In this document: positions 1 to 64,000 of the stretch, in pieces
Numbering within the stretch: the stretch's first letter is position 1
Layout of the letters: each line of letters begins with the position of its first letter
NCBI GenBank assembly: GCA_022600195.1
Contig: JAHZKX010000065.1
Coordinates: forward strand, 1-64,000
Direction of reading: 5' to 3'
DNA length: 64,000 nucleotides
Source: Planctomycetota bacterium
Lineage (GTDB): Bacteria > Planctomycetota > Planctomycetia > Planctomycetales > Planctomycetaceae
Notes under the pieces: model-generated
What the model was told of the DNA's origin: nothing
Database searches by the model: none
The model's input: only the letters and a program-made list of their open reading frames with translations
Position numbers and translations under genes: made by a program

Positions 1-142
1 CCTGTTCCGTCAGCCCGAGCGCTGCATCCAGTTCCCGGTAGGCCAGCAGTCCCGCATCGGTGGTGACCTGACTGCCGCAGAACTTCAGCTTCAAGCGGCT
101 GTCAAAACCGACCCGCAAATCCTCGTTTTGGCTGTCACCCAC
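1..142 (-). CDS. IS1380-family transposase, N-terminal part, cut by window edge
   Basis: Reading the minus strand from a GTG at 142 gives an open frame to the window edge. It contains [16 protein letters not shown] followed by [14 protein letters not shown] and ALGLTEQ. This is the conserved N-terminus of IS1380-type DDE transposases (DDE_Tnp_1 group) as I remember the family. A stop lies just upstream in frame, and an AGGGG-like ribosome-binding site precedes the GTG, which supports this start. Only about 47 residues are in the window, so completeness and the catalytic DDE residues cannot be judged. The right inverted repeat of the element should lie somewhere between 143 and about 370, but I could not fix it without the other end. 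Confidence 0.8.
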
Positions 143-370
143 CGAGTTCCCCTGTCAGCATGGCATGAATTGGCAGAATGCCCTTGTTTTATAGGAGTAT
201 GCGCAAATTACGTGCCAAAGCGAGGGACGTCATCTGGGAAATGCGGGTTAAAGGCTTATTGGAATGTGAGAATCATTACATGTGCGCGCCCTGTGCGCAC
301 AACGGGAGCAAAACAGACTATATTAGACCATTACCCAAAGAGTACTGTCTGTAACTCAGCGCATAAAAAA

Positions 371-411
371 AGCCAGAAACAGCAACAAATAAAGTGTTTC
401 TGGGCTCTTTT
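371..411 (-). terminator. Hairpin terminator beyond the truncated tRNA-Met copy
   Basis: An 11-bp inverted repeat (AGCCAGAAACA at 371-381 and its complement with one bulge at 395-406) has an A-run on one side and CTTTTT on the other, so it can work in both directions. It lies just beyond the 3' end of the partial tRNA copy at 418-464. That is where the original tRNA-Met terminator would sit if the island to the right inserted into the tRNA gene. Confidence 0.6.
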
Positions 412-417
412 TGAAGG

Positions 418-464
418 TAGCGGTGGAGGGATTCGAACCCCCGACACGCGGATTATGATTCCGC
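418..464 (-). pseudogene. Truncated tRNA-Met copy (3' part only), candidate attachment site
   Basis: These 47 bases are identical to 2677-2723, the 3' part of the intact tRNA-Met: anticodon loop, 3' side of the anticodon stem, variable region, T arm, acceptor 3' strand and discriminator A. Identity stops abruptly at 464, inside the 5' side of the anticodon stem, and at 418, the tRNA 3' end. No D arm or 5' acceptor strand follows, so it cannot fold as a tRNA. An exact copy that ends at the tRNA 3' terminus is typical of an att site left by tyrosine-recombinase integration. A CAGCAT/ATGCTG inverted repeat (464-469 and 485-490) sits at the inner junction. Confidence 0.85.
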
Positions 465-561
465 AGCATGATGATCGAAATATGATGCTGTTGAGTAGTG
501 GTTGTGATTAAAGGAAACTGATCTAGTCCCTTCAGTTGCATCCAGATTTTATTTCACTGTG

Positions 562-1023
562 CTATTTCTTAGCAGAAATCTCAAAATCCAGAGTCACTTC
601 AGGAGCTTTGACTGTAGCCATCGTCCGATTCCTCTCCTGGTGGGGATTCGTATATTTCTCTGGAAGTAGTTGAACAGCCCCCACATCAGCTGCGTCCTTC
701 CCTTCTGGTATCGGACTCCCGTCAGGTAATCCCATCATGGAAAAAGTTACAATGTATTCTCCCGATTCAATTCCTGGTTTGTTACTCCTGTGGAGCAAAG
801 TATATTTACCCTCACTGTCAGTAACACCATAACCTCCGGTCCCTGACGTTTGATCTCCTGGATTAAAGATTACGGAAATATTGGCTTTTGGTTTTCCATC
901 GAGCTTAACGGTCCCCGTAACAGGCACTAGCTCATCTGGAACTTCTACGGAATTACCACCACAGCCAGTCAACATCCCAATGACACAAACGACAATTATA
1001 AAGTGTCTGTTAGATTTCAACAT
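562..1023 (-). CDS. Small lipoprotein with carboxypeptidase-regulatory-like fold
   Basis: A 153-residue protein. Its N-terminus has a hydrophobic stretch ending in the lipobox LTGC at about residue 21, so export and lipid anchoring are expected. The rest has the pattern PVTGTVKLDGKP followed by SGTGGYGVTDSEGKYTL, seen in planctomycete carboxypeptidase-regulatory-like (transthyretin-like) lipoproteins. Such proteins very often lie directly downstream of DUF1559 genes, as here. The gene is 172 bp downstream of the DUF1559 gene on the same strand, with a hairpin between them that may reduce read-through. The molecular role is unknown; a structural partner of the pseudopilin at the cell surface is an inference. 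Both genes lie inside the tRNA-bracketed segment. Confidence 0.85.
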   Translation of the reverse strand: MLKSNRHFIIVVCVIGMLTGCGGNSVEVPDELVPVTGTVKLDGKPKANISVIFNPGDQTSGTGGYGVTDSEGKYTLLHRSNKPGIESGEYIVTFSMMGLPDGSPIPEGKDAADVGAVQLLPEKYTNPHQERNRTMATVKAPEVTLDFEISAKK

Positions 1024-1138
1024 TCAACTCTCTTTCAAATAAGTTAATGGCAGGGGTTCCCAACATACCTGCTAACCGCAGCTTATCAGAACTCTACTGG
1101 CACCTGAATCAACACTGATTGATGTGCAGAATAATATT

Positions 1139-1173
1139 GACTCCTTCGCCTCGGATACCCGGGCGAAGGAGTC
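1139..1173 (-). terminator. Perfect 12-bp hairpin between DUF1559 and lipoprotein genes
   Basis: GACTCCTTCGCC (1139-1150) and its exact complement (1162-1173) form a strong stem with an 11-nt loop. It starts 23 bp beyond the stop codon of the DUF1559 gene. On the minus strand it is followed by AATATTATT rather than a clean U-run, so it may act as a partial terminator or 3' stabiliser that sets pilin-like transcript above lipoprotein transcript. Confidence 0.65.
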
Positions 1174-1195
1174 ATACTACTGAACGTTTTAAGAA

Positions 1196-2164
1196 TTAAA
1201 ATTCGCCGACTGTATTGCCATCGGAAATATTGGCCAGATTGATGCGAGTCGTTGTATCAATGTTTTCGCTGATAAACCTGACAGCACCATCTGCCAAAAG
1301 CACATGCATGCCACCGATATGAGTACTGCCGGGGTCTCCCCATTCCCCTAGTCGACCTGCTCGAAACTGAGCCATGGGAGGAGATCTCCAAGTACAGCAA
1401 CGATATTCATTGATGCCACGTGATGACTTGAAGTTTGTTCCCAGACCAACATGAGACGCTGCTGCCCAAGACTGGCATTCACCATCGTCCACGTCCAATG
1501 TGGTTTCTGCGACAGCGACGGTGTTACTAGTGCCATCTGTAATATCGCGGATCTTACAATTGGAATTGATCCCGAACATAGTACGGGTTGTTTTACCCGC
1601 AAGGGTCCATAAGTTACAGGCACCGGTATCGTGCGCATTAGTGACATTGAAGCCGTAGCTGGTGCGGGCAGAGTTGGCGACACCTGTTCCATAAGCCGTG
1701 CTGGCAGGAGCATAGACTGCGCCTCCATTGTCTGAGGGGCAAATCAGGGTTTGAATGATGTTTGTTCCCAAGGCAGCATTTCCACTGGCGATGGCACCCC
1801 CACCTGCCAGTGTGCCACTAACGTCGTTTCGTGAGCCTGTTGCTGCGCTGAAATTATACTGATTGTATATATTTGCCTGATCCATAAACGGCAAGAGGTA
1901 CAACCACCCTGTATGGTTTGTGATTGTAGTTCCTGTGATTGTGCATGTTCCAGGATTCGAAGTCGCATAGGGAAACACACGATGGGTATCGTGATAATTA
2001 TGTAGGGCCAGGCCGACCTGCTTCAGATTGTTTTTACAGGTTGATCTGCGTGCTGCTTCTCGTGCCTGCTGAACCGCCGGCAAAAGTAGCGCAATTAGTA
2101 TTGCTATGATGGCTATAACCACCAGCAATTCAATAAGTGTGAATCCACGTTTTCTGATTTTCAT
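1196..2164 (-). CDS. DUF1559 protein with type IV pilin-like N-terminus
   Basis: A 322-residue protein that starts MKIRKRGFTLIELLVVIAI, a class III prepilin signal (G before FTLIE, Glu at +5) followed by one hydrophobic helix. The DUF1559 body follows: QQAREAARRSTCKNNLKQ, then a C-terminal GGMHVLLADGAVRFI segment, the H-x-DG motif that closes the family. The length is usual for the family. DUF1559 proteins are greatly expanded in Planctomycetes and are thought to be processed by prepilin peptidase and assembled at the surface, but their function is unknown. The start is fixed by the signal motif; upstream there is only a weak purine run. A 26-bp tandem repeat lies about 80-130 bp upstream of the start codon. 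The gene sits inside the tRNA-Met-bracketed segment with its lipoprotein partner. Confidence 0.92.
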   Translation of the reverse strand: MKIRKRGFTLIELLVVIAIIAILIALLLPAVQQAREAARRSTCKNNLKQVGLALHNYHDTHRVFPYATSNPGTCTITGTTITNHTGWLYLLPFMDQANIYNQYNFSAATGSRNDVSGTLAGGGAIASGNAALGTNIIQTLICPSDNGGAVYAPASTAYGTGVANSARTSYGFNVTNAHDTGACNLWTLAGKTTRTMFGINSNCKIRDITDGTSNTVAVAETTLDVDDGECQSWAAASHVGLGTNFKSSRGINEYRCCTWRSPPMAQFRAGRLGEWGDPGSTHIGGMHVLLADGAVRFISENIDTTTRINLANISDGNTVGEF

Positions 2165-2243
2165 CGTGTTGGCTCCTGTTCATGAATATAATTAAAAAAT
2201 GAAATGGCGCAATCTGCACGTATAAGGGTTTGTAGGAGGTAAT

Positions 2244-2295
2244 AGGTAAAGTTTTATTAGGCAGGAATTAGGTAAGGTTTTATTAGGCAGGAATT
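2244..2295. repeat. 26-bp tandem repeat upstream of DUF1559 gene
   Basis: Two head-to-tail copies of a 26-bp unit (2244-2269 and 2270-2295) differ at one base, A against G at the seventh position. A third, decayed partial copy runs from 2296 to about 2310. The repeat lies in the leader or promoter region of the DUF1559 gene on the minus strand. Copy number could change by slippage and alter expression. The remaining 2165-2676 sequence is AT-rich and I see no gene in it. Confidence 0.85.
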
Positions 2296-2410
2296 AAGTA
2301 AGGGTTTGTAATTACATTATCCAAGTTTAGAAATACAATTACAAGGTTATTTTGATTAAAAACAGAAGGGCACGTCATGTTTGTTTTGGTATGTTTTCCT
2401 ATGAATTAAG

Positions 2411-2457
2411 TAGCGGTGGACGCATTCGAACCTCCCTGCACGCAGGTTTTGATTTCG
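2411..2457 (-). pseudogene. Decayed second copy of the tRNA-Met 3' part
   Basis: The plus-strand sequence begins TAGCGGTGGA, as in the intact tRNA-Met complement. It then continues with ATTCGAACC, CACGC and TTTTGATTTCG at matching spacing, allowing several substitutions and one inserted base. It therefore aligns with the same 3' segment as the exact copy at 418-464. The T-loop consensus is kept but the anticodon stem is lost. It lies 220 bp from the intact tRNA. An older integration at the same site, or a decayed internal att site, would explain it. Confidence 0.6.
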
Positions 2458-2608
2458 TATTCTGAAAACCTAAATGTGTTAATAGAGAATGAAGAGCAGC
2501 AAGAAGAATATGAGGTTTACACTCTCGTTTACACAAGAAATTGGCTTTTGCTGTCCTGAGGTGTCTTTGCCTGTCACACAGCTGGAACCGGAACCGGTAA
2601 AAGAAGAA

Positions 2609-2643
2609 ACGCCTAAACCCATCAATGTTGAGGATTTAGGCGT
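2609..2643 (-). terminator. Terminator hairpin downstream of intact tRNA-Met
   Basis: ACGCCTAAA (2609-2617) pairs with TTTAGGCGT (2635-2643); flanking bases extend the stem by two pairs. On the minus strand the stem is followed by TTCTTCTT. It lies about 34 bp beyond the tRNA 3' end and is the likely tRNA terminator. It differs in sequence from the hairpin next to the truncated copy at 371-411. Confidence 0.6.
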
Positions 2644-2676
2644 CGTTTGTCTTGATGTGTCTTCTTATGACACGAG

Positions 2677-2750
2677 TAGCGGTGGAGGGATTCGAACCCC
2701 CGACACGCGGATTATGATTCCGCTGCTCTAACCGACTGAGCTACACCGCC
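2677..2750 (-). tRNA. tRNA-Met (CAT anticodon)
   Basis: A full 74-nt cloverleaf reads on the minus strand from 2750 to 2677. The acceptor stem GGCGGTG pairs with CACCGCT (a G-U pair at position 1-72), followed by discriminator A. The D arm is GCTC/GAGC, the anticodon stem GCGGA/TCCGC has loop ATCATAA, and the T arm contains TTCGAAT. The anticodon CAT is at 2716-2714 on the minus strand. CCA is not encoded. The absence of a C-A mismatch at 1-72 argues against the initiator; an elongator Met tRNA is most likely, though a lysidine-modified Ile tRNA cannot be excluded by eye. Its 3' part is duplicated at 418-464 and, decayed, at 2411-2457. Confidence 0.95.
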
Positions 2751-3033
2751 TGATTTGGGTTGGGACAGACTCTTAAGCATATCCACATTCTACTGAAAGT
2801 TGCGCCTCGGGAAAAGTCTTTGCCCGGTGCTAACTGCCTTAGTTATCTCACTTTATCGGCTAAATTCAGTCAGAACTCGAAAGCTTAACAAATTTTTTGT
2901 TGATCGCAAGTCAACTGCCTTCTGCAACAGGAAATGCAGACGAATTTGGTTGATTGTGACCTATTTCCTGGCACGTTATACTCATTTTCTGTTAATTAAG
3001 TTGCACTAGATTCACCTGCGGAGCGCCTCACAC

Positions 3034-4191
3034 ATGACCAAATTGTTACCCCTGATACTCATACAGGGTTTGCTGTTTCTGAATGTCTGTCTGACAACCG
3101 GCTTTGCCGAGGAGACTCAACCCCCTGCCCTCAAAACGACCACGAAAACGACAGTCTTTCAGCGTGGTGATGGTGGATATCACTCGTTCCGTATACCGGC
3201 TTTGATCGTTTCTCCCAAAGGGACCCTCTTGGCATTTGCAGAAGGTCGCAAGAACAATTTAGGAGACAGTGGAAACATCGATCTGGTTCTCAAACGCAGC
3301 AAAGATAATGGAAAAACCTGGTCTGAATTATCTGTACTCTGGAACGATGGGGAACATACCTGCGGCAACCCCTGCCCGGTCGTCGATCAATCAACGGGCC
3401 GAATCTGGCTGCCTTTGACCTGGAATCATGGAAAAGACCACGAAAAACAAATCAAAGAGAAGACATCACGGGATACACGTAGAGTTTATATGAGTTTCTC
3501 AGATGATGATGGTGTGAGTTGGAAGACGCCGTATGAAATCACAAAAACTACGAAAAAGCCGGAATGGACCTGGTACGCCACCGGGCCCGGAAATGGAATT
3601 CAATTAACGCGTGGTGCTCACAAGGGACGACTGGTGATTCCCTGTGATCATAATGTGACACTGGATGGCAAGAGCGTACGCAGATCGCATGCGATATATT
3701 CGGACGATCATGGCAAGACCTGGCAGTTGAGTCAGCCGATTGGTGTCAAGACGAATGAATGTGCCGTCGTGGAATTGGCGGATGGCAGACTTTTGATGAA
3801 TATGCGCAGTTATCATGGCAAGAACCGTAGAGCGATTGCGATTTCTGAAGATGGTGGAGCAACCTGGACTGGTGAAACACTAGACCCGACGCTCATCGAG
3901 CCGGTTTGTCAGGCCAGTCTGATACGCGTTCGCTTTCCGGGACAAGGGAAACCCGGGCAGATTCTTTTCAGCAATCCGGCCAGTAAAAAACGCGAAAAAA
4001 TGACAGTCCGTCTGAGCGAAGATGAAGGCAAAACGTGGTCGGTCTCACGACTGGTAACGCCGGGCTCTGCCGCCTATTCTTCTCTGGCGATGTTATCTGA
4101 TAGTCAGGTTGGCTTACTCTACGAGAGAGACGGCTATCAGAAAATTGAATTTGTGGCTTTTGAATTGGATCAATTTAATACGGGCCGCTAG
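3034..4191 (+). CDS. Secreted exo-alpha-sialidase (BNR/Asp-box propeller)
   Basis: A 385-residue protein with an N-terminal signal peptide (hydrophobic to about residue 25, then FAEET). The mature part opens with SFRIPALIV, the FRIP motif carrying the first arginine of the sialidase triad. Five Asp-boxes follow: SKDNGKTW, SDDDGVSW, SDDHGKTW, SEDGGATW and SEDEGKTW. This is the pattern of a six-bladed GH33-type sialidase that releases sialic acid from glycans outside the cytoplasm. The catalytic Tyr and other Arg residues fit in MRSYHGKNRR and the C-terminal YERDG, but I did not prove them. A GGAG-like site lies about 10 bases before the ATG. The next gene, pepT, starts 53 bp downstream, so co-transcription is possible. 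Confidence 0.88.
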   Translation: MTKLLPLILIQGLLFLNVCLTTGFAEETQPPALKTTTKTTVFQRGDGGYHSFRIPALIVSPKGTLLAFAEGRKNNLGDSGNIDLVLKRSKDNGKTWSELSVLWNDGEHTCGNPCPVVDQSTGRIWLPLTWNHGKDHEKQIKEKTSRDTRRVYMSFSDDDGVSWKTPYEITKTTKKPEWTWYATGPGNGIQLTRGAHKGRLVIPCDHNVTLDGKSVRRSHAIYSDDHGKTWQLSQPIGVKTNECAVVELADGRLLMNMRSYHGKNRRAIAISEDGGATWTGETLDPTLIEPVCQASLIRVRFPGQGKPGQILFSNPASKKREKMTVRLSEDEGKTWSVSRLVTPGSAAYSSLAMLSDSQVGLLYERDGYQKIEFVAFELDQFNTGR

Positions 4192-4244
4192 TTTGCGTGT
4201 CGGCTTGGAATTCGCATTATCCCTGCATTACAAAGAGACTTCTT

Positions 4245-5477
4245 ATGGATACATTGCTCAATCGTTTTTTGCGTTATGTCAGAATCGATACTCAGTCAGA
4301 TGAGACCGTACCAACATTTCCGAGTACGGAAAAACAACTGGTGTTGAGCCGACTGCTGGTTGATGAGTGTGAGCAAATTGGGCTGGAAGATGTGACAATC
4401 AGTGAGCACGGAATTGTGATGGCGACCATTCCGGGTACGGTTGAGGGGGATGCCCCTGCGATTGGCTGGGTTGCGCATGTGGACACCTCGCCGGAATTTT
4501 CGGGGACCAATGTCAATCCGATTGTCAATGAAAACTATGATGGACAGGACCTGGTGCTGCCCGGCGATCCATCGCGGGTTTTACGGGTCAGCGAAGAACC
4601 GCGATTGAAACAGATGTTGGGAAAAACAGTGATTACCACCGATGGTACGTCTCTACTGGGAGCCGATGACAAATCGGGCATTGCAGTCATGATGTCGGCT
4701 GCCGCGCAGTTGATGGCAGATCGTTCCATTCAACATGGTCCGATTCGTCTCTGTTTTACGTGTGATGAAGAAATCGGTCGCGGTATAGAAAAGCTGGATC
4801 TAAACCAGTTCGGCGTTTGTTGTGCTTATACACTGGACAGTGATGGCAGTGGCCGCATTGATTCCGAAACGTTTTCAGCCGATCAGGCGGTTATTGTCGT
4901 GCGTGGGGTGAATACGCATCCTTCTGTGGGAAAAGGTGTCATGGTGAATGCTAATCGCATTTTGTGTAAATTGATTGCACAATTACCCACGGAGACGATG
5001 AGCCCAGAAACGACAGAGGGTCGGGAAGGTTTCATACATCCTTACCATCTCGAAGGAAGTGTCTCTGAAGCCTCGGCTCGATTAATATTACGAGATTTTG
5101 AGACAGAAAAACTGTCAGAATATGCACAACTGTTGGAATCGCTGGCTGCTCCCTTGCGAGAGCAGCATCCGAAGGCGGAAATCACAATCACGATTCACAA
5201 ACAGTATCGCAATATGCGTGATGGATTATCGAAAGAGCCTCGTGCATTACAAAAAGCGATTGAAGCGACCCGTGCTGCGGGACTGGAGCCGAATCTGAAT
5301 GTGATTCGAGGCGGTACTGATGGCTCTCTCCTGACGGAAAAGGGACTGCCCACACCCAATCTCTCAAGTGGACAACATAATCCTCACTCCCCTCTGGAAT
5401 GGACCACAGTCGAAGAGATGCAACAGGCTGTCGACGTTCTGGTGCAGCTGGCAATCCTCTGGGGACAGGAACGGTAA
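4245..5477 (+). CDS. pepT: Peptidase T (tripeptide aminopeptidase, M20B)
   Basis: A cytoplasmic zinc aminopeptidase that removes the N-terminal residue of tripeptides. Metal and catalytic motifs of the M20B family are present: VAHVDTSPEFSG, GADDKSGIAV, TCDEEIGRG and TLDSDGSGRID, plus the C-terminal NLSSGQHNPHSPLEW with a zinc-binding His. The frame is open from 4197, but the family N-terminus starts at MDTLLNRFLRYVRIDTQS, so I place the start at 4245, preceded by AAAGAG. This gives 410 residues, the usual length. It follows the sialidase on the same strand with a short gap; there is no obvious functional link. Confidence 0.93.
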   Translation: MDTLLNRFLRYVRIDTQSDETVPTFPSTEKQLVLSRLLVDECEQIGLEDVTISEHGIVMATIPGTVEGDAPAIGWVAHVDTSPEFSGTNVNPIVNENYDGQDLVLPGDPSRVLRVSEEPRLKQMLGKTVITTDGTSLLGADDKSGIAVMMSAAAQLMADRSIQHGPIRLCFTCDEEIGRGIEKLDLNQFGVCCAYTLDSDGSGRIDSETFSADQAVIVVRGVNTHPSVGKGVMVNANRILCKLIAQLPTETMSPETTEGREGFIHPYHLEGSVSEASARLILRDFETEKLSEYAQLLESLAAPLREQHPKAEITITIHKQYRNMRDGLSKEPRALQKAIEATRAAGLEPNLNVIRGGTDGSLLTEKGLPTPNLSSGQHNPHSPLEWTTVEEMQQAVDVLVQLAILWGQER

Positions 5478-5909
5478 CATACCAAATGTGGAGTTGAGCA
5501 ATTTCCCGTTTCCCATTCAAGAATTCTTGAAGTGGTACGTCTGACGTGTGGTTATCCTGATTACACGGGTTAGTGAAGCTGGCGAACTGCTTCCAGGCCT
5601 GATGTAGCAGTCATATCAACGAGTTAAGAACGACTCCCGACAGATTGTGTATATGTTCATACCGCTGGTTTTGAACGAGCATTTAAAAATGGATCGATTA
5701 TTCAGGTCATCCTGCATGTTCCCCAAAACGATTGTTTGACCAACGTTTTTTGTGACTTATGTTAAACATATCGGCAAGATAATTGTTTAAATAAACGTTG
5801 TACATTTTTGTGCATCGCGAACCAGCGTCCGTCTACCTGAAAACATTTGATGAGCACTGCTTGTGGCGGCCATCAGTTTCAGGATGAACGCTGGCATAGA
5901 GGGGGAAAT
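5478..5909. other. Gene-free interval before the S41 peptidase, possible promoter
   Basis: No convincing gene is seen in these 432 bp. A weak sigma-70-like pair, TTGACC at 5736-5741 and TATGTT at 5758-5763 with a 16-bp spacer, could drive the downstream gene. A 12-bp palindrome GTTTA-AA-TAAAC at 5784-5795 might be an operator. The frame of the next gene is open from 5847, but its family-like start is at 5910. Both regulatory suggestions are speculative. Confidence 0.3.
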
Positions 5910-7580
5910 ATGTTTTCAACTATCAAGACGCGACTTCTGAAGAAATTACATTCGAAACATTTGTGGGCTAGTTTACTGGGATGTTCTTTGGCAATGGGAT
6001 CAACTGTTGCCTATGCTGTTCCCGGTGAATTACCAATTGTCATACCAGTTACTCAAACCCAGGCGATTGCCAAGGGTGAAGAGTATGAACGGTCTCGACA
6101 ATGGATAAAGGCCATTGAACATTACGAAGAGGCTCTCAAGGAATGGCCTGGAAACGATAATATTAAATACGGTTTGCGTCGTGCAAAAATTCATTTTGGT
6201 ATCGACCGCCGCTATATGGACGAGAGTTTCTCAAAGGTTCTGTTATCTCAGTCTCGACGTGAAGCTTTTATTCTGTTTGACGAAATATTATCGAAAATTC
6301 AATCGCATTTTGTTGATCCACTCAGCACGACATCATATGTCGCGCATGGTACCGAAAGTTTGTACCTGGCATTGGCGAACGATCAGTTTACGAAAAAAAA
6401 CTTGCGTGGAGTATCGCCAGAAAAAATCCGAAAAGTTCGTCGGATTTTAAGAGAGAATTACTGGAATAAATCCATTTCCAGTCATCATGGGGCACATCAG
6501 TTGATTAATGAAGTTTGTGATCTGTCCTATCAGAATCTGGGACTGCGTGATACCGCTGTGATTGCCGAGTACATGTTTGGTGGTTGCAATTCACTGGACG
6601 ATTACAGTAGCTTTCTGACTCCTGATCGACTTGGTGATCTTTATGACAATATCGAAGGAGAGTTTGTCGGTATCGGCATCGAAATGAAGGCGGAAATTGG
6701 CGAAGGCATGCTGTTGATCAATGTCCTGCCTGAGAGTCCTGCAGAAAAAGCGGGCGTTTTGTCCGGCGATCATATCGTGGGTATTGATCGAAAAGATTGT
6801 CGCAACATGACGACCGATCAAGCAGCTAATTTGTTGCGAGGTGCATCTGGAAGCCAGGTAGTACTGGAACTAGAGAATCCAGACAGTGGCGTCACCCGCA
6901 CGGCGAAGGTGGTCAGAAAAGCAGTTCAAGTCAAAAGTTTTCCCATTGTGAAAATGATTGATAAGGAAAATGGGATTGCCTACATCAAAATGACAGGTTT
7001 CCAAAAGACCTCTGCTTCCGAGTTGGATGCGGCATTAAGAAAGCTGCATGGTGAAGGGATGCGGTCTTTGATCTGGGATGTCCGGGGGAACCCAGGCGGT
7101 TTATTATCTGCTGCAGTTGAAGTTCTTGATCGTTTTCTGGAAGAAGGAAAATTAGTTTCGACTAAGGGACGTGTCTCCGATCAGAACTGGAGCTATACAG
7201 CACATCGTCCTGGCACATGGAAAATTCCGCTCGTCTTATTAGTGGATGAAAACAGCGCCAGTGCCAGTGAAATTGTGGCAGGGGCACTCACAGATCACCG
7301 TCGGGCAACTGTTGTCGGTCGAAAAACCTACGGCAAGTGGTCGGTGCAGAGTATTTTTCCGATTCGCGGTTCGACTGGTTTACGTTTGACAACTGCCAAA
7401 TTCTATTCGCCTCAGGGAAATACTTATGGTAAGATTGGGATCAAACCCAATATCACGGTTGAGAAAGATGAACTGCAGACTGCCATGTATGGGGCGTCAC
7501 GAGAGCAAAAGCTTGCAGCAGATTCTGACATCAAGCGTGGCTTACAAATTCTCCAAAGGCAATTTGCTGTAACACCATGA
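5910..7580 (+). CDS. Exported C-terminal processing peptidase (S41) with TPR-like N-terminus and PDZ
   Basis: A 556-residue protein. The ATG at 5910 follows a strong AGAGGGGG site and begins a signal peptide (basic start, hydrophobic core, cleavage near AYAVPGE). Residues about 50-97 look like a TPR (IKAIEHYEEALKEWPGN). A PDZ domain follows at about 250-330 (GIGIEMKAE, VLPESPAEKAGVLSGDHI). The S41 protease core spans about 345-525, with SASASEIVAGAL carrying the catalytic Ser and GRKTYGKWSVQ the catalytic Lys. The family cleaves C-termini of periplasmic or envelope proteins. The start codon of the next gene overlaps its stop (ATGA), so the two are translationally coupled. The TPR-like domain in front of the PDZ may select partners. 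Confidence 0.9.
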   Translation: MFSTIKTRLLKKLHSKHLWASLLGCSLAMGSTVAYAVPGELPIVIPVTQTQAIAKGEEYERSRQWIKAIEHYEEALKEWPGNDNIKYGLRRAKIHFGIDRRYMDESFSKVLLSQSRREAFILFDEILSKIQSHFVDPLSTTSYVAHGTESLYLALANDQFTKKNLRGVSPEKIRKVRRILRENYWNKSISSHHGAHQLINEVCDLSYQNLGLRDTAVIAEYMFGGCNSLDDYSSFLTPDRLGDLYDNIEGEFVGIGIEMKAEIGEGMLLINVLPESPAEKAGVLSGDHIVGIDRKDCRNMTTDQAANLLRGASGSQVVLELENPDSGVTRTAKVVRKAVQVKSFPIVKMIDKENGIAYIKMTGFQKTSASELDAALRKLHGEGMRSLIWDVRGNPGGLLSAAVEVLDRFLEEGKLVSTKGRVSDQNWSYTAHRPGTWKIPLVLLVDENSASASEIVAGALTDHRRATVVGRKTYGKWSVQSIFPIRGSTGLRLTTAKFYSPQGNTYGKIGIKPNITVEKDELQTAMYGASREQKLAADSDIKRGLQILQRQFAVTP

Positions 7581-8476
7581 TGGATGAACGTGCCGCCTGG
7601 CTTACACAAGGAAAGGGAATGACCCCCAGTTTACGGTGGTCATTTTCTACAGAAGCTCCTTTGCAGGCGCTGGATATTGCACGCGAAACCGGAGAAATAC
7701 TGGCCGCCGATATTTCAGGCGGCCTTTATTTATTGGATCGGCAGGGACAGTTTTTACATCTGAATCGGGGAATTAAAGATATCCAACTGGTCCATTGGAG
7801 TGACCGCGGCAAACTGGGGGCCGCAATTTATTCAGATAATAGTATCTGCTGCTTCGATCGAAATTTGAACGTTCTTTGGGCAATTTCATTTTCGGTGGAA
7901 TGTCTGGAAATCACGATGGACTCGTATGGAGACTATATTGCCGTCAGTCTCGCCAGTGGAAAGACGATTCTCATTGACTCTCAGAAGAGGAAGGTTGCCA
8001 GTTTTGAGACCAACCGACCTTTGAGTTATTTAGAATTTCAGGTGACGGAACCACGGTTGATAGGTGCTGCTGAAAACGGTTTGATCTGTTGCCATGATCT
8101 GGAAGGTAACTGTCACTGGACCGAAAAGCATTGGTCAAATAGTGGTGGAATCGCAGTTTCCGGAGATGGTCAGCGGATTTATCTGGCGGGCTTTAATTAC
8201 GGGATATTGATGTTTGATCATGAGGGAGATTCAGCAGGAACATTGGTTTTCGAAGGAACCCCCAAAGCGATCGCCTGTGATTTTTCAGGGAACCGGATCG
8301 TTGCTGCGACCATTGAACAGGAATTGTATTGGTTAAATCAGGAAGGGAAGCTTCTTTGGGGAGGAGTAATTCCGGATGAAGCGATTGACGTTGCCTGCGA
8401 CCCGTTCGGGCAATGGTGCATATGCAGCATGAAATCCGGTCTTGTTCAGTGTCTGGACTGGTCTGACGCGATTTAA
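7577..8476 (+). CDS. Beta-propeller (WD40/PQQ-like repeat) protein coupled to S41 peptidase
   Basis: A 299-residue protein with no signal peptide or membrane segment. It shows repeated blade-like units such as GEILAADISGGLYLLD, GDYIAVSLASGKTILID, GQRIYLAGFNYGILMFD and GNRIVAATIEQELYWL, spaced by about 40 residues. This suggests a WD40- or PQQ-like propeller of six or seven blades. No catalytic motif is visible, so a scaffold or sensor role is likely. The ATG overlaps the stop of the S41 peptidase gene by four bases, implying matched expression. The peptidase is predicted to be exported and this protein cytoplasmic, so direct contact is not obvious. A related two-gene arrangement is not something I recognise. 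Confidence 0.75.
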   Translation: MMDERAAWLTQGKGMTPSLRWSFSTEAPLQALDIARETGEILAADISGGLYLLDRQGQFLHLNRGIKDIQLVHWSDRGKLGAAIYSDNSICCFDRNLNVLWAISFSVECLEITMDSYGDYIAVSLASGKTILIDSQKRKVASFETNRPLSYLEFQVTEPRLIGAAENGLICCHDLEGNCHWTEKHWSNSGGIAVSGDGQRIYLAGFNYGILMFDHEGDSAGTLVFEGTPKAIACDFSGNRIVAATIEQELYWLNQEGKLLWGGVIPDEAIDVACDPFGQWCICSMKSGLVQCLDWSDAI

Positions 8477-8721
8477 GCTGTTTCTGAAGCCTGATTACTG
8501 CTGAAACTGATTCGACTCAGGTCCGATCTGGATTCTTGTCTCAGAAAAATCGAAAAGTAAAGAGGGTCTATTTTGACTCTACCCTTCCAACTGCTTATGA
8601 TATAAGGGCTTCCATCTGCATTCTTCTTGTAGATCGAAATCAATTCTTGATGACTCACATATGCGGTTCGTGTAAAAAAACGTTTTTGAATTTGTCGATT
8701 CAAAATATTCTGGGGTAGGCA

Positions 8722-11700
8722 ATGGCCAAGCGGGATAAAAACATTCCTGAAAAGAAAAAACGGCAATCTGCGCGCGTCCCTAAATTAGAATCATTGGGCA
8801 AATATCAGATTGAAAAAGAAATTGGCGCTGGCGGAATGGGCGCAGTATTTCTTGCCCGTGACACGACATTAAATCGATTGGCTGCGTTAAAGATCTTACC
8901 TCGTGATAAGGCAGAGAATCCGGTACTTGTCAAGCGATTCAAGGCAGAAGGTCAAGCCGCCGCCCATTTGCGCCATGAAAATATTGTGTCTGTCTATGAT
9001 GCCGGGGAAGAAGATGGTTACCTTTATATCGCTTTGGAATATGTCGAAGGAACCGATTTACACAATCTGATCAGTAAACGAAAACGGATTCCCGTTCGGC
9101 GATCGCTGGAGATTATTACAGAAGTCACTAAGGCGTTGGCGCATGCCTATCAGCAAGGGATTGTTCACAGAGACATCAAGCCAGCTAATATTCTCATTCG
9201 ACTGGATGGTGTTGTCAAACTGACGGACCTTGGGTTAGCGCGTTCGATTGACGACAACACCGAGACGAGCATCACACGCGCTGGGACTACAGTGGGGACT
9301 GTAGATTATATGGCCCCCGAACAGGCGCGAGACAGCAAGGCTGCGGACATTAGAAGTGATCTCTATTCTTTAGGGTGTACCTGGTACCATATGCTGACTG
9401 GTCGTGCTCCTTTTTCTGAAGGAAGTTTGACCAACAAACTGGCAGCACATGCGACAACACCACCTCCTGACCCACGTGAATTAAATGACCTGGTTCCCGA
9501 AGGAATGGTGGCGATCATTCAGCGCATGATGGCTAAACCACAGAGTGAGCGATATCAGACACCAGAGGACCTGCTGGAAGATTTGAAAAATTCAAATTTG
9601 AAGCGTTCGAATGTTGATAATAACGTGCTGGAAGCTCTGGCGAATGACGAGTCTGACGGTGGGCATAGAATACCCGAAACAAACACGAATCAGTCGTCGG
9701 ATAGTAGCGAATTCCAGATGAATCAATTTATGCCTGACTACAAAAGCCAGGCAGAAGATCGCGAGGAAGAATCTAGTAGCCGACTCAGTACCAGCTTCGA
9801 TCTGCAGGAACTGGCAGCAGAAGTCGAAAATGAAACAGAAACTTCAGTTCCTGATATTAAGCGTTCTCGAAAACCTGTTAAAAAATCGGTAGCGGCAGAA
9901 GCGACCCCCTATGTAGAAGAAGAACATGTGGAGACACGTCGTTCTGCTCCTCAGCCTGAAACAGGTTCAGTTATTTCTGATTCTGCCATGAAAACCAGGC
10001 AAGCTCAGCGTTCGCAAAAGCAGGAGAAATCGGTTGAATCACGAAAGCAGGCAAAGCAAACACCACAAAAAAGTAAAACAGCTCGTAAACAACCTGCTAA
10101 GGCGAGTCGACCTCCGAGATCATCCCGGAAAACCACTCCTGTTGCCGTGGACGAAGCGGTAGCACCCGAGAGTCAAATTGCCGTAAATTACAAGCAAATT
10201 GCGATGATCATTGGCGGAGCAATTCTATTGATCCTGCTCGTCTGGTGGGGGATCAATGCGTTAACTTCATCAACGCCAATTCAACGAGGCGCGGGTAGCA
10301 ATCCTTTCGGCACTACGGGCGTGAACCCACAGGGGAATCAGAATGATTCCGTAAAACAAAGTTCGTCAGAAAGTGATCATCCAGAGACCTCGGCCGAAGA
10401 CATGCAATCACAGCTTAAGGTCGAAGTTTCGGAGAACAAATCAGCGAACCAGCCTGCGGTTCAGACTAAACAAGCAAGTAAACAAGCAAGTAAACAATGG
10501 AAAAACGTGTCTGTACGTGGAGACGAAAAGAAGCATCTACCAGAATGGGGGGCTGGCTTCACGGCTCTCGTTGGTCCCAATCGCAGCAAGGTGGACCTGA
10601 AACTTCCGGTATTGAAGGTTGCCAAAGATAATACAGAGGCAGGAGTATACGGAAAGCTAAACGATGCGATTAAAGCGGTCACATCGAAAGGCGCTGTGGT
10701 TCGTTTGTTCGGCCAGGGACCTTTTTTGTTAAATCCACAACAGTTACAGAATAGTTCACAGCTCATCATTATGGCAGATTCTGAACAGAATCCGGTAGTC
10801 GTAATTCAAGCAAATGATGAGCTGGTGAAGCAGCCTGAATTTGATTTTTTTTCTTTTTCCTCTGGTGTGCTTCGTTTTCAGGGAATTCATTTTCTGTTTG
10901 ATGGTTCGAAGATTCCTGGTAAGGGAATCTGTAATGTTTTTGGAATTAAACAGGCTGATCTCACATTTCAAAACTGTTCATTTTCATTAACGGGGACAAC
11001 TCAAAGACAAGTTCGATTGATCAATTCCAGCGGTGGTTTGCGGATGAATGCACATCGCCCTCAAGGAGAATCACGAATTTTTCTGGAAAATTCCGTGATC
11101 ACCGGCAGTCGTCTGGAGACGATCCACATAGATCAACCTTACACCGATGTTTTAATTTCAAACTGTTTTATTTCCACAACAGGAGTGCCTTCCATTGAGC
11201 TGGAAAGCCTGGAAAATATTAACAAAGAAGATTCCATTTGGGGAGAACGTAAAGTTCCTCGCACAGTCAGAATCTTTTCCAGTACCCTGCTCTCTGATCG
11301 TTCTGTTTTTGAACTGAATGGCCCTTCGGAATCGAAAGACAAAAAACAGGGTGTCGAAGCTACCGCTAAATCCAGTAAGCCCACTACCTTTAAAAATCAA
11401 GCTGAGGTAGTCGTTGTCAATTCTGTTTTAATTGGTAGTCCGAAGAATCAACAATCTTCCATGCTTTCTTTGATTAATTGGCCTCAGGATCAATTGCGAA
11501 AACAAAGTAAGAACCGATTCAACGGCCTGAAATTTGAATTAGAAAGTACTCTGTTATGGGGCTGGCCATTATATTTGAGCTCCACAAAAACTGATAAATC
11601 GCAGAACGTGTTTCAAATTGATTCTCATCGTACCTGGCAGCAGAGCTGGGGGGAAATCGTACCGTCAGCTGCGTTCAATACCGATCTACCTTCGGAATTG

Positions 11701-13098
11701 AACGAATTACGCGGTCCTGTTTTTGTCAGACCTTTACTCGATTTTTCCAAACAAAAAGCTGTTTATGCCATCTCTGAGGGGGGAGTGATTGCAGGCTGTG
11801 ATCCTGCTGTTTTGAGTTCCCTTTCTCCTGGGCGCCTAAATCGTATTCAAGCATATTTAAGTAAGCCTCAGGTGAAACAGGATATTCGTGATGTGTTTGC
11901 AAAAGCGAAAACTGTTTCATTTGATATGAAAAAGGGCGATCTTAGTGCATTTCTCAGAAGTTCTGCCGTTTCAGGACCCACCAAGGTCATTATCAGTGGT
12001 CAGGGAACCTGCTACACCTCTCCTCTCTTGATTGAGAATAAACAAGTTCGTTTGGAGTTTCAGCCAAATGAGGGCGAACGTACGGTCGTAGAACTGAAGC
12101 TGCTGTCGCCCTCGGCTTCAAAACTGCCTCGAAATCAGAAAAAAGAGGGGGTTTCCTCATTTATCACACTTAGGAATTCGACTTTGGATTTAGTCGGTGG
12201 CAACTTTCAGATTTCTGCTGAGAGAAAAGGAGTTGTTCCCAAGCATTTCCTGGTTTGTAACAAGAGCAAATTGGCGTTGGATCAATGCGCTCTGCATGCA
12301 ATCCTGGTCAATGATCGGCGTTTTCAGTCTGTTGTCTATGTTGAGCCTTCAGATACTGGAAAAACAGAACAGATTCTGATTGATCATTCTTTTTTAGCAG
12401 CTTCAGGTACCATTGTTGAGTCGCGCGCTTCGCGTCTTAGCCTTGAAGTTCAAAGCAGCCTGCTCTTGAGCATGAAAGATATTTTTGCATTAGAAACGCA
12501 AAAATCCGTTTCTCCATCGCTTCACGTTTCCTTGAACCAAAGTACTTTTGCAACTGGTGAGACGGTATTCGCTTTGAAGCAGTCTTCAGGTGATAAGCCA
12601 GCAGGAGATTCTGCCGCACGGATTTTTGCGGATGAATCTATCTTTATGCCAGCTCCTGCAACAAGTGCTGTTCGGTCCGTTTTTTCAAAATCAGCCTCTT
12701 TGTTCTCTATTCCGCAAACTTTACGGGAAAAGAAACCGATTCAATGGTGGGGGCATGCAAATGGTTTTATGGTTGAGCGATTGAATCTACTGGACAATAG
12801 CAATACTAATTCGCAAAAAACAGCAACGGGATTTTCGAAGGAAATGGCGATGCTGTTTGGGGATGAAGCTGATCAGGACGCATTGGCTGTCACGGGAGGG
12901 GTTATGTTGCTCGAGCAGAAATTACCTCCGCTGGTGAAAATCAAGTCATCTCATTTTGAATTGTTACCAACCTGTAAAGCTGCTCGTTGGTCTGGTTTAA
13001 AAAAGCATATTGGAGCTGATCCTGTTGCATTAGAGAAGATGATTCTGGGAAGAGGTCAAGGATCGAAAAAATCTGAACGGACCAAACGCAGTTTTTAA
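8722..13098 (+). CDS. Giant transmembrane Ser/Thr protein kinase with beta-helix-like ectodomain
   Basis: A 1458-residue protein. The cytoplasmic kinase domain spans residues 26-290: glycine loop IGAGGMGAVFLARD, lysine in AALKIL, catalytic loop HRDIKPANIL at about 149, DLG in place of DFG, and GTVDYMAPEQA. A charged, Lys/Gln-rich linker of about 200 residues follows, then one membrane helix at about 494-513 (MIIGGAILLILLVWWGINAL). The remaining 900 or so residues lie outside and contain two blocks of short repeating strands (LTFQNCSFSLTG, VLISNCFIS, LTFQ and similar), typical of right-handed parallel beta-helix folds. This is the architecture of planctomycete PknB-like receptors. A GGGGTAGG site precedes the ATG. 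The ligand is unknown; the beta-helix suggests polysaccharide binding, which is an inference. Confidence 0.9.
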   Translation: MAKRDKNIPEKKKRQSARVPKLESLGKYQIEKEIGAGGMGAVFLARDTTLNRLAALKILPRDKAENPVLVKRFKAEGQAAAHLRHENIVSVYDAGEEDGYLYIALEYVEGTDLHNLISKRKRIPVRRSLEIITEVTKALAHAYQQGIVHRDIKPANILIRLDGVVKLTDLGLARSIDDNTETSITRAGTTVGTVDYMAPEQARDSKAADIRSDLYSLGCTWYHMLTGRAPFSEGSLTNKLAAHATTPPPDPRELNDLVPEGMVAIIQRMMAKPQSERYQTPEDLLEDLKNSNLKRSNVDNNVLEALANDESDGGHRIPETNTNQSSDSSEFQMNQFMPDYKSQAEDREEESSSRLSTSFDLQELAAEVENETETSVPDIKRSRKPVKKSVAAEATPYVEEEHVETRRSAPQPETGSVISDSAMKTRQAQRSQKQEKSVESRKQAKQTPQKSKTARKQPAKASRPPRSSRKTTPVAVDEAVAPESQIAVNYKQIAMIIGGAILLILLVWWGINALTSSTPIQRGAGSNPFGTTGVNPQGNQNDSVKQSSSESDHPETSAEDMQSQLKVEVSENKSANQPAVQTKQASKQASKQWKNVSVRGDEKKHLPEWGAGFTALVGPNRSKVDLKLPVLKVAKDNTEAGVYGKLNDAIKAVTSKGAVVRLFGQGPFLLNPQQLQNSSQLIIMADSEQNPVVVIQANDELVKQPEFDFFSFSSGVLRFQGIHFLFDGSKIPGKGICNVFGIKQADLTFQNCSFSLTGTTQRQVRLINSSGGLRMNAHRPQGESRIFLENSVITGSRLETIHIDQPYTDVLISNCFISTTGVPSIELESLENINKEDSIWGERKVPRTVRIFSSTLLSDRSVFELNGPSESKDKKQGVEATAKSSKPTTFKNQAEVVVVNSVLIGSPKNQQSSMLSLINWPQDQLRKQSKNRFNGLKFELESTLLWGWPLYLSSTKTDKSQNVFQIDSHRTWQQSWGEIVPSAAFNTDLPSELNELRGPVFVRPLLDFSKQKAVYAISEGGVIAGCDPAVLSSLSPGRLNRIQAYLSKPQVKQDIRDVFAKAKTVSFDMKKGDLSAFLRSSAVSGPTKVIISGQGTCYTSPLLIENKQVRLEFQPNEGERTVVELKLLSPSASKLPRNQKKEGVSSFITLRNSTLDLVGGNFQISAERKGVVPKHFLVCNKSKLALDQCALHAILVNDRRFQSVVYVEPSDTGKTEQILIDHSFLAASGTIVESRASRLSLEVQSSLLLSMKDIFALETQKSVSPSLHVSLNQSTFATGETVFALKQSSGDKPAGDSAARIFADESIFMPAPATSAVRSVFSKSASLFSIPQTLREKKPIQWWGHANGFMVERLNLLDNSNTNSQKTATGFSKEMAMLFGDEADQDALAVTGGVMLLEQKLPPLVKIKSSHFELLPTCKAARWSGLKKHIGADPVALEKMILGRGQGSKKSERTKRSF

Positions 13099-13116
13099 CG
13101 ATCGTCATCAATTTGT

Positions 13117-14835
13117 TTAAGATGAAGCCTCTGGTGGATGGTCTTCGTCCAGGCGGGGAACTGAAAGAGTGAAACGCGACCCTTTCCCGGCTTCACTCTC
13201 AATGCTGATCTCTCCCCCATGTTCCCTGATGATTTTCTGGCTGACTGCCAATCCAATTCCAGTTCCTCGGGAACCTTTCGTCGATTCAAACAGATTAAAA
13301 ATCTTGTTGATTTGATCCTCAGGTATCCCCGGGCCGTTATCTGAAATCATGATCAGAATCTGATCTGGTTTCTCTAAGTATGTGGTTTCGAGAAGCACCA
13401 TTCCCTTTTCAGCCCCTTCAACTGCATCTATGGCATTGATCACGATATTCAAAACGGCGCGATGAATCCCTTCGTGATCGAAGACGGATTCCGGGAGGTC
13501 TTTCGATAGTTCGCATTTCAGCTGGACACCAAATTCTTCTGCTCGTGCCTGCATTAATTCAAAGATGTCTTTCACCGGAGTGTTAATAGACCCCGGTTCT
13601 AATGCAGGTTTTCGTTCTGTACTGAAAGTGAGCATGTCCATGACCAGATGGTAGATTTTGTTCTGATTTTTTTCGACGATGTTCCAGCCTTTACGGACGA
13701 GATCCTCTTCTGATTTATTCAGACCCATGTCGATCAGGTAGCTGCCGCCACGGACTCCTTGAAGGATATTTTTGATGTGATGGCTCAACGTGGCGATAGT
13801 TTGCCCCATTGCAGCAAAGCGTTCTGCTTTAAGCATCGCATTCTGGAATCGATAGTTCTCTATTGCCAAAGCGGACTGCCGCCCGATTGCTACAAGTAGT
13901 CGGAGGTGTTCTTCGCTGAATTTTTCCGAGGAACCATTTTTTAATAATATATCAGGATGTGACGTGGTTGTGTCAACATAGATGACCCCCATTAACTCAT
14001 GACGTCCTTGCATGGGAACACACATGGCTTCACGAATTCCAGCCTGGAGAATACTGCGTCCCCCTTCAAAACGCTGGTCATGCTGTGCATCGGATGTACG
14101 AACTCCTTGCTTCTTGTTTAGAACATAGTCCACAATACTGTGAGAGACCGGCATGCGAGATCCGGTTTTTTTCTCATTCAGACTGCTATAGATTTGTGGC
14201 AGGATTTCACCCGATTGCGGATCTGTAATCAACATGCAGCCCCGATCCGCACCGACGGTATTGATGGTAAGATCAAGAATTCGTTTGAGTAATTCTTCCT
14301 GTGAGATGGTGGGGCTCACAGAAGCTTCAGCAACACGATACAATGCCTGAAGATCATTCTGGATTTCGTGTTTTGGGATCGTTCCTGTTACATCGGCGGT
14401 ATCCATCACTACCGAATCGAAATCGTGATTGACTTCGTGTGTTATGCTGGAGTGATGGGAATCTTCGTTGCTGATTAAATCGATTTTTTCCGCCATATAG
14501 CGGGAATCATCATCGATCGACTGGCTCGAAAATAACAACAGACTGCGACCGATTTGAATATGATCTCCGTTATTGAGTTTGGTCGACTCGATCTGTTTTC
14601 CATTTAACAGAGTTCCATTAGAACTATTCAGATCGGTGATGATATAGGAACCGTTTTTGAAGGAAATCAGAGCATGCTGACGTGATGCTTCGGTATCCAG
14701 GATGCGAACTTCATTTCGAACGCCCCGCCCTACTCCAGCAGGATCAGTGCCGAGCTTAAATCGTGTTCCTAAATCAACACCCTGGATTACCAGCAGTGTC
14801 GTTTGAGTCACGTCTTTGCCTCTCAAACTATTCAT
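13117..14835 (-). CDS. FHA-GAF sensor histidine kinase
   Basis: A 572-residue soluble protein. An N-terminal FHA domain covers residues 15-105 (GRGVRNEVRI, SRQHALI and SSNGTLLNGK, the phosphothreonine-binding residues). A GAF domain spans about 160-335. A HisKA-type dimerisation helix has H352/H353 in SHHIKNIL. The ATPase domain has N-box VLNIVINAID, G1 ISDNGPGIPED and G2 GSRGTGIGLAVSQ. FHA domains bind phosphothreonine, so the kinase may be recruited or controlled by Ser/Thr kinases such as the convergent neighbour at 8722-13098, which ends 18 bp away. The divergent receiver-like gene at 15092-15475 lies upstream on the same strand and could be its partner. Confidence 0.92.
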   Translation of the reverse strand: MNSLRGKDVTQTTLLVIQGVDLGTRFKLGTDPAGVGRGVRNEVRILDTEASRQHALISFKNGSYIITDLNSSNGTLLNGKQIESTKLNNGDHIQIGRSLLLFSSQSIDDDSRYMAEKIDLISNEDSHHSSITHEVNHDFDSVVMDTADVTGTIPKHEIQNDLQALYRVAEASVSPTISQEELLKRILDLTINTVGADRGCMLITDPQSGEILPQIYSSLNEKKTGSRMPVSHSIVDYVLNKKQGVRTSDAQHDQRFEGGRSILQAGIREAMCVPMQGRHELMGVIYVDTTTSHPDILLKNGSSEKFSEEHLRLLVAIGRQSALAIENYRFQNAMLKAERFAAMGQTIATLSHHIKNILQGVRGGSYLIDMGLNKSEEDLVRKGWNIVEKNQNKIYHLVMDMLTFSTERKPALEPGSINTPVKDIFELMQARAEEFGVQLKCELSKDLPESVFDHEGIHRAVLNIVINAIDAVEGAEKGMVLLETTYLEKPDQILIMISDNGPGIPEDQINKIFNLFESTKGSRGTGIGLAVSQKIIREHGGEISIESEAGKGSRFTLSVPRLDEDHPPEASS

Positions 14836-15091
14836 AGCGTATTAATTCCCAGTCGAGGACTGGACCTGCAGCACACAGTGGAACTGTCTGCTAAGTTCAC
14901 AGGTCTGGTTACTCTGCTCAATATCATATCTCAACGTGAAGCCCCGAGCAAATCCATGAGCGCAATTACTGCATCCAGGAAGACTGAAGGTCATGCAACA
15001 CAGGCAGCAAAACTCTTCAAAAGTCGTGAGAACTCTAAAATAGGAATCACTGTGTTTGAGATTGATTCAGGTCGCGAGAGCGCCCCAATGG

Positions 15092-15475
15092 TCAGTGATT
15101 CAACTGAGGTTGCTGCAAAATGCTCTCAATCGAATCGATCAATTCAGCATAATGAAATGGCTGAACCAGGAAGTGAGTGGATTGATCAGTATTGGATGTA
15201 GAGCGTTTTTTTACTGAACCAATGACAATCTTCGGGACTTTGTTCCATCCTGGTTTATCTTTGGTACAATGACTCGCATCTTCATCGTGCACAACAAGGA
15301 TACTGGGGACTTCTTCGGCGGAAGTGATATCGCCGGAATGCTGTTGTCGAATTCGGTTGACCCGGCACCCCTGGGGTTCCAAAATCGCTTTGAGAACTTG
15401 TTCTGTTTCATTCAGTCCATCAAAGACAACCACGTGCTGACCATTTACCACTTTTGGGGTCCTTCCCATATCCAC
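15092..15475 (-). CDS. Divergent response-regulator receiver-like protein
   Basis: A 127-residue single-domain protein. The order of elements fits a CheY-like fold: VVVFDG near the N-terminus (strand 1, where a DD pair is usual), SILVVHDED (strand 3, with a possible phospho-acceptor Asp), KIVIGSV (strand 4) and FLVQPFHYAELIDSI (strand 5 and helix 5). The normally invariant Lys of K-P-F is Gln here, and the acidic pair is incomplete, so phosphorylation may be lost or altered. The first codon is GTG at 15475, with an in-frame ATG at 15469 as an alternative. It lies 256 bp upstream of the FHA-GAF histidine kinase on the same strand. A pseudo-receiver role is an inference. Confidence 0.65.
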   Translation of the reverse strand: MDMGRTPKVVNGQHVVVFDGLNETEQVLKAILEPQGCRVNRIRQQHSGDITSAEEVPSILVVHDEDASHCTKDKPGWNKVPKIVIGSVKKRSTSNTDQSTHFLVQPFHYAELIDSIESILQQPQLNH

Positions 15476-15640
15476 TGTAGATCATGAAGATTCTATCACA
15501 GCGCAATCTCCATCAATGTAGAACGGGAAGATAACGGGTATTATATATCCTGTCAAAAGCAGAATTGAGGACTGAAATTCAGTTTTTGCGAATATGTAAT
15601 CTTTACAACCAGATGGTCTTGCTCAGCAAATCACTCAAAC

Positions 15641-16027
15641 TTACCAGGAAGCGGGGGCTGGGAAATTCTCGTTGTAAATTTGTTCCCGATTAATGTAATT
15701 ATCACTTCTCCGCAGGCTGTCCAGTTGCAGACGTCGGCGTGAGTCTTGCAATTCTTCGTCGGTGATACGGCCTTTAATTTCAGCTAAAGGAGCATGATAC
15801 GTCGGCTGTTTCACTTTCACGTCGGTAGGATAAAATACACCCTGATCTTCGGGAAGATGCTGAGTGGCGCTCTTCGAAAGAGAGACCATGGCTGTTTCCG
15901 GGTAGATTCGCTTGTGATAAGTACTGCTGAATCCAGCGGGTTGATGATAGTCGGGAATCGTCTGACACCCCGCCTGTAAGCAAAACAGACTGATCAGAAT
16001 GGCCAGATTGCAGCTGCGATTTGACAT
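15641..16027 (-). CDS. Small uncharacterised lipoprotein
   Basis: A 128-residue protein. It has a basic start, a hydrophobic stretch, and a lipobox LQAGC at about residues 17-21 followed by QTIP, so a lipid anchor is expected. The rest is polar, with Tyr and Pro in the first half and a charged helical end (ELQDSRRRLQLDSLRR). I do not recognise a family. Its ribosome-binding site contains a run of nine G on the coding strand 7-15 bases before the ATG, which could make translation phase-variable. A terminator at 16053-16083 separates it from the superoxide dismutase gene upstream. Confidence 0.75.
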   Translation of the reverse strand: MSNRSCNLAILISLFCLQAGCQTIPDYHQPAGFSSTYHKRIYPETAMVSLSKSATQHLPEDQGVFYPTDVKVKQPTYHAPLAEIKGRITDEELQDSRRRLQLDSLRRSDNYINREQIYNENFPAPASW

Positions 16028-16033
16028 GGAACT

Positions 16034-16042
16034 CCCCCCCCC
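16034..16042 (-). promoter_or_regulatory. Homopolymeric G9 tract in the ribosome-binding site region
   Basis: Nine consecutive C on the plus strand, read as GAG-GGGGGGGGG-AG on the minus strand, lie 7-15 bases upstream of the ATG at 16027. This is the position of the Shine-Dalgarno element. Tracts of this length are prone to slipped-strand changes, and a length change here would shift spacing or strength of the ribosome-binding site for the lipoprotein gene. Confidence 0.6.
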
Positions 16043-16052
16043 TCAAATATCA

Positions 16053-16083
16053 AAAGCGGCCTTCAAAACATGAAGGCCGCTTT
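16053..16083 (-). terminator. Strong intrinsic terminator of the superoxide dismutase gene
   Basis: AAAGCGGCCTTC (16053-16064) and its perfect complement (16072-16083) form a 12-bp GC-rich stem with a 7-nt loop. The AAA/TTT ends extend as TTTTG on the minus strand. It lies 49 bp beyond the superoxide dismutase stop codon and works for minus-strand transcription. Confidence 0.85.
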
Positions 16084-16131
16084 CATTTCATCGGCAATTA
16101 AGGGGCTGATTATCGATGTAAAATACGACAA

Positions 16132-16743
16132 TTAGCTTTTCGCTGCTGCGTATCTCTTAGCCACTTCATCCCAATTAATCACATTATAAAAGCCTGTGAT
16201 ATAGTCAGGTCGCCTGTTTTGGTAGTTTAGGTAGTATGCGTGTTCCCATACATCAAGTCCCAGGATGGGTGTTCGACCTTCAGAAAGTGGGGTATCCTGA
16301 TTGGGTGTGCTTTCGACAAGCAGATTTCCGCCATCGACAGAGAGCCAGGCCCATCCACTACCGAATCGGGTAGCAGCGGCATTAGAAAACTGTTCTTTAA
16401 AAGCATCCAGACTGCCAAATGTAGAATTAATTGCGTCCGCGAGTTCACCACTGGGAGCACCACCTCCATTCGGAGACATTACTGTCCAGAACAGGCTATG
16501 ATTGGCATGTCCGCCACCATTGTTCCTGATCGCACCACGAATTGCTTCGGGAACCGCACTCAAATCACTGACCAGATCTTCGATTGATTTTGCTGCAAGA
16601 TCACTATGCCCTTCAAGAGCGGCGTTCGCTTTGGAAATATAAGCCTGATGGTGTTTGGTATGATGAATTTCCATCGTTTTGGCATCAATGTGAGGCTCAA
16701 GAGCGTCATAGGCATAGGGCAGATCGGGAAGCGAATAAGCCAT
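16132..16743 (-). CDS. sodA: Superoxide dismutase, Mn-type or cambialistic
   Basis: A 203-residue enzyme that converts superoxide to oxygen and hydrogen peroxide. The ATG at 16743 follows AAAGGAG and begins [18 protein letters not shown], the canonical Fe/Mn-SOD start, although the frame is open 27 codons further upstream. Metal ligands are visible: His27 (MEIHHTKHH), His82 ([10 protein letters not shown]), and Asp and His in [15 protein letters not shown]. Gly76-Gly78 and the Gln of NQDTPL favour manganese over iron. There is no signal peptide, so it is cytoplasmic. It stands alone with its own terminator at 16053-16083. Confidence 0.95.
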
Positions 16744-17047
16744 TCGTGTAACTCCTTTGTGTTTCCGTGTAAATTGTCTTCGATTAGGTGGTTTTACGTA
16801 TATTGCCTGGAGTGTCGAACTCATTTGGTTGAAAACGAAATCAATTCCGCTGCAAATACATGTTCTGGTCCTATTGTAGAAGATTTACATATTCTCACAA
16901 CCAACCGGGTTCGAAGTTTTTGCTTTGCTTGCGCGTCGGCCTCTTCTTCGAATGAATTGAATAGTTGACGCTGGGGTTGCCCCTTCTACAATGGAACCGT
17001 CCTAATTAAATTTGATAGAAGACTCCAGAATAGCAAAGGGTCTGAGT

Positions 17048-17824
17048 ATGAGCAGGAAAGCGCTGATTGCTTTGCCGGTTTATAATGAAGAGCGGCATGT
17101 GCTCGAAGTCTTATCGGAAGTGAAAAAGTATGCTGAAGCGATTCTGGTGGTCGATGATGGTTCCTCAGATAACACCGCTGAGTTACTAAATCAATTTCCA
17201 GGAATCATTGTCATCTCTCATCCCGAGAATCGTGGCTATGGAGCGGCTCTGAAGAGTGCCTTTGATTTTTCCATAGCGCATCAGGATGAATATGATGTGC
17301 TGGTGACGATCGATTGTGATGGTCAGCATGAGCCTGCTTTACTACCTGATTTGGTCCGGCAAATGCGCGATCGATTAAAAAACGATCCTTTGGATATTCT
17401 TTCCGGGAGTCGTTATCTACAAAAAGACTCCAGCAGTAGTATTCCTCCTGAAGATCGTCGCCAAATCAATATGGCAGTGACACAGCGGATAAATACACAA
17501 CTGGGCTTTGAACTCACAGACGCGTTTTGTGGTTTGAAAGCGTATCGGATTGAATCCCTTTCGAAATTTAATGTTACAGATTTGGGCTATGCTATGCCTC
17601 TTCAGCTTTGGGTTCAGGCTGCCGCCCAGGCTATGAAAGTCGTTGAATTCGCAGTGCCGCTGGTTTACCTTGAAGAAGAACGCAGCTTTGGAGGATCGCT
17701 GGATGATGCAATCAAACGAAAAGCATATTATGATGAAGTGCTTGATCGAGAAATGCAGGCATCCGGTTTAACCTGCTGTGCGACTGAATGTTGTAACGAT
17801 CGTACCGATTCTTACAATGAGTAA
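17048..17824 (+). CDS. Family 2 glycosyltransferase (dolichyl-phosphate-mannose-synthase-like)
   Basis: A GT-A fold enzyme of about 258 residues. It starts MSRKALIALPVYNEERHV, with the nucleotide-binding VVDDGSSDNT and the acceptor-side GYGAALKSAF. The metal-binding motif TIDCDGQHEP and a later FCGLKAYR are also present. The pattern is that of polyprenol-phosphate sugar transferases or related GT2 proteins. No membrane helices follow, so it is a soluble or peripheral enzyme. The frame is open from 17012, but the ATG at 17048 has AAAGGG nearby and starts right before the first strand, so I prefer it. Sugar donor and acceptor cannot be told from the sequence. The last 15 residues are Cys-rich (LTCCATECC), which is unusual. 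Confidence 0.85.
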   Translation: MSRKALIALPVYNEERHVLEVLSEVKKYAEAILVVDDGSSDNTAELLNQFPGIIVISHPENRGYGAALKSAFDFSIAHQDEYDVLVTIDCDGQHEPALLPDLVRQMRDRLKNDPLDILSGSRYLQKDSSSSIPPEDRRQINMAVTQRINTQLGFELTDAFCGLKAYRIESLSKFNVTDLGYAMPLQLWVQAAAQAMKVVEFAVPLVYLEEERSFGGSLDDAIKRKAYYDEVLDREMQASGLTCCATECCNDRTDSYNE

Positions 17825-18017
17825 GTAGTGACACGCTTATAATAACGCTCCGGTTAACAACCATCGAGCATTTCCGATTGAAATCAATTCAAAAGGACTC
17901 GACATTCAATAGTAGATTCGTCAAACTAGAGTGCTCTCTATGCCGTTTTTTATGTTTGCAGATAGCGCCGGTTCACTGCAAATGAAATCGATTTTAGCAC
18001 ACCATTAAAGCATTGAA

Positions 18018-19757
18018 ATGTCTTCAGTGACCCCTTTTCCCTGTAAGAATCCCGATTCCCGATTCGCTTCCGCTACGACTGCGGTTCCAGAGCCATTGTG
18101 GGAAAAGCAGGATCTCAAAGTTCCACGCTATGATGACGCGATTTTCGCCCGCCCCGATCTGAGTCAGTTGATCAGTGATGCAGAAGAAAATCGCAGAATG
18201 TTTGCAGCTTGTTCCCGGGACAGAAGTGGGAAAATTATTTCCAGCCTGAGAACATGGGCACGCCAAGCTGTTATGACTGAAGCTGCAAAATATACGTCTG
18301 AGTTGACCGGGAAAACCATCGAACTTCCACAGGACTTCAATGACCGGCTCTTGTTGATTACGGGGCATCAGCCTGCCTTGTATCATCCTGGCGTCTGGGT
18401 GAAGAACTTGTTGATTGGTAATGTAGCCCGCAAAACAGCAGGCCTCAGTTTGAATTTGATTGTCGATAATGACCTGGTCAGTTCCACTTCGATTCGTGTT
18501 CCGCAAGGCACTCGTTCAATGCCCACTTTTTCTGAAATCTCATTTGATGAATCCATTCAGAAAAAACCCTGGGAAGATACGACAATTCAAAATAAAGAAT
18601 TGTTTCAATCATTTGCAGAACGTGTTGACAAGGCACTCAAACAGTGGCCCGATTTTTCATCCTCGCTCTTGCCGGACATCTGGCCTGCTGCGATTTCTCA
18701 AATGAATAGCTCTGATCGGCTGGCCGACTGCCTGGCAGCAGCCCGCCATGCACAAGAACAACGCTGGGGAATTGAGAATCTGGAACTCCCGATCAGCCGG
18801 CTCTGTGCAACGAGCCCATTTTTATGGTTTGCCTCTTTTCTGTTTCAATCCGCCGAAAAATTTCGTGCAATTCATAATGAAGTGTTAGACGAATACCGCA
18901 AAGTGAATCGCGTGCGGAGTAAAACTCACCCTGTTCCCGAATTGTCAGAGCAGGAAGGCTGGATTGAATCTCCCTTCTGGATGTGGCGTGCGGGGGAAAC
19001 ACGACGGCATCAAGTGTTCGTAAAGCGAGATCAGGATCATATTCAGATTTCTGACGGCAAAACGGTGATTGCCACCCTGCCGATGCAGGAGAACTGTGAT
19101 TTATCTGCTGCAATTGAAATTTTGAAGCAATTACCCGATCAGGGAATTCGCTTACGAACACGTGCGTTGACGACAACGCTGTTTGCCCGTTTGTTTTTAG
19201 GTGATCTGTTCGTGCACGGGATAGGTGGTGCCAAGTATGATGAAATGACCGATCGAATCTTTACCCGGTTTTTTCATCTGATGCCCCCGCGATATCTGAC
19301 ACTGTCTGCGACAAAGTTTCTACCGTTTTGCCAGCCTTATGATGTTCAGCAATGTGACGAAACCTGTTTGAAAGGTGTCTTGCGAGATCTGGATTTCAAC
19401 TCGGATCGGCATCTGACCAATGATCAACTCTCGGATGCCGATTCTCTGTTAAAGCAAAAAAAGGCGTTAATCCAAGATCAGCAGTCGGCAGAGACCGACC
19501 ACGATGAACTAACTGACTCAGCAGAGCGTAGGCGTCGTAACAGGCATCGCTTTAGAGAACTTCGAGAAGTAGATGCAAAACTGGCACGTCTGACTGCAAA
19601 GCTACGAGAGCAGATTAACGAAGATTTGACGACAGTACGGCAGCAGATCAATGCCAACGCTGTTATTCAAAGTCGCGAAATGTCGTTTGTGCTCTACCCG
19701 GAACCGGTGCTAAAAGAACTCTTTGACAAACTTTCCAGAGAAGTCGACTCTGTTTGA
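18018..19757 (+). CDS. Uncharacterised protein, distantly BshC-like
   Basis: A 579-residue soluble protein. Three features resemble the bacillithiol synthase BshC as I remember it. First, LLITGHQPALYHPGVWVKN matches the place of the GQQ-x-GL-x-GPLYT-x-K motif. Second, TRALTTTLFARLFLGDLFVHGIGGAKYDEM and MPPRYLTLSAT match the region of TRPL, GPGE and PPVMPR. Third, a long charged coiled-coil is followed by a short LYPEPVLKELF end. The central part (180-400) is unlike anything I recognise. The fold assignment is tentative. No other thiol-cofactor gene is adjacent: upstream is a glycosyltransferase, downstream a convergent fetB-like gene. Confidence 0.55.
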   Translation: MSSVTPFPCKNPDSRFASATTAVPEPLWEKQDLKVPRYDDAIFARPDLSQLISDAEENRRMFAACSRDRSGKIISSLRTWARQAVMTEAAKYTSELTGKTIELPQDFNDRLLLITGHQPALYHPGVWVKNLLIGNVARKTAGLSLNLIVDNDLVSSTSIRVPQGTRSMPTFSEISFDESIQKKPWEDTTIQNKELFQSFAERVDKALKQWPDFSSSLLPDIWPAAISQMNSSDRLADCLAAARHAQEQRWGIENLELPISRLCATSPFLWFASFLFQSAEKFRAIHNEVLDEYRKVNRVRSKTHPVPELSEQEGWIESPFWMWRAGETRRHQVFVKRDQDHIQISDGKTVIATLPMQENCDLSAAIEILKQLPDQGIRLRTRALTTTLFARLFLGDLFVHGIGGAKYDEMTDRIFTRFFHLMPPRYLTLSATKFLPFCQPYDVQQCDETCLKGVLRDLDFNSDRHLTNDQLSDADSLLKQKKALIQDQQSAETDHDELTDSAERRRRNRHRFRELREVDAKLARLTAKLREQINEDLTTVRQQINANAVIQSREMSFVLYPEPVLKELFDKLSREVDSV

Positions 19758-19769
19758 ATCATGTCACTG

Positions 19770-20564
19770 TTAACCGGTGCGTGTGATTTTGTCAAACAGG
19801 AACTGATGTTTCGAATTGAAAAGGCACCGATATCCCATGAGTACAGAAATTACAGTGCCCAGCGCGGTGCCTGAAGCGATCAGAAACATGATGACGATCT
19901 GATACTTGACTGATTCAAAAGGGCTGGCACCGGCCAGAATCTGTCCTGTCATTAAACCTGGTAATGAAACCAGTCCGACAACCATCATCGAATTGATAAT
20001 CGGTGTCATTCCCGAGCGGACTGCATTTTGCAACGCCTCTCTGGCTGCTTCATTTCTGGTGGCTCCCAGTGTCAGTCGCAGTTCCACTTCTGCCCTGCGG
20101 GTGACCAGTTCTTCACTGAGTCGATCCAGCCCCAATGAAATGCCATTCAGTGTGTTCCCCAAAATCATTCCCAGAAGTGGAATCAGGTACTGAGCCGGAT
20201 TATCGGACCAGCTTTGGGGAGGAATAATCACTGTTAATGCAAATCCCGTGACCAGCCAGGAGCTGACAAAAACTGCCACAATACTATTCAGCCAGATCCC
20301 CGGAAATCGACGGTGGGAACGCTGGACGGCAGTCGTACTGGCGATGAGTGTCATCGCAAACATCAACAGGGCGATCATGGGCCACCACGAAAGCTCAAAG
20401 ATCCACTCCAGGATCAGTCCAATCAGCAGCAATTGCACAATGGTACGCAGGGATGCCAAAAGTAACTGTTTCTCCAGATTCAGTTTAAGCGAAACAGATA
20501 TAATGCCATTGATAAAGACCAGCATTGCAGCCAGAGCAATATTCAGTGGGGTTAAATCATACAT
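19770..20564 (-). CDS. fetB: FetB-like ABC exporter permease (UPF0014)
   Basis: A 264-residue integral membrane protein with about seven hydrophobic helices. Family hallmarks are LRTIVQLLLIGLIL, the loop MILGNTLNGISLGLDRL, EVELRLTLGATRNEAAR (the coupling region) and LPGLMTGQILAGASP. In E. coli, FetA/FetB form an ABC exporter linked to iron homeostasis and oxidative stress. The likely ATPase partner is at 22828-23529, separated by two unrelated genes, which is unlike the usual adjacent arrangement. It converges with the BshC-like gene, with 12 bp between stops. Confidence 0.85.
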   Translation of the reverse strand: MYDLTPLNIALAAMLVFINGIISVSLKLNLEKQLLLASLRTIVQLLLIGLILEWIFELSWWPMIALLMFAMTLIASTTAVQRSHRRFPGIWLNSIVAVFVSSWLVTGFALTVIIPPQSWSDNPAQYLIPLLGMILGNTLNGISLGLDRLSEELVTRRAEVELRLTLGATRNEAAREALQNAVRSGMTPIINSMMVVGLVSLPGLMTGQILAGASPFESVKYQIVIMFLIASGTALGTVISVLMGYRCLFNSKHQFLFDKITRTG

Positions 20565-20787
20565 GAGAGTAACCTGTGTAGGTTTTTGGAATCTGGAAAA
20601 AAGAATTCATTCTGCATATAGGATAATAGATGTTTTATTCTTTCATGAGAAGTCAGATGCCTTTCATTATATTGACTCTGGGATTGCAGGACTTATTCGA
20701 GATGCACTCTAATCTTCAAAACAATTATGCTATGATGCAGAACTCTTAAAGAAACACTTTTGACAGCAGGAGTAGGAAAGATTCACA

Positions 20788-22338
20788 ATGTTGATCGATT
20801 CACTGCAGAATAAAACGCTCTACGATCATCCAGTTGAAGAATTCCAAGTGTTAGAGACACATATTTCCTGGGTGTTATTAACCGGTCCCTACGCCTACAA
20901 GCTCAAAAAACATATTGATCTGGGTTTTGTCAATTTTTCGACATTGGCACTACGAGAGAAGTATTGCTACGAGGAAATCCGCCTGAATCGTCGGTTGGCA
21001 CCAGAGCTCTATCTTGATGTTCTACCGATTACCGGAACGGAAACTTCACCTGAACTCAATGGAACTGGTGAAATTATTGATTACGCGGTGCAAATGGCGC
21101 AGTTTGATCAGAAAAATCTCTTAAGTCATGCGATAGAGCGAGGAGCGTTAACGGCAGCGCACATTGATTACCTTGCACAGGAAGTAGCAGAATTCCATGG
21201 TGCAATTTCAATTGCCGACGATGATTCAGAATGGGGAACGCCAGAAAAGATCATGGAGCCAGTAACGGAAAATTTTAGACATCTGCACGAGTTGTTTCCA
21301 ACAGATGTCTCGGTTCAGGAAAAGGTCGAATTGGTCCGGACAGCGAATGAACGTTGGTTTACGAGCCACAAAGAATTATTATCACTACGCAAGTCTCAAG
21401 GCTTTATTCGCGAGTGTCATGGCGATATGCATTTGAATAATATGATTCTCAGTGAAAAAGGCGTGACAATTTTCGATTGTCTGGAGTTCAATGCCGCACT
21501 TCGCTGGGTGGACGTCATGAGTGAGGTGGCGTTTGTCGTGATGGATCTGGATGATCGTGGCCGCTCTGATTTTGCCGTGCGATTCCTGAATCGTTATCTG
21601 GAAATTACCGGCGATTATGCAGGTGTTCCTTTATTGAAATTCTATCTGTCATATCGGGCTATGGTCCGCGCAAAAGTTGCAGCCTTGCGTTATAGCCAAC
21701 AACATCTTTCAGAAGAAGATGTGAATGAGGTTCGTGATGAGTTTTACACATATTTAGATCTGGCAAATCAGTATGTACGGAAGACGGAACCACTACTGAT
21801 GTTGACGCATGGTGTTTCGGGAAGCGGTAAATCTTATGGAAGTGAACTGCTACTGGAAGGCATGCCGGTAATCCGCATTCGCTCCGATATTGAGCGGAAA
21901 CGTTTAGAGGCAGAAAACCACAAAACAGAAACAGAATTATATTCAGAACACCATACTCGCAAGACCTATCAGCGACTGTCTGAGCTAAGTCAGATGATTC
22001 TGAACGCGGGCTGGAATGTGATTGTCGATGCCACTTCTTTAAAAGTATGGCAACGAACTCTATTTCGGGAACTGGCTGAGCAACTGCAGGTCCCCTTTCT
22101 CCTTTTGATGTTCTCGGCTGACGAAGAGGTACTCAAGTCCCGTATCGTGGCAAGACAGGCTAAGGGTAACGATCCCTCTGATGCGACGACAGTGGTTTTG
22201 GCACACCAATTAGCAGAGGTCGAACCGCTGACAGAATCTGAGCGGGAACAGACAGCCTTTCTTCCATCGGATCAGGAATGGACGAAGGAATTGTTGGTTC
22301 AAATGGTCAGGGATTGTCAGCCTGAAGCAAATAGTTGA
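20788..22338 (+). CDS. Fused aminoglycoside-phosphotransferase-like and P-loop kinase protein
   Basis: A 516-residue protein with two kinase-like domains. Residues 1-330 resemble APH-type kinases (COG2187): KLKKHIDLGFVNFS, then ECHGDMHLNNMIL (catalytic HGD and Asn) and IFDCLEFN (metal Asp). Residues about 335-516 form a P-loop kinase (COG0645-like): Walker A GVSGSGKS, then IRIRSDIERKR and DATSLKVWQR. Such fusions are common in bacteria, but their substrate is unknown. An AGGAG site precedes the ATG. The gene ends at 22338 and the convergent STAS gene ends at 22339, with no base between the stops. It sits between the two halves of the Fet-like exporter. Confidence 0.85.
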   Translation: MLIDSLQNKTLYDHPVEEFQVLETHISWVLLTGPYAYKLKKHIDLGFVNFSTLALREKYCYEEIRLNRRLAPELYLDVLPITGTETSPELNGTGEIIDYAVQMAQFDQKNLLSHAIERGALTAAHIDYLAQEVAEFHGAISIADDDSEWGTPEKIMEPVTENFRHLHELFPTDVSVQEKVELVRTANERWFTSHKELLSLRKSQGFIRECHGDMHLNNMILSEKGVTIFDCLEFNAALRWVDVMSEVAFVVMDLDDRGRSDFAVRFLNRYLEITGDYAGVPLLKFYLSYRAMVRAKVAALRYSQQHLSEEDVNEVRDEFYTYLDLANQYVRKTEPLLMLTHGVSGSGKSYGSELLLEGMPVIRIRSDIERKRLEAENHKTETELYSEHHTRKTYQRLSELSQMILNAGWNVIVDATSLKVWQRTLFRELAEQLQVPFLLLMFSADEEVLKSRIVARQAKGNDPSDATTVVLAHQLAEVEPLTESEREQTAFLPSDQEWTKELLVQMVRDCQPEANS

Positions 22339-22704
22339 CTAAGAAGTTTCGGCAATCCAGGCTTTGGCAGCATCCATTTCAGTCGCATCAAAATATTTGA
22401 TTTTGGCTGAGGTAAATGGTGAGCAGAACTTGGACATTCCTTCTTGCCATTTATTTTCACCCACAATGGCCAGGAATTGGATGTCTTTGAAATGTTTTAC
22501 ATCAAACTTCATGTCTTCCCATAAGGCGCCCACACTCCAGCCATGGAAATCATGTAATTCCACCAGCATATGCAGTGGCCCATGGTGCTCGATCAATGTT
22601 TCAATAACCGGCATGAAATCGTGGTAGTCTTCTTTGACTAACTTACCAGAAAGTTTAATCTCCACATAATTTTGTTCTGCGTGGTGTTGAATATCAATGG
22701 TCAT
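22339..22704 (-). CDS. STAS / SpoIIAA-like domain protein
   Basis: A 121-residue single-domain protein starting MTIDIQHHAEQNYVEIKLSG, with HHGPLHMLVELHDFHGW and a C-terminal KYFDATEMDAAKAWI. This is the pattern of the SpoIIAA-like family (PF11964), small cytoplasmic proteins related to anti-sigma antagonists that lack the usual phosphorylated Ser. An AGGAG site lies seven bases before the ATG. It is downstream of the Fet-like ATPase gene on the same strand, 123 bp away, and converges with the APH/P-loop kinase gene. Its role is unknown. Confidence 0.85.
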   Translation of the reverse strand: MTIDIQHHAEQNYVEIKLSGKLVKEDYHDFMPVIETLIEHHGPLHMLVELHDFHGWSVGALWEDMKFDVKHFKDIQFLAIVGENKWQEGMSKFCSPFTSAKIKYFDATEMDAAKAWIAETS

Positions 22705-22827
22705 GAGATAACTCCTGATGAATGGTGAGAGAAATTCCTATACTCTATAGCATACTTGAAAACCGATCTATTTCCAATTCAGTGAATGAAGATTTCATGA
22801 TTTATAAGGGACTCTCAGAACTGACAA

Positions 22828-23529
22828 TTATTGAGTTTTCGGGCAAAGGGTTACTGTGCCAGAGGGAAATGTCATAATCTGGTCGGCAATGCGATGCGCC
22901 TGTAAATGATCGTGCGTGATCCAAACGAAGGCGGGGCTTTGTTTGGATGTTTCCATCCAGGCGTCTATCATTGATTCGAATCGAGAAGATGTTTCTGGGT
23001 CCAGCGCAGACGTCGGCTCATCCAGCAGCAGGACGCGTGGTGATAAAATCAGAGCACGTAGCAATGCGACAATTTGTGCTTCACCTCCTGAGAGGGCGCT
23101 GGACTTTAAGTGCAGGAATTTATCTGGTTTCTCGAAGGATTTCAATAAATTCATGACTTGAGAGAGATCATGAGCTTTGTTTTCGTTCGCTATAAATTGC
23201 AGCGCCAATTTCAGGTTGGTTTCGACTGTGCCTTCGATCAATACAGGGTTTTGCTGAAGATAAACAACCTGACTGCGAAATGAGGGTAACTGTTTGTCTT
23301 CAACAGACGCATCCAGAAATCGGATTTCCCCTTCCTGAATCTCATCGAGCATGGCCAGCGACCGCAGAAAGAGAGATTTTCCTGAACCATTAGGCCCCAC
23401 GATTGCGATCCGGTCGCCCGGCTGCACGTTAAGCGATTTATGTCTGATGAGCCACTGTCCCGTTGAGATTTGTCGTCCAATGTTATCGACTTCCAGAAGA
23501 CAATGCTGACTACTCTTTTCCTCATTCAT
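22828..23529 (-). CDS. fetA: FetA-like ABC transporter ATPase
   Basis: A 233-residue ATP-binding subunit with Walker A GPNGSGKS, a Q-loop in VVYLQQNPVL, signature LSGGEAQ, Walker B LLLDEPTSALDPE and an H-loop in WITHDHLQ. The short length and the signature fit the FetA/YbbL group that pairs with UPF0014 permeases such as that at 19770-20564. Its ATG overlaps the stop of the PfkB kinase gene (TAATG), so the two are co-translated. Assignment to FetA rests on the nearby orphan permease and not on unique residues. Confidence 0.75.
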   Translation of the reverse strand: MNEEKSSQHCLLEVDNIGRQISTGQWLIRHKSLNVQPGDRIAIVGPNGSGKSLFLRSLAMLDEIQEGEIRFLDASVEDKQLPSFRSQVVYLQQNPVLIEGTVETNLKLALQFIANENKAHDLSQVMNLLKSFEKPDKFLHLKSSALSGGEAQIVALLRALILSPRVLLLDEPTSALDPETSSRFESMIDAWMETSKQSPAFVWITHDHLQAHRIADQIMTFPSGTVTLCPKTQ

Positions 23530-24452
23530 TAAACAATCTGCTCCAGTTTAACTTGTTCAAAGAATGATTGGACGTTTGTGGCAGAAAGTCTCGCCGGCAG
23601 AAGTTGCGTCAAATTCTCCGCAGCAGCCCCCATGCCCCAGCGAATTGCTTCCGGAACGGACCAGCCTTTTTCGATACCGCAGGCGATCCCGGCAGCCAGA
23701 CAATCACCACAGCCGATCGGATTGACGACTTCCGCTAAGGGAGGTGTAAAGCGGAATACCTGATCGGCAGAGGTCGCCCAGAGAGCCGCTTTCCCCTGCG
23801 AAATGACCACCCAGGTTGCTCCGCGCTGATTGAGTTCTTGCATGCCTTTGATGAGCTCTTCCGTATTTGGTATGGAGCGGGAGAGAGTACGTTCCAGTTC
23901 CTCGTGATTTGGCTTTACCAGAAAAGGTGCTTGTTTCAATGCTGCTTCCAGTTCAGCACCACGCGCGTCCAGAATGACAGGACAATTCGTTTTTGCAATC
24001 AGATCTTGATAAAGTGTAGCAGGAGTTCCCGCTGGTAGTGACCCTGTCAGCACGACCACTTTTGCCGATGAGGTACGACGCATGTATTCAGTGGAAAACG
24101 TATCAACTTCTTCTTTTGAGAGCGACGTCGCGTTTTCAACGAGTTCTGTTGTCTGGTGAGTTGATAAATCCAGAATCGTGGTACAGATGCGAGTTGAGTT
24201 TTGTTGCGGGAGATCACGAAAAGGAACGTTGAGCTGTTTCAGATCAGATGCAATTAAACTCTTCACATACCCGCCAGCTGGGAAAAGAGTTTCGCTCGCG
24301 CTTCCCAGATGCTTTAAAGCAATTCCGACATTGACGACTTTACCCGAAGCACACCACTTAGCAGACTGGCAGCGATTGACTTCGCCTGTTTGCAGGGAAT
24401 TGACTTCCAGAATCTGTTGCCAGGCCGGACTCAGACCGGCTACGATGATCAT
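23529..24452 (-). CDS. PfkB-family sugar kinase (1-phosphofructokinase-like)
   Basis: A 307-residue cytoplasmic kinase. The N-terminus MIIVAGLSPAWQQILEV is followed by GKVVNVGIALKHLG, the sugar-binding motif of the hexose-phosphate branch. The catalytic signature is NPIGCGDCLAAGIACG, where the Asp is the base. The pattern fits 1-phosphofructokinase or tagatose-6-phosphate kinase, but the exact sugar cannot be read from the sequence. No PTS or sugar operon is next to it; instead the ABC ATPase gene follows with a one-base overlap. GlySer changes typical of ribokinases are absent. Confidence 0.88.
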   Translation of the reverse strand: MIIVAGLSPAWQQILEVNSLQTGEVNRCQSAKWCASGKVVNVGIALKHLGSASETLFPAGGYVKSLIASDLKQLNVPFRDLPQQNSTRICTTILDLSTHQTTELVENATSLSKEEVDTFSTEYMRRTSSAKVVVLTGSLPAGTPATLYQDLIAKTNCPVILDARGAELEAALKQAPFLVKPNHEELERTLSRSIPNTEELIKGMQELNQRGATWVVISQGKAALWATSADQVFRFTPPLAEVVNPIGCGDCLAAGIACGIEKGWSVPEAIRWGMGAAAENLTQLLPARLSATNVQSFFEQVKLEQIV

Positions 24453-24503
24453 TCTACAACTGCCTTAACATGTAAAAATTAAAAGGAAGTCTTGCCGGGA
24501 CTC

Positions 24504-25796
24504 TCATGGAACCAATTCGCCTCTCAGCATGATTTTACCAACACGAATTTTTGTTCCCTGGTATTTGGGAGTTTTTAATTCCTGAGCGGGATCCTTAAGA
24601 CGAAATGCTACGGAAGAGCGGTCTGGTTGTTCCGGGTGGATTTCGATGGTGACCGTATGGATTGCTTGCGGGTCCAGGTTCTGTCCGAGTTTCAATGTCG
24701 CGATTCGATGATAGGTGCAATAACTGTCAAATCTAGGTCTCAGTTTCGGTTGCTGCTTTCCATCAATCGTAATCAGCAGTTGCCCGCCATCAGGGCCTAA
24801 CAGATCGTAAAGTGCCGATTGTGAACCACGAAATTGAAATGTAAGCCGGCTACCCGGTTTGTCAGCTTCCCAGATCTGACCCAAGCGACCACCAAAGCGT
24901 TTCTTCAAGGGATCATTTTCAGAAAGTGTCTTCCAGTTACCGGCTAGCATTGTCGAGGTAAGCGGGACCATTCTGGCATCAGACCAGTGTCCTGTGACAA
25001 AAGGACGTTTCAATTGTGAGGCATGATTTACCGGTTCTGAGGTCAATTGCATCTGTTCAATTGCATCTCCAATCACGTCGGTATAAATCTCATGTCCGCG
25101 GTCGAGAGGATGAACACCATCCTTGGAAAACCGGATGACTTCATCAGACAGTGGTGTGTCTGACTTGAAGATCAGTTTTCCAAGACTTTCAAGTTCGACT
25201 ATTTTCAATGCTACGTTGATAGAGGGTATGCCATAATGTTCGGCTAGTAATTCCATTGCTGAGGCAGCGCGCGGGCACTCTCCCTTGCGCAAATCGTTTT
25301 CATAGTTCACACGAAATGTATAAACGAAACAGATATCTGTTTGAGGATTGGCTTTCCAGATTTGGCGCAAGATTCCTTCCATCGATTCCCAGATCGATTC
25401 CGGTTGTCGGCCTCCATCATTCACAGCAAATTCGATGAATACCAGATCGGGACGGTGCTGGAGAACATCATGTTCCAGTCGAAATGCTCCCAGGTCGCTG
25501 CCCGTGCCTCCGATGGCAGCGTGGATCTCATGAATTTTGGATTCAGGAAATACCTCTTGAAGCCATTTGGTGGTTTTGACTCTCCAGCCGGGAGCAGCTG
25601 TGATTGAGCCTCCCAGATAGGCCACTCGAACGTCCTGGTTTTGTTTGAGTTTGAGTAAGGTGTTGCCGATTCCCTGACGCGGTTGAACCAGTTTTGCTTT
25701 GACAGGATGGTAAACAGGGGGAGCAGCTTTCGCAAATTCATAGGAACCAGAGATAAAGATTGAGAGGATGAGTAGCTTTATGAATGAAGGAGACAT
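24504..25796 (-). CDS. Secreted SGNH/GDSL-type hydrolase
   Basis: A 430-residue protein with a signal peptide (cleavage near FAKAAPP). The SGNH blocks are visible: [14 protein letters not shown] (nucleophile Ser), [13 protein letters not shown] (Gly and oxyanion residues), [12 protein letters not shown] (Asn) and [16 protein letters not shown] (catalytic Asp and His). A C-terminal all-beta domain of about 150 residues follows, probably a carbohydrate-binding or CE2-like jelly roll. This suggests an extracellular esterase acting on acetylated polysaccharides, a role inferred from family behaviour. It is 51 bp upstream of the PfkB kinase gene on the same strand, so it may be co-transcribed. Confidence 0.82.
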
Positions 25797-25912
25797 GTGA
25801 TTTTCTCGAAAAGATAGTCAACAATTCAACTGGGAAAATCCATTCTAACGAATGGTCAGCGGTATTGAAATGAGTAAAGGGAAGTGGGAGAACTGTTTGG
25901 TCGCGTATTTGA

Positions 25913-27082
25913 TCACAGAAGATCTTCCAGAATTTGTGTCAGTTCTGCATCGGAGATTTCACGAGGATTTCCACTCATACTGTTGCCTCGGGAACTGGCG
26001 ACCAGATCCGGAATCTGGGATTGAGTCACGCCCAGCTCGGAAAGGTGGCGGGGAATCTTAATGCGATCATTCAGAGATTGAATTCTTTCGATAAGCCAAT
26101 GCGCCGCCTCTGCCTCTGAAAGGGAAAGCTCAGGGGCAATAAAATGAGTGATTTCGGCATACTCTTTCTGACGGACGGATATATTTGCTTGAAGTGTGGC
26201 AGGCAGCATGACGGCGCAGGCCAGTCCATGTGGGATCTGACAGTGAATTCCCAGAGCGGGCGCCACACCGTGTGCCATTCCCAATCCGGAATTGGCTAAA
26301 GCGAGTCCGGAAAGCAAAGCCGCCTGTGCCATGTTTTCACGTCCTGAGCGGGAAGTTCCGTCTTCAACCGCTTCTGTAATTCCAGACACTGCCAGTTTGA
26401 GACCCTGCAGGCAGAGTGCTTGCGGTATTGGTTGCGCGCGACAGGAGATATAACTTTCCAGTAATTGAGTGATCGCATCCATGCCGGTTCGCGCCGTGAT
26501 ATCGGGGGGAACCGAACATGCTAATTGAGGATCACAGAGGACCAGATCAGGGATCATCTGGTCGGCTCTCAGGCTTTTCTTAAATGGGGGAGCGTGGCTG
26601 GAAATCACAGCATTCTTGGTAGCTTCGCTGCCAGTTCCTGCGGTAGTCGGAATCGCCAACATCGGTAAAGGAGGCTGGGTCAGTTTTAAGCCTCGTCCCA
26701 CTCCCTCCAGATAATCCAGTACGGTATCGCTTTCCTGGTTGGTCACCATCGCGGCGCATGCCTTAGCCAGGTCAATTCCCGAACCTCCACCTATTCCGAT
26801 CAGAAAATCCCCCGCTCTGATTCCCATGTGATGCAGTATGTTTGTAGTTTGATCTACATCTGCAACTTCTGGTTCATGAGAAATAGTGGTGATGAATTCG
26901 CTGGTGATATTTGAACGAATGAGTTGGCGTTTTAATTTTTCAATGACTCCATTCGATTCCAGCGAACGGGATCCGGAAATGATCAGACCACGTGTACCCA
27001 GAGAACCGGCCAGAGACCCCAGTTCCTCGAAGCGTCCCCAGCCAAATGAAATTTGTGAGGGCGAGAAAAAATCATAGTTCAT
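25913..27082 (-). CDS. Iron-containing (group III) alcohol dehydrogenase
   Basis: A 389-residue NAD(P)-dependent dehydrogenase. It shows the nucleotide-binding GGGSGIDLAKA, PTTAGTGSEATKNAVI, and the metal region GMDAITQLLESY with GMAHGVAPALG and IPHGLACA. Compared with E. coli FucO, the Asp and two His ligands are in place, but the His that follows the Asp by four residues is Gln (DAITQ), and a further His is Pro. Such changes occur in parts of the family and may alter the metal used. There is no signal peptide. The substrate is unknown. A terminator at 27103-27135 isolates it from the glutathione peroxidase gene. Confidence 0.88.
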   Translation of the reverse strand: MNYDFFSPSQISFGWGRFEELGSLAGSLGTRGLIISGSRSLESNGVIEKLKRQLIRSNITSEFITTISHEPEVADVDQTTNILHHMGIRAGDFLIGIGGGSGIDLAKACAAMVTNQESDTVLDYLEGVGRGLKLTQPPLPMLAIPTTAGTGSEATKNAVISSHAPPFKKSLRADQMIPDLVLCDPQLACSVPPDITARTGMDAITQLLESYISCRAQPIPQALCLQGLKLAVSGITEAVEDGTSRSGRENMAQAALLSGLALANSGLGMAHGVAPALGIHCQIPHGLACAVMLPATLQANISVRQKEYAEITHFIAPELSLSEAEAAHWLIERIQSLNDRIKIPRHLSELGVTQSQIPDLVASSRGNSMSGNPREISDAELTQILEDLL

Positions 27083-27102
27083 AATCTGAGCTCGAAATAA
27101 AA

Positions 27103-27135
27103 AAAGGGATACATCGAATTCAGATGTATCCCTTT
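27103..27135 (-). terminator. Intrinsic terminator of the glutathione peroxidase gene
   Basis: AAAGGGATACATC (27103-27115) and its perfect complement (27123-27135) form a 13-bp stem with a 7-nt loop. On the minus strand the stem is followed by TTTTTTATTTC, a good U-run. It lies 19 bp beyond the glutathione peroxidase stop and upstream of the alcohol dehydrogenase start. Confidence 0.9.
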
Positions 27136-27153
27136 ATTGTAAAACAGGGGTGA

Positions 27154-27738
27154 TTATTGTTTCTTGAGTTCAGCTTCCACTGCCTTGGTAACCTGTTTCG
27201 ATTGCGGATTGATACGCGTGCTGAAGCGAGCTGCGATTTCCCCATTGCGGTTGATTAGAAATTTTTCGAAATTCCATTTTATGGGACCCGCAGTTTTGGG
27301 GTTGGCTTTTTTTGATGTCAGATATTTATAAAGGTCACTGGCATTGTCGCCGTTCACATCAGTTTTGCTGAATAAGTCAAAAGTTACCCCATAGTTCTTG
27401 GTACAGAACTCAGAAATCTGCAAGGAAGTTCCAGGCTCTTGAGAACCAAACTGGTTACAGGGAAAGCCGAGGACGACCAGACCCTGGTCTTTGTATTTTT
27501 CATGCAGTGCCTGCAGATCTTTATACTGGGGAGTGGCACCGCACTTACTGGCGGTATTGACGATGAGTAATACTTTGTTTTTGTATTTGCTCAGATCGAC
27601 ATCTTTGCCGTCGAGAGATTTCATTTTGTGTTTCAAGACTGGGGAAACAGATTTTTTGCTGCTTTCGCCGGCAAAAGTACTTGATAAGGCAATCGCCAGC
27701 ATGCCTGCCAGAACTGTTGATGTTTTGAGGTTTCTCAT
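27154..27738 (-). CDS. Exported glutathione peroxidase-like protein
   Basis: A 194-residue thiol peroxidase with an N-terminal signal peptide (cleavage near STFAGES), so it should act outside the cytoplasm. The catalytic motifs are VNTASKCGATPQY (peroxidatic Cys, not selenocysteine), LGFPCNQFGSQEPG (the Gln) and IKWNFEKFLI (the Trp and Asn). The second Cys in FPCNQ is typical of thioredoxin-dependent members. The frame is open ten codons upstream, but the ATG at 27738 has GGAGAG just before it and begins the signal peptide, so I use it. A strong terminator follows. Confidence 0.92.
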   Translation of the reverse strand: MRNLKTSTVLAGMLAIALSSTFAGESSKKSVSPVLKHKMKSLDGKDVDLSKYKNKVLLIVNTASKCGATPQYKDLQALHEKYKDQGLVVLGFPCNQFGSQEPGTSLQISEFCTKNYGVTFDLFSKTDVNGDNASDLYKYLTSKKANPKTAGPIKWNFEKFLINRNGEIAARFSTRINPQSKQVTKAVEAELKKQ

Positions 27739-27974
27739 AGATCTCTCCAAAATTTGGGATCCGGGCAATACGCTCGGTTCTTAATGACGAAAACAAATGG
27801 TTCTTTAGAACGCATCTTGCGGAAACGAAACAATCCCTGATGGATTATTATAAGTCCATGCAGCGTGAAAATGCTATAATCAAGGACCATCAAGTACTAT
27901 TCTACTCAATCATTTTCGAAACAGAAACCAGATTGGCATATTGATTGTGTATTTTAGAGAAATCTGAATTTGGT

Positions 27975-28430
27975 TCAGGAGAGGCGGTCGGCGAGCTTTG
28001 CTTTGTGAAATAAAGAACGAAATAGCTCGGCGATGGGAAAACCATCTGAGGTCGATCCAGCTTCAATTTCCTGTTCGTTGATCCAGCGGTTTCGCAGATC
28101 GTTATCCAGAATTTTACGCGCAGAATCTTGGAGTTCCTGAAAGGTAAATAGTTCGATTATATAATGTTCAGAAGATTCGGAGGGAGTGGATTTGTTACTG
28201 AAGGCCAGGTGAGTCAGAGGTTCTTGAGAAAGGATAAAATCATCAAATGGGGCTAATTCAAACGTCTTCTCAAGCTCATAAATCAGGCAATGTTGAAAAG
28301 TTTCAAATGGTTTTTTCTTAGCACCAGGCAGCATGAATTTTTGGCGTTCGTAGTTCCAGTGCGCTAACCAGTGAATTTTCTGGTCGATTGAGGTTTGGAA
28401 CAGGATAAACGAACCAACAAAGTTGCTCAT
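27975..28430 (-). CDS. Divergent Nudix-like protein, catalytic box degenerate
   Basis: A 151-residue protein. The stretch KFMLPGAKKKPFETFQHCLI followed by YELEKTFEL has the spacing of a Nudix box (G, five residues, E, seven residues, then the helix), but the metal-binding R-E-x-x-E-E glutamates are reduced to a single YELEK. The fold is probably Nudix, with activity doubtful. The remainder (about 85-150) is polar and not recognised. No partner gene lies near on the same strand; glutathione peroxidase is 236 bp downstream. Confidence 0.55.
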   Translation of the reverse strand: MSNFVGSFILFQTSIDQKIHWLAHWNYERQKFMLPGAKKKPFETFQHCLIYELEKTFELAPFDDFILSQEPLTHLAFSNKSTPSESSEHYIIELFTFQELQDSARKILDNDLRNRWINEQEIEAGSTSDGFPIAELFRSLFHKAKLADRLS

Positions 28431-28833
28431 CTTAGAAGAGACCCTTTTTCGAACTCAAATATCAGGCAGTGAAACGATTGATTGCCTCGCTAAAATTTTA
28501 ACACCAAGGGAGTTACAGAAGGGACTATTTACAGGGAATTGACAGGCTTCCCTGAAGAAATCAGCCAGAATGCCTAGATCCCACGCTATTTCGGAAATCA
28601 CTGATTTACCGTATTCTGAGGGAAATTCAGATTTTACTATCTTTTTTCAATTTCCCATTGCATGCTTAGATTCTTGTTAGTAGAATCACGCATAAGTAGT
28701 TACATATGTGAATTTAATTTAACAGTTACGATCCTCACTTTTTTCCTACCCCTGATTTTGCCTGCCCCCTACAGCAGATTTTTTGAATCATCCACTGATT
28801 CCTGTTCTGCTCAGAGAGTAAAAAGGTTCTCCC
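28431..28833. other. Divergent intergenic interval without a gene
   Basis: About 400 bp lie between the divergently transcribed Nudix-like and FHA genes. I see no convincing gene, RNA or strong hairpin; a short plus-strand frame at 28662-28856 has no family features. The promoters of both genes should lie here. Confidence 0.4.
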
Positions 28834-29178
28834 ATGAAAATTCATCTTATCAGTGATCACCCAGATTTACCGGATATTGATGTCAGTGTAGACGAGTTAC
28901 CTGTAGTGCTGGGCAGAAGTAATAGCTGTGAGTTACGAATTCTTGATCCGATGTTGAGTCGTCAACAATGTGAATTGACATTTCATAATAATGCAGTTCG
29001 TGTCCGTGATCTCGAATCTACAAATGGGACGATTGTCAATTCCGAAATTGTGAATGAAGCCCCCCTTTACCCGGGTGATGTGCTTACCATCGGCATGGCG
29101 AATTATGTTGTCAGTTATTATGACGACGAAGGACAGGAAAATTTCGAAGAAAGCTATTTCTCCGAGAATTCCATTTAA
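28834..29178 (+). CDS. Stand-alone FHA domain protein
   Basis: A 114-residue protein that is almost entirely one FHA domain. Phosphothreonine-binding residues are present: VVLGRSNSCELRI (Gly-Arg), LSRQQCEL (Ser-x-x; the usual His is Gln) and LESTNGTIVNSE (Asn). The C-terminal 18 residues are acidic. It would bind phosphorylated Thr on partner proteins, plausibly targets of kinases like that at 8722-13098, which is an inference. The change from His to Gln at SRxH is a mild deviation. An AAGG site precedes the ATG by seven bases. Confidence 0.88.
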   Translation: MKIHLISDHPDLPDIDVSVDELPVVLGRSNSCELRILDPMLSRQQCELTFHNNAVRVRDLESTNGTIVNSEIVNEAPLYPGDVLTIGMANYVVSYYDDEGQENFEESYFSENSI

Positions 29179-29421
29179 TCCGAATGAATCTTCTCTGCCG
29201 TGCATTGAGCCATTGACCCCATAGCGGAGTTCACTGGTGGCGCAAATTTCAAAAAACGCGCCCTCAATTTCTGTTTGCACTGCTTTCATTTTTCTGGTAC
29301 CACACAATAATTAGGATCGTGCCGGATGTGTCGTCGATTTTACACAGAAAAATCTGGAACATTCCGGGCTTGATCATCAATAATCAGATATCGGCTGTCT
29401 CTTAATTAAGAGAAAAAATTT

Positions 29422-29928
29422 ATGAGGGAACCAGAAGAACTCTTCGATGTGGTGGACGATCAGGATCGAGTACGAGAGCAATTGCCCCGTTCTGTTGTTC
29501 ATGCTCGAAAGTTGTTACACCGAGCCGCTAATGTATTTGTTTTCAATTCCGCGGGAGAGTTACTGCTGCAATTTCGCTCTGCCACAAAGGATGAATATCC
29601 TCACTGCTATACTTCATCTGCATCCGGTCATCTGAGTGCAGGAGAAGATTATGCCGAGTCTGCCCAACGTGAAATGAACGAAGAAATTGGCATCAATACG
29701 CCGCTTGAATGGTTGGGGAAATTTCCGGGGACTCCCCAAAACGCGTATGAACATACCGTCTTGTTTCGTACTTATTCTGATGGTCCCTTCATTTTCGATC
29801 CGGGTGAAATTGAGCGCGGAGAATTTTTCGAATTCACATCGATCGACAAAATGTTGCGGGAAAACGAGGAGCAGTTCACGCCTCCTTTTCGCCAGCTCTA
29901 TCGCTGGTATCGTGAAAATTATGATTGA
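29422..29928 (+). CDS. Nudix hydrolase, isopentenyl-diphosphate-isomerase-like subgroup
   Basis: A 168-residue protein with a full Nudix box, [20 protein letters not shown] followed by IGI, so metal-dependent pyrophosphatase activity is likely. The N-terminus [20 protein letters not shown] and [19 protein letters not shown] are typical of the YfcD/IDI-like subgroup. The substrate is unknown. It lies downstream of the FHA gene with a 243-bp gap, so it is probably a separate unit. Confidence 0.9.
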
Positions 29929-29982
29929 AGAGCGGGCGTCTTATAAACACCAGTTTCTCAGCCTAAGTAGCTTAACAGCCCG

Positions 29983-31422
29983 TTAATTTTTATCGCACAT
30001 CCATTGGCCCGCGATAAACAGGATGGCACCGCCGGAGATCTGCATTAAAAAACGCAGGCTTGAGCCGCCGATATGCTCTTGAACGGGGGTGGGGGCAATC
30101 ATCCCCGCAATGATCAGTGCCGACAAAGCACCCAGAATATTTAATAGAAGAAACAGTTGATGAGGTTTGATTGCAGTTTTGGGAAATGCGAAGAGAGACA
30201 CCATTACAACCCACCATTGCAGTCCCCATTTCCAGGCTTCCAGAAACATGACTTGGAACAGGTGTTGTATGGCCCAGATGAATGCTGAAAAACCCTCGGT
30301 CAGTGTGGTGATCTGCATTCTGCTGAAATATGCCATTTCTGTCGTTGAGGGAAGATGACTGCGATGAGAAAACCAGGGCACAACAACAATCACTGTTGTT
30401 AAGCCAAAAGTGAAAAAAGAATAAGCAATCGAAATCAATTGGTTTCGAAAATACAGAATTATCACGATGAGAATGGCAATCAGATCCACCAGAAAAAAGG
30501 CAATTCCTTCATCCTTCGTGAAAATGGTCATGCCAGCTGTCAGGCCTGCGATGATTGGCGAACGAAACATTACCATAGGTTCCGGATTTGGTTGTATTTT
30601 CTCGTAAAGGAAACTCCAGAGATAAAGCAACGTGACCGTATGAAAACAGGCGACAGGGCCATCTGCCTGTCCGGAAAGAAATCCATATTCCCAGGGCACC
30701 ATTACCGGAACGGTCGCCAGCATTAATGCGAACAACCAGGAACGCGTTGTTTGCTGTGTGGATCGTAGTAAGACACCCAGAAACGTGAGTACCATTCCAA
30801 TATACAGAAGAGGAAACATCACTTTGGACCAGCGGTCATTCACCTCACCCATCAATAGATAAAAATGGGCTTCATTCAACGGGATCAGTAACGGGTATTT
30901 GGGGTGATACTGCACAAAATCGGGGTCTAGCAGTGTTTCGCTTTGAATCGTGGATTCCTGAAAAAGAACAATCGATTTCAAACCAAAAATCGCACGTTCA
31001 TCCCAGAAGCGTTGAGGTGTCATCAAGGTTTGAAACAGTGTGGAAGCAGTGAGAATGAACAGTATTCCCAGACACAAATATCGAAAATCATTCTCCACGG
31101 CTGAAGTTGGTTTTAAAATCTCTTGGCTTTTTTGTCTGAAGGAACGGTGTCGGAGAAAAAGTGTAACCGCTCCCAAGACCAATCCAGTGACCATCCAGGA
31201 ATAAGCGAGTCCTTGCGAATATTGTAGTCCCGCAATTCCCCACAATAGATAAAACAGAGAGGTAGTGCCGAAACCCAAAACCAGACCCAGTCCCAGAAGT
31301 TCTGCCAGATTGGATTTTGTTCGAGAATTGTTTGAAAATTCAGGAAGCAGGAGTCGGGCGAATGTAAGGCCGATGCCCCAAACACCTGATGAACCCAATA
31401 GAATCAAAAGCAGGTGAATCAC
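29983..31422 (-). CDS. Polytopic membrane protein, GT-C/PMT-like glycosyltransferase
   Basis: A 479-residue protein with about 11-12 membrane helices. The first periplasmic loop contains TPQRFWDERAIFGLKSI and, later, HPKYPLLIPLNEAHFYLL. An acidic residue in this loop is typical of GT-C enzymes that use polyprenyl-phosphate sugars. I do not recognise a precise family. It overlaps the upstream membrane protein gene by four bases (ATGA, 31419-31422), so the two are coupled and may form a complex or act in one pathway of surface glycosylation. This role is inferred. Confidence 0.65.
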   Translation of the reverse strand: MIHLLLILLGSSGVWGIGLTFARLLLPEFSNNSRTKSNLAELLGLGLVLGFGTTSLFYLLWGIAGLQYSQGLAYSWMVTGLVLGAVTLFLRHRSFRQKSQEILKPTSAVENDFRYLCLGILFILTASTLFQTLMTPQRFWDERAIFGLKSIVLFQESTIQSETLLDPDFVQYHPKYPLLIPLNEAHFYLLMGEVNDRWSKVMFPLLYIGMVLTFLGVLLRSTQQTTRSWLFALMLATVPVMVPWEYGFLSGQADGPVACFHTVTLLYLWSFLYEKIQPNPEPMVMFRSPIIAGLTAGMTIFTKDEGIAFFLVDLIAILIVIILYFRNQLISIAYSFFTFGLTTVIVVVPWFSHRSHLPSTTEMAYFSRMQITTLTEGFSAFIWAIQHLFQVMFLEAWKWGLQWWVVMVSLFAFPKTAIKPHQLFLLLNILGALSALIIAGMIAPTPVQEHIGGSSLRFLMQISGGAILFIAGQWMCDKN

Positions 31423-32324
31423 GGTGCGACCCCCTGCTGTGGTATAACTCGATTTGGGGAGTTGGAACTGGTCGCGTCAGGATGAAATTTATGCAGTCTT
31501 ACATTATAGGTTGGCTGGTATTGAGGTCCGTGTCGACTCTGCTGAAATTGCATCCAGCGGGGATCTTCCCTCAGTCGCTCATTCTCAAGGTAATCGTCGC
31601 CTTCATAGTATTCGAGAATATAATCTGGAGCAATGCGAGTAAGATATGCTTCGTCAAGGTCGGATAGCCGATAGGCTTTCAACTGACGTTGCTGATATTC
31701 TTTGGGGATGACGAACTCACTCTCGGGATGAATCGGATGAAATAACTTTCGCGGCAGTAAATAGTAGGAAAGAAAAAATAGTTTCTGGTCGCTTAATACC
31801 AAAATACGCGAGTTTTCATCCGTTGATTCTTTAAGAAATCGAATGACATCCCGGTTTGAATCGCTGATGTTGGGCATAGTGGATGGACCTGAATGAAAAT
31901 GATACCAGGGCCAGTCTTCAAATCTTCTCTCGATTCCCTTTCCAAAATGAAACAGTCCCAGGCCAAACCATGCCAGCAACAGGCTGCGGAACAGGATGGT
32001 TCGATTGCCATCTTGTTTCTCCTCCTGTTTGATTAAAGTCTGTTCAAAAACGGCGCACTTGCAATGAGTCACAAATTTGACCAGGCGTGCATGAAAGTAA
32101 GCACCTGCCAATGTGAAGGTCGCAATCAAAGGCAGCAGGATTCGTAAAAAGACAATCGCCGCCGAAGCCTGTTCGTGTGCAGCAAATTGGGAATATTTAT
32201 CAGGGGCTGCGCGTTCAATCATCCAGGATTGGAAAAAATCTATGGGCATCAGCCATACAAATACCAAACCTGGAATCGAAATGATCGCGAGCATTATCAG
32301 GATCATCCGAACCAGAAGTGACAT
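31419..32324 (-). CDS. Membrane protein of unknown function coupled to the GT-C-like gene
   Basis: A 301-residue protein with hydrophobic helices at about 5-27, 58-78 and 110-128. They are followed by a soluble C-terminal region containing VIRFLKESTDENSRILVLSD and DLDEAYLTRIAPDYILEYYE. Such C-terminal parts occur after the membrane helices in proteins related to GT39 enzymes. It is possible that this gene and the next are two halves of a function that is one protein elsewhere. I cannot name a family. The gene ends inside the start of the GT-C-like gene. Confidence 0.6.
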   Translation of the reverse strand: MSLLVRMILIMLAIISIPGLVFVWLMPIDFFQSWMIERAAPDKYSQFAAHEQASAAIVFLRILLPLIATFTLAGAYFHARLVKFVTHCKCAVFEQTLIKQEEKQDGNRTILFRSLLLAWFGLGLFHFGKGIERRFEDWPWYHFHSGPSTMPNISDSNRDVIRFLKESTDENSRILVLSDQKLFFLSYYLLPRKLFHPIHPESEFVIPKEYQQRQLKAYRLSDLDEAYLTRIAPDYILEYYEGDDYLENERLREDPRWMQFQQSRHGPQYQPTYNVRLHKFHPDATSSNSPNRVIPQQGVAP

Positions 32325-32587
32325 GATTGAGACTCAAGAGAGGATTCAAAGAGGAATTAGTAATTTCAGCCAGAAACCAAATGAAGAAAAATTGAGTCTA
32401 TGTCTTCCGCAACTGATTGTCAAGAAGTTCTAAAGATCTCGTAAGGTTCAAATTTGGCCGAGGATAAGTCTGTCTTCTGGTGTGTCTCAGGAGTGGCAGA
32501 CAGTGTCGGGGCATGGTACAATTTTAGGTCACTGCATCGTTTCAGGTTCAACCACAATAAGACAATGTCGGTTTGGGGACTGCTTTG

Positions 32588-35500
32588 ATGAGACTGCTAT
32601 TTCGGAACATTCAATTTTGTTTGCCAGTTCTGCTCATGGTTCTGCTGATAGAAATCAGTCAGCTTCCTGCGGCGGAAATCGATTTTAATCGTGATGTTCG
32701 ACCCATTCTGTCCGATCTCTGTTTTCAATGTCATGGTCCCGACCAGTCCCAACGTAAAGCAGATTTACGACTCGACCTGAAAGAAGGCTTGTTAGGTATC
32801 GATTCTGAATCTGCCGTCGTAATCAAAGGCAAAGCGTTAGAGAGCGAGTTGTTCTCGCGACTGATATCAGGCGATCCCGATTTGCAGATGCCCCCTCCCA
32901 AGTCCGGCAAGCAGATTACTCCCGCTCAGATTGAAACGATCAAACAATGGATTGACGGCGGTGCACGCTGGCAAAAACATTGGGCGTTTATCCCACCGCA
33001 TCGCCCGGAAATTCCTCAAGTGAAACAGACAGGCTGGGTCCGCAATCCCATTGATGCGTTTGTTCTCGCTCGCCTTGAACAGCAGGATCTCTCACCTTCT
33101 CCGGAAGCGGACAAACCAACTCTCATCAGGCGACTCAGCCTCGACCTGACAGGGCTGCCTTCCACAATAGCAGAGCAGGATCATTTTTTTCGGGATGACT
33201 CGGCATCTGCATATGAAAAATTGGTCGCACGATTATTGAAATCACCTCATTACGGCGAACGAATGGCGATGGAATGGCTTGATGCGGCCCGTTATGCAGA
33301 TACGAGTGGCTATCAGACCGATGGCGAACGGCATATGTGGCGCTGGCGCGAATGGGTGATAGATGCATTCAATAGTAACAAGCCTTTCGATCAATTCACG
33401 GTAGAACAACTGGCCGGAGATTTGCTTCCTCAGCCGACACTCAACCAGAAGATCGCGACCGGCTTCAATCGAAATCATCGTGCGAATTCCGAAGGGGGAA
33501 TTATTTTTGATGAATATCTTCTGGAATATGCCGTCGACAGAGTAGAGACCACAGGCACTGTCTGGCTCGGATTGACAATCGGCTGTGCCCGTTGTCATGA
33601 GCATAAATATGACCCAATCTCTCAAAAAGAATTTTATCAGTTGATCGCGTTTTTTAATAATATTCCCGAGCGGGGCCGCGTGATTAAATATGGAAATGTG
33701 GCGCCCTTTGTAAAAGCACCTACGAAAAAGCAACAAACTCAGCTTGCCGAACTTGATAAAGAAATTCAGTCGCTGGAAGAGCTTCTGCAAAACGCACAGC
33801 CCGAGTTGAAACAGCTTCAAAAAGAGTGGGAACAGCAGATTCCAACAGGAGACCTGCAGTTGAAGTATCCGGAACACCATCTGGCATATCATATTGCCTT
33901 TGATGGCGATTTAAAGATGCAGAACATCGGTAAACAAAAACAGGATTTCTACGCTAAAAAAACGACAGCTTCCAGTGATCTGATTCAATCAAAGCAAGAT
34001 GACTCTTCCGCGAAATCAGAATTCAAACAGGGAATTGAAGGTCAGGCACTTTTCTTAAATGGGAAATCTGTAGCTCAAGCGAGTGCTAAGCCGACTTTGA
34101 GTGACAAAGATCCGTTCTCAATTGTGTTCTGGGTCAAGCCTCACCAATCTGATGGTACGATTCTGGCATCGTTAACTCCCGCACAGGATGAGAGTGGTTT
34201 TCGGGTTTTTCTAGACAAGGGAAAACTCAGAATCGATATGGGGCCGCGCTGGCTGGATGATGCCATTCGTCTACAGTCAACGAACAAATTGGAAATGAAT
34301 CGCTGGTCGCAGGTTGCTCTAACGTATGCCGGCAATTCACAGGCACGGGATTTTCTGCTCTATGTCAATGGAGAGCTACAGGATTTAAAAATCCAAATGA
34401 ATATCCTGACAGGTGGGTTTTCTTTTCCCTCGCCGTTCCAGTTTGGGGCTTATCACAAACAGCACTATTTTCATGGCTTGGTTGATGATCTCAAAATTTA
34501 TCGTACAGACTTGTCAGAAGAGCGAATTTCAATGGCGCTTGTCAGGGAACCGGTCAGTCAAATTCTTGGTATCCCCGAAACGGAACGATCCGCTCCTCAA
34601 CGGATGAAATTGAATCGCTATTTTTTGACGTTTCGTGCACCGGGAAAATATCGTTCTGCCGTGACGAATTTAAAGGTTCTGAAAGAAACCAGGAAGTCGT
34701 TTTACCGCACTCTCCCCACAAGTATGGTGATGCAGGAACGAAAAGAACAAAAGCCTACATTTGTGTTAATGCGAGGTGAATATGATAAACCGGGAGAGCA
34801 AGTCACCGCCGGGATTCCCGCCAGTCTGGGAACCTTACCCTCAGGTCTGCCTCCCACTCGTCTGGGACTGGCCCGCTGGCTGGTAGACCCACAGAACCCG
34901 TTAATGGCGCGTGTGATTGTGAACCGCTATTGGCAAATGTATTTTGGACACGGGTTGGTCAAAACCACCGAAGATTTCGGATCACAGGGAGACTGGCCGA
35001 CGCATCCCGATCTTCTGGACTGGTTGGCCACCGAATTTGTTCGTACGGACTGGAATGTAAAACAACTGCAAAAGCTGATTGTGACCTCCGCCACCTATCG
35101 CCAGTCGTCGCAACTGCCTGCCAAATTGAAACAGCTTGACCCGGAAAATCGTCTATTGGCACGTGCGGGTCGATTGCGATTATCAGCGGAAGCCATTCGA
35201 GATCAAGCGCTGTTTACTTCGGGGTTGTTACAAACAAAAATTGGCGGGCCGTCAGTCAAACCTTATCAACCCGCGGGGGTCTGGAAGGAAATCGCCAGTC
35301 AGGAGTATCAACCCGGAACAGGCGAAGATCTTTTCAGACGCAGCATGTACACTTTCTGGAAACGAACAGTACCACCCCCGGCGATGTCAACATTCGATGC
35401 CCCTTCGCGTGAAACCTGTATCGTAAAACGCTCGCGCACGAATACGCCGCTGCAGGCATTAGCATTATTAAATGATGTCACTTATGTGGAAGCAGCACGA

Positions 35501-35791
35501 AAACTCGCAGAACGCATGATTAATCTGCAGGAACAAAAACCTGAGGAGCGCATTCAATATGCCACGCGGATCGTATTAGCGCGCGAACTACGAAATGACG
35601 AATTAAGAATCTTCCTCAAAGGTTTTGAACGTTATCACAAACGATATCAGGCAGATCCCCAGTCTGCAAGACAATTATTGTCAGTGGGAGATTCACGACC
35701 TCAAAAACAATATGACGTAGCAGAGCATGCGGCTTATACCGTGATTGCGAGTCTGATTCTTAACCTGGATGAAACGATTAACAGAGAATAA
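32588..35791 (+). CDS. PSCyt1-DUF1549-LamG-DUF1553 secreted planctomycete protein
   Basis: A protein of about 1067 residues. A signal peptide leads to AAEIDFNRDVRPILSDLCFQ, a planctomycete cytochrome C (PSCyt1) with CxxCH at residues 45-49. DUF1549 (PSCyt2) follows with RRLSLDLTGLPS and GCARCHEHKYDPIS, a second CxxCH. A concanavalin-like LamG domain is inserted at about 505-650 (SIVFWVKPHQSDGTIL, HGLVDDLKIYR). DUF1553 (PSD1) closes the protein, with ARWLVDPQNPLMARVIVNRY and RTNTPLQALALLNDVTYVEA. The frame opens at a TTG (32573), but ATG 32588 gives a cleaner signal peptide. The DUF1501 gene starts four bases after its stop. Roles in extracellular polymer oxidation have been suggested but not shown. 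Confidence 0.9.
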   Translation: MRLLFRNIQFCLPVLLMVLLIEISQLPAAEIDFNRDVRPILSDLCFQCHGPDQSQRKADLRLDLKEGLLGIDSESAVVIKGKALESELFSRLISGDPDLQMPPPKSGKQITPAQIETIKQWIDGGARWQKHWAFIPPHRPEIPQVKQTGWVRNPIDAFVLARLEQQDLSPSPEADKPTLIRRLSLDLTGLPSTIAEQDHFFRDDSASAYEKLVARLLKSPHYGERMAMEWLDAARYADTSGYQTDGERHMWRWREWVIDAFNSNKPFDQFTVEQLAGDLLPQPTLNQKIATGFNRNHRANSEGGIIFDEYLLEYAVDRVETTGTVWLGLTIGCARCHEHKYDPISQKEFYQLIAFFNNIPERGRVIKYGNVAPFVKAPTKKQQTQLAELDKEIQSLEELLQNAQPELKQLQKEWEQQIPTGDLQLKYPEHHLAYHIAFDGDLKMQNIGKQKQDFYAKKTTASSDLIQSKQDDSSAKSEFKQGIEGQALFLNGKSVAQASAKPTLSDKDPFSIVFWVKPHQSDGTILASLTPAQDESGFRVFLDKGKLRIDMGPRWLDDAIRLQSTNKLEMNRWSQVALTYAGNSQARDFLLYVNGELQDLKIQMNILTGGFSFPSPFQFGAYHKQHYFHGLVDDLKIYRTDLSEERISMALVREPVSQILGIPETERSAPQRMKLNRYFLTFRAPGKYRSAVTNLKVLKETRKSFYRTLPTSMVMQERKEQKPTFVLMRGEYDKPGEQVTAGIPASLGTLPSGLPPTRLGLARWLVDPQNPLMARVIVNRYWQMYFGHGLVKTTEDFGSQGDWPTHPDLLDWLATEFVRTDWNVKQLQKLIVTSATYRQSSQLPAKLKQLDPENRLLARAGRLRLSAEAIRDQALFTSGLLQTKIGGPSVKPYQPAGVWKEIASQEYQPGTGEDLFRRSMYTFWKRTVPPPAMSTFDAPSRETCIVKRSRTNTPLQALALLNDVTYVEAARKLAERMINLQEQKPEERIQYATRIVLARELRNDELRIFLKGFERYHKRYQADPQSARQLLSVGDSRPQKQYDVAEHAAYTVIASLILNLDETINRE

Positions 35792-35794
35792 TCT

Positions 35795-37231
35795 ATGCAA
35801 GATTCATCAAACGAATTAGAGATGCAGATAAATCGACGTTCCTTTCTGCGCCAGAACACTGCCGGAGTCGGGTTAGCTGCATTAGCCACACTCCTGCAGG
35901 AATCAGGGGCAGCCGAACCGCAAAAAACGATTTCAAATGGCTTGCATTTTCCTGCACGGGCCAAACGGGTTATTTACTTGAGTCAGTCAGGTGCTCCCTC
36001 GCAGCTAGATCTCTTTGATTATAAACCGGATTTGAAAAAGTATCACAAAACCGAACTGCCCGATTCCATCCGCCGTGGACAGCGTTTGACGGGCATGACG
36101 GCCGGTCAAAATAGTTTTCCGATTGCCGCTTCCATGTTTCAGTTTGCCCAGCATGGAAAAAACGGCAGATGGATGAGCGAACTCCTACCGCATACCGCAA
36201 AAATTTCAGATGAGATCTGTGTAATCAAGTCGATGTTTACCGAAGCCATCAACCATGATCCCGCGATCACATTCCTGCAGACCGGCAGCATCCAGGCTGG
36301 TCGACCCAGTATGGGCTCCTGGATTTCTTATGGTTTGGGAAGCGAAAATAAGGACCTGCCTACATTCGTCGCATTAACATCGGGAGCAGGTGGCCAACCC
36401 TTGTACGATCGCTTGTGGGGCAGCGGCTTTCTCCCTACGAAACATCAGGGAGTGAAATTTCGCCGTTCCAGTGATCCCGTGCTCTTTCTCTCCAATCCAC
36501 CCGGTGTTGATCAAAAAGCCCGGCGAGAAATGCTTGACGATTTAGGCGAACTTAACCGGTTGTCTCTGGAACAAAAAGGCGACCCGGAAATTGCCACGAG
36601 AATTTCGCAATATGAGTTGGCGTTTCGTATGCAAACGTCCGTTCCCGAATTGGCAGACCTTTCAAAGGAATCGTCAGCGACATTCGATTTGTACGGCGAA
36701 AAAGCAAAGCAGCCGGGCACCTATGCCGCCAATTGTCTCCTGGCAAGACGTCTGGCAGAACGAGGCGTACGGTTTATCCAGTTGTATCATCGTGGCTGGG
36801 ATCATCATTTAAATCTGCCAACGAAAATCAAACAGCTAGCCAGCGAAACCGATCAGGCGACGGCCGCATTGATTCTCGACTTGAAACATCGCGGCATGTT
36901 GGACGATACGCTCGTCGTCTGGGCGGGTGAATTTGGTCGAACCGTCTATTGTCAGGGTACAATGACAGCTACGAATTATGGTCGCGATCACCATCCACGT
37001 TGCTTTTCCATCTGGGTCGCCGGTGGCGGAATGAAGCCCGGCATGACATACGGGCAGACCGATGATTTCAGCTACAATATCACCGAAAACCCCCTGCCCG
37101 TTCATGATCTGAATGCGACGATATTCCACTGTCTGGGAATCGATCACAAAAAACTGACCTTCAAATTCCAGGGACGCTACTACCGCCTGACCGATGTGCA
37201 CGGCGAAGTCGTGAAGCCGTTATTGAGTTAG
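35795..37231 (+). CDS. DUF1501 protein (Tat-exported, sulfatase-fold)
   Basis: A 478-residue protein with a twin-arginine-type signal (INRRSFLRQNTAG). The DUF1501 motifs are RAKRVIYLSQSGAPSQLDLF, MSELLPHTAK, NHDPAITFLQTGS, WDHH and VVWAGEFGRTVY, and the close is LTDVHGEVVKPLL. The alkaline-phosphatase-like fold is known for the family, but the usual nucleophile is not evident. It starts four bases after the DUF1549/1553 gene, so the two are one operon and are likely partners. Its stop overlaps the stop of the convergent small gene at 37228. Confidence 0.92.
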   Translation: MQDSSNELEMQINRRSFLRQNTAGVGLAALATLLQESGAAEPQKTISNGLHFPARAKRVIYLSQSGAPSQLDLFDYKPDLKKYHKTELPDSIRRGQRLTGMTAGQNSFPIAASMFQFAQHGKNGRWMSELLPHTAKISDEICVIKSMFTEAINHDPAITFLQTGSIQAGRPSMGSWISYGLGSENKDLPTFVALTSGAGGQPLYDRLWGSGFLPTKHQGVKFRRSSDPVLFLSNPPGVDQKARREMLDDLGELNRLSLEQKGDPEIATRISQYELAFRMQTSVPELADLSKESSATFDLYGEKAKQPGTYAANCLLARRLAERGVRFIQLYHRGWDHHLNLPTKIKQLASETDQATAALILDLKHRGMLDDTLVVWAGEFGRTVYCQGTMTATNYGRDHHPRCFSIWVAGGGMKPGMTYGQTDDFSYNITENPLPVHDLNATIFHCLGIDHKKLTFKFQGRYYRLTDVHGEVVKPLLS

Positions 37232-37611
37232 TGTGTTCCTTTCACCATTTCGACCCAGTCATTTAATCGGATCCAGTCTTCATCAGAAGATGGTCTTATG
37301 TAGATGATCAAGTCAGAAGTAAAAAGAGAAATGAAACGGATCCATGTAATACCTGCTTCGTCTTCTATCCAGTTGAGATCTTGTGCTAAAACATCGACCG
37401 GGCCTCCTGTTGATAGATGCCACCAGGCACAAAATCTCGTACAAAGACTCGTTGAATTCAGTATTCGAATGATAGTACAAGGGTCATAGAATGATTTATG
37501 ATATAATTCTATTGAGGCATTGTTGACTTTAGCTTCTGCCGCGATTGCATCTTTCCCATCATCAAATTTTAAATAGAGATCGAGCATACAAATATCTTTA
37601 CCACTGGACAT
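37228..37611 (-). CDS. Small uncharacterised protein
   Basis: A 127-residue protein with no signal peptide or membrane helix. It is acidic, with a Trp-rich second half (WWHLSTGGPVDVLAQDLNWI, then EDEAGITWIRFI). I recognise no family; the overall look is like small immunity-type or contact-dependent proteins, which is a weak impression. The first ATG (37611) has no good ribosome-binding site; Met9 is an alternative. The stop codon overlaps that of the DUF1501 gene by three bases. Confidence 0.55.
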   Translation of the reverse strand: MSSGKDICMLDLYLKFDDGKDAIAAEAKVNNASIELYHKSFYDPCTIIRILNSTSLCTRFCAWWHLSTGGPVDVLAQDLNWIEDEAGITWIRFISLFTSDLIIYIRPSSDEDWIRLNDWVEMVKGTH

Positions 37612-37734
37612 GCTAAACTAAATCTCATTTATTGTGTGATTCATATTTTTGACAGGGAGCGCGCGTGATTTGTGATTTTGGCTAGATAAATTAGTATACT
37701 ATCTCACCCCTCTGTTCCACAAATAGTATTCAAC

Positions 37735-39624
37735 ATGCAGACCAACAAAAAAATTGATTCGAACAAACTGAGCCAGCGCATTATTGCGTGGGGCACTCCT
37801 TTGTTGTTTGCACTGGTCATCCTGATCCAGACCACATCGTTTCGCCATTCCAAAAGCCCTACCTTTGATGAAACGTTCTACTTAAACTGTGCCTTAACCA
37901 CAGTCAAAAATGGGACGCTTGACGAACGGATCTGCGGCGAAGGTGTTGCACCCATCCCGATTCTGCTCAACTACCTCCCCCCCGCCTGGTTCGCGGGAGG
38001 CGAAGAACGTATCGAAGTCTGGAAAGGCGATCCCTCCGATCCCCCGTTGATCGATCAGGCACGGCTCCTGAATTCGATACTCATCGGAATCCCCACGATG
38101 CTGCTGATTTATCTCTGGCTGTTCCGGCGCAGGGGCTACACCGCGGGTCTGCTTGGAGCCACCCTGGTCACATTTTCTCCAACGATGACGGCCCACTTTT
38201 CTCTGGCTACCACTGATGCCTGTTTCACACTGGCCGCTTTGGTCGCCTTGGCAACACTCACTTGCTACTGGAAAAATCCCACGAAAAAAAATCTGCTCTG
38301 GCTCTCGTTAACGACATCCATTGCCATTTCAACAAAATATTCCGGCATCTTTTTGTTCCCCTGCATCCTGATGATTATGACATTGCTGGCGCTACAGCAG
38401 TTTTCTGTATTCTCTAAAAAGTCGCTTTGGGTAGTACTCAAGCGTGTCACAGTTTCCTTTACCCTGTTTCTGCTGTTCACAATCCCCCTCACCTGGGCCT
38501 TGCATTTATTCAGCTTCAGCGGGCCGCTCAAGACCGTCCCCTATGCTGAAACTCCCGACTATTCGGCCTGGGTCCGCGTGCTCGGGCGTGGGCCCGCAGC
38601 ACAGAAGATTATGGAAGTTTCAAACTCACACCTGAAACGCCCTGCTCCCTTCGCTGGTATCTTATTTCAATTCCTGCATAACGCCGCCGGTCATGACGCC
38701 TATCTTATGGGTGACGTCTCTCTCTCGGGCTGGTGGTATTTCTTTCCGATGAACTGGTTGTTGAAAAGTACGCCTGTGGAACTGCTGCTGACGATTCTCG
38801 GTTTCATTCTGGGTCTGTTCTTTATCCGCGATGTCTGGATAACGCTGCGCCAAAATTCAGAGGATGCCCCCGCTCTTTCTTCAGAAAATAGAGGTACGTC
38901 TGTTACAAACGAACCGACAAACCATGCTCCGGTCATCTGGTTGTTAGCAATAGCAGTTTTGTTCTTCATGTTATTAACCAGTCGCTTGAATTTGGGACAA
39001 CGTTATCTGCTGACCCTGTACCCCCTGCTCTTCCTGTTTACGATCGACCAGTTCTGGCGCTGGTTTCAACACAAAACCTCTTTGATTGCACTACTCAGTT
39101 TTGTCTGCATCGGTTTTCAGTTGGTCTCGATTACCTCGGTTCAGCCGCATTATCTTTCTTACTTTAATTCGAGTATCGGCGGTCCTTCCAAGGGACATTT
39201 CTATCTGCTCGATTCCAATCTCGACTGGGGACAGGATCTGCCCGCTCTGAAAAAAGTGCTCGCTGAACTCCCGTCGGAAGATCGCGATTCATACCTGCTC
39301 TACTATTTTGGTACCGCACATCCGGAAGCCTACTCCATTCAATCGCACTCATTGAATGACGCGTTACCAGCAGATTTAGATCGCTGGAAATACCTGGCTC
39401 TCTCGGCCAATTATTTGCAGGGCTTGTATACGCATTCGAAAGATCCGTTTGTCGCATTCCGTTCCCTCAAGCCAATCAAACGTGCTGGCTATTCTCTCTT
39501 TCTGTTTGACCTCTCAACTCCCGCAGCGAAACAAGCCTTGCAGCAGGCCGTGACTGTACTGCAGGAAATGCAAGATGAAAAAAACGCAGTCAAACCAAAC
39601 GCTGTCAAATCTTCTGAAAAATAA
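37735..39624 (+). CDS. GT39/ArnT-like membrane glycosyltransferase
   Basis: A 629-residue protein with about 10 membrane helices. The first loop carries SPTFDETFYLNCAL, in which Asp-Glu is the usual GT-C catalytic pair. ATTDACFTLAALVALAT and TSIAISTKYSGIFLFP match the PMT/ArnT core. A C-terminal region of about 140 residues contains LDSNLDWGQDLPALKKVL, typical of planctomycete members. It would move a sugar from a polyprenyl-phosphate donor outside the cytoplasm. The acceptor is unknown. It stands alone, and no ribosome-binding site is evident before the ATG. Confidence 0.82.
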   Translation: MQTNKKIDSNKLSQRIIAWGTPLLFALVILIQTTSFRHSKSPTFDETFYLNCALTTVKNGTLDERICGEGVAPIPILLNYLPPAWFAGGEERIEVWKGDPSDPPLIDQARLLNSILIGIPTMLLIYLWLFRRRGYTAGLLGATLVTFSPTMTAHFSLATTDACFTLAALVALATLTCYWKNPTKKNLLWLSLTTSIAISTKYSGIFLFPCILMIMTLLALQQFSVFSKKSLWVVLKRVTVSFTLFLLFTIPLTWALHLFSFSGPLKTVPYAETPDYSAWVRVLGRGPAAQKIMEVSNSHLKRPAPFAGILFQFLHNAAGHDAYLMGDVSLSGWWYFFPMNWLLKSTPVELLLTILGFILGLFFIRDVWITLRQNSEDAPALSSENRGTSVTNEPTNHAPVIWLLAIAVLFFMLLTSRLNLGQRYLLTLYPLLFLFTIDQFWRWFQHKTSLIALLSFVCIGFQLVSITSVQPHYLSYFNSSIGGPSKGHFYLLDSNLDWGQDLPALKKVLAELPSEDRDSYLLYYFGTAHPEAYSIQSHSLNDALPADLDRWKYLALSANYLQGLYTHSKDPFVAFRSLKPIKRAGYSLFLFDLSTPAAKQALQQAVTVLQEMQDEKNAVKPNAVKSSEK

Positions 39625-39752
39625 GGCAAACTGAGTTCGCCAAAGACATACTGACAGATTCTTGAAATCTGCTACAATAATCAGCAGAACGGTTTCGGAT
39701 ATTGGTGAGCCGAACATCTCTTGTGTTGAATGCATTGTCAGGAGTTTCAATC

Positions 39753-40151
39753 ATGAAAAAGATGTCTTATATATTAGCTGTTGTGACAGCATTATCGTGC
39801 ATGACCGCAGGCAGCTTGAACAGTGCAGTCGAAGCTGAGAAACCCCAGCTGGATTCGGATAGCAAGACAGAAAAATTACTCGAACGAATTGCTCAGCTTG
39901 AGAAACGGGTTGCAGAACTGGAAAAATCTAAGCCAGCGAAGATAACTTACACACCCGTTGGTGATTTACCACCAGGGCCACCAACACTCCCGTTTAATGT
40001 ACCCGTCCCACTCAATGCAGTTAAGATGCCCGTTCTACCTAAAGCAGATCCGCATCCAAGGGGTTGGAAACAACAAGAAATAAACGGGATGAAATACTAT
40101 ATTGTACCCCTTGGTTCATCGGGAAAATCGATTGTATCGGTGCCCCGTTGA
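39753..40151 (+). CDS. Small secreted coiled-coil protein
   Basis: A 132-residue protein. The ATG at 39753 follows AGGAG and starts a signal peptide (MKKMSYILAVVTALSCMTAG). The mature part has a heptad-rich stretch (KLLERIAQLEKRVAELEKS) that should form a short coiled coil. A proline-rich linker follows (GDLPPGPPTLPFNVPVP), and the protein ends in MKYYIVPLGSSGKSIVSVP. I do not know the family, but similar short secreted proteins are frequent in planctomycetes. A homotrimeric or envelope-bound role is possible. The frame is open upstream to 39702, but the ribosome-binding site decides for 39753. Confidence 0.75.
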   Translation: MKKMSYILAVVTALSCMTAGSLNSAVEAEKPQLDSDSKTEKLLERIAQLEKRVAELEKSKPAKITYTPVGDLPPGPPTLPFNVPVPLNAVKMPVLPKADPHPRGWKQQEINGMKYYIVPLGSSGKSIVSVPR

Positions 40152-40190
40152 ATCTATGAAGGTGAAAAACATCAATAGAAAAAATACAAC

Positions 40191-40511
40191 ATGGATTTAT
40201 CTCCCACAGATTTAAAACTTATTGACGATACGGCATTACTCATTGAATGGAATGATGGCCAGCGAAAGCGTTATCCCTTTTCGGCGTTACGCAAAGCCTG
40301 TCCTTGTGCAGCCTGCCGTCACGAAAATGATGCCGAAGCCGCCAATCCGATGCAGCTTACCGTGCTTTCACCCGTTGATCTCAAACCGATGAAAGTCGAA
40401 AAAATGAGTCTGGCAGGTAACTATGCTTATAGAATTACCTTTAGCGATGGACACAATACCGGACTGTTTACCTTCGAATTATTGCGGGAACTCGGGGAAG
40501 TGGTGGAGTAG
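40191..40511 (+). CDS. DUF971 domain protein
   Basis: A 106-residue protein that matches the DUF971 / gamma-butyrobetaine-hydroxylase N-terminal-like domain. It shows LIEWNDGQRKRYPFSALRKA, then CPCAACRHEN (a Cys-rich metal-binding-like site) and RITFSDGHNTGLFTFELLRE near the end. Stand-alone DUF971 proteins are often near iron-sulfur or Mrp-type genes, but none is adjacent here. It lies 39 bp after the small secreted protein gene on the same strand. Confidence 0.9.
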   Translation: MDLSPTDLKLIDDTALLIEWNDGQRKRYPFSALRKACPCAACRHENDAEAANPMQLTVLSPVDLKPMKVEKMSLAGNYAYRITFSDGHNTGLFTFELLRELGEVVE

Positions 40512-40561
40512 CAGATTGATGCGACAGACGGAAACCTTGTAACTTTTTCCATAGTCAGCCT

Positions 40562-41152
40562 TCAAAATGCGCCGTTAATCGCCGCAACGATGAATGTCAC
40601 GAAACCCACGACGATCGCAAGGTCACCGGCTGCGACCAGAATCCCAAAAACTCTGATGGGTAACTTGGAGTCTGTATCAGTCATTGCCGCGAATCCGCGT
40701 TGTGTCATCAGGGACTGGTAAGCGAACACACAAAAAATCAATAAGACAGAGAGCAACATGAGCGGCCCAGCCTTTGTGCCGGAATTCGTAGCCAAAGCCA
40801 GGTCGATGAAAAGATTGAAGAACGCAAACAGCCCAAAGCCGATGATCGAAGGAAGAATACAACCCTCCGGGTTCACAACCGTTACTTTTTTCCGAATTGA
40901 AGACAGAGATCTGCGCAGGGAAAAAACGTAGAAGGCAACGCTTCCCACTGCCCATAACACCACCGCAGCAGCTAATGGCGGTTTTGCAATTGCGATAAAA
41001 GCGAACAACAGGTACTTGATGGGGAATGGAAGAAAGACACACGATTTCAGCACATGCACCAGCACCACGCGGAATCGAGAACGAATTTTTTTCTCAATTT
41101 CAGGTATTGCTTCCGGTTCTTCCGGTTCAAACTCTTCAATAGTTACGGACAT
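40562..41152 (-). CDS. Uncharacterised four-helix membrane protein
   Basis: A 196-residue protein. It starts with an acidic stretch (EEFEPEEPEAIPEIEKK), then has hydrophobic helices at about 40-65, 67-85, 103-130 and 165-193. I recognise no family. A GGAAG site precedes the ATG. It converges with the DUF971 gene. Confidence 0.65.
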   Translation of the reverse strand: MSVTIEEFEPEEPEAIPEIEKKIRSRFRVVLVHVLKSCVFLPFPIKYLLFAFIAIAKPPLAAAVVLWAVGSVAFYVFSLRRSLSSIRKKVTVVNPEGCILPSIIGFGLFAFFNLFIDLALATNSGTKAGPLMLLSVLLIFCVFAYQSLMTQRGFAAMTDTDSKLPIRVFGILVAAGDLAIVVGFVTFIVAAINGAF

Positions 41153-41428
41153 GGGATACTTCCATTGATTTCATAGTAGAAGAGGTTGAGCAAATTTTTG
41201 CTGAAACAATATCAAACTTGAACTGAAATGATTATATCACTCGGCATCAACCACTCAAGAGAATTTCATTTATACCGGGGATGCTCCTTTTGAAATGGAT
41301 ACGCGTTTGAGCATCCCTTGGTATCGACGTCAGGTGCTGGACATCATCGCTGTGCACTGATAATATTGGGTTGATTCTTCAGAAGTACCGATTCGAAGTG
41401 ACTTTTCAGTAGGATAAAGTGAGCCTCT

Positions 41429-43036
41429 ATGAGATTCTCCATTGTTGCCCTCTTGTGTGTAGCCTTATCTTGTCTGTTCGGATTCCTGGCCGCTGGTGAG
41501 GTCGCTGCTGAAAATCCACCCCGTCCGAACATCGTTCTGATCATGGCCGATGACCTGGGATACTCTGACGTGGGCTGTTATGGGAGCGAAATCCAGACTC
41601 CACACCTCGATCAGTTGGCAAAAGAGGGATTGAGGTTCACTCAGTTTTATAACTGCGCCGTTTGTGTCACCACCCGGGCCGCTCTGTTGACAGGCCTCCA
41701 TCCGCGAAGACGAGGTGGAAGACTCCTGCATCAGGATATGACGACTCTTGCGGAAGTGCTCAAATTGGCCGGCTATCGGACTTCGCTCACCGGGAAATGG
41801 CATCTCGGGAATACAAAACCAAATCGTCCCACAGATCGTGGTTTTGATGAGTATTACGGCCTCGCGGACGGCTGTAGTAATTTCTTCTATCCCACCAAAC
41901 CCGATCCCGATTTTTACAATGGCGGCAAGGTACGTACCTTTCTGCATAACGAGCAAAAAATCACTTCATTTCCCGATGATTTCTATGCCACCGATGCCTT
42001 CACTGACCATGCGGTGAAACAGATCGAATCAAATGCCAAAGCAGATGCCCCATTTTTTCTGCACCTCTGCTACACCGCCCCACACTTTCCACTACATGCC
42101 AAACCAGCGGACATCGCCAAATATAAAGGCAAGTATGAAGACGGATATTTCAAGCTTCGTGAAAAACGTTTCGAGCGCATGGTCAAGCTCGGACTCATGC
42201 AGCCCGACTGGAAATTGTCACCCCCAGACTACAACGCCAGCAAGTTTCGTTTCGATTACAAAATTCCGGCCTGGGAAGATGTCGCCGACCTGAAACGCGA
42301 AAAACGCCGCATGGAAGTCTACGCGGGCATGGTGGATTCTCTCGATCAGGGTGTGGGTCGCGTCTTAACAGCCATTAAACAGGCGGGCATCGAAGACAAT
42401 ACCATCGTTTTGTTTCTCTCGGACAATGGCGGCTGTGCCTCCTATCCCGGCTACTGGAAAGAGTCAACTCGTAAGGCCCGTGAAGCATATAACAGTGAAC
42501 CGCCCGGCGGGATCAACACTTATGATTTCGTCGCACCCGGCTGGGGATGGGCGCAATGTGCCCCTTTTCGTCGCTTCAAAGTCTGGACCTATGAAGGCGG
42601 AATCGCCACTCCGTTAATCGTAAGGTGGCCTGCGAAAATCAAAGCCAATACCATCACCCAACAGGTCGGCCACATCGTCGATTTCATGCCCACCTTCATG
42701 GAACTCGCGGGAGCAAAATACCCTCAGGAACGTCAGGGGCAACCTGTTCCCAACAAAGAAGGGCTAAGCCTGCTGCCGATCCTCTCTGGCAAACAACGCG
42801 CCGGACATGAATCACTCTGCTGGTTCCTTTATGGAAATCGCGCGGTACGCGAAGGACGCTGGAAACTGGTCTGGGGAGCCGACCAGACCAAGTGGGAACT
42901 CTACGATATGCAAGCCGATCGCACCGAAACCAACAACGTGGCGGCCCAGCACCCCAAACGCGTCGAACGCATGAAACAAAACTGGCTCAAATGGGCCAAA
43001 CAGACCGGGGCACCTCTCAAGGGAAATCGAATCTGA
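41429..43036 (+). CDS. Secreted sulfatase with atypical formylglycine motif
   Basis: A 535-residue protein with a signal peptide (cleavage near AAGEVAAENPP). It belongs to the S1 sulfatases: NIVLIMADDLGYSDVGCYG (Asp-Asp metal ligands), LTGKWHLG, LSDNGGCASYPGY (Asp-Asn) and a C-terminal GRWKLVW. The active-site stretch is NCAVCVTTRAALLTG, with Cys79 and Arg83. The consensus for conversion of Cys to formylglycine is C-x-P/A-x-R, but the third position here is Thr. All other catalytic residues appear present, so the enzyme may still be matured. The substrate, probably a sulfated marine polysaccharide, cannot be read. It stands alone on the plus strand. Confidence 0.9.
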   Translation: MRFSIVALLCVALSCLFGFLAAGEVAAENPPRPNIVLIMADDLGYSDVGCYGSEIQTPHLDQLAKEGLRFTQFYNCAVCVTTRAALLTGLHPRRRGGRLLHQDMTTLAEVLKLAGYRTSLTGKWHLGNTKPNRPTDRGFDEYYGLADGCSNFFYPTKPDPDFYNGGKVRTFLHNEQKITSFPDDFYATDAFTDHAVKQIESNAKADAPFFLHLCYTAPHFPLHAKPADIAKYKGKYEDGYFKLREKRFERMVKLGLMQPDWKLSPPDYNASKFRFDYKIPAWEDVADLKREKRRMEVYAGMVDSLDQGVGRVLTAIKQAGIEDNTIVLFLSDNGGCASYPGYWKESTRKAREAYNSEPPGGINTYDFVAPGWGWAQCAPFRRFKVWTYEGGIATPLIVRWPAKIKANTITQQVGHIVDFMPTFMELAGAKYPQERQGQPVPNKEGLSLLPILSGKQRAGHESLCWFLYGNRAVREGRWKLVWGADQTKWELYDMQADRTETNNVAAQHPKRVERMKQNWLKWAKQTGAPLKGNRI

Positions 43037-43078
43037 TACCGCGACCGGACCAGCCTGATTACGGTTTCAGCCTCTCCG

Positions 43079-43519
43079 CTATTTCTTCAGACGTCGCCAT
43101 TCCTCGGTAAAGGGGTTCCCATCACCGTACTGTCGATACGTGTCTCCTTCGACTTCAATCTTGAACTGCAGCGATTTCCCAATATAGTCCTTAGTATTTT
43201 TATTGGCAAAAGTAATTGTCTCGACGTACTTGTCGCCATCAAGTGTATAAGTTCCTCCATGATGAACAATGACGACACCCGTGTCAGGATCAGCCTGCGT
43301 TATCGTCCAGTGTCCCAGTCCCCAGAATTTCATCCGGGCCCCCTTTGCTGGTTCTTCAGTTGCACCCGGTTTCCCCAGCAGTACCCACGCACCAAGCATG
43401 GACTTTCGTAAATCCTGCTTCGCTTCCTTCGCGGGTGGCTTGGTTGCATCGTCCTGTGCGAGTACCGAAACAGTCAGTAGGGGAAGAACACAAATCAAAA
43501 GAAAATAGTATTTCGACAT
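43079..43519 (-). CDS. Small secreted lipocalin-like protein (DUF4488-like)
   Basis: A 146-residue protein with a signal peptide (cleavage near VLAQDDA). The mature part shows MLGAWVLLGKPG, then MKFWGLGHWTITQADPD, GGTYTLDGDKYVETI and FKIEVEGDTYRQYGDG. This alternation of strands fits a small lipocalin-like barrel of the DUF4488 type, with Trp at the start as the family marker. Ligand and role are unknown. It lies downstream of the DUF1501 gene at 43562 on the same strand (43-bp gap), so it probably belongs to the same operon. Confidence 0.75.
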   Translation of the reverse strand: MSKYYFLLICVLPLLTVSVLAQDDATKPPAKEAKQDLRKSMLGAWVLLGKPGATEEPAKGARMKFWGLGHWTITQADPDTGVVIVHHGGTYTLDGDKYVETITFANKNTKDYIGKSLQFKIEVEGDTYRQYGDGNPFTEEWRRLKK

Positions 43520-43561
43520 GGTAGTTTTCTCCTCATTCTAAATAGTAAACTGCTCATCGCA

Positions 43562-44953
43562 TCAGGAGAATAGTCCCTTAACGACATGGCCGTGTACATC
43601 GGTAAGACGGAAATCACGACCTGCATAACGATAAGTCAGACGCTCATGATCGAGACCGATCGAATGCAGGATTGTGGCGTGCAAATCATGCAGGTGGACC
43701 TTGTCGACAACGGCTTCGTAGCCGTACTCGTCAGTCTGGCCCCAGGTGAGTCCACCTTTAACCCCGCCACCTGCCAGCCACATTGTGTATCCTTTATGAT
43801 TATGGCCACGACCGTCCTGTGTCGGGTCTTCCGGGGTACGGCCGAATTCGCCCCCCCAGACAACTAAAGTATCTTCAAGCATTCCGCGTTGCTCTAAATC
43901 ATTCAACAATGCGGCAGCAGGTTGGTCCACTCGTCTGGCAGCGCTGGGCATCAGTCGTGAAACAAACCCGTGATGGTCCCAGTCGGTATCCGTGATTTCG
44001 ATGAATCGCACACCCGCCTCGGCAAAACGTCGTGCCAGCAGGCACTGTCTGCCAAAACTGTCCGAAGGCCCATTGATTCCGTAGGCGTTCAAAGTCGACT
44101 TGCTTTCTCCGGAAAGATCCATGACCTGGGGGAGTTCATCTTTCATGCGGAACGCCAGTTCGAAGGATTCAATCATGCCTTCCAGTCGTGTATCGCCAGA
44201 CTGTTGCTCCGTAAAAGTTCGATTCATCGATTGCAGTAAATCCAACTGTCGTCGTTGTCCTTGCCTGGAAAGTCGGGGATTAATCAAATTGCCAATGCGG
44301 GCGTCTTTGATGTTTTTTCCTGCTTCGCCGATCGAACTCGCCTGGTAGGCAGCCGGTAAAAAGGCACTGGCATAATAGCGGCTACCCCCCAGTGCTTTCA
44401 GGGGATTCAGCGAAACAAAACCGGGCAGGTTTCCATTCTCCGTACCCAATCCATAAAGCACCCATGAGCCAATACTGGGACGCACGAATTGGAAACTTCC
44501 TGTGTGCATCTGTTGCAACGCCTGGGGATGGTTGTTGTTATCGGTGTGCATACTGTTAATGACACACATTTTGTCGACCTGTCCGGCCAGGTGAGGAAAT
44601 AAATCAGAAACCCATGTGCCGCTCTCTCCATATTGGGAGAATTTCCATTGCGAGCCGAACAGCTTACTGTTTTTATTCCGTCCTGGCTTCAAGTTGTCCG
44701 CATTCAGTTTGGGTTTATAATCGAAGCTTTCTACCTGTGAAGGCCCGCCACGCATACACAGAAATATCACACGTTTCGCACGCGCGGGAAAGTGAGGTCG
44801 CTTGGGTGCCAGTGGACTTTCATAGGCCTCTGCTTCCTGCTGGCATAAACCGGCCAGCGCCAACCAGCCGAAGCCTGCTGAAACGGTTTTCAGGCAATCG
44901 CGGCGTGTCGGTCCAATCGGGAACTCTTCTGGTATAGGATGCGTCACTGACAA
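43562..44953 (-). CDS. DUF1501 protein, second module
   Basis: A 463-residue protein with a Tat-type signal (PTRRDCLKTVSAG). Motifs match the first DUF1501 protein: RAKRVIFLCMRGGPSQVESF, NNHPQALQQMHTGSF, DWDHHGF, VVWGGEFGRTPE and the close LTDVHGHVVKGLF. It follows the DUF1549/1553 gene with a 12-bp gap on the minus strand, so the pair is a divergent duplicate of the module at 32588-37231. Compared with the first copy it keeps more of the His-rich metal-like residues (GRGHNHKGYTMWL). Confidence 0.93.
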   Translation of the reverse strand: MSVTHPIPEEFPIGPTRRDCLKTVSAGFGWLALAGLCQQEAEAYESPLAPKRPHFPARAKRVIFLCMRGGPSQVESFDYKPKLNADNLKPGRNKNSKLFGSQWKFSQYGESGTWVSDLFPHLAGQVDKMCVINSMHTDNNNHPQALQQMHTGSFQFVRPSIGSWVLYGLGTENGNLPGFVSLNPLKALGGSRYYASAFLPAAYQASSIGEAGKNIKDARIGNLINPRLSRQGQRRQLDLLQSMNRTFTEQQSGDTRLEGMIESFELAFRMKDELPQVMDLSGESKSTLNAYGINGPSDSFGRQCLLARRFAEAGVRFIEITDTDWDHHGFVSRLMPSAARRVDQPAAALLNDLEQRGMLEDTLVVWGGEFGRTPEDPTQDGRGHNHKGYTMWLAGGGVKGGLTWGQTDEYGYEAVVDKVHLHDLHATILHSIGLDHERLTYRYAGRDFRLTDVHGHVVKGLFS

Positions 44954-44965
44954 TCTCTCCCGGTT

Positions 44966-47491
44966 TTATTTGACATGTCGAAACTCACTGCTGGCTAAAA
45001 GTGCCTGACAAACACTTAACCATGCCTGTCGTTGTTGTTCTGTTTCCGATAACGTTTCTTTCGAAATTTGTACAAGTCCCTGCTCTGTAGACAAAAATGT
45101 GAAGACAGCCGCTTGTTCTGTTTTCGTGGCTTTACGGGACAATGCAAGTTCATAAAGACGATTCAATCGTTGGGTATTATCCAGCGATTTGTCTTGCAGA
45201 AGGCGATCAGCGGTTTCTCTGGAAAAATCGATCATCGCTGCGCTGTTCATCAGGAACAGTGCCTGTGAAGGAACAGTCGTCTGATCGCGTTGGCCTACCA
45301 GTGAATTGGGATCGGCAAAATCAAACAACTGTAACATTTCAGGCAGATTCCCCCGAACTATCGGCAGGTAGATACTCCGATGGTCACTGGCCATCATCTC
45401 CGGGGTCAACTTGGTTCTGGAATTAAATTCATACTCGCTGAATACTCCAATTTGCTGAATGGCAGAACCCACTCGACGTTCCCGGTTCAGTCGACCACTT
45501 ACCGCCAGCAGCGCATCACGAAACGATTCCACATCCAGTCGGCGAAGTGGCATATGCCACAAGTATAAATTGTCGGGATCGATCGCACGTCCCTTACTTT
45601 CGACATCGCTCGACATTTGGTACGTGCGGCTCAACACAATTTCACGAATCAGAGTTTTGAGGGACCAGTTCTGCTCCATAAATTTCGCAGCCAGGTAGTC
45701 GAGTAATAAGGGGTGTGTCGGTTTCGACCCCGTAACTCCAAAATCATCCGGGGTACTGACCAGGCCCCGTTCGAATAACTGTTGCCAGACACGGTTCACA
45801 AACACGCGGGCCGTCAGGGGATTCTCGCTGCTGGTGAGCCACTTTGCCAGTTGTAATCGACCACTCTCCTGTTTGCCGATCTTTGGCAGCTCAGTCACTT
45901 CAATGGCCCGCAAGACACCACGCGGGACAACTTCTCCGTAATGCGTCACTTCCCCACGCACGCGTATTTTGCTGTCGGTCGGTTTCGGGTAGTCGCGCGC
46001 CCCCATTGTAAACTCTGGTTGCGCAGGCGGATGGGCCACCATGTTTGCCAGATCTTCATCCATTTTTTTGATGCGCTGATCCCAATCCTTGATCTCAGCA
46101 TCCATCTTCTCAATTTCCTGCTTCAGCTTCTCTTTGTCTTCACCCGGCTTGTTAAGTTTTCTTTTATAGTCAGCCACACGCCGGATAACACGATAGCGAT
46201 CAGATCGTGCTGTGTTTCGTTTTTGAGTCTGTTCCTGTACTTGCTTCAGATGAACACTGGCAGGTCCCGACAGTTTATCTGCATCAGCGCCAATCGCGAT
46301 CAGGCCCGAATCATTCACCCCTTTGATACCCATCGGGCCGATCCCGTATTGAGTATCCGTGCTACGCAGAATTCCGACCAGGGCATAATAATCAGCCGTC
46401 GGAACAGGATCGAATTTGTGATCGTGGCACCGCGCACAGCTCACTGAAAGACCCAGGATTCCACGGCAGATAACATCAATCTGTTCGTCGATCGAGTCCA
46501 TCAGGAAAAGTTCACGTTTCCGTTCTTCCAGACTTTTGGGACCTAATGCCAGAAAACCAGTGGCAATCGTTTGCCGATCCTGTTCTTCCCGGCTCTTGGC
46601 AGGCATCAGGTCGCCTGCAATTTGTAATGCGATAAACTGGTTATAAGGGAGATCGGAATTCAGGGCATCAATCACCCAGTCACGATAACGCCACGCATGC
46701 TGCCATGCCATATTGCGGGCCAGTCCATTACTTTCTGCATAACGCGCGACATCCAGCCAGTGTCGACCCCAGCGCTCGCCGAAGTGGGGAGACGCCAACA
46801 GGTAATCGACGACCTCCGCCACAGGCACAGATTGAAACTTGTCTAATTCCGCAGGAGTGGGTGGCAAGCCAATCAGGTCAAAAAAAAGACGACGCAACAA
46901 GACAGAACGCGTTGCATCATTTGCTGGTGGGATCTGTTTCGTTTCTCGCTTCGCTGATACAAAATAGTCGAGGCCAGTTCGCGGCCACTGTTGATGTTTG
47001 ACTTCGGGTAATGCTGGCTTCCGAATGGGCTGCAATGACCAGAACGCGCGGGCCCTGTCAAAATCCAGTCCCACTGCCACCGGTTTTCCATCGCGGGGAT
47101 CCGGTGCGCCCATGCTGATCCATTTTTCAAAGTCGGCTATGACCGATGCTTTCAATGGATCACTGTCCGGCGGCATCTCCAGATCCCGCTCATGTCGAAT
47201 CGCTGCCAGTAATAAACTTTGCGATGGTTTCCCTGGCACAACAGATGCCCCGGTGTCTCCACCCCGTCGTATCCCTTCGCGCGTATCAAGCTGTAGCCCA
47301 CTCCCCAGTTCCCCGTTTTTGGCTGCCTCCGCCGAATGGCATTCATAACACTTGGTCACAAGTACCGGGCGGATTTTCTTCTCAAAGAAAGCAATACTTT
47401 CAGGAGTCTCTGCTGCATTGGAATGGGTCAATGGAATTGTAAGAAAAACACAGATCACGGTGAGTTTCTTGACAATCTCAAATGTCAACAT
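44966..47491 (-). CDS. PSCyt1-DUF1549-DUF1553 secreted protein, second module
   Basis: A protein of about 841 residues. The frame is open from 47593, but the ATG at 47491 starts a signal peptide (KKLTVICVFLTIPLTHSNAA), so I use it. PSCyt1 contains CYECHS. DUF1549 carries RRLFFDLIGLPPTPAELDKF and SCARCHDHKFDPVPTADYY. A predicted coiled coil of about 80 residues replaces the LamG insertion of the first module. DUF1553 follows with LTARVFVNRVWQQLFERGLV and TVPSQALFLMNSAAMIDF. It is the upstream gene of the operon with the DUF1501 gene 12 bp downstream. Confidence 0.92.
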   Translation of the reverse strand: MLTFEIVKKLTVICVFLTIPLTHSNAAETPESIAFFEKKIRPVLVTKCYECHSAEAAKNGELGSGLQLDTREGIRRGGDTGASVVPGKPSQSLLLAAIRHERDLEMPPDSDPLKASVIADFEKWISMGAPDPRDGKPVAVGLDFDRARAFWSLQPIRKPALPEVKHQQWPRTGLDYFVSAKRETKQIPPANDATRSVLLRRLFFDLIGLPPTPAELDKFQSVPVAEVVDYLLASPHFGERWGRHWLDVARYAESNGLARNMAWQHAWRYRDWVIDALNSDLPYNQFIALQIAGDLMPAKSREEQDRQTIATGFLALGPKSLEERKRELFLMDSIDEQIDVICRGILGLSVSCARCHDHKFDPVPTADYYALVGILRSTDTQYGIGPMGIKGVNDSGLIAIGADADKLSGPASVHLKQVQEQTQKRNTARSDRYRVIRRVADYKRKLNKPGEDKEKLKQEIEKMDAEIKDWDQRIKKMDEDLANMVAHPPAQPEFTMGARDYPKPTDSKIRVRGEVTHYGEVVPRGVLRAIEVTELPKIGKQESGRLQLAKWLTSSENPLTARVFVNRVWQQLFERGLVSTPDDFGVTGSKPTHPLLLDYLAAKFMEQNWSLKTLIREIVLSRTYQMSSDVESKGRAIDPDNLYLWHMPLRRLDVESFRDALLAVSGRLNRERRVGSAIQQIGVFSEYEFNSRTKLTPEMMASDHRSIYLPIVRGNLPEMLQLFDFADPNSLVGQRDQTTVPSQALFLMNSAAMIDFSRETADRLLQDKSLDNTQRLNRLYELALSRKATKTEQAAVFTFLSTEQGLVQISKETLSETEQQRQAWLSVCQALLASSEFRHVK

Positions 47492-48366
47492 GGTGAAGCT
47501 TTCAAGGAAGGAAGGTATATCCTTAATATATCTTGTCCTGAAGTAGTGATCAACATATTTCCTCAAAAAGGTTGCGACCGTATGACCCATCATTTCACGT
47601 CGTTTCCATTAAATCTGCTTCCTGATTTTCACTGAAAATATTCGACTGGACACCCTGTCGCGAATCGCGAATATGCGTTATAAGCGTCGCGCGCGAGTGA
47701 GAGATATTTCCACTGACAGATTGAGAACAAGTGCTTCCATCAGCACTACAAAAGTCCCTCGTTTCAGACGATTCTTTTAAAAAACGCAGTTCACCAGTTC
47801 CCCAAGAGCACCTGTTATCGACGCGTATCGAACACGCTTCAACCGCGGTTCGCCACGTTTCAAACACATATGAGCAGCCTTCGCACACTTTTCGACCAGC
47901 AATTCCGCTTGACCTGAACACGCCCTTTTCCATAATCAAAACCAACCCCAAAACGACCCCGATTGAGAAACAGCAAAAAGACGACAACAGCGTCCAGCAA
48001 TCCCAGAGAGCCCACATGCCAAACATCTTTTTAGGACCATCACAGAGCACTGACAGCTTGACAAAATAAACAGCCGCCCCAAACGATCAAAGCACGACCG
48101 GATGAAATTCATCAGAAAAACAAACGGCGTTATTCTACCGGATATGCCCGGGACTCCCCTACCTGAAAATACAGCACATCTCATCAAAAGAGATCCCCTC
48201 TGATCACACTTTGCATCAGATTCCATGTCTTTCGTGGTAGTGAGAATTAGTTTTCGATAGAACCATCAGTGTCTCTTGGGGAGAACAGTTATGTAAACGG
48301 TTCCTGGATCCTTTGATCTGTTTAAATAGAGAGCAGAGTCAAAGTGCTGAGAGACCAAACCTGCTT
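47492..48366. other. Long gene-poor interval with unusual strand composition
   Basis: About 870 bp have no gene I can support. The part from about 47700 to 48110 is rich in A and C and poor in G on the plus strand. Two copies of TCGCGAA stand in tandem at 47658-47671. Several frames are open by chance, but none has family features. The leader of the DUF1549/1553 gene must lie at the left end. A decayed gene, a long untranslated leader or an unrecognised RNA are all possible. Confidence 0.35.
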
Positions 48367-48726
48367 TCATTTCTCTTGCGGTCCAAGAGGAACAAAGTCA
48401 TACTCACCAATCCCCTGGAGCACAAGAAAAATTGCTGAGGTTGTTCCGGCATTGGTAACAAGGTGTGGGCGGTTTGGCCGCACCGAATATGTGTTACCTG
48501 GAGCAAGGGTCACTTCTTCTTTGGGATCCTGCAAAAATATCTTGAGGGTCCCTTCAATTACATAAAACGCGTCCTGGATATTATTATGATAATGCCAGGG
48601 GACATTCTGTGTTGGTGATATTTGTAGTTCAATGATACGAAATCCGGGCCGTTCAGCATGATACTGGGTACGCTCAACTTCATATAAATGACTCGCATCC
48701 TTCAGTGATTCAGATTCTTCACTCAT
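48367..48726 (-). CDS. Small cupin-domain protein
   Basis: A 119-residue protein built of one cupin barrel. The metal-binding motif is PWHYHNNIQDAFYVIEGTL, with His-x-His and Glu, and the second motif ends RPHLVTNAG with the fourth His. The frame is open 41 codons upstream, but MSEESESLKDASHLYEVER at 48726 has AAAGG nearby and looks like the natural start. The substrate is unknown. It diverges from the large dehydrogenase gene at 48990, with which it may share a control region. Confidence 0.8.
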   Translation of the reverse strand: MSEESESLKDASHLYEVERTQYHAERPGFRIIELQISPTQNVPWHYHNNIQDAFYVIEGTLKIFLQDPKEEVTLAPGNTYSVRPNRPHLVTNAGTTSAIFLVLQGIGEYDFVPLGPQEK

Positions 48727-48989
48727 GCTCAGAGCCTTTCGCTTAATACTGTTGCAGCCTGTGTCCAGGTTTACTGTAGCGTCTCCAGGGCCATTTGCAA
48801 CGAGTACCATGGAATGAAAGTCGCTATGGTTAAAATTGAAAATCAACACGCCCTCGTTTTTACTTTCAACCTTGAATCTGTGGAAATCCCTTTCGTACGA
48901 GGTTAGAATAAATTGAATCTCAGTCGTATCGGGAAATGCAGTGTCTCGATTTCCATTTCATCTAACGATCCATTTGGCACGAATGAAGT

Positions 48990-51900
48990 ATGAAATATCA
49001 ACAGACAGACCGGCTTTCATTGACGCTGACGATACTCTCAAGCTTAATCATTTCAGTCTGTTCGCCTGGCTCTCAGGATCTCCTGGCTGAAACAAAACCA
49101 GTTCCCTCTGCCAAACAGAAACCATACGGGATTGAGAAACGAGTTGAGTGGAATACTTCCAGGGTCCGCGGTCGTCCCGAACCCCCGTTGCCATTTAAAG
49201 CCAAACGCGTCTTTCCCCATCTGACATTTAAGAATCCAACTGTCCTCACCAGTGCCCCCGGCACCGATCGGCTGTTTCTCACTGAAAATTCGGGAAAAAT
49301 CTATTCGATCCCCGCCGATCCCAATTGCAAAGAAGCTGACCTCTTTCTTGATGTGAAAGAACTAGTCGCACAGTTAAACAAATCGTTGCCAGAAAAAGAA
49401 CGAGTCGCCATGGTGGCGAACTACGGACTGACTTTTCATCCGCAGTTCGCAGAAAACCGCTATTGTTATCTCTGTTATGTTGTCCGATATATCAAAAGTA
49501 ATCTGAAGCAGCACCCACACGGGACACGTGTTGTGCGTCTGCAGGTAACGAATGAAGACCCCCCGCGTGCAATAGCAACAAGTGAACTGGAACTCCTCAG
49601 CTGGTTGCAGGGAGGTCACAATGGCGGCTGTCTCAAATTTGGTCACGATGGCAAACTGTTTATCTCAACCGGCGACGGTGCACCCGCTTATCCTCCAGAT
49701 GAACACAAGGCAGGTCAGGATATCAGCAATTTGCTTTCTGCAACATTACGCATTGACGTCGATCACCCTTCAGGGAAAAGACCGTATTCGATTCCCGATG
49801 ATAATCCCTTTGTCAACGAAAAAGGGGCGCGGGGCGAAATCTGGGCGTATGGATTGCGAAATCCCTGGAAGATCAGCTTCGACCGAAAAACAGGTGATTT
49901 GTGGATCGGTGATGTTGGCTGGCAACTCTGGGAGATGGTTTATAACGTGCAACGCGGAGATAACTTCGGCTGGTCCCTCGTTGAAGGTCCTCAGCAGGTG
50001 CATACCGAATGGGAGCGTGGTCCGACTCCTGTAGTGAAAGCAACAGTAGAAATACCGCACAGTGAAGGAGCTTCCGTCACAGGAGGCTTTGTTTATCGCG
50101 GCAAGAAATTTCCTGAACTGTACGGGCAATATATATTTGGTGATTATGTTACACGACGGATTTGGCACATCTCATCAGAAAGAGGAAAGCCGGGCCCGCG
50201 CAAAGAACTGGTTGAACCAACGGTACGTATTTCCGGATTTGCAGAACGACATGATGGAGAGCTTTTACTCCTCGACTACGATGCCGGTACCATCCACGAA
50301 CTGGAACGAAATCAACTTGTGAATGAATCACATCCCTTCCCTCAAAAATTAAGCGAAAGCGGCCTGTTCGAATCAGTCCCCGCACATCGTCCTGCCGCGG
50401 GGGTAATCCCCTTCTCTATCAATGCCGAATTATGGGCCGACCATGCAACGGCGGAACGCTTCCTGGCACTACCCGGTGATAGCTCGATCGGCTTGCACAC
50501 AAAATCGCAACGCCTTCCCGGCTCCTATTTCCGAAGCGACTTGTTTTATCCGAAAAACGCCGTCCTTGCAAAAACACTTTCACTCGAATTAATCGCCGGC
50601 GATGCGAATTCAAGGAAACGGATTGAAACGCAACTCCTCCATTTTAATGGTTTCGAATGGCGCGGGTATAGTTATCGCTGGAATCAGGAACAGACTGACG
50701 CAGAACTTGTCGGTGCAGCCGGTGAGACAGCAACCTTTAACGTGATTGATACAAATTATCCCGGCGGCAAACGCGCTCAACAGTGGCGTTTCTCTTCACG
50801 TACGGAATGCATGCGCTGTCACAATGCCTGGGCAGGATCGACCCTTGCATTTAATATTAAGCAGATTAATCGTAATCACAATTTCGGCAGCATTACGGAC
50901 AATCAAATTCGCACGCTGCGCCACATAGGTGTTCTCGAAAACAAAGAGGATCTGCCTCTTGTCAATGCGCCCATCGAATCAATCAAACCACATCTTCCGG
51001 AAGCGCATCTTCCCCAACTGGTCGACCCCTTTGATAAATCAGCCGACCTGTATTTACGCGGGCGTTCCTACTTACATGCGAACTGTGCACACTGTCACAG
51101 AGAACATGGCGGCGGAGCAGCACGTATTCACATCGACTATGATAAACCGTTGGAGAAATCGGAAGCGCTCGGCGAGCGTCCTACACAGGGCACGTTCGGC
51201 ATTCATAAAGCAGAAATTCTCGCGCCCGGTGATCCCTATCGATCTGTCATGTTGATGCGGATGGCAAAACGGGGGCCGGGACATATGCCACACATCGGTT
51301 CCACCAACATTGATCGACGTGGTCTCGCATTGATTCATGACTGGATTCAAAACCTGCCACAGCGCACCGCTCTGCAATCAAAGCTCAGGCGACTGATGGA
51401 ACTGGACGAAGCAACCGCCAAAAGTAAGTTGAAAATCGAGCATAATGCAAAACAGCAACTGCTGGCACGCAGTTATGCGAAACTGGAAAAGCGTGACACC
51501 GTAAACGCGGCGGATCGATCCAAAGCCGCAAAACGAATGGAGCAGCAAATAGCACTACAAAATACGAACCGAAAAACAGAACGCGAGAAACTCATCGACG
51601 AACTAACGGCCTCAACTGAAGGCGCGCTACTGCTTGCCAGTGCGCAATCGGAAAACAAACTACCCGATGCAATCGCCAGGCTAGTCGTGGAAAGAACAAC
51701 GTCATCGAAGAATATGGTGGCCCGCGACCTGTTTGAATCTTTTCTACCCGACAGTAAACGCATTAAGCGCCTCGGGAAATCAATCAATGCCAAGAGTCTG
51801 CTCGCACTAAAAGGTGATATTGAGTCTGGCAAAAACCTGTTCTTCACGGGGCAAAGTATCAGCTGTCGCAATTGTCATCAGGTTTCAGGAAAAGGAGAAT

Positions 51901-52232
51901 CTCTGGGGCCAGAATTAACACATGTCGCGAAGAAACTGACGAAAGCACAAATCCTGGAAAACATTCTCCAGCCTTCCAAAACAATCGACCCTAAATTCCG
52001 TACATGGCTTATCGAAACCACTTCTGGCAAAGTTTATAGCGGCCTGATGGTCAAACAGACCAAACAGGAAATTATCATCCGCGACGCCAAACGCAAAGAG
52101 CTTCGCTTTGAAACCAGTGAAGTAGAAAACGCCATTCCACAACAAAAATCTCTCATGCCGGAACTACTGCTGAGTGAAATGTCCGCCAAAGATGTAGCCG
52201 ATTTGCTGGCATGGCTGTCGACCTTGAAGTGA
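48990..52232 (+). CDS. PQQ-type sugar dehydrogenase fused to cytochrome c-like domains
   Basis: A 1080-residue exported protein. After a signal peptide, residues about 55-450 form a glucose/sorbosone dehydrogenase-like propeller: FLTENSGKIYSIP, LTFHPQFAENRYCYL, GGHNGGCLKFGHDGKLFI, GYGLRNPW-like EIWAYGLRNPWKISFD and GDVGWQLWEMV. A second region carries CMRCH at 607-611 and CAHCH at 699-703. After a charged, helical stretch (about 800-870) comes a planctomycete haem-binding domain (TIGR02603-like) with CRNCH at 959-963 and the close DVADLLAWLSTL. Electrons from sugar oxidation could pass through three haems within one chain. The substrate is unknown. Confidence 0.88.
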   Translation: MKYQQTDRLSLTLTILSSLIISVCSPGSQDLLAETKPVPSAKQKPYGIEKRVEWNTSRVRGRPEPPLPFKAKRVFPHLTFKNPTVLTSAPGTDRLFLTENSGKIYSIPADPNCKEADLFLDVKELVAQLNKSLPEKERVAMVANYGLTFHPQFAENRYCYLCYVVRYIKSNLKQHPHGTRVVRLQVTNEDPPRAIATSELELLSWLQGGHNGGCLKFGHDGKLFISTGDGAPAYPPDEHKAGQDISNLLSATLRIDVDHPSGKRPYSIPDDNPFVNEKGARGEIWAYGLRNPWKISFDRKTGDLWIGDVGWQLWEMVYNVQRGDNFGWSLVEGPQQVHTEWERGPTPVVKATVEIPHSEGASVTGGFVYRGKKFPELYGQYIFGDYVTRRIWHISSERGKPGPRKELVEPTVRISGFAERHDGELLLLDYDAGTIHELERNQLVNESHPFPQKLSESGLFESVPAHRPAAGVIPFSINAELWADHATAERFLALPGDSSIGLHTKSQRLPGSYFRSDLFYPKNAVLAKTLSLELIAGDANSRKRIETQLLHFNGFEWRGYSYRWNQEQTDAELVGAAGETATFNVIDTNYPGGKRAQQWRFSSRTECMRCHNAWAGSTLAFNIKQINRNHNFGSITDNQIRTLRHIGVLENKEDLPLVNAPIESIKPHLPEAHLPQLVDPFDKSADLYLRGRSYLHANCAHCHREHGGGAARIHIDYDKPLEKSEALGERPTQGTFGIHKAEILAPGDPYRSVMLMRMAKRGPGHMPHIGSTNIDRRGLALIHDWIQNLPQRTALQSKLRRLMELDEATAKSKLKIEHNAKQQLLARSYAKLEKRDTVNAADRSKAAKRMEQQIALQNTNRKTEREKLIDELTASTEGALLLASAQSENKLPDAIARLVVERTTSSKNMVARDLFESFLPDSKRIKRLGKSINAKSLLALKGDIESGKNLFFTGQSISCRNCHQVSGKGESLGPELTHVAKKLTKAQILENILQPSKTIDPKFRTWLIETTSGKVYSGLMVKQTKQEIIIRDAKRKELRFETSEVENAIPQQKSLMPELLLSEMSAKDVADLLAWLSTLK

Positions 52233-52256
52233 TAGGACAACAACACCCTCCACCAC

Positions 52257-52283
52257 TTTTCGTGCCTTTCGTGTTTTTCGTGG
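52257..52283. repeat. Three tandem 9-bp units of the YTTTCGTGN type
   Basis: TTTTCGTGC, CTTTCGTGT and TTTTCGTGG follow each other directly after the dehydrogenase gene. One similar unit (TCTTTCGTGG) stands at 48229-48238 in the gene-poor interval. Short arrays of this CACGAAA-type unit occur between genes in many planctomycete and other genomes, as I remember; their role is unknown. Confidence 0.6.
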
Positions 52284-52472
52284 TAATCCAAAAAACAGTG
52301 TCAGGCCGAGTCAACACAGAGTCATCGGTTCGGGTGCCTCTCGGCCGTGGTAGTAAAAAACCTATCGTTCAGACAGTAGTTAACCAAACGAGTCTAATTC
52401 TTTGTTAACTTGTTTCAAGATGTAAAACGGTTGCTTACCACACACTATTCGATCAAGTCTCATAAAACTGTG

Positions 52473-52808
52473 TTATTCATCTGAGATGAACGTCATCCAT
52501 CGAGGCAAATAGGAATGAATAGTAAAGATTTTACACGTATCCCAAAGTCCACACAGGCATGTTCCGATGATTATGCTAGGGTAGATAAAGTAATTAGTAG
52601 ACAACCCCCAGATTAGATAGAGGGGTCCCCAAATAACTCCAACAATGATCATCGAGATCAAGTATCTGCTCATAACCGTGTCGAACAGTACAACGGCAAT
52701 CGTGATGACAACACGAATCGGTAGTAATACCCACTTGAAAGCTGTTGTCAGTAGATTGGATTGTTTTGTTTTGCTGGAATTTCCATTTTTAATTTCAGTC
52801 AATTCCAC
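52473..52808 (-). CDS. Small uncharacterised membrane protein
   Basis: A 111-residue protein with three hydrophobic helices at about 25-45, 50-72 and 76-95. Its N-terminus is polar (MELTEIKNGNSSKTKQSN). There is no family I recognise. It is AT-richer than the neighbouring genes and lies in a gene-poor patch with the broken gene at 52984-53466, so recent acquisition is possible. Confidence 0.5.
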   Translation of the reverse strand: MELTEIKNGNSSKTKQSNLLTTAFKWVLLPIRVVITIAVVLFDTVMSRYLISMIIVGVIWGPLYLIWGLSTNYFIYPSIIIGTCLCGLWDTCKIFTIHSYLPRWMTFISDE

Positions 52809-52983
52809 GCCTCTCCATAGTTTCTGTCTGAATCAAAAAATTATCCTGTTCAATGGATATGTATGTCCTCAGGAAATGGAAAAAAGAGATTTCTTAATCT
52901 GGTCTCTGAAACCGATTCAGGATCGGAATGAACACTGTTTTAACAATGTGCCACCTCAGTTGTTATTCCGTTTTACATAATAG

Positions 52984-53466
52984 TTAGTCGAATTCCGATG
53001 GTAGTGAGAAAACTCCAGTAATCAAATTGTCTTGTGAATCAAGAAAGTCAGTTTCATATTTGACTGGAAAAATGTCACTCGTCGAATTCGATAGTTTGGC
53101 TTTAAGGTTTGCTAGATCTTCTGCATTAGCGTCGTATTGCCCTCTGTTACGGCTAAAACCGAATTCATCCTTACCGACAAATATCCAAAGCACATACGCG
53201 TCTTCGTTCATGACGTATCCATTAAGTTTTTGACCATCTACTGTCATGATACGGGCTTTTATGAATAGCCGCATTCGATCAGGTAGTGGATATGTTCGCA
53301 GAATAGGGTATGCGCAATGATCACCGCCATCGTCTAACCGTTCTAGTTCGGAGACAAGCTATGACGCATCAACGCCCCAGTCAATGATCTCTTGGCGCTC
53401 ATCGTAGTCGTAATGCTCTGACCAAATTGGATGTTCGTCGAAGTGAATCTTCGACAACTCACTCAT
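52984..53466 (-). pseudogene. Small gene interrupted by an in-frame amber codon
   Basis: The frame starts at ATG 53466 (MSELSKIHFDEHPIWSEHYD) and is open for 35 codons. It meets TAG at 53361-53359, then continues in the same frame (LVSELERLDDGGDHCAYPIL) to the stop at 52984. Both halves have the same acidic, Trp/Tyr-containing character, so this was one protein of about 160 residues. A shorter start at Met of MRLFIKARIM (53274) would give a 96-residue product. I do not recognise the family; the style recalls small immunity-type proteins. A nonsense mutation is the simplest reading; suppression or a sequencing error are alternatives. Confidence 0.7.
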
Positions 53467-53757
53467 CTTTATTAGAGTAAAGATTTCAGTCGAATAGGCT
53501 GAGGTAATAGCCATCTACCAGCTAACTTTTATTAAAATATTTCAGATATGTTGTCGCAGTAAACTAATTAGCAGCAAGCTAAGATAAATTGTATCTAGCT
53601 GAAACAACCCGTCAAGATTCTCTAACATTAGTTGTACTTAAGGTTATTCTTCTGGGTTTGTTTAGTGGTGCTTGGAACCTGTGATTTTTGCAATTTGGTA
53701 GCATTGTTGGCTAGCTATTTAGACCGGATACATGTCACACAACAAAAATGGTAAAGC

Positions 53758-54990
53758 CTAATCCCCAATCGTCACCATCGGCCCCACCGCTGCCGTCGTA
53801 CTATGCCCTAACGGGTACTTCTTCAACAGTTCCTGAATGGATTCCAGCGTGACGCTCTCCAACAATTTCAGGTCGTCTTCCACCGAGAAATATTCCTGGC
53901 GGTAGACCCAGTTGCCGCCCAGTGATGAGAGGCGCCCCATCGGGCGTTCGCTTCTTAAGACCAGCCGTGAGGCGATTTTGTTTTTCGCGCGGTCCAGTTC
54001 TTCCTGTGTCACGCCGTTGGCGTTGACCTCGTCGTAGATCTCCTGGAAGATTTGCAGATTGCTCTCCGTGAGCTCCGGATCGGAACAGAGATACGTCAGC
54101 CAGGTGCCGCTGCCGTCGTATTCGTTGAAACCTAACTCTGCGGATTCGGCCAAGCCGGTATCGACCAGCTTCCAGTACAGGCGGCTGTTCGAATCGTCGC
54201 CCAGGATCACCGACAACAGTTCCGCGGGCAGACGCAGTGGATCTTGTGCCGCCGGCGCCGGTGCCAACTGCATGATGTGCTGTTGCTGAATCTCTTTTTC
54301 GATGATCACCTGTCTGTTTTTCGCGGGAGTCGCTTCGTCGGTCGGGCGGTCACACGTACCTGCGGGCCAGTCGGCACAGAACCGGTTTGCCAGTTCGAGA
54401 ATCTGATCCCAGTCGGCGTTGCCCGCAATTGCCAGCGTCAGATTGCCCGCCAGGTAATGGTCGGTGTGGTATTGACGCATCTGGTCGTCGGTCAGATCGG
54501 TAATGGACTGCACCGTACCCAGAATGCTTTGACCCAGCGGATGGCCGGCGAAATGCGTCTGCATCGATTTTTCATAAGCGGTGAAACTGTGCAGATCGTC
54601 GTACATGCCGATCTCTTCCAGAATCACTTTTTTCTCCATGTCAAAGTCCTCTTTCCGCAGGCTGGGATAAATCAGCGTCGAAAGTAGCTCCATCGCCGTC
54701 TCGATATATTCCGGAAGAAAGGAGCCGTAAAACAGCGTGATTTCTTCACTGGTCGAGGCGTTATAGTTGGCGCCGATCTCATCGAAGATGCGGTTCACAT
54801 CGTCGGCAGAATACTTTTCGTTGCCTTTGAACGCCATGTGTTCCAGAAAATGACTGACGCCGGAGACAGGCGTGCTTTCATCGCGCGAGCCGGCGCGTAC
54901 GAAATAGCCAACGGCAACGCTGTGTGCGTGGGGGTTCAGTTCTGCAATAATCTGCAGCCCGTTTTTCAGTTGTACTTTATGAAATATCAC
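53758..54990 (-). CDS. M16 metallopeptidase, catalytic subunit
   Basis: A 410-residue protein of the insulinase/pitrilysin superfamily. The inverted zinc motif [10 protein letters not shown] is at about residues 47-56, with a downstream Glu in [14 protein letters not shown]. The C-terminal half lacks the usual R/Y pair (it has [17 protein letters not shown]). The partner gene at 54977-56227 has the R/Y pair but no zinc motif. It overlaps the upstream gene by 14 bp, so the two should be co-translated and form a heterodimer. No signal peptide is seen, so it is probably cytoplasmic. Confidence 0.92.
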
Positions 54991-56227
54991 TGGGAACCTC
55001 TAAGGGTTGGGGGCCGATCGTCAAGACGGTAAAATTCGTCGCGGGATAAGTATGAATATAATCGAGCACGCGTTTGGTCGTCAGCTGCTGGATCTCTTCA
55101 CTGATCTGGTCCAGCGTGGTCACACGCTGGAGATAATACCAGTCACGGGCAATCGACGACGCACGCGAAGACGATGATTCCTGCGACATGACCAGCGAAC
55201 TTTTGGCGCGGGCTTTACAGCGTTCGAGTTCCGATTCCTCAATGCCTTCGCCCACACGCACCAGTTCCTGGAGGGTCACGTCCAGCGTTTCCTGGGCGCG
55301 TTCGGTGGTGGTGCCGGCATAACACAGCACGCGACCCAGTCCGGGCATACCCGTCAGCGATGCAGAGACGGTATAACACAGACCCCGTTTCTCGCGGACT
55401 TCGGTAAACAGTCGCGAACTCATGCCGCCACTTAATATACCAACGGCCGCCCAGGCGGCGTAATAGTCAGGGTGTCCGTAAGGAACCGCATCGTAGGCAA
55501 TGCCGATATGCGATTGTGTGCTTTCCTGCTCGGTGAAAAAGATTTTCTCTTCTTCCGGAACCAGATCGGGCTCTTCCCTGCCCGCACGAAATTCCCAGTC
55601 GCCGAAAATCTCTTCAATCATCTGTTTGACTTCTTCAAAGTCGATCTTGCCGGCGATCCCGATAATCGTTTCGTTTGGATGAAAGCAGGACTCGTACTGT
55701 GCTTGCACATCCTTGATTGTAATATGTTGCAGGTCAGCCAGTTCGCCATCGCTGGGCAGGCCCCAGGGAGCCGGAAAGGTTCGGCGTTTTAATTCAACCA
55801 TGGCTTTCTGGCGGGGATCATCTTCCACCGAGAGCAATGCTTGTGCGGTGCCGGCGCGGGATGCGTCAAATTGATCCTTGGGTAAATGGGGGGCTTTGAG
55901 GATCTCGCCATAGATTTTTAACGTCTCACCCAGATTCCCAGCCAGCGTCGCTCCGCTGAAGGTGATGTGGGCGCTGCTGGCTCCTTCGTGCCGTTGCACT
56001 CCCAGATCATCGAGAGCGCACGATAGCTGCTGACTGTTATAAGGACCCGCGCCGCGCGTGATGAGGTCGGAAAGGATACTGGCAGTGCCGCGCCGGTGAG
56101 GTTCGTCGTAAATACTGCCGCCGGGAACCATGATCGAAAACGCGGCCGATTGCACGCCTTCCATCGTTTCGGTAACCAGCGTTAAGCCGTTCGCAAACTG
56201 ATGAGTTTGAATCAGTTGTTTACCCAT
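54977..56227 (-). CDS. M16 peptidase-like partner subunit without zinc motif
   Basis: A 416-residue M16-fold protein in which the HxxEH site is replaced ([17 protein letters not shown]). The C-terminal half has [20 protein letters not shown], the R/Y pair that binds substrate in heterodimeric M16 enzymes. It is therefore the non-catalytic subunit of the pair with the gene at 53758-54990, which it overlaps by 14 bp. The split arrangement resembles bacterial two-subunit peptidases and mitochondrial MPP. Confidence 0.9.
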
Positions 56228-56421
56228 ACGGGGTGCAACCTTCCTTCGAGATTTGTGATTTCAGAGACCGGAATGAGTCAGAGAAAACTTGCACGAAAAT
56301 TTGCACAGTCGACCTGTAAATCGGACCGACAAAGGGCACCCTGCCAGCTCATTCCAAAATGACCCACGAAATCTTAGCGATTGGCGAAACGAATTGGTAG
56401 TTCCATGCAAAAAGTGGCCTC

Positions 56422-56540
56422 AATAAGTGGGAGTTCCATTTGGTGGCTCGGTTTATACAGAGTTCGCGTATGTCACAAGCAGATCGAAATCCAACCGATC
56501 AATCGCTCGACGTTGGTAACATATTCATCGTCAGCCGTTG
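56422..56540 (-). pseudogene. Relic of the 3' end of a GNAT acetyltransferase gene
   Basis: On the minus strand this segment reads ADDEYVTNVERLIGW, then is interrupted by a short insertion with a stop and continues TRTLYKPSHQMELP. The intact GNAT gene at 58156-58731 ends ADNEHAINLYRSIGFRLTRT and then LYKPSHHVEAPSY. The two stretches clearly share ancestry at both DNA and protein level. Only the last 35 or so codons are present, so this is a decayed copy of the GNAT 3' end in the same orientation. The enolase-family gene lies between the two copies. The rest of 56228-56705 shows nothing else I can name. Confidence 0.75.
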
Positions 56541-56705
56541 TTTGGGGCGAAACTCCACAGAGTCAAAAATGTCAGAAAAAATCGCCCGGCGCTAGAATCG
56601 AGGGGGGACGCGATGTTAGGATGGAGAATCAAACAGGCCGGGAAGCGGTTCCAGGCTCAACTCAGATCAACCCACATGGGATATCCCGGTTAAAGGAATC
56701 ATCTG

Positions 56706-58112
56706 GTGCGCTCACATAACAAATCGATTGCAACGAACCGAATCTCCAGAAGAAATTTCCTGTCCACAAGTCTGGCGGGAGTCGCTGGTACCGGAATTCT
56801 GTCGACGATTGCCAACTCGGTACAGGCGGCAGAAAAACGAGCATCAAAGAAACATTTACGAGTCGAACGCATCGAGCGAACTACGGTGAAGGTTCCCTTT
56901 CGAAGAGTACCTGCCCGGAACATGGCACGCGAATTACCGCATTGGCAGTATACCGAAATTGTCGAAGTCCATTTGAAATCGGGCCATGTCGGCTTTGGAG
57001 AAACGCTGCTCTATTATACCTGGAATGCCACTTCAGACGAAGCCGTCCAACGGGCGCAAGGCAAGAATGCCGCCGAGTTGATGTGGGATGACGAACTCGG
57101 AGCCGGTCTGCAAATGGCGCTCTTCGATGCGGTCGCGAAAGCAGCCGAGGTACCCGTACATGCTTTGCTGGGCAAGCAGGTTTATGAAAAGACGCCGCTC
57201 TCCTGGTGGAACATCGATACTTCAGTCAAGGACATGGCTTTGGAATGTGCCGAGGCGTACAAGCAGGGCTATATGTCCTACAAAACCAAAGGCCGTCCCT
57301 GGTTCGATGTGTGGGCTCAAGTCGAAGAGGCGAGCAAAGTCGTTCCCGATAACTTTAAAATCGACATGGACTTCAACGATACATTGCTCGACGCCGAGCG
57401 TGCCATTCCGATTCTAAAAGACCTGGAAAAGTACCCACAAGTCGACATTTTTGAGTCTCCGATTTTTCAAACCGATGTTGCGGGAAACAAAAAGTTGATG
57501 GCTGCCACCGATGTGAACATCGCCATGCATTATGGTACCCCCGACCCGCTTGTTGCGATTCGTGAGAACATCTGCGATGGTTTTGTGATTGGTCACGGAG
57601 CCAATGAGCTGATGGCCTCCGCTGCGGTAGCTGCGATGGCAGACAAGCCGTTCTGGTTACAATTGGTCGGCACGGGAATCACCGCTGCCTTCTCACTGCA
57701 TTTCGGCGGAGTTCTGAGCCATGCAACATGGCCAGCGGTGAATTGCCACCAGCTTTACAAACACAATCTGTTGACCGAACCGATTGTCGTTAAGGACGGA
57801 TTCGCCAAAGTTCCCGACAAGCCGGGACTGGGTTATGAACTGGATCGTGACCTGATTGAAAAACTCCGTGTCAAAAAACCGTCCGACCGCCCGGAGCCAC
57901 CTCGCTTAATCGAAACCACATGGAAAGACGGTCGCAAGATGTATTTCGGCAATACGGGCGAAGTGAATTTCGTCCTCACCCCGGGCCAGGAAGGAGTCAT
58001 TCCCTTCTTCGAACGCGGCGTCGACACACGCCTGGTTCCAAACGATGGCTCAAAAGAATGGAAAGAGTTGTATCGCAAAGCCAGTCGAAAACCGTTATTG
58101 ATCAAAGGGTAA
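56706..58112 (+). CDS. Tat-exported enolase-superfamily protein (mandelate racemase type)
   Basis: A 468-residue protein. The GTG start at 56706 has AAAGGA eight bases upstream and begins a Tat signal (RISRRNFLSTSLAG). The barrel domain has YKTKGRPW, where Lys of the K-x-K motif is the usual base, KIDMDFNDTLLDAERAI (first metal Asp) and DIFESPIF (Glu). HYGTPDPLVAIRENI carries the third ligand region. Racemase, epimerase or acid-sugar dehydratase activity is possible, and the substrate cannot be told. The gene is flanked by the GNAT tail relic on the left and the intact GNAT gene on the right, which suggests that it moved in. Confidence 0.87.
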   Translation: MRSHNKSIATNRISRRNFLSTSLAGVAGTGILSTIANSVQAAEKRASKKHLRVERIERTTVKVPFRRVPARNMARELPHWQYTEIVEVHLKSGHVGFGETLLYYTWNATSDEAVQRAQGKNAAELMWDDELGAGLQMALFDAVAKAAEVPVHALLGKQVYEKTPLSWWNIDTSVKDMALECAEAYKQGYMSYKTKGRPWFDVWAQVEEASKVVPDNFKIDMDFNDTLLDAERAIPILKDLEKYPQVDIFESPIFQTDVAGNKKLMAATDVNIAMHYGTPDPLVAIRENICDGFVIGHGANELMASAAVAAMADKPFWLQLVGTGITAAFSLHFGGVLSHATWPAVNCHQLYKHNLLTEPIVVKDGFAKVPDKPGLGYELDRDLIEKLRVKKPSDRPEPPRLIETTWKDGRKMYFGNTGEVNFVLTPGQEGVIPFFERGVDTRLVPNDGSKEWKELYRKASRKPLLIKG

Positions 58113-58155
58113 GACGCAGCGCAAAACAGCTTTAACTTTGCAAATCGATCCCACT

Positions 58156-58731
58156 TTAATAAGAAGGGGCTTCCACGTGGTGGCTGGGTTTGTACAGAGT
58201 CCGCGTGAGCCGAAAGCCGATCGACCGATAGAGGTTGATGGCGTGTTCGTTGTCGGCGGTCACTTCCAGATAGGCGCGTTTCGCGCCCGCGTCCCGGAAG
58301 CCGATCAGGCATTTATTGACCAGTGCCCTGCCTAAGCCCAAACCACGATGCTTGGGAGTGATGCCCACGTTCTGGATGGCGCCCATGATACTGCTGGGCT
58401 TGATAGCCTGAATGGTTCCACAATCAACGGCGTCTTCATTGCCCATGCCATCCCAGGTAATCAACCAGGTAGCCGATGGTAGAAAATTGCGCTGTTTCGA
58501 AATATCCTTCATCAGTTTACGACAGCCTTCGAAATCTCCCAGACAGGGAAAAACGCGTGCATCCATCTCGGAACGGAAGCTGTGATACTTGGCGACGGCG
58601 TGGCGCTCGACGGTAGTCAGTTCCCAGGGACACCAACGATAGCCATCGGGAAGTTCAGAATCTTCCAGAATCGCCTTACGTAACTCGATCTCCATTCGAA
58701 ATCGACGAAAATAAGTGTCGGTGAAATCCAT
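58156..58731 (-). CDS. GNAT family N-acetyltransferase
   Basis: A protein of about 191 residues with the GNAT core at its C-terminal half: NVGITPKHRGLGLGRALVNK (acetyl-CoA pyrophosphate loop) and YLEVTADNEHAINLYRSIGF. The acceptor is unknown. The frame is open to 58776; Met at 58731 (MDFTDTYFRRFRMEIEL) is my preferred start, but the ribosome-binding site is weak. A decayed copy of its last 35 codons lies at 56422-56540. It converges with the enolase-family gene with a 43-bp gap. Confidence 0.9.
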   Translation of the reverse strand: MDFTDTYFRRFRMEIELRKAILEDSELPDGYRWCPWELTTVERHAVAKYHSFRSEMDARVFPCLGDFEGCRKLMKDISKQRNFLPSATWLITWDGMGNEDAVDCGTIQAIKPSSIMGAIQNVGITPKHRGLGLGRALVNKCLIGFRDAGAKRAYLEVTADNEHAINLYRSIGFRLTRTLYKPSHHVEAPSY

Positions 58732-59155
58732 AACAGTCTCGCAGAAAACGAGGAGCCGAACTGAAAAGCCGGACAATCAGAGATACGTCCAATTTTAGCA
58801 TTCTCTATACGACTGTCAATCTGGAGAGCCCCTTTGAGCAGGAATCGGCCTATTATTCTTTGCGAAACCGGTGTGTCGTGTCTGCTGTATCTGATTCGAG
58901 TAGTACACCCAATTTACGCAAAATGCGGATTAAGTCTAATTCATGCACAAAAAACAGGTTTTGATTTTTTTTCTGCCCGCTTTAGCTCAAGTGAGAAAGT
59001 ATCAGCCAATCTGGATTGATCGGTTCTCAAATTGACGGTGAGCTACTTAGTTGAAAAACCAACCAAAAGCTCTAAAATGAGAGGGACGACATGATTCCTC
59101 GTGAACATGCCACTTTCCCGCCACGATCCCTACCCTGTTTGGAGTAAATCCCACA
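58732..59155. other. Intergenic interval without a visible gene
   Basis: About 420 bp between the GNAT and LuxE-like genes. I see no gene or strong hairpin. A T-rich run at 58961-58972 and GGAG at 59141-59144 (the ribosome-binding site of the next gene) are the only landmarks. Confidence 0.4.
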
Positions 59156-60259
59156 GTGACAGACAACAGCAACTTAGACGAATTGGTAAAACAGAATCAG
59201 GAAGCACTCGATGCCCATACTCTGGAGTCTGTTAAGTGGCATTTTAGTCCCGAAACCGGGTCCCCATATTGGCTGGAGAAAGCCAAGTCGCTGGATTTCA
59301 ATCCTTTGACCGATGTGAAATGTTTCAATGATTTAAACAAGTTCCCCTTGTTTGAAGATGATGAACTGCGCGGCGGGCCGGTCGACCGCTGGATTCCCAA
59401 AGCATTACTCGGAAAGCCAACGTATGTTTTCGAAACCGGCGGTACAACCGGAATTCCTAAATCCCGCGTGGTGATCGACGATTTCCGCATCGACTATGAA
59501 AATTTTAGCGAAACACTGCCCGATGAATCGTTCCCGAAAGGTTCAAACTGGTTGATGCTCGGTCCTTCCGGTCCTCGTCGCCTGCGTTTGGCTGTCGAAC
59601 ACATGGCCCAATATCGTGGCGGCATTTCCTTCTGCGTCGACCTGGATCCACGCTGGGTTGTCAAGCTGATCAAAAAAGGCAAGATTGACGAAGTCAAGGA
59701 ATACAGTGCCCATGTGATTGATCAGGCGATGGCCATTTTAGGAGCCGGGCACGAAATCAAATGTATGTTTACGACGCCAAAACTACTCGAAGCGCTCGCC
59801 ATGCGATTGATGGATGAAGGTTCGAGTATCGAAGAAGCCGGCATCAAAGGAATCTTCTGCGGCGGAACCGAATTCACGCAGCAATGGTATCGTTTCGCTC
59901 GCGAAGAACTGCTAGGCGAGAACGTTTATATCACCCCCACCTATGGGAATACATTGATGGGGCTGGCCTGTGGTCGGCCCTTTGATCCGGCAGACGATTA
60001 TAAAATTACCTATTACGCACCGCAGCCCCGCGCTGTGATTCGTGTTGTGGATTTTGATGATCACACCAAAGTCGTCGGATACAACGAGACAGGCCGCGTG
60101 AAACTGTTCACAATGACCAAAGAATTGTTCATTCCCGGCTTCCTGGAAAGAGACGAAGGAGAACGAGAAGTACCACACCTGAAATATCCGTGGGATGGTG
60201 TGAGCGGCGTGCGTCCCTTCCATGAGATTGCACAATCAACAACCGTGGGCGTTTATTAA
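59156..60259 (+). CDS. LuxE/phenylacetate-CoA-ligase-like adenylate-forming enzyme
   Basis: A 367-residue protein. The AMP-binding P-loop is ETGGTTGIPKSRV. GIFCGGTEFTQQWYRFAREE and YITPTYGNTLMGLACG follow as the nucleotide-binding core, with DFDDHTKVVGYNETGRVKLF near the C-terminus. The length and layout resemble LuxE acyl-protein synthetases and the N-terminal part of PaaK-type ligases, without a large C-terminal lid. It begins with GTG (59156) after GGAG. The acyl-CoA reductase/aldehyde dehydrogenase gene lies 153 bp downstream on the same strand. Together they could activate a carboxylic acid and reduce it to an aldehyde, which is an inference. Confidence 0.75.
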   Translation: MTDNSNLDELVKQNQEALDAHTLESVKWHFSPETGSPYWLEKAKSLDFNPLTDVKCFNDLNKFPLFEDDELRGGPVDRWIPKALLGKPTYVFETGGTTGIPKSRVVIDDFRIDYENFSETLPDESFPKGSNWLMLGPSGPRRLRLAVEHMAQYRGGISFCVDLDPRWVVKLIKKGKIDEVKEYSAHVIDQAMAILGAGHEIKCMFTTPKLLEALAMRLMDEGSSIEEAGIKGIFCGGTEFTQQWYRFAREELLGENVYITPTYGNTLMGLACGRPFDPADDYKITYYAPQPRAVIRVVDFDDHTKVVGYNETGRVKLFTMTKELFIPGFLERDEGEREVPHLKYPWDGVSGVRPFHEIAQSTTVGVY

Positions 60260-60412
60260 TCGATGCGTCTATCTGGCGGAATCGAGTTTGTCGTCCGTCA
60301 ATTGAGCGGCGCATGATAATGAGTCCGCGTCGGATGTTTTGAAAATCTGAGTCAATTTGCTTTATGCGTGATCACAATGTGATTCGCATGCTATTCATAA
60401 AGGAACACGACT

Positions 60413-61849
60413 GTGTTGGAAATACCTGTGATTCGCTGGGGTAAACCTTACGAAAGTTTTGATCAACAGGAAGTCGTCCATTTTGAAACGGGCGAACCGT
60501 TGGCAAAAGTGCACCAGGCCAATGCGGGTCTGGTCAAAATGGATATGCGAAAAGCACAACGTGCTCGAGATTTATTGCGGGAAATTCCGGTCTCGAAACT
60601 GCTGGAAATCTGCAAAAAAGCAGCCGAACTTTACATGACGGCGGAACTCCCCTTGGGCAATGGCACACAGACCCCCGAAGAGTTTTGTCGGATTCAGTCT
60701 GCGAGTACAGGCATGCCGGAATGGATGTGTGCCGGCAATATGAAAAAAGTCGCCTTTGTGCTGGAGCATATGGATGAGATTCTCGATTCATTAACCCGCG
60801 GCCTGCCTCTGGATATGTTGACCAAGGGTTATGGCAAAGAAGAACGTGGCGTGATGATGAGCTATCAGGCGAATTCGCCCGTGCTCGGACTGGTACTGCC
60901 TTCCAACTCTCCCGGCGTGCATACGTTGTGGATGCCCATTCTGCCAATGCAGATTGGTCTCGTTTTAAAACCCGGATCTTCAGAACCGTGGACTCCCTAT
61001 CGCATGACCGAAGCCTTCTGTCAGGCGGGTATTCCTCGCGAATGTATTTCTGTCTATCCCGGGCCACACGATGTGGGCTCTACGGTAACCGAACTCTGTC
61101 AGCGCGTCATGCTGTTCGGCGGTCAGGCAACCATTGATAAATACAAAGGCAACCCGAACGTGCAGGCACACGGGCCCGGATTCAGTAAAATCTTGTTGGG
61201 CGACGACGTCGTCGACCGCTGGGAAGACTATTTGGATTTGATGGTCGATAGTATTTTCCAGAACGGTGGTCGCAGTTGTATTAATGCTTCTGGCGTCTGG
61301 GCTTCTCGTCATACCGAAGCCATTGCGGATGCGATTGCAAAACGCATCGGACCTGCAGGACCCACTTCGATGACCGATCCTGAAGCGCCACTGGCTGCTT
61401 TCACAATGACAGGGGCTGCCCAATCCATGAACGGCTCGATTGAAGCCGGCTTAAGCGAGCCCGGCGTCACAGAAGTGACCGCCCAATATCGAGATGGCGA
61501 TCGATTGATTGAACTCGAACGTTGTGATTATCTCAGGCCGACCATCGTGCATTGTAAAAACACCGACGCGACATTGGCGAACACCGAATATATGTTCCCG
61601 ATGGCTTCAGTCGTGCAATGCGAGCAAAAAGACATGTTGAAGAAAATTGGTTCCACGTTGGTCTGTACGGCGATTACAGAAGATGAAAAATGGTCGCAGC
61701 AATTACTGGATGCGACTCATATCGATCGTCTCAATATCGGCCCGATCAAAACCAACGCCTTGAACTGGCTCCAACCGCACGAGGGAAACATCGTCGAATT
61801 TCTCTTCCGCGCACGTGCCTTCCAGAATGAAACACCGGCAGCTCACTGA
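60413..61849 (+). CDS. Aldehyde dehydrogenase / LuxC-like acyl reductase
   Basis: A 478-residue member of the ALDH superfamily. The catalytic cysteine is in FQNGGRSCINASGVWASR, preceded by VLGLVLPSNSPGVHTLW (NAD-binding region) and GLVLKPGSSEPWTP. The order of motifs fits the LuxC or acylating ALDH branch. It begins with GTG (60413) after AAAGGA. It probably works with the LuxE-like gene upstream as a reductase of activated acyl groups. No luciferase (luxAB), decarbonylase or alcohol dehydrogenase gene is next to it. Confidence 0.8.
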   Translation: MLEIPVIRWGKPYESFDQQEVVHFETGEPLAKVHQANAGLVKMDMRKAQRARDLLREIPVSKLLEICKKAAELYMTAELPLGNGTQTPEEFCRIQSASTGMPEWMCAGNMKKVAFVLEHMDEILDSLTRGLPLDMLTKGYGKEERGVMMSYQANSPVLGLVLPSNSPGVHTLWMPILPMQIGLVLKPGSSEPWTPYRMTEAFCQAGIPRECISVYPGPHDVGSTVTELCQRVMLFGGQATIDKYKGNPNVQAHGPGFSKILLGDDVVDRWEDYLDLMVDSIFQNGGRSCINASGVWASRHTEAIADAIAKRIGPAGPTSMTDPEAPLAAFTMTGAAQSMNGSIEAGLSEPGVTEVTAQYRDGDRLIELERCDYLRPTIVHCKNTDATLANTEYMFPMASVVQCEQKDMLKKIGSTLVCTAITEDEKWSQQLLDATHIDRLNIGPIKTNALNWLQPHEGNIVEFLFRARAFQNETPAAH

Positions 61850-62018
61850 GAGTTCGCTATTTCGTGGGTTTCAATACTGCATGATCAATGTAGAGTCACT
61901 GTCTGGCAATCCGTCTGGATGAAATGGAATTCAGCGGATTTTCTTGGCATGTCTTTAACGAAGCGTGCTATAATCGTCGACTCACTTGCAAAGCGATTCT
62001 GACGTGAATGGACTGCTG

Positions 62019-63587
62019 ATGTTAAATTTAAGTTCTCCTCTATGGTTGCTACCGGTTCTCGTTTTTACTCTGATTCTGCCATCAGGCTGCGGTAAGACCG
62101 ATGTGGCATCGGAATCGAAAAGTGAACCGGTTGTTTTGCCAAAGATTATAAAATCACCAGAGGCAACGGTATTGCTGATCACTGCCAAAGAACTGATGAC
62201 CGCTTGGGAACCATTTGCAACGTGGAAGGAACAGGGAGGAAAATACACAAAAATCATCAGTGTGGAGTCGATTGCCAAAATGTACAAGGCAAAGACGATC
62301 CAAGAGAAAATTCGACTCTGTGTGCGCGATCACATTGATCACTATCAGACCCGCTGGGTGATATTGGGCGGCGATAGCCTGCCAGGAGGAAACGGACTGG
62401 TTCCGGGCGGTCATACGACAATGCATGCACAGGAACCAGAGGGGATTCCGACCGACATCGTTTATTTGAGTAAAACAGACTGGGATGCCGACGGTGATGG
62501 AATCTATGGCGAGTGGCAAGATGATCGCAAAGCAATTTCCTATCCGGACGGTAGTGTGGGTTTGGGGCGCATCCCAGTAAGAACAGTCGCCGATGTAAAG
62601 GCGTTTACGGAAAAAGTCGTTGCCTATGAATCACGATATCCCACTGATGATTTCGCTCAACAGATGGTCTATACCTGCACCGACAACCCCGCATATCCCA
62701 AAGTTCGCAAGAGTTGGGATGGGCACGTCTCCAAAGTCTGGCAGCAAGGCAAAGTCAGTCGGTTCTTTTCTGAAGTGACTCCCTGGGATAAAAAAGATGA
62801 GCCGGGAAGCTACGACTTGAGTGCAGAGCATCTGGTCTCTCTCATCAATGGAAAGACGACAGGCAAACTGCATATTCACGGGCATGGTCACCTGCCGGGG
62901 TGGGTTCTTGAAGGCTCAATGTTCTCTGCGAAACACGTTGGTCAATTAAAGAATGATGGAGCGTATCCGTTAATCACAACGGTCTCCTGCAATACAGGCG
63001 AGTACGATTCAGCCAATGATCCCTCAATTGTCGAGTCTATGATCCGCCAGCCACAGGGTGGCTCAGTCGCGGTTGTCGCTCCCATTCGAACGGGTAAACC
63101 GCACTTCCACGAACGCTCGGATTTTCGTTTGATGGTTCTGGAAGGAAAACTAGACGGAACTACAATGACGATGACCCGCTATTGGTCGCACGGTCTGGGA
63201 CGTGGCTTATCTACCGGAGAAGCTTTGATGCAGGCAAAAGCCGATATGACAGAAGATGCACTCAAGACTCCCGGCTATCATCTTTGCATTTGTGAACTGA
63301 ATTTGCTCGGTGACCCGACATTGGGTATGCGGTCAAAATCACCACGCACACCAAAATTGATCGCGCCAAAAACAATTGGCACGGGTAAACAGGCCATTGT
63401 GATCGAAACTGACGCACCCAATAGTATGGTCTGCCTCTGGAGAGAGAATGCAATTCGTGCGATGCAGCCTACAGATGCAACAGGCAAAGTGACATTTGAG
63501 TATTCGAATGCGACTGCAGGCACATTATTGGCGACGCTCAACGGGCCAAATTTGAATAGAGTAACGGCGCAAATCGAAGTGAAATGA
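62019..63587 (+). CDS. C25 (gingipain-type) peptidase lipoprotein
   Basis: A protein of about 522 residues with a signal sequence and lipobox LPSGC near residue 23, so it is probably lipid-anchored. VILGGDSLPGGNGLVPGGH and PTDIVYLSKTDWDADGDGIY match the C25 subdomain. The catalytic dyad fits LHIHGHGHLPGW (His) and TTVSCNTGEYDSAND (Cys). The C-terminal part (about 450-522) is a small Ig-like beta domain. C25 enzymes cut after Arg or Lys in other bacteria; specificity here is unknown. The frame opens with TTG at 61986, but ATG 62019 places the lipid signal correctly. Its stop codon directly abuts the stop of the convergent gene. Confidence 0.85.
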   Translation: MLNLSSPLWLLPVLVFTLILPSGCGKTDVASESKSEPVVLPKIIKSPEATVLLITAKELMTAWEPFATWKEQGGKYTKIISVESIAKMYKAKTIQEKIRLCVRDHIDHYQTRWVILGGDSLPGGNGLVPGGHTTMHAQEPEGIPTDIVYLSKTDWDADGDGIYGEWQDDRKAISYPDGSVGLGRIPVRTVADVKAFTEKVVAYESRYPTDDFAQQMVYTCTDNPAYPKVRKSWDGHVSKVWQQGKVSRFFSEVTPWDKKDEPGSYDLSAEHLVSLINGKTTGKLHIHGHGHLPGWVLEGSMFSAKHVGQLKNDGAYPLITTVSCNTGEYDSANDPSIVESMIRQPQGGSVAVVAPIRTGKPHFHERSDFRLMVLEGKLDGTTMTMTRYWSHGLGRGLSTGEALMQAKADMTEDALKTPGYHLCICELNLLGDPTLGMRSKSPRTPKLIAPKTIGTGKQAIVIETDAPNSMVCLWRENAIRAMQPTDATGKVTFEYSNATAGTLLATLNGPNLNRVTAQIEVK

Positions 63588-64000
63588 TCAGGCAGATTTG
63601 GCGAGCTGAGGCCGATCGTATTCTCGAACCAGATTGGCAATCCCTTGCGGAGATTCAGAGAGCATCCAGTCAATAATACGCCAGTCTGACCAACGCGCGT
63701 CGGGGTCGGTTGAAGAAGCACTGATGAAGCCCAGGTGCCCGCCATATTTTGTAAGATGCATGGTCACCTTATTGTGGTTTGCTACTTTATTCATGATTTC
63801 TGAATAAGTATCGACGGGAACCAGAGGGTCGTCCTTTGCTGTGACAATCAATGTGGGAACATCGATTTGAGTCATGATTTCTGCAGGGCTGCATTGTGAA
63901 TAATAATCTTCCGCCGATTCGTACCCGATCAGAGGCGCGGTAAATTGATTATCAAAGTCATGCATATTCTTGGGATAATTTTCCCCGGATATTGTATGTG
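63588..64000 (-). CDS. YheT-like alpha/beta hydrolase, C-terminal part, cut by window edge
   Basis: The minus-strand frame is open to the window end, reading ISGENYPKNMHDFDNQFTAP. It continues as GYESAEDYYSQCSPAEIMTQ, the pattern of the COG0429/YheT hydrolases. The catalytic Asp is in VTAKDDPLVPV and the His in KYGGHLGFI. The nucleophile Ser is beyond the window. The role of this family is poorly known. At least 137 residues are present. Confidence 0.88.
   Translation of the reverse strand, partial: HTISGENYPKNMHDFDNQFTAPLIGYESAEDYYSQCSPAEIMTQIDVPTLIVTAKDDPLVPVDTYSEIMNKVANHNKVTMHLTKYGGHLGFISASSTDPDARWSDWRIIDWMLSESPQGIANLVREYDRPQLAKSA

Follow-up and report, generated by a model that had tools for sequence, protein, structure and literature searches.

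The interval between position 417 and the intact tRNA-Met gene of the planctomycete DNA analysed here is probably the remnant of tandem genomic islands lodged at the 3′ half of that gene, CIME-like in having attachment ends and no working integrase, and the tRNA-Met locus is an integration hotspot in the genus. The window, by which we mean the whole stretch of 64,000 nucleotides, comprises the first 64,000 positions (1-64000) of contig C7, 88,632 bp long, in genome G000, an assembly of 6.58 Mb and 84 contigs; the genus was taken as Gimesia, the nearest named relatives by the window's PepT protein being uncultured Gimesia, one of them at 94% identity and another named Gimesia sp. SAT87.

The island reading is grounded, to begin with, in a repeat paired with an intact tRNA-Met gene. 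Positions 417-464 and 2676-2723, the latter the 3′ part of the tRNA, form an exact direct repeat of 48 bp, the only one in the 64 kb of the window to reach 30 bp, so that an earlier, sequence-only reading of this DNA, which had noted 47 bp in the same orientation, is borne out. When extended (417-467 versus 2676-2726) the repeat is 98% identical over 51 nt, its initial 48 being exact, and, read by eye, it takes in everything between the first anticodon-stem base and the base just beyond the tRNA 3′ end, both included, a span that fits the anticodon-centred class of tRNA integration as outlined for Islander (PMC4383910). The intact gene (CAT anticodon, minus strand; 2676-2750 by ARAGORN, 2677-2750 by Rfam) is attL-like and the outer displaced copy (417-467, minus strand) attR-like, and together they provide the intact tRNA and same-orientation displaced 3′ fragment by which such islands are recognised. 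An inner, degenerate copy of the tRNA 3′ part occupies 2411-2457 (minus strand; 81% identity), 266 bp away from the tRNA, and its similarity reaches into the flank, starting at 2379, where a decayed element flank (2379-2410) is 79% identical to 2645-2686. This third copy, the integrase remnant discussed below and the contig end are absent from the sequence-only reading, which correctly placed a DUF1559 gene and a lipoprotein gene between the repeats but took them to be alone there, when the degenerate copy and the remnant lie there too.

That remnant, the C-terminal end of a tyrosine integrase with its final codons within the tRNA (2513-2728, plus strand), corresponds to residues 390-461 of the 461-aa integrase of a relative, G008 (87.5% identity over 72 aa), and DNA identity over 2515-2677 is 92%. 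In both G008 and G003 the gene of a full-length tyrosine integrase adjoins the tRNA, with a reading frame that ends within the tRNA; the two proteins are 54% identical to each other, and that of G008 matches PF00589 (E 2.5e-23). No intact tyrosine integrase lies between the repeats of the window, only the 72-residue remnant, and the earlier statement that the segment has no integrase thus holds for an intact gene but not for these last 72 residues. The intact genes of G003 and G008, taken with the tail in the window, are a second ground for the island reading, and the proposal that a tyrosine integrase used the tRNA 3′ half as its attachment site gains support from relatives in which other segments occupy this tRNA, in two cases alongside an intact integrase that matches the window's tail. 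Of the 12 PF00589 loci of G000, a single one matches the type-A integrase at E <= 1e-4, with 25% identity, and scans of genome contigs and viral contigs, from which near records may be omitted, confirmed no type-A integrase.

Beside the inner copy lies an A-type attachment arm with paired GTTTACAC repeats (2458-2536), recognised by motif alignment and 72% identical to the G001 arm over 78 nt. By BLAST, similar arms follow displaced cores in G000 (the inner copy), G001, G006, G008, G011 and G014, and their presence beside displaced cores in relatives is a further ground for the island reading; in the arm alignment, to which a second G006 arm and a G007 arm, both with a partial motif, were added by position, the pair of GTTTACAC motifs separated by 4 nt is exact in G000, G001 and G008 and altered or incomplete in the remaining five rows. 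The same pair occurs within the integrase gene of G008, in its 3′ part. In the window, arm and tail are joined in a scar of 219 bp: the match to the arm covers 2459-2536, that to the integrase tail begins at 2515, and the two overlap at the GTTTACAC motif, a junction that looks as if a deletion had brought two such motifs together. On the integrase-tail side of the tRNA, a hairpin at 2600-2675 (-28.2 kcal/mol, z -6.6, 0 of 200 shuffles as good) may be the present, element-borne terminator of the tRNA.

The comparison across the genus carries much of the argument. A search for the tRNA covered 17 genomes of the genus, G000 among them, and 16 of these match something (G012 yields nothing, G013 another tRNA only). 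A displaced tRNA-Met 3′ copy lies downstream on the same contig in ten of the 17 (G000, G001, G003, G005, G006, G007, G008, G011, G014 and G015), about 2-17 kb from the tRNA, with varying distances and cargo, and the order sialidase-like protein, PepT (named by NCBIfam), S41 protease is kept on the tRNA 5′ side in 13 genomes, in every one of the 13 loci for which that side was clustered; these copies at differing distances beyond a constant neighbourhood again speak for islands. An intact integrase adjoins the tRNA in two of the ten loci with a displaced copy (G003 and G008) and is lacking in the other eight, the window among them. The DNA between copies, in which Pfam was run on chosen ORFs, holds, in G008 (~5.6 kb), an integrase and a Rep_trans match that falls short of the cut-off and, in G003 (16.7 kb), an integrase with two DUF1559-like ORFs; elsewhere it encodes a methyltransferase and an Mrr-type nuclease with a weak TIR match (G001), a DUF4145 protein (G011), pentapeptide and nucleotidyltransferase proteins (G005), a WGR protein and unknowns (G006), BlaI/BlaR1-like genes (G007 and, by cluster membership, G014) and a beta-lactamase-family (PF00144) protein (G015), PADLOC matches among the cargo being weak. 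That the tRNA was duplicated in tandem, or recombined illegitimately with no integrase involved, might be read from the three copies in tandem, one of which (2379-2457) includes flank, but is highly improbable given that relatives have closely similar core boundaries around different intervening DNA, two of them with an integrase alongside. Counted against the island reading, no displaced copy occurs within ~16 kb of the tRNA in G002, G004, G009 or G010 (the G010 stretch being partly masked); since the G003 copy is 16.7 kb away, one in G004 could sit beyond the examined stretch. G016 has two displaced copies, on contigs that do not include the tRNA, and in G065, of another genus, a 98% tRNA-Met 3′ copy lies 13.6 kb from its tRNA.

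Other tRNA genes of G000 tell a similar story. A reverse scan took 62 of its 64 tRNA places, omitting two below the cut-off, and looked downstream for 3′ copies over ~17 kb, or as far as the contig extends, many contigs ending early enough for copies to be missed; such copies follow the tRNA on C7, a tRNA-Lys on C55 and a tRNA-Met on C57. The latter two have an adjoining integrase and 3′ copies 9.2 and 13.4 kb away, respectively, which is a further reason to read the window's interval as an island. The C57 fragment is also matched by the tRNA at C1:5-78, and a match at C36:2798 is one of the omitted low-scoring tRNAs.

At the outer edge, the chromosome side of the outer copy is marked by T0 (351-416, minus strand), a hairpin flank (-17.5 kcal/mol, z -2.9, 0 of 200 shuffles as good) of which ~30 nt recur at 93% identity beside displaced copies in G005, G006, G007 and G014, a recurrence that also favours islands. 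T0 would be the original terminator of the tRNA; a consensus terminator scan listed neither T0 nor the 2600-2675 hairpin. The T0 matches are short, and in G005 the tRNA has one more weak match, of 26 nt, lying outside the T0 copy, both of which were counted against the island reading. So was the outcome that an uninterrupted tRNA-T0 site was seen neither in the genus, where comparison of the 17 genomes for an empty site showed occupancy to vary, nor in a wider scan in which a joined flank-plus-tRNA query was run against 120 genomes (6 of the genus and 114 others of the family; 7 candidates scored in each): 90 matched, none spanning the flank and the whole tRNA, and the widest new row, from G034, covered 17 flank bases.

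Position 1 is the contig end and falls inside an insertion-sequence end (1-250, minus strand, outside the island) that recurs with 91% identity at C84:526-772, where the copy encodes a transposase N-terminus (PF13701, E 5.5e-56). The chromosome side is thus missing, owing to contig end and insertion sequence, and this too was counted against the island reading; contig C51, which carries backbone gene c4 and ends at 52769, has no overlap with the left end of C7. A contig that begins within a repeated insertion sequence might raise the suspicion of an assembly artefact, the least credible of the alternatives, because relatives assembled separately, several of them as single contigs, contain counterparts of every part: T0, core, cargo, arm and integrase tail. 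Inside the outer copy, the adjoining element end (465-508) forms a B arm by local alignment to G003 and G016, whose scores were reached by 0 and 1 of 2000 shuffles, respectively; the alignment to G005, reached by 540 of 2000, gives no support. With A-type and B-type ends, the DUF1559 segment is composite.

Under the island reading, a type-A integrase would recombine circular elements into the anticodon region, each element making the tRNA whole again by contributing a 3′ half and a terminator of its own; from one element the interior would have been lost by recombination between the paired GTTTACAC arm repeats, giving the 219-bp scar, and the DUF1559-lipoprotein pair would remain as cargo. Simple serial insertion predicts that the outer copy is the oldest, whereas the outer copy is exact and the inner one 81% identical, which was counted against the island reading, as were the different arm types at the segment's ends; the order of ages could be explained by a recent move of the unit, by gene conversion at the outer copy or by unequal decay. 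Given the 48 exact bases of the outer copy against the 81% of the inner, the inner scar may already have existed when the interval entered, whole and as a single unit, by way of an integrase acting in trans or lost since. It is conceivable, if on balance unlikely, that the 2.26-kb interval is still a mobile minimal element, moved as a unit in trans by a visiting type-A integrase. The exact outer and decayed inner copies would agree with this, as would an A-type arm in six of the eight loci without an intact integrase (G000, G001, G006, G007, G011 and G014, that of G007 by position only), but the interval ends are of different types, the one PF00589 locus of G000 that resembles the type-A integrase does so distantly, and the tRNA-side end may persist for transcription termination instead of mobility. 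Less probable still is an integron-like cassette dock, in which small units of one to three genes, each retaining just a tRNA-derived core, an arm with paired repeats and an end made of integrase tail and terminator, would be inserted and exchanged at the tRNA-Met locus by a type-A integrase that visits on fuller elements, the window's pair being one such unit recently moved whole.

The cargo consists of a DUF1559 pseudopilin-like gene (1196-2164, minus strand; 322 aa) with matches to PF07596 (E 3.1e-55) and PF07963 (N-methylation motif) and with prepilin and H-X9-DG domains, and a 153-aa gene (562-1023, minus strand), lipoprotein-like by eye, whose protein has no Pfam or NCBIfam match and is 74-78% identical to proteins in seven relatives. 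The sequence-only reading had proposed that such pairs may in general move as small cassettes, settling at the 3′ ends of tRNA genes by means of an integrase acting in trans. The pair's place between tRNA copies, the two DUF1559-like ORFs between displaced copies in G003 and the pair's patchy occurrence (G003 and G004, with which G000 groups on two backbone proteins with support 86/87, have no match above 57%) would suit this proposal, but the survey of DUF1559 loci leaves it with little credibility. All 54 PF07596 matches in G000, some of them pieces of one gene, were checked against its own 62 tRNAs over ~6 kb on each side or as far as the contig reached (for C46:150077, one side was limited to 3.7 kb), and displaced tRNA fragments that are not themselves tRNA genes lie near just one, that of the window, so that flanking tRNA 3′ repeats are not a common feature of these loci.

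Against the proposal, too, the orthologous pair (86-88% for DUF1559, 74-78% for the lipoprotein) is found in G001, G005, G006, G007, G010 and G014 within a DUF1559 array adjoining hisF, identified by TIGR00735 of NCBIfam for the G001 gene and by clustering in the other genomes, and ARAGORN finds no tRNA in the six stretches. G016 also has a pair adjoining hisF (78% and 77%), which was not counted as orthologous because its DUF1559 protein groups with a neighbouring paralogue (99/97). The hisF gene of G000 is cut by a contig end (C56:143799-144008), its far flank is at the start of contig C42, and no further good hisF piece was found in that genome; on whether G000 recently acquired the pair from the G005/G007 lineage, the tree of DUF1559 is weak and that of the lipoprotein without resolution. 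The DUF1559 pairs that lie 10-15 kb from the tRNA in relatives were considered as the source of a moved copy and ruled out, with at most ~52% identity, the orthologues being at hisF. Between displaced copies, DUF1559-like genes occur in two of the ten genomes, G000 and G003; with inter-copy DNA adding up to ~63 kb across the genus, 54 matches in the 6.58 Mb of G000 and at least 83-86 in each of 12 relatives, roughly one DUF1559 place would by our arithmetic be expected there by chance, and two genomes against roughly one are too few for a claim of enrichment. The pair thus looks like cargo, an occasional passenger of the island.

Among known systems, the interval would work like a CIME or decayed tRNA island of putative mobility. 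CIMEs are described as keeping their attachment ends, losing their integration genes and accreting in tandem with decayed neighbours (PMC5704250). The window interval likewise has putative attL and attR ends, recognisable from 48-bp cores and arms, no working integration genes, a tandem arrangement and a decayed neighbour; it differs in being 2.2 kb only and in its surviving integrase tail, and as to an ICE or IME origin, no transfer gene was recognised among the window ORFs scanned, the below-cut-off Rep_trans match being in the G008 element. The nearest published parallel, among the papers compared, is the set of ssrA-specific islands of Dehalococcoides, which lie in tandem downstream of one RNA gene, are bounded by its 3′ direct repeats and lack an integration module in 15 of 31 cases, possible CIMEs in their authors' suggestion (PMC3146451); those islands involve a tmRNA gene and serine recombinases, the window a tRNA-Met, a tyrosine integrase and other cargo. 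The islands catalogued by Islander have a regenerated tRNA and a displaced fragment, as the window does, and the anticodon-centred mode seen here is one of their two common classes (2083 of 3919), but the tool filters for an integrase gene, so that integrase-less segments go unreported (PMC4383910). CALIN arrays are presented as cargo units relying on an integrase supplied elsewhere, in a source that lists tycheposons as phage satellites (PMC11389934), and the window's interval may be likened to them as a cargo unit without its own intact integrase, its helper being hypothetical. Among the papers listed in literature searches, titles and the beginnings of abstracts gave no prior description of this locus or of DUF1559 mobility at tRNAs.

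These observations document an integration hotspot in a planctomycete genus, seen in 10 of the 17 genomes compared; eight of the ten loci, being without an intact integrase, would be overlooked by tools that require one, a filter that Islander states. The varied cargo, such as the methyltransferase with Mrr-type nuclease of G001 and the BlaI/BlaR1-like genes of G007, suggests that the locus may merit mining for variable functions, and the window shows that a DUF1559-lipoprotein pair can appear at a tRNA though tRNA sites are not its usual route.

Upstream of the start codon of the DUF1559 gene in the window (1196-2164, minus strand) lies a tandem 26-bp repeat (2237-2288), whose two copies are 88% alike and which is unmatched in the other retrieved loci. 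A single insertion sequence is common to the starts of two contigs of the genome under study, C7, to which the window belongs, and C84, and at both starts a DUF1559 gene is found near it. On another contig of this genome (C31:764-3135; locus L162), a DUF1559 gene stands about 1 kb from an integrase match, and a tRNA search with ARAGORN over the first 20 kb came up empty.

Integrases adjoin two other tRNA genes of the same genome, one of them a tRNA-Lys (C55:157171-166402) of which an exact 44-bp 3′ copy lies 9.2 kb away. The other is a second tRNA-Met (CAT) on contig C57 (L078:64-13523), with a 21-bp 3′ copy at a distance of 13.4 kb, and the region is possibly an island that takes up nearly the entire contig. 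Outside the genus, a genome from another genus of the same family (G065, C4:239225-252915) carries a tRNA-Met 3′ copy, 98% identical, 13.6 kb from the tRNA.

Within the genus Gimesia, the counterpart of the window's tRNA-Met in a relative (G001, L065:14346-16006) bears a 2.2-kb segment that lacks an intact integrase. Among its products are a methyltransferase and a second protein, which combines an Mrr nuclease domain with a weak TIR match; together, the two may constitute a defence pair.
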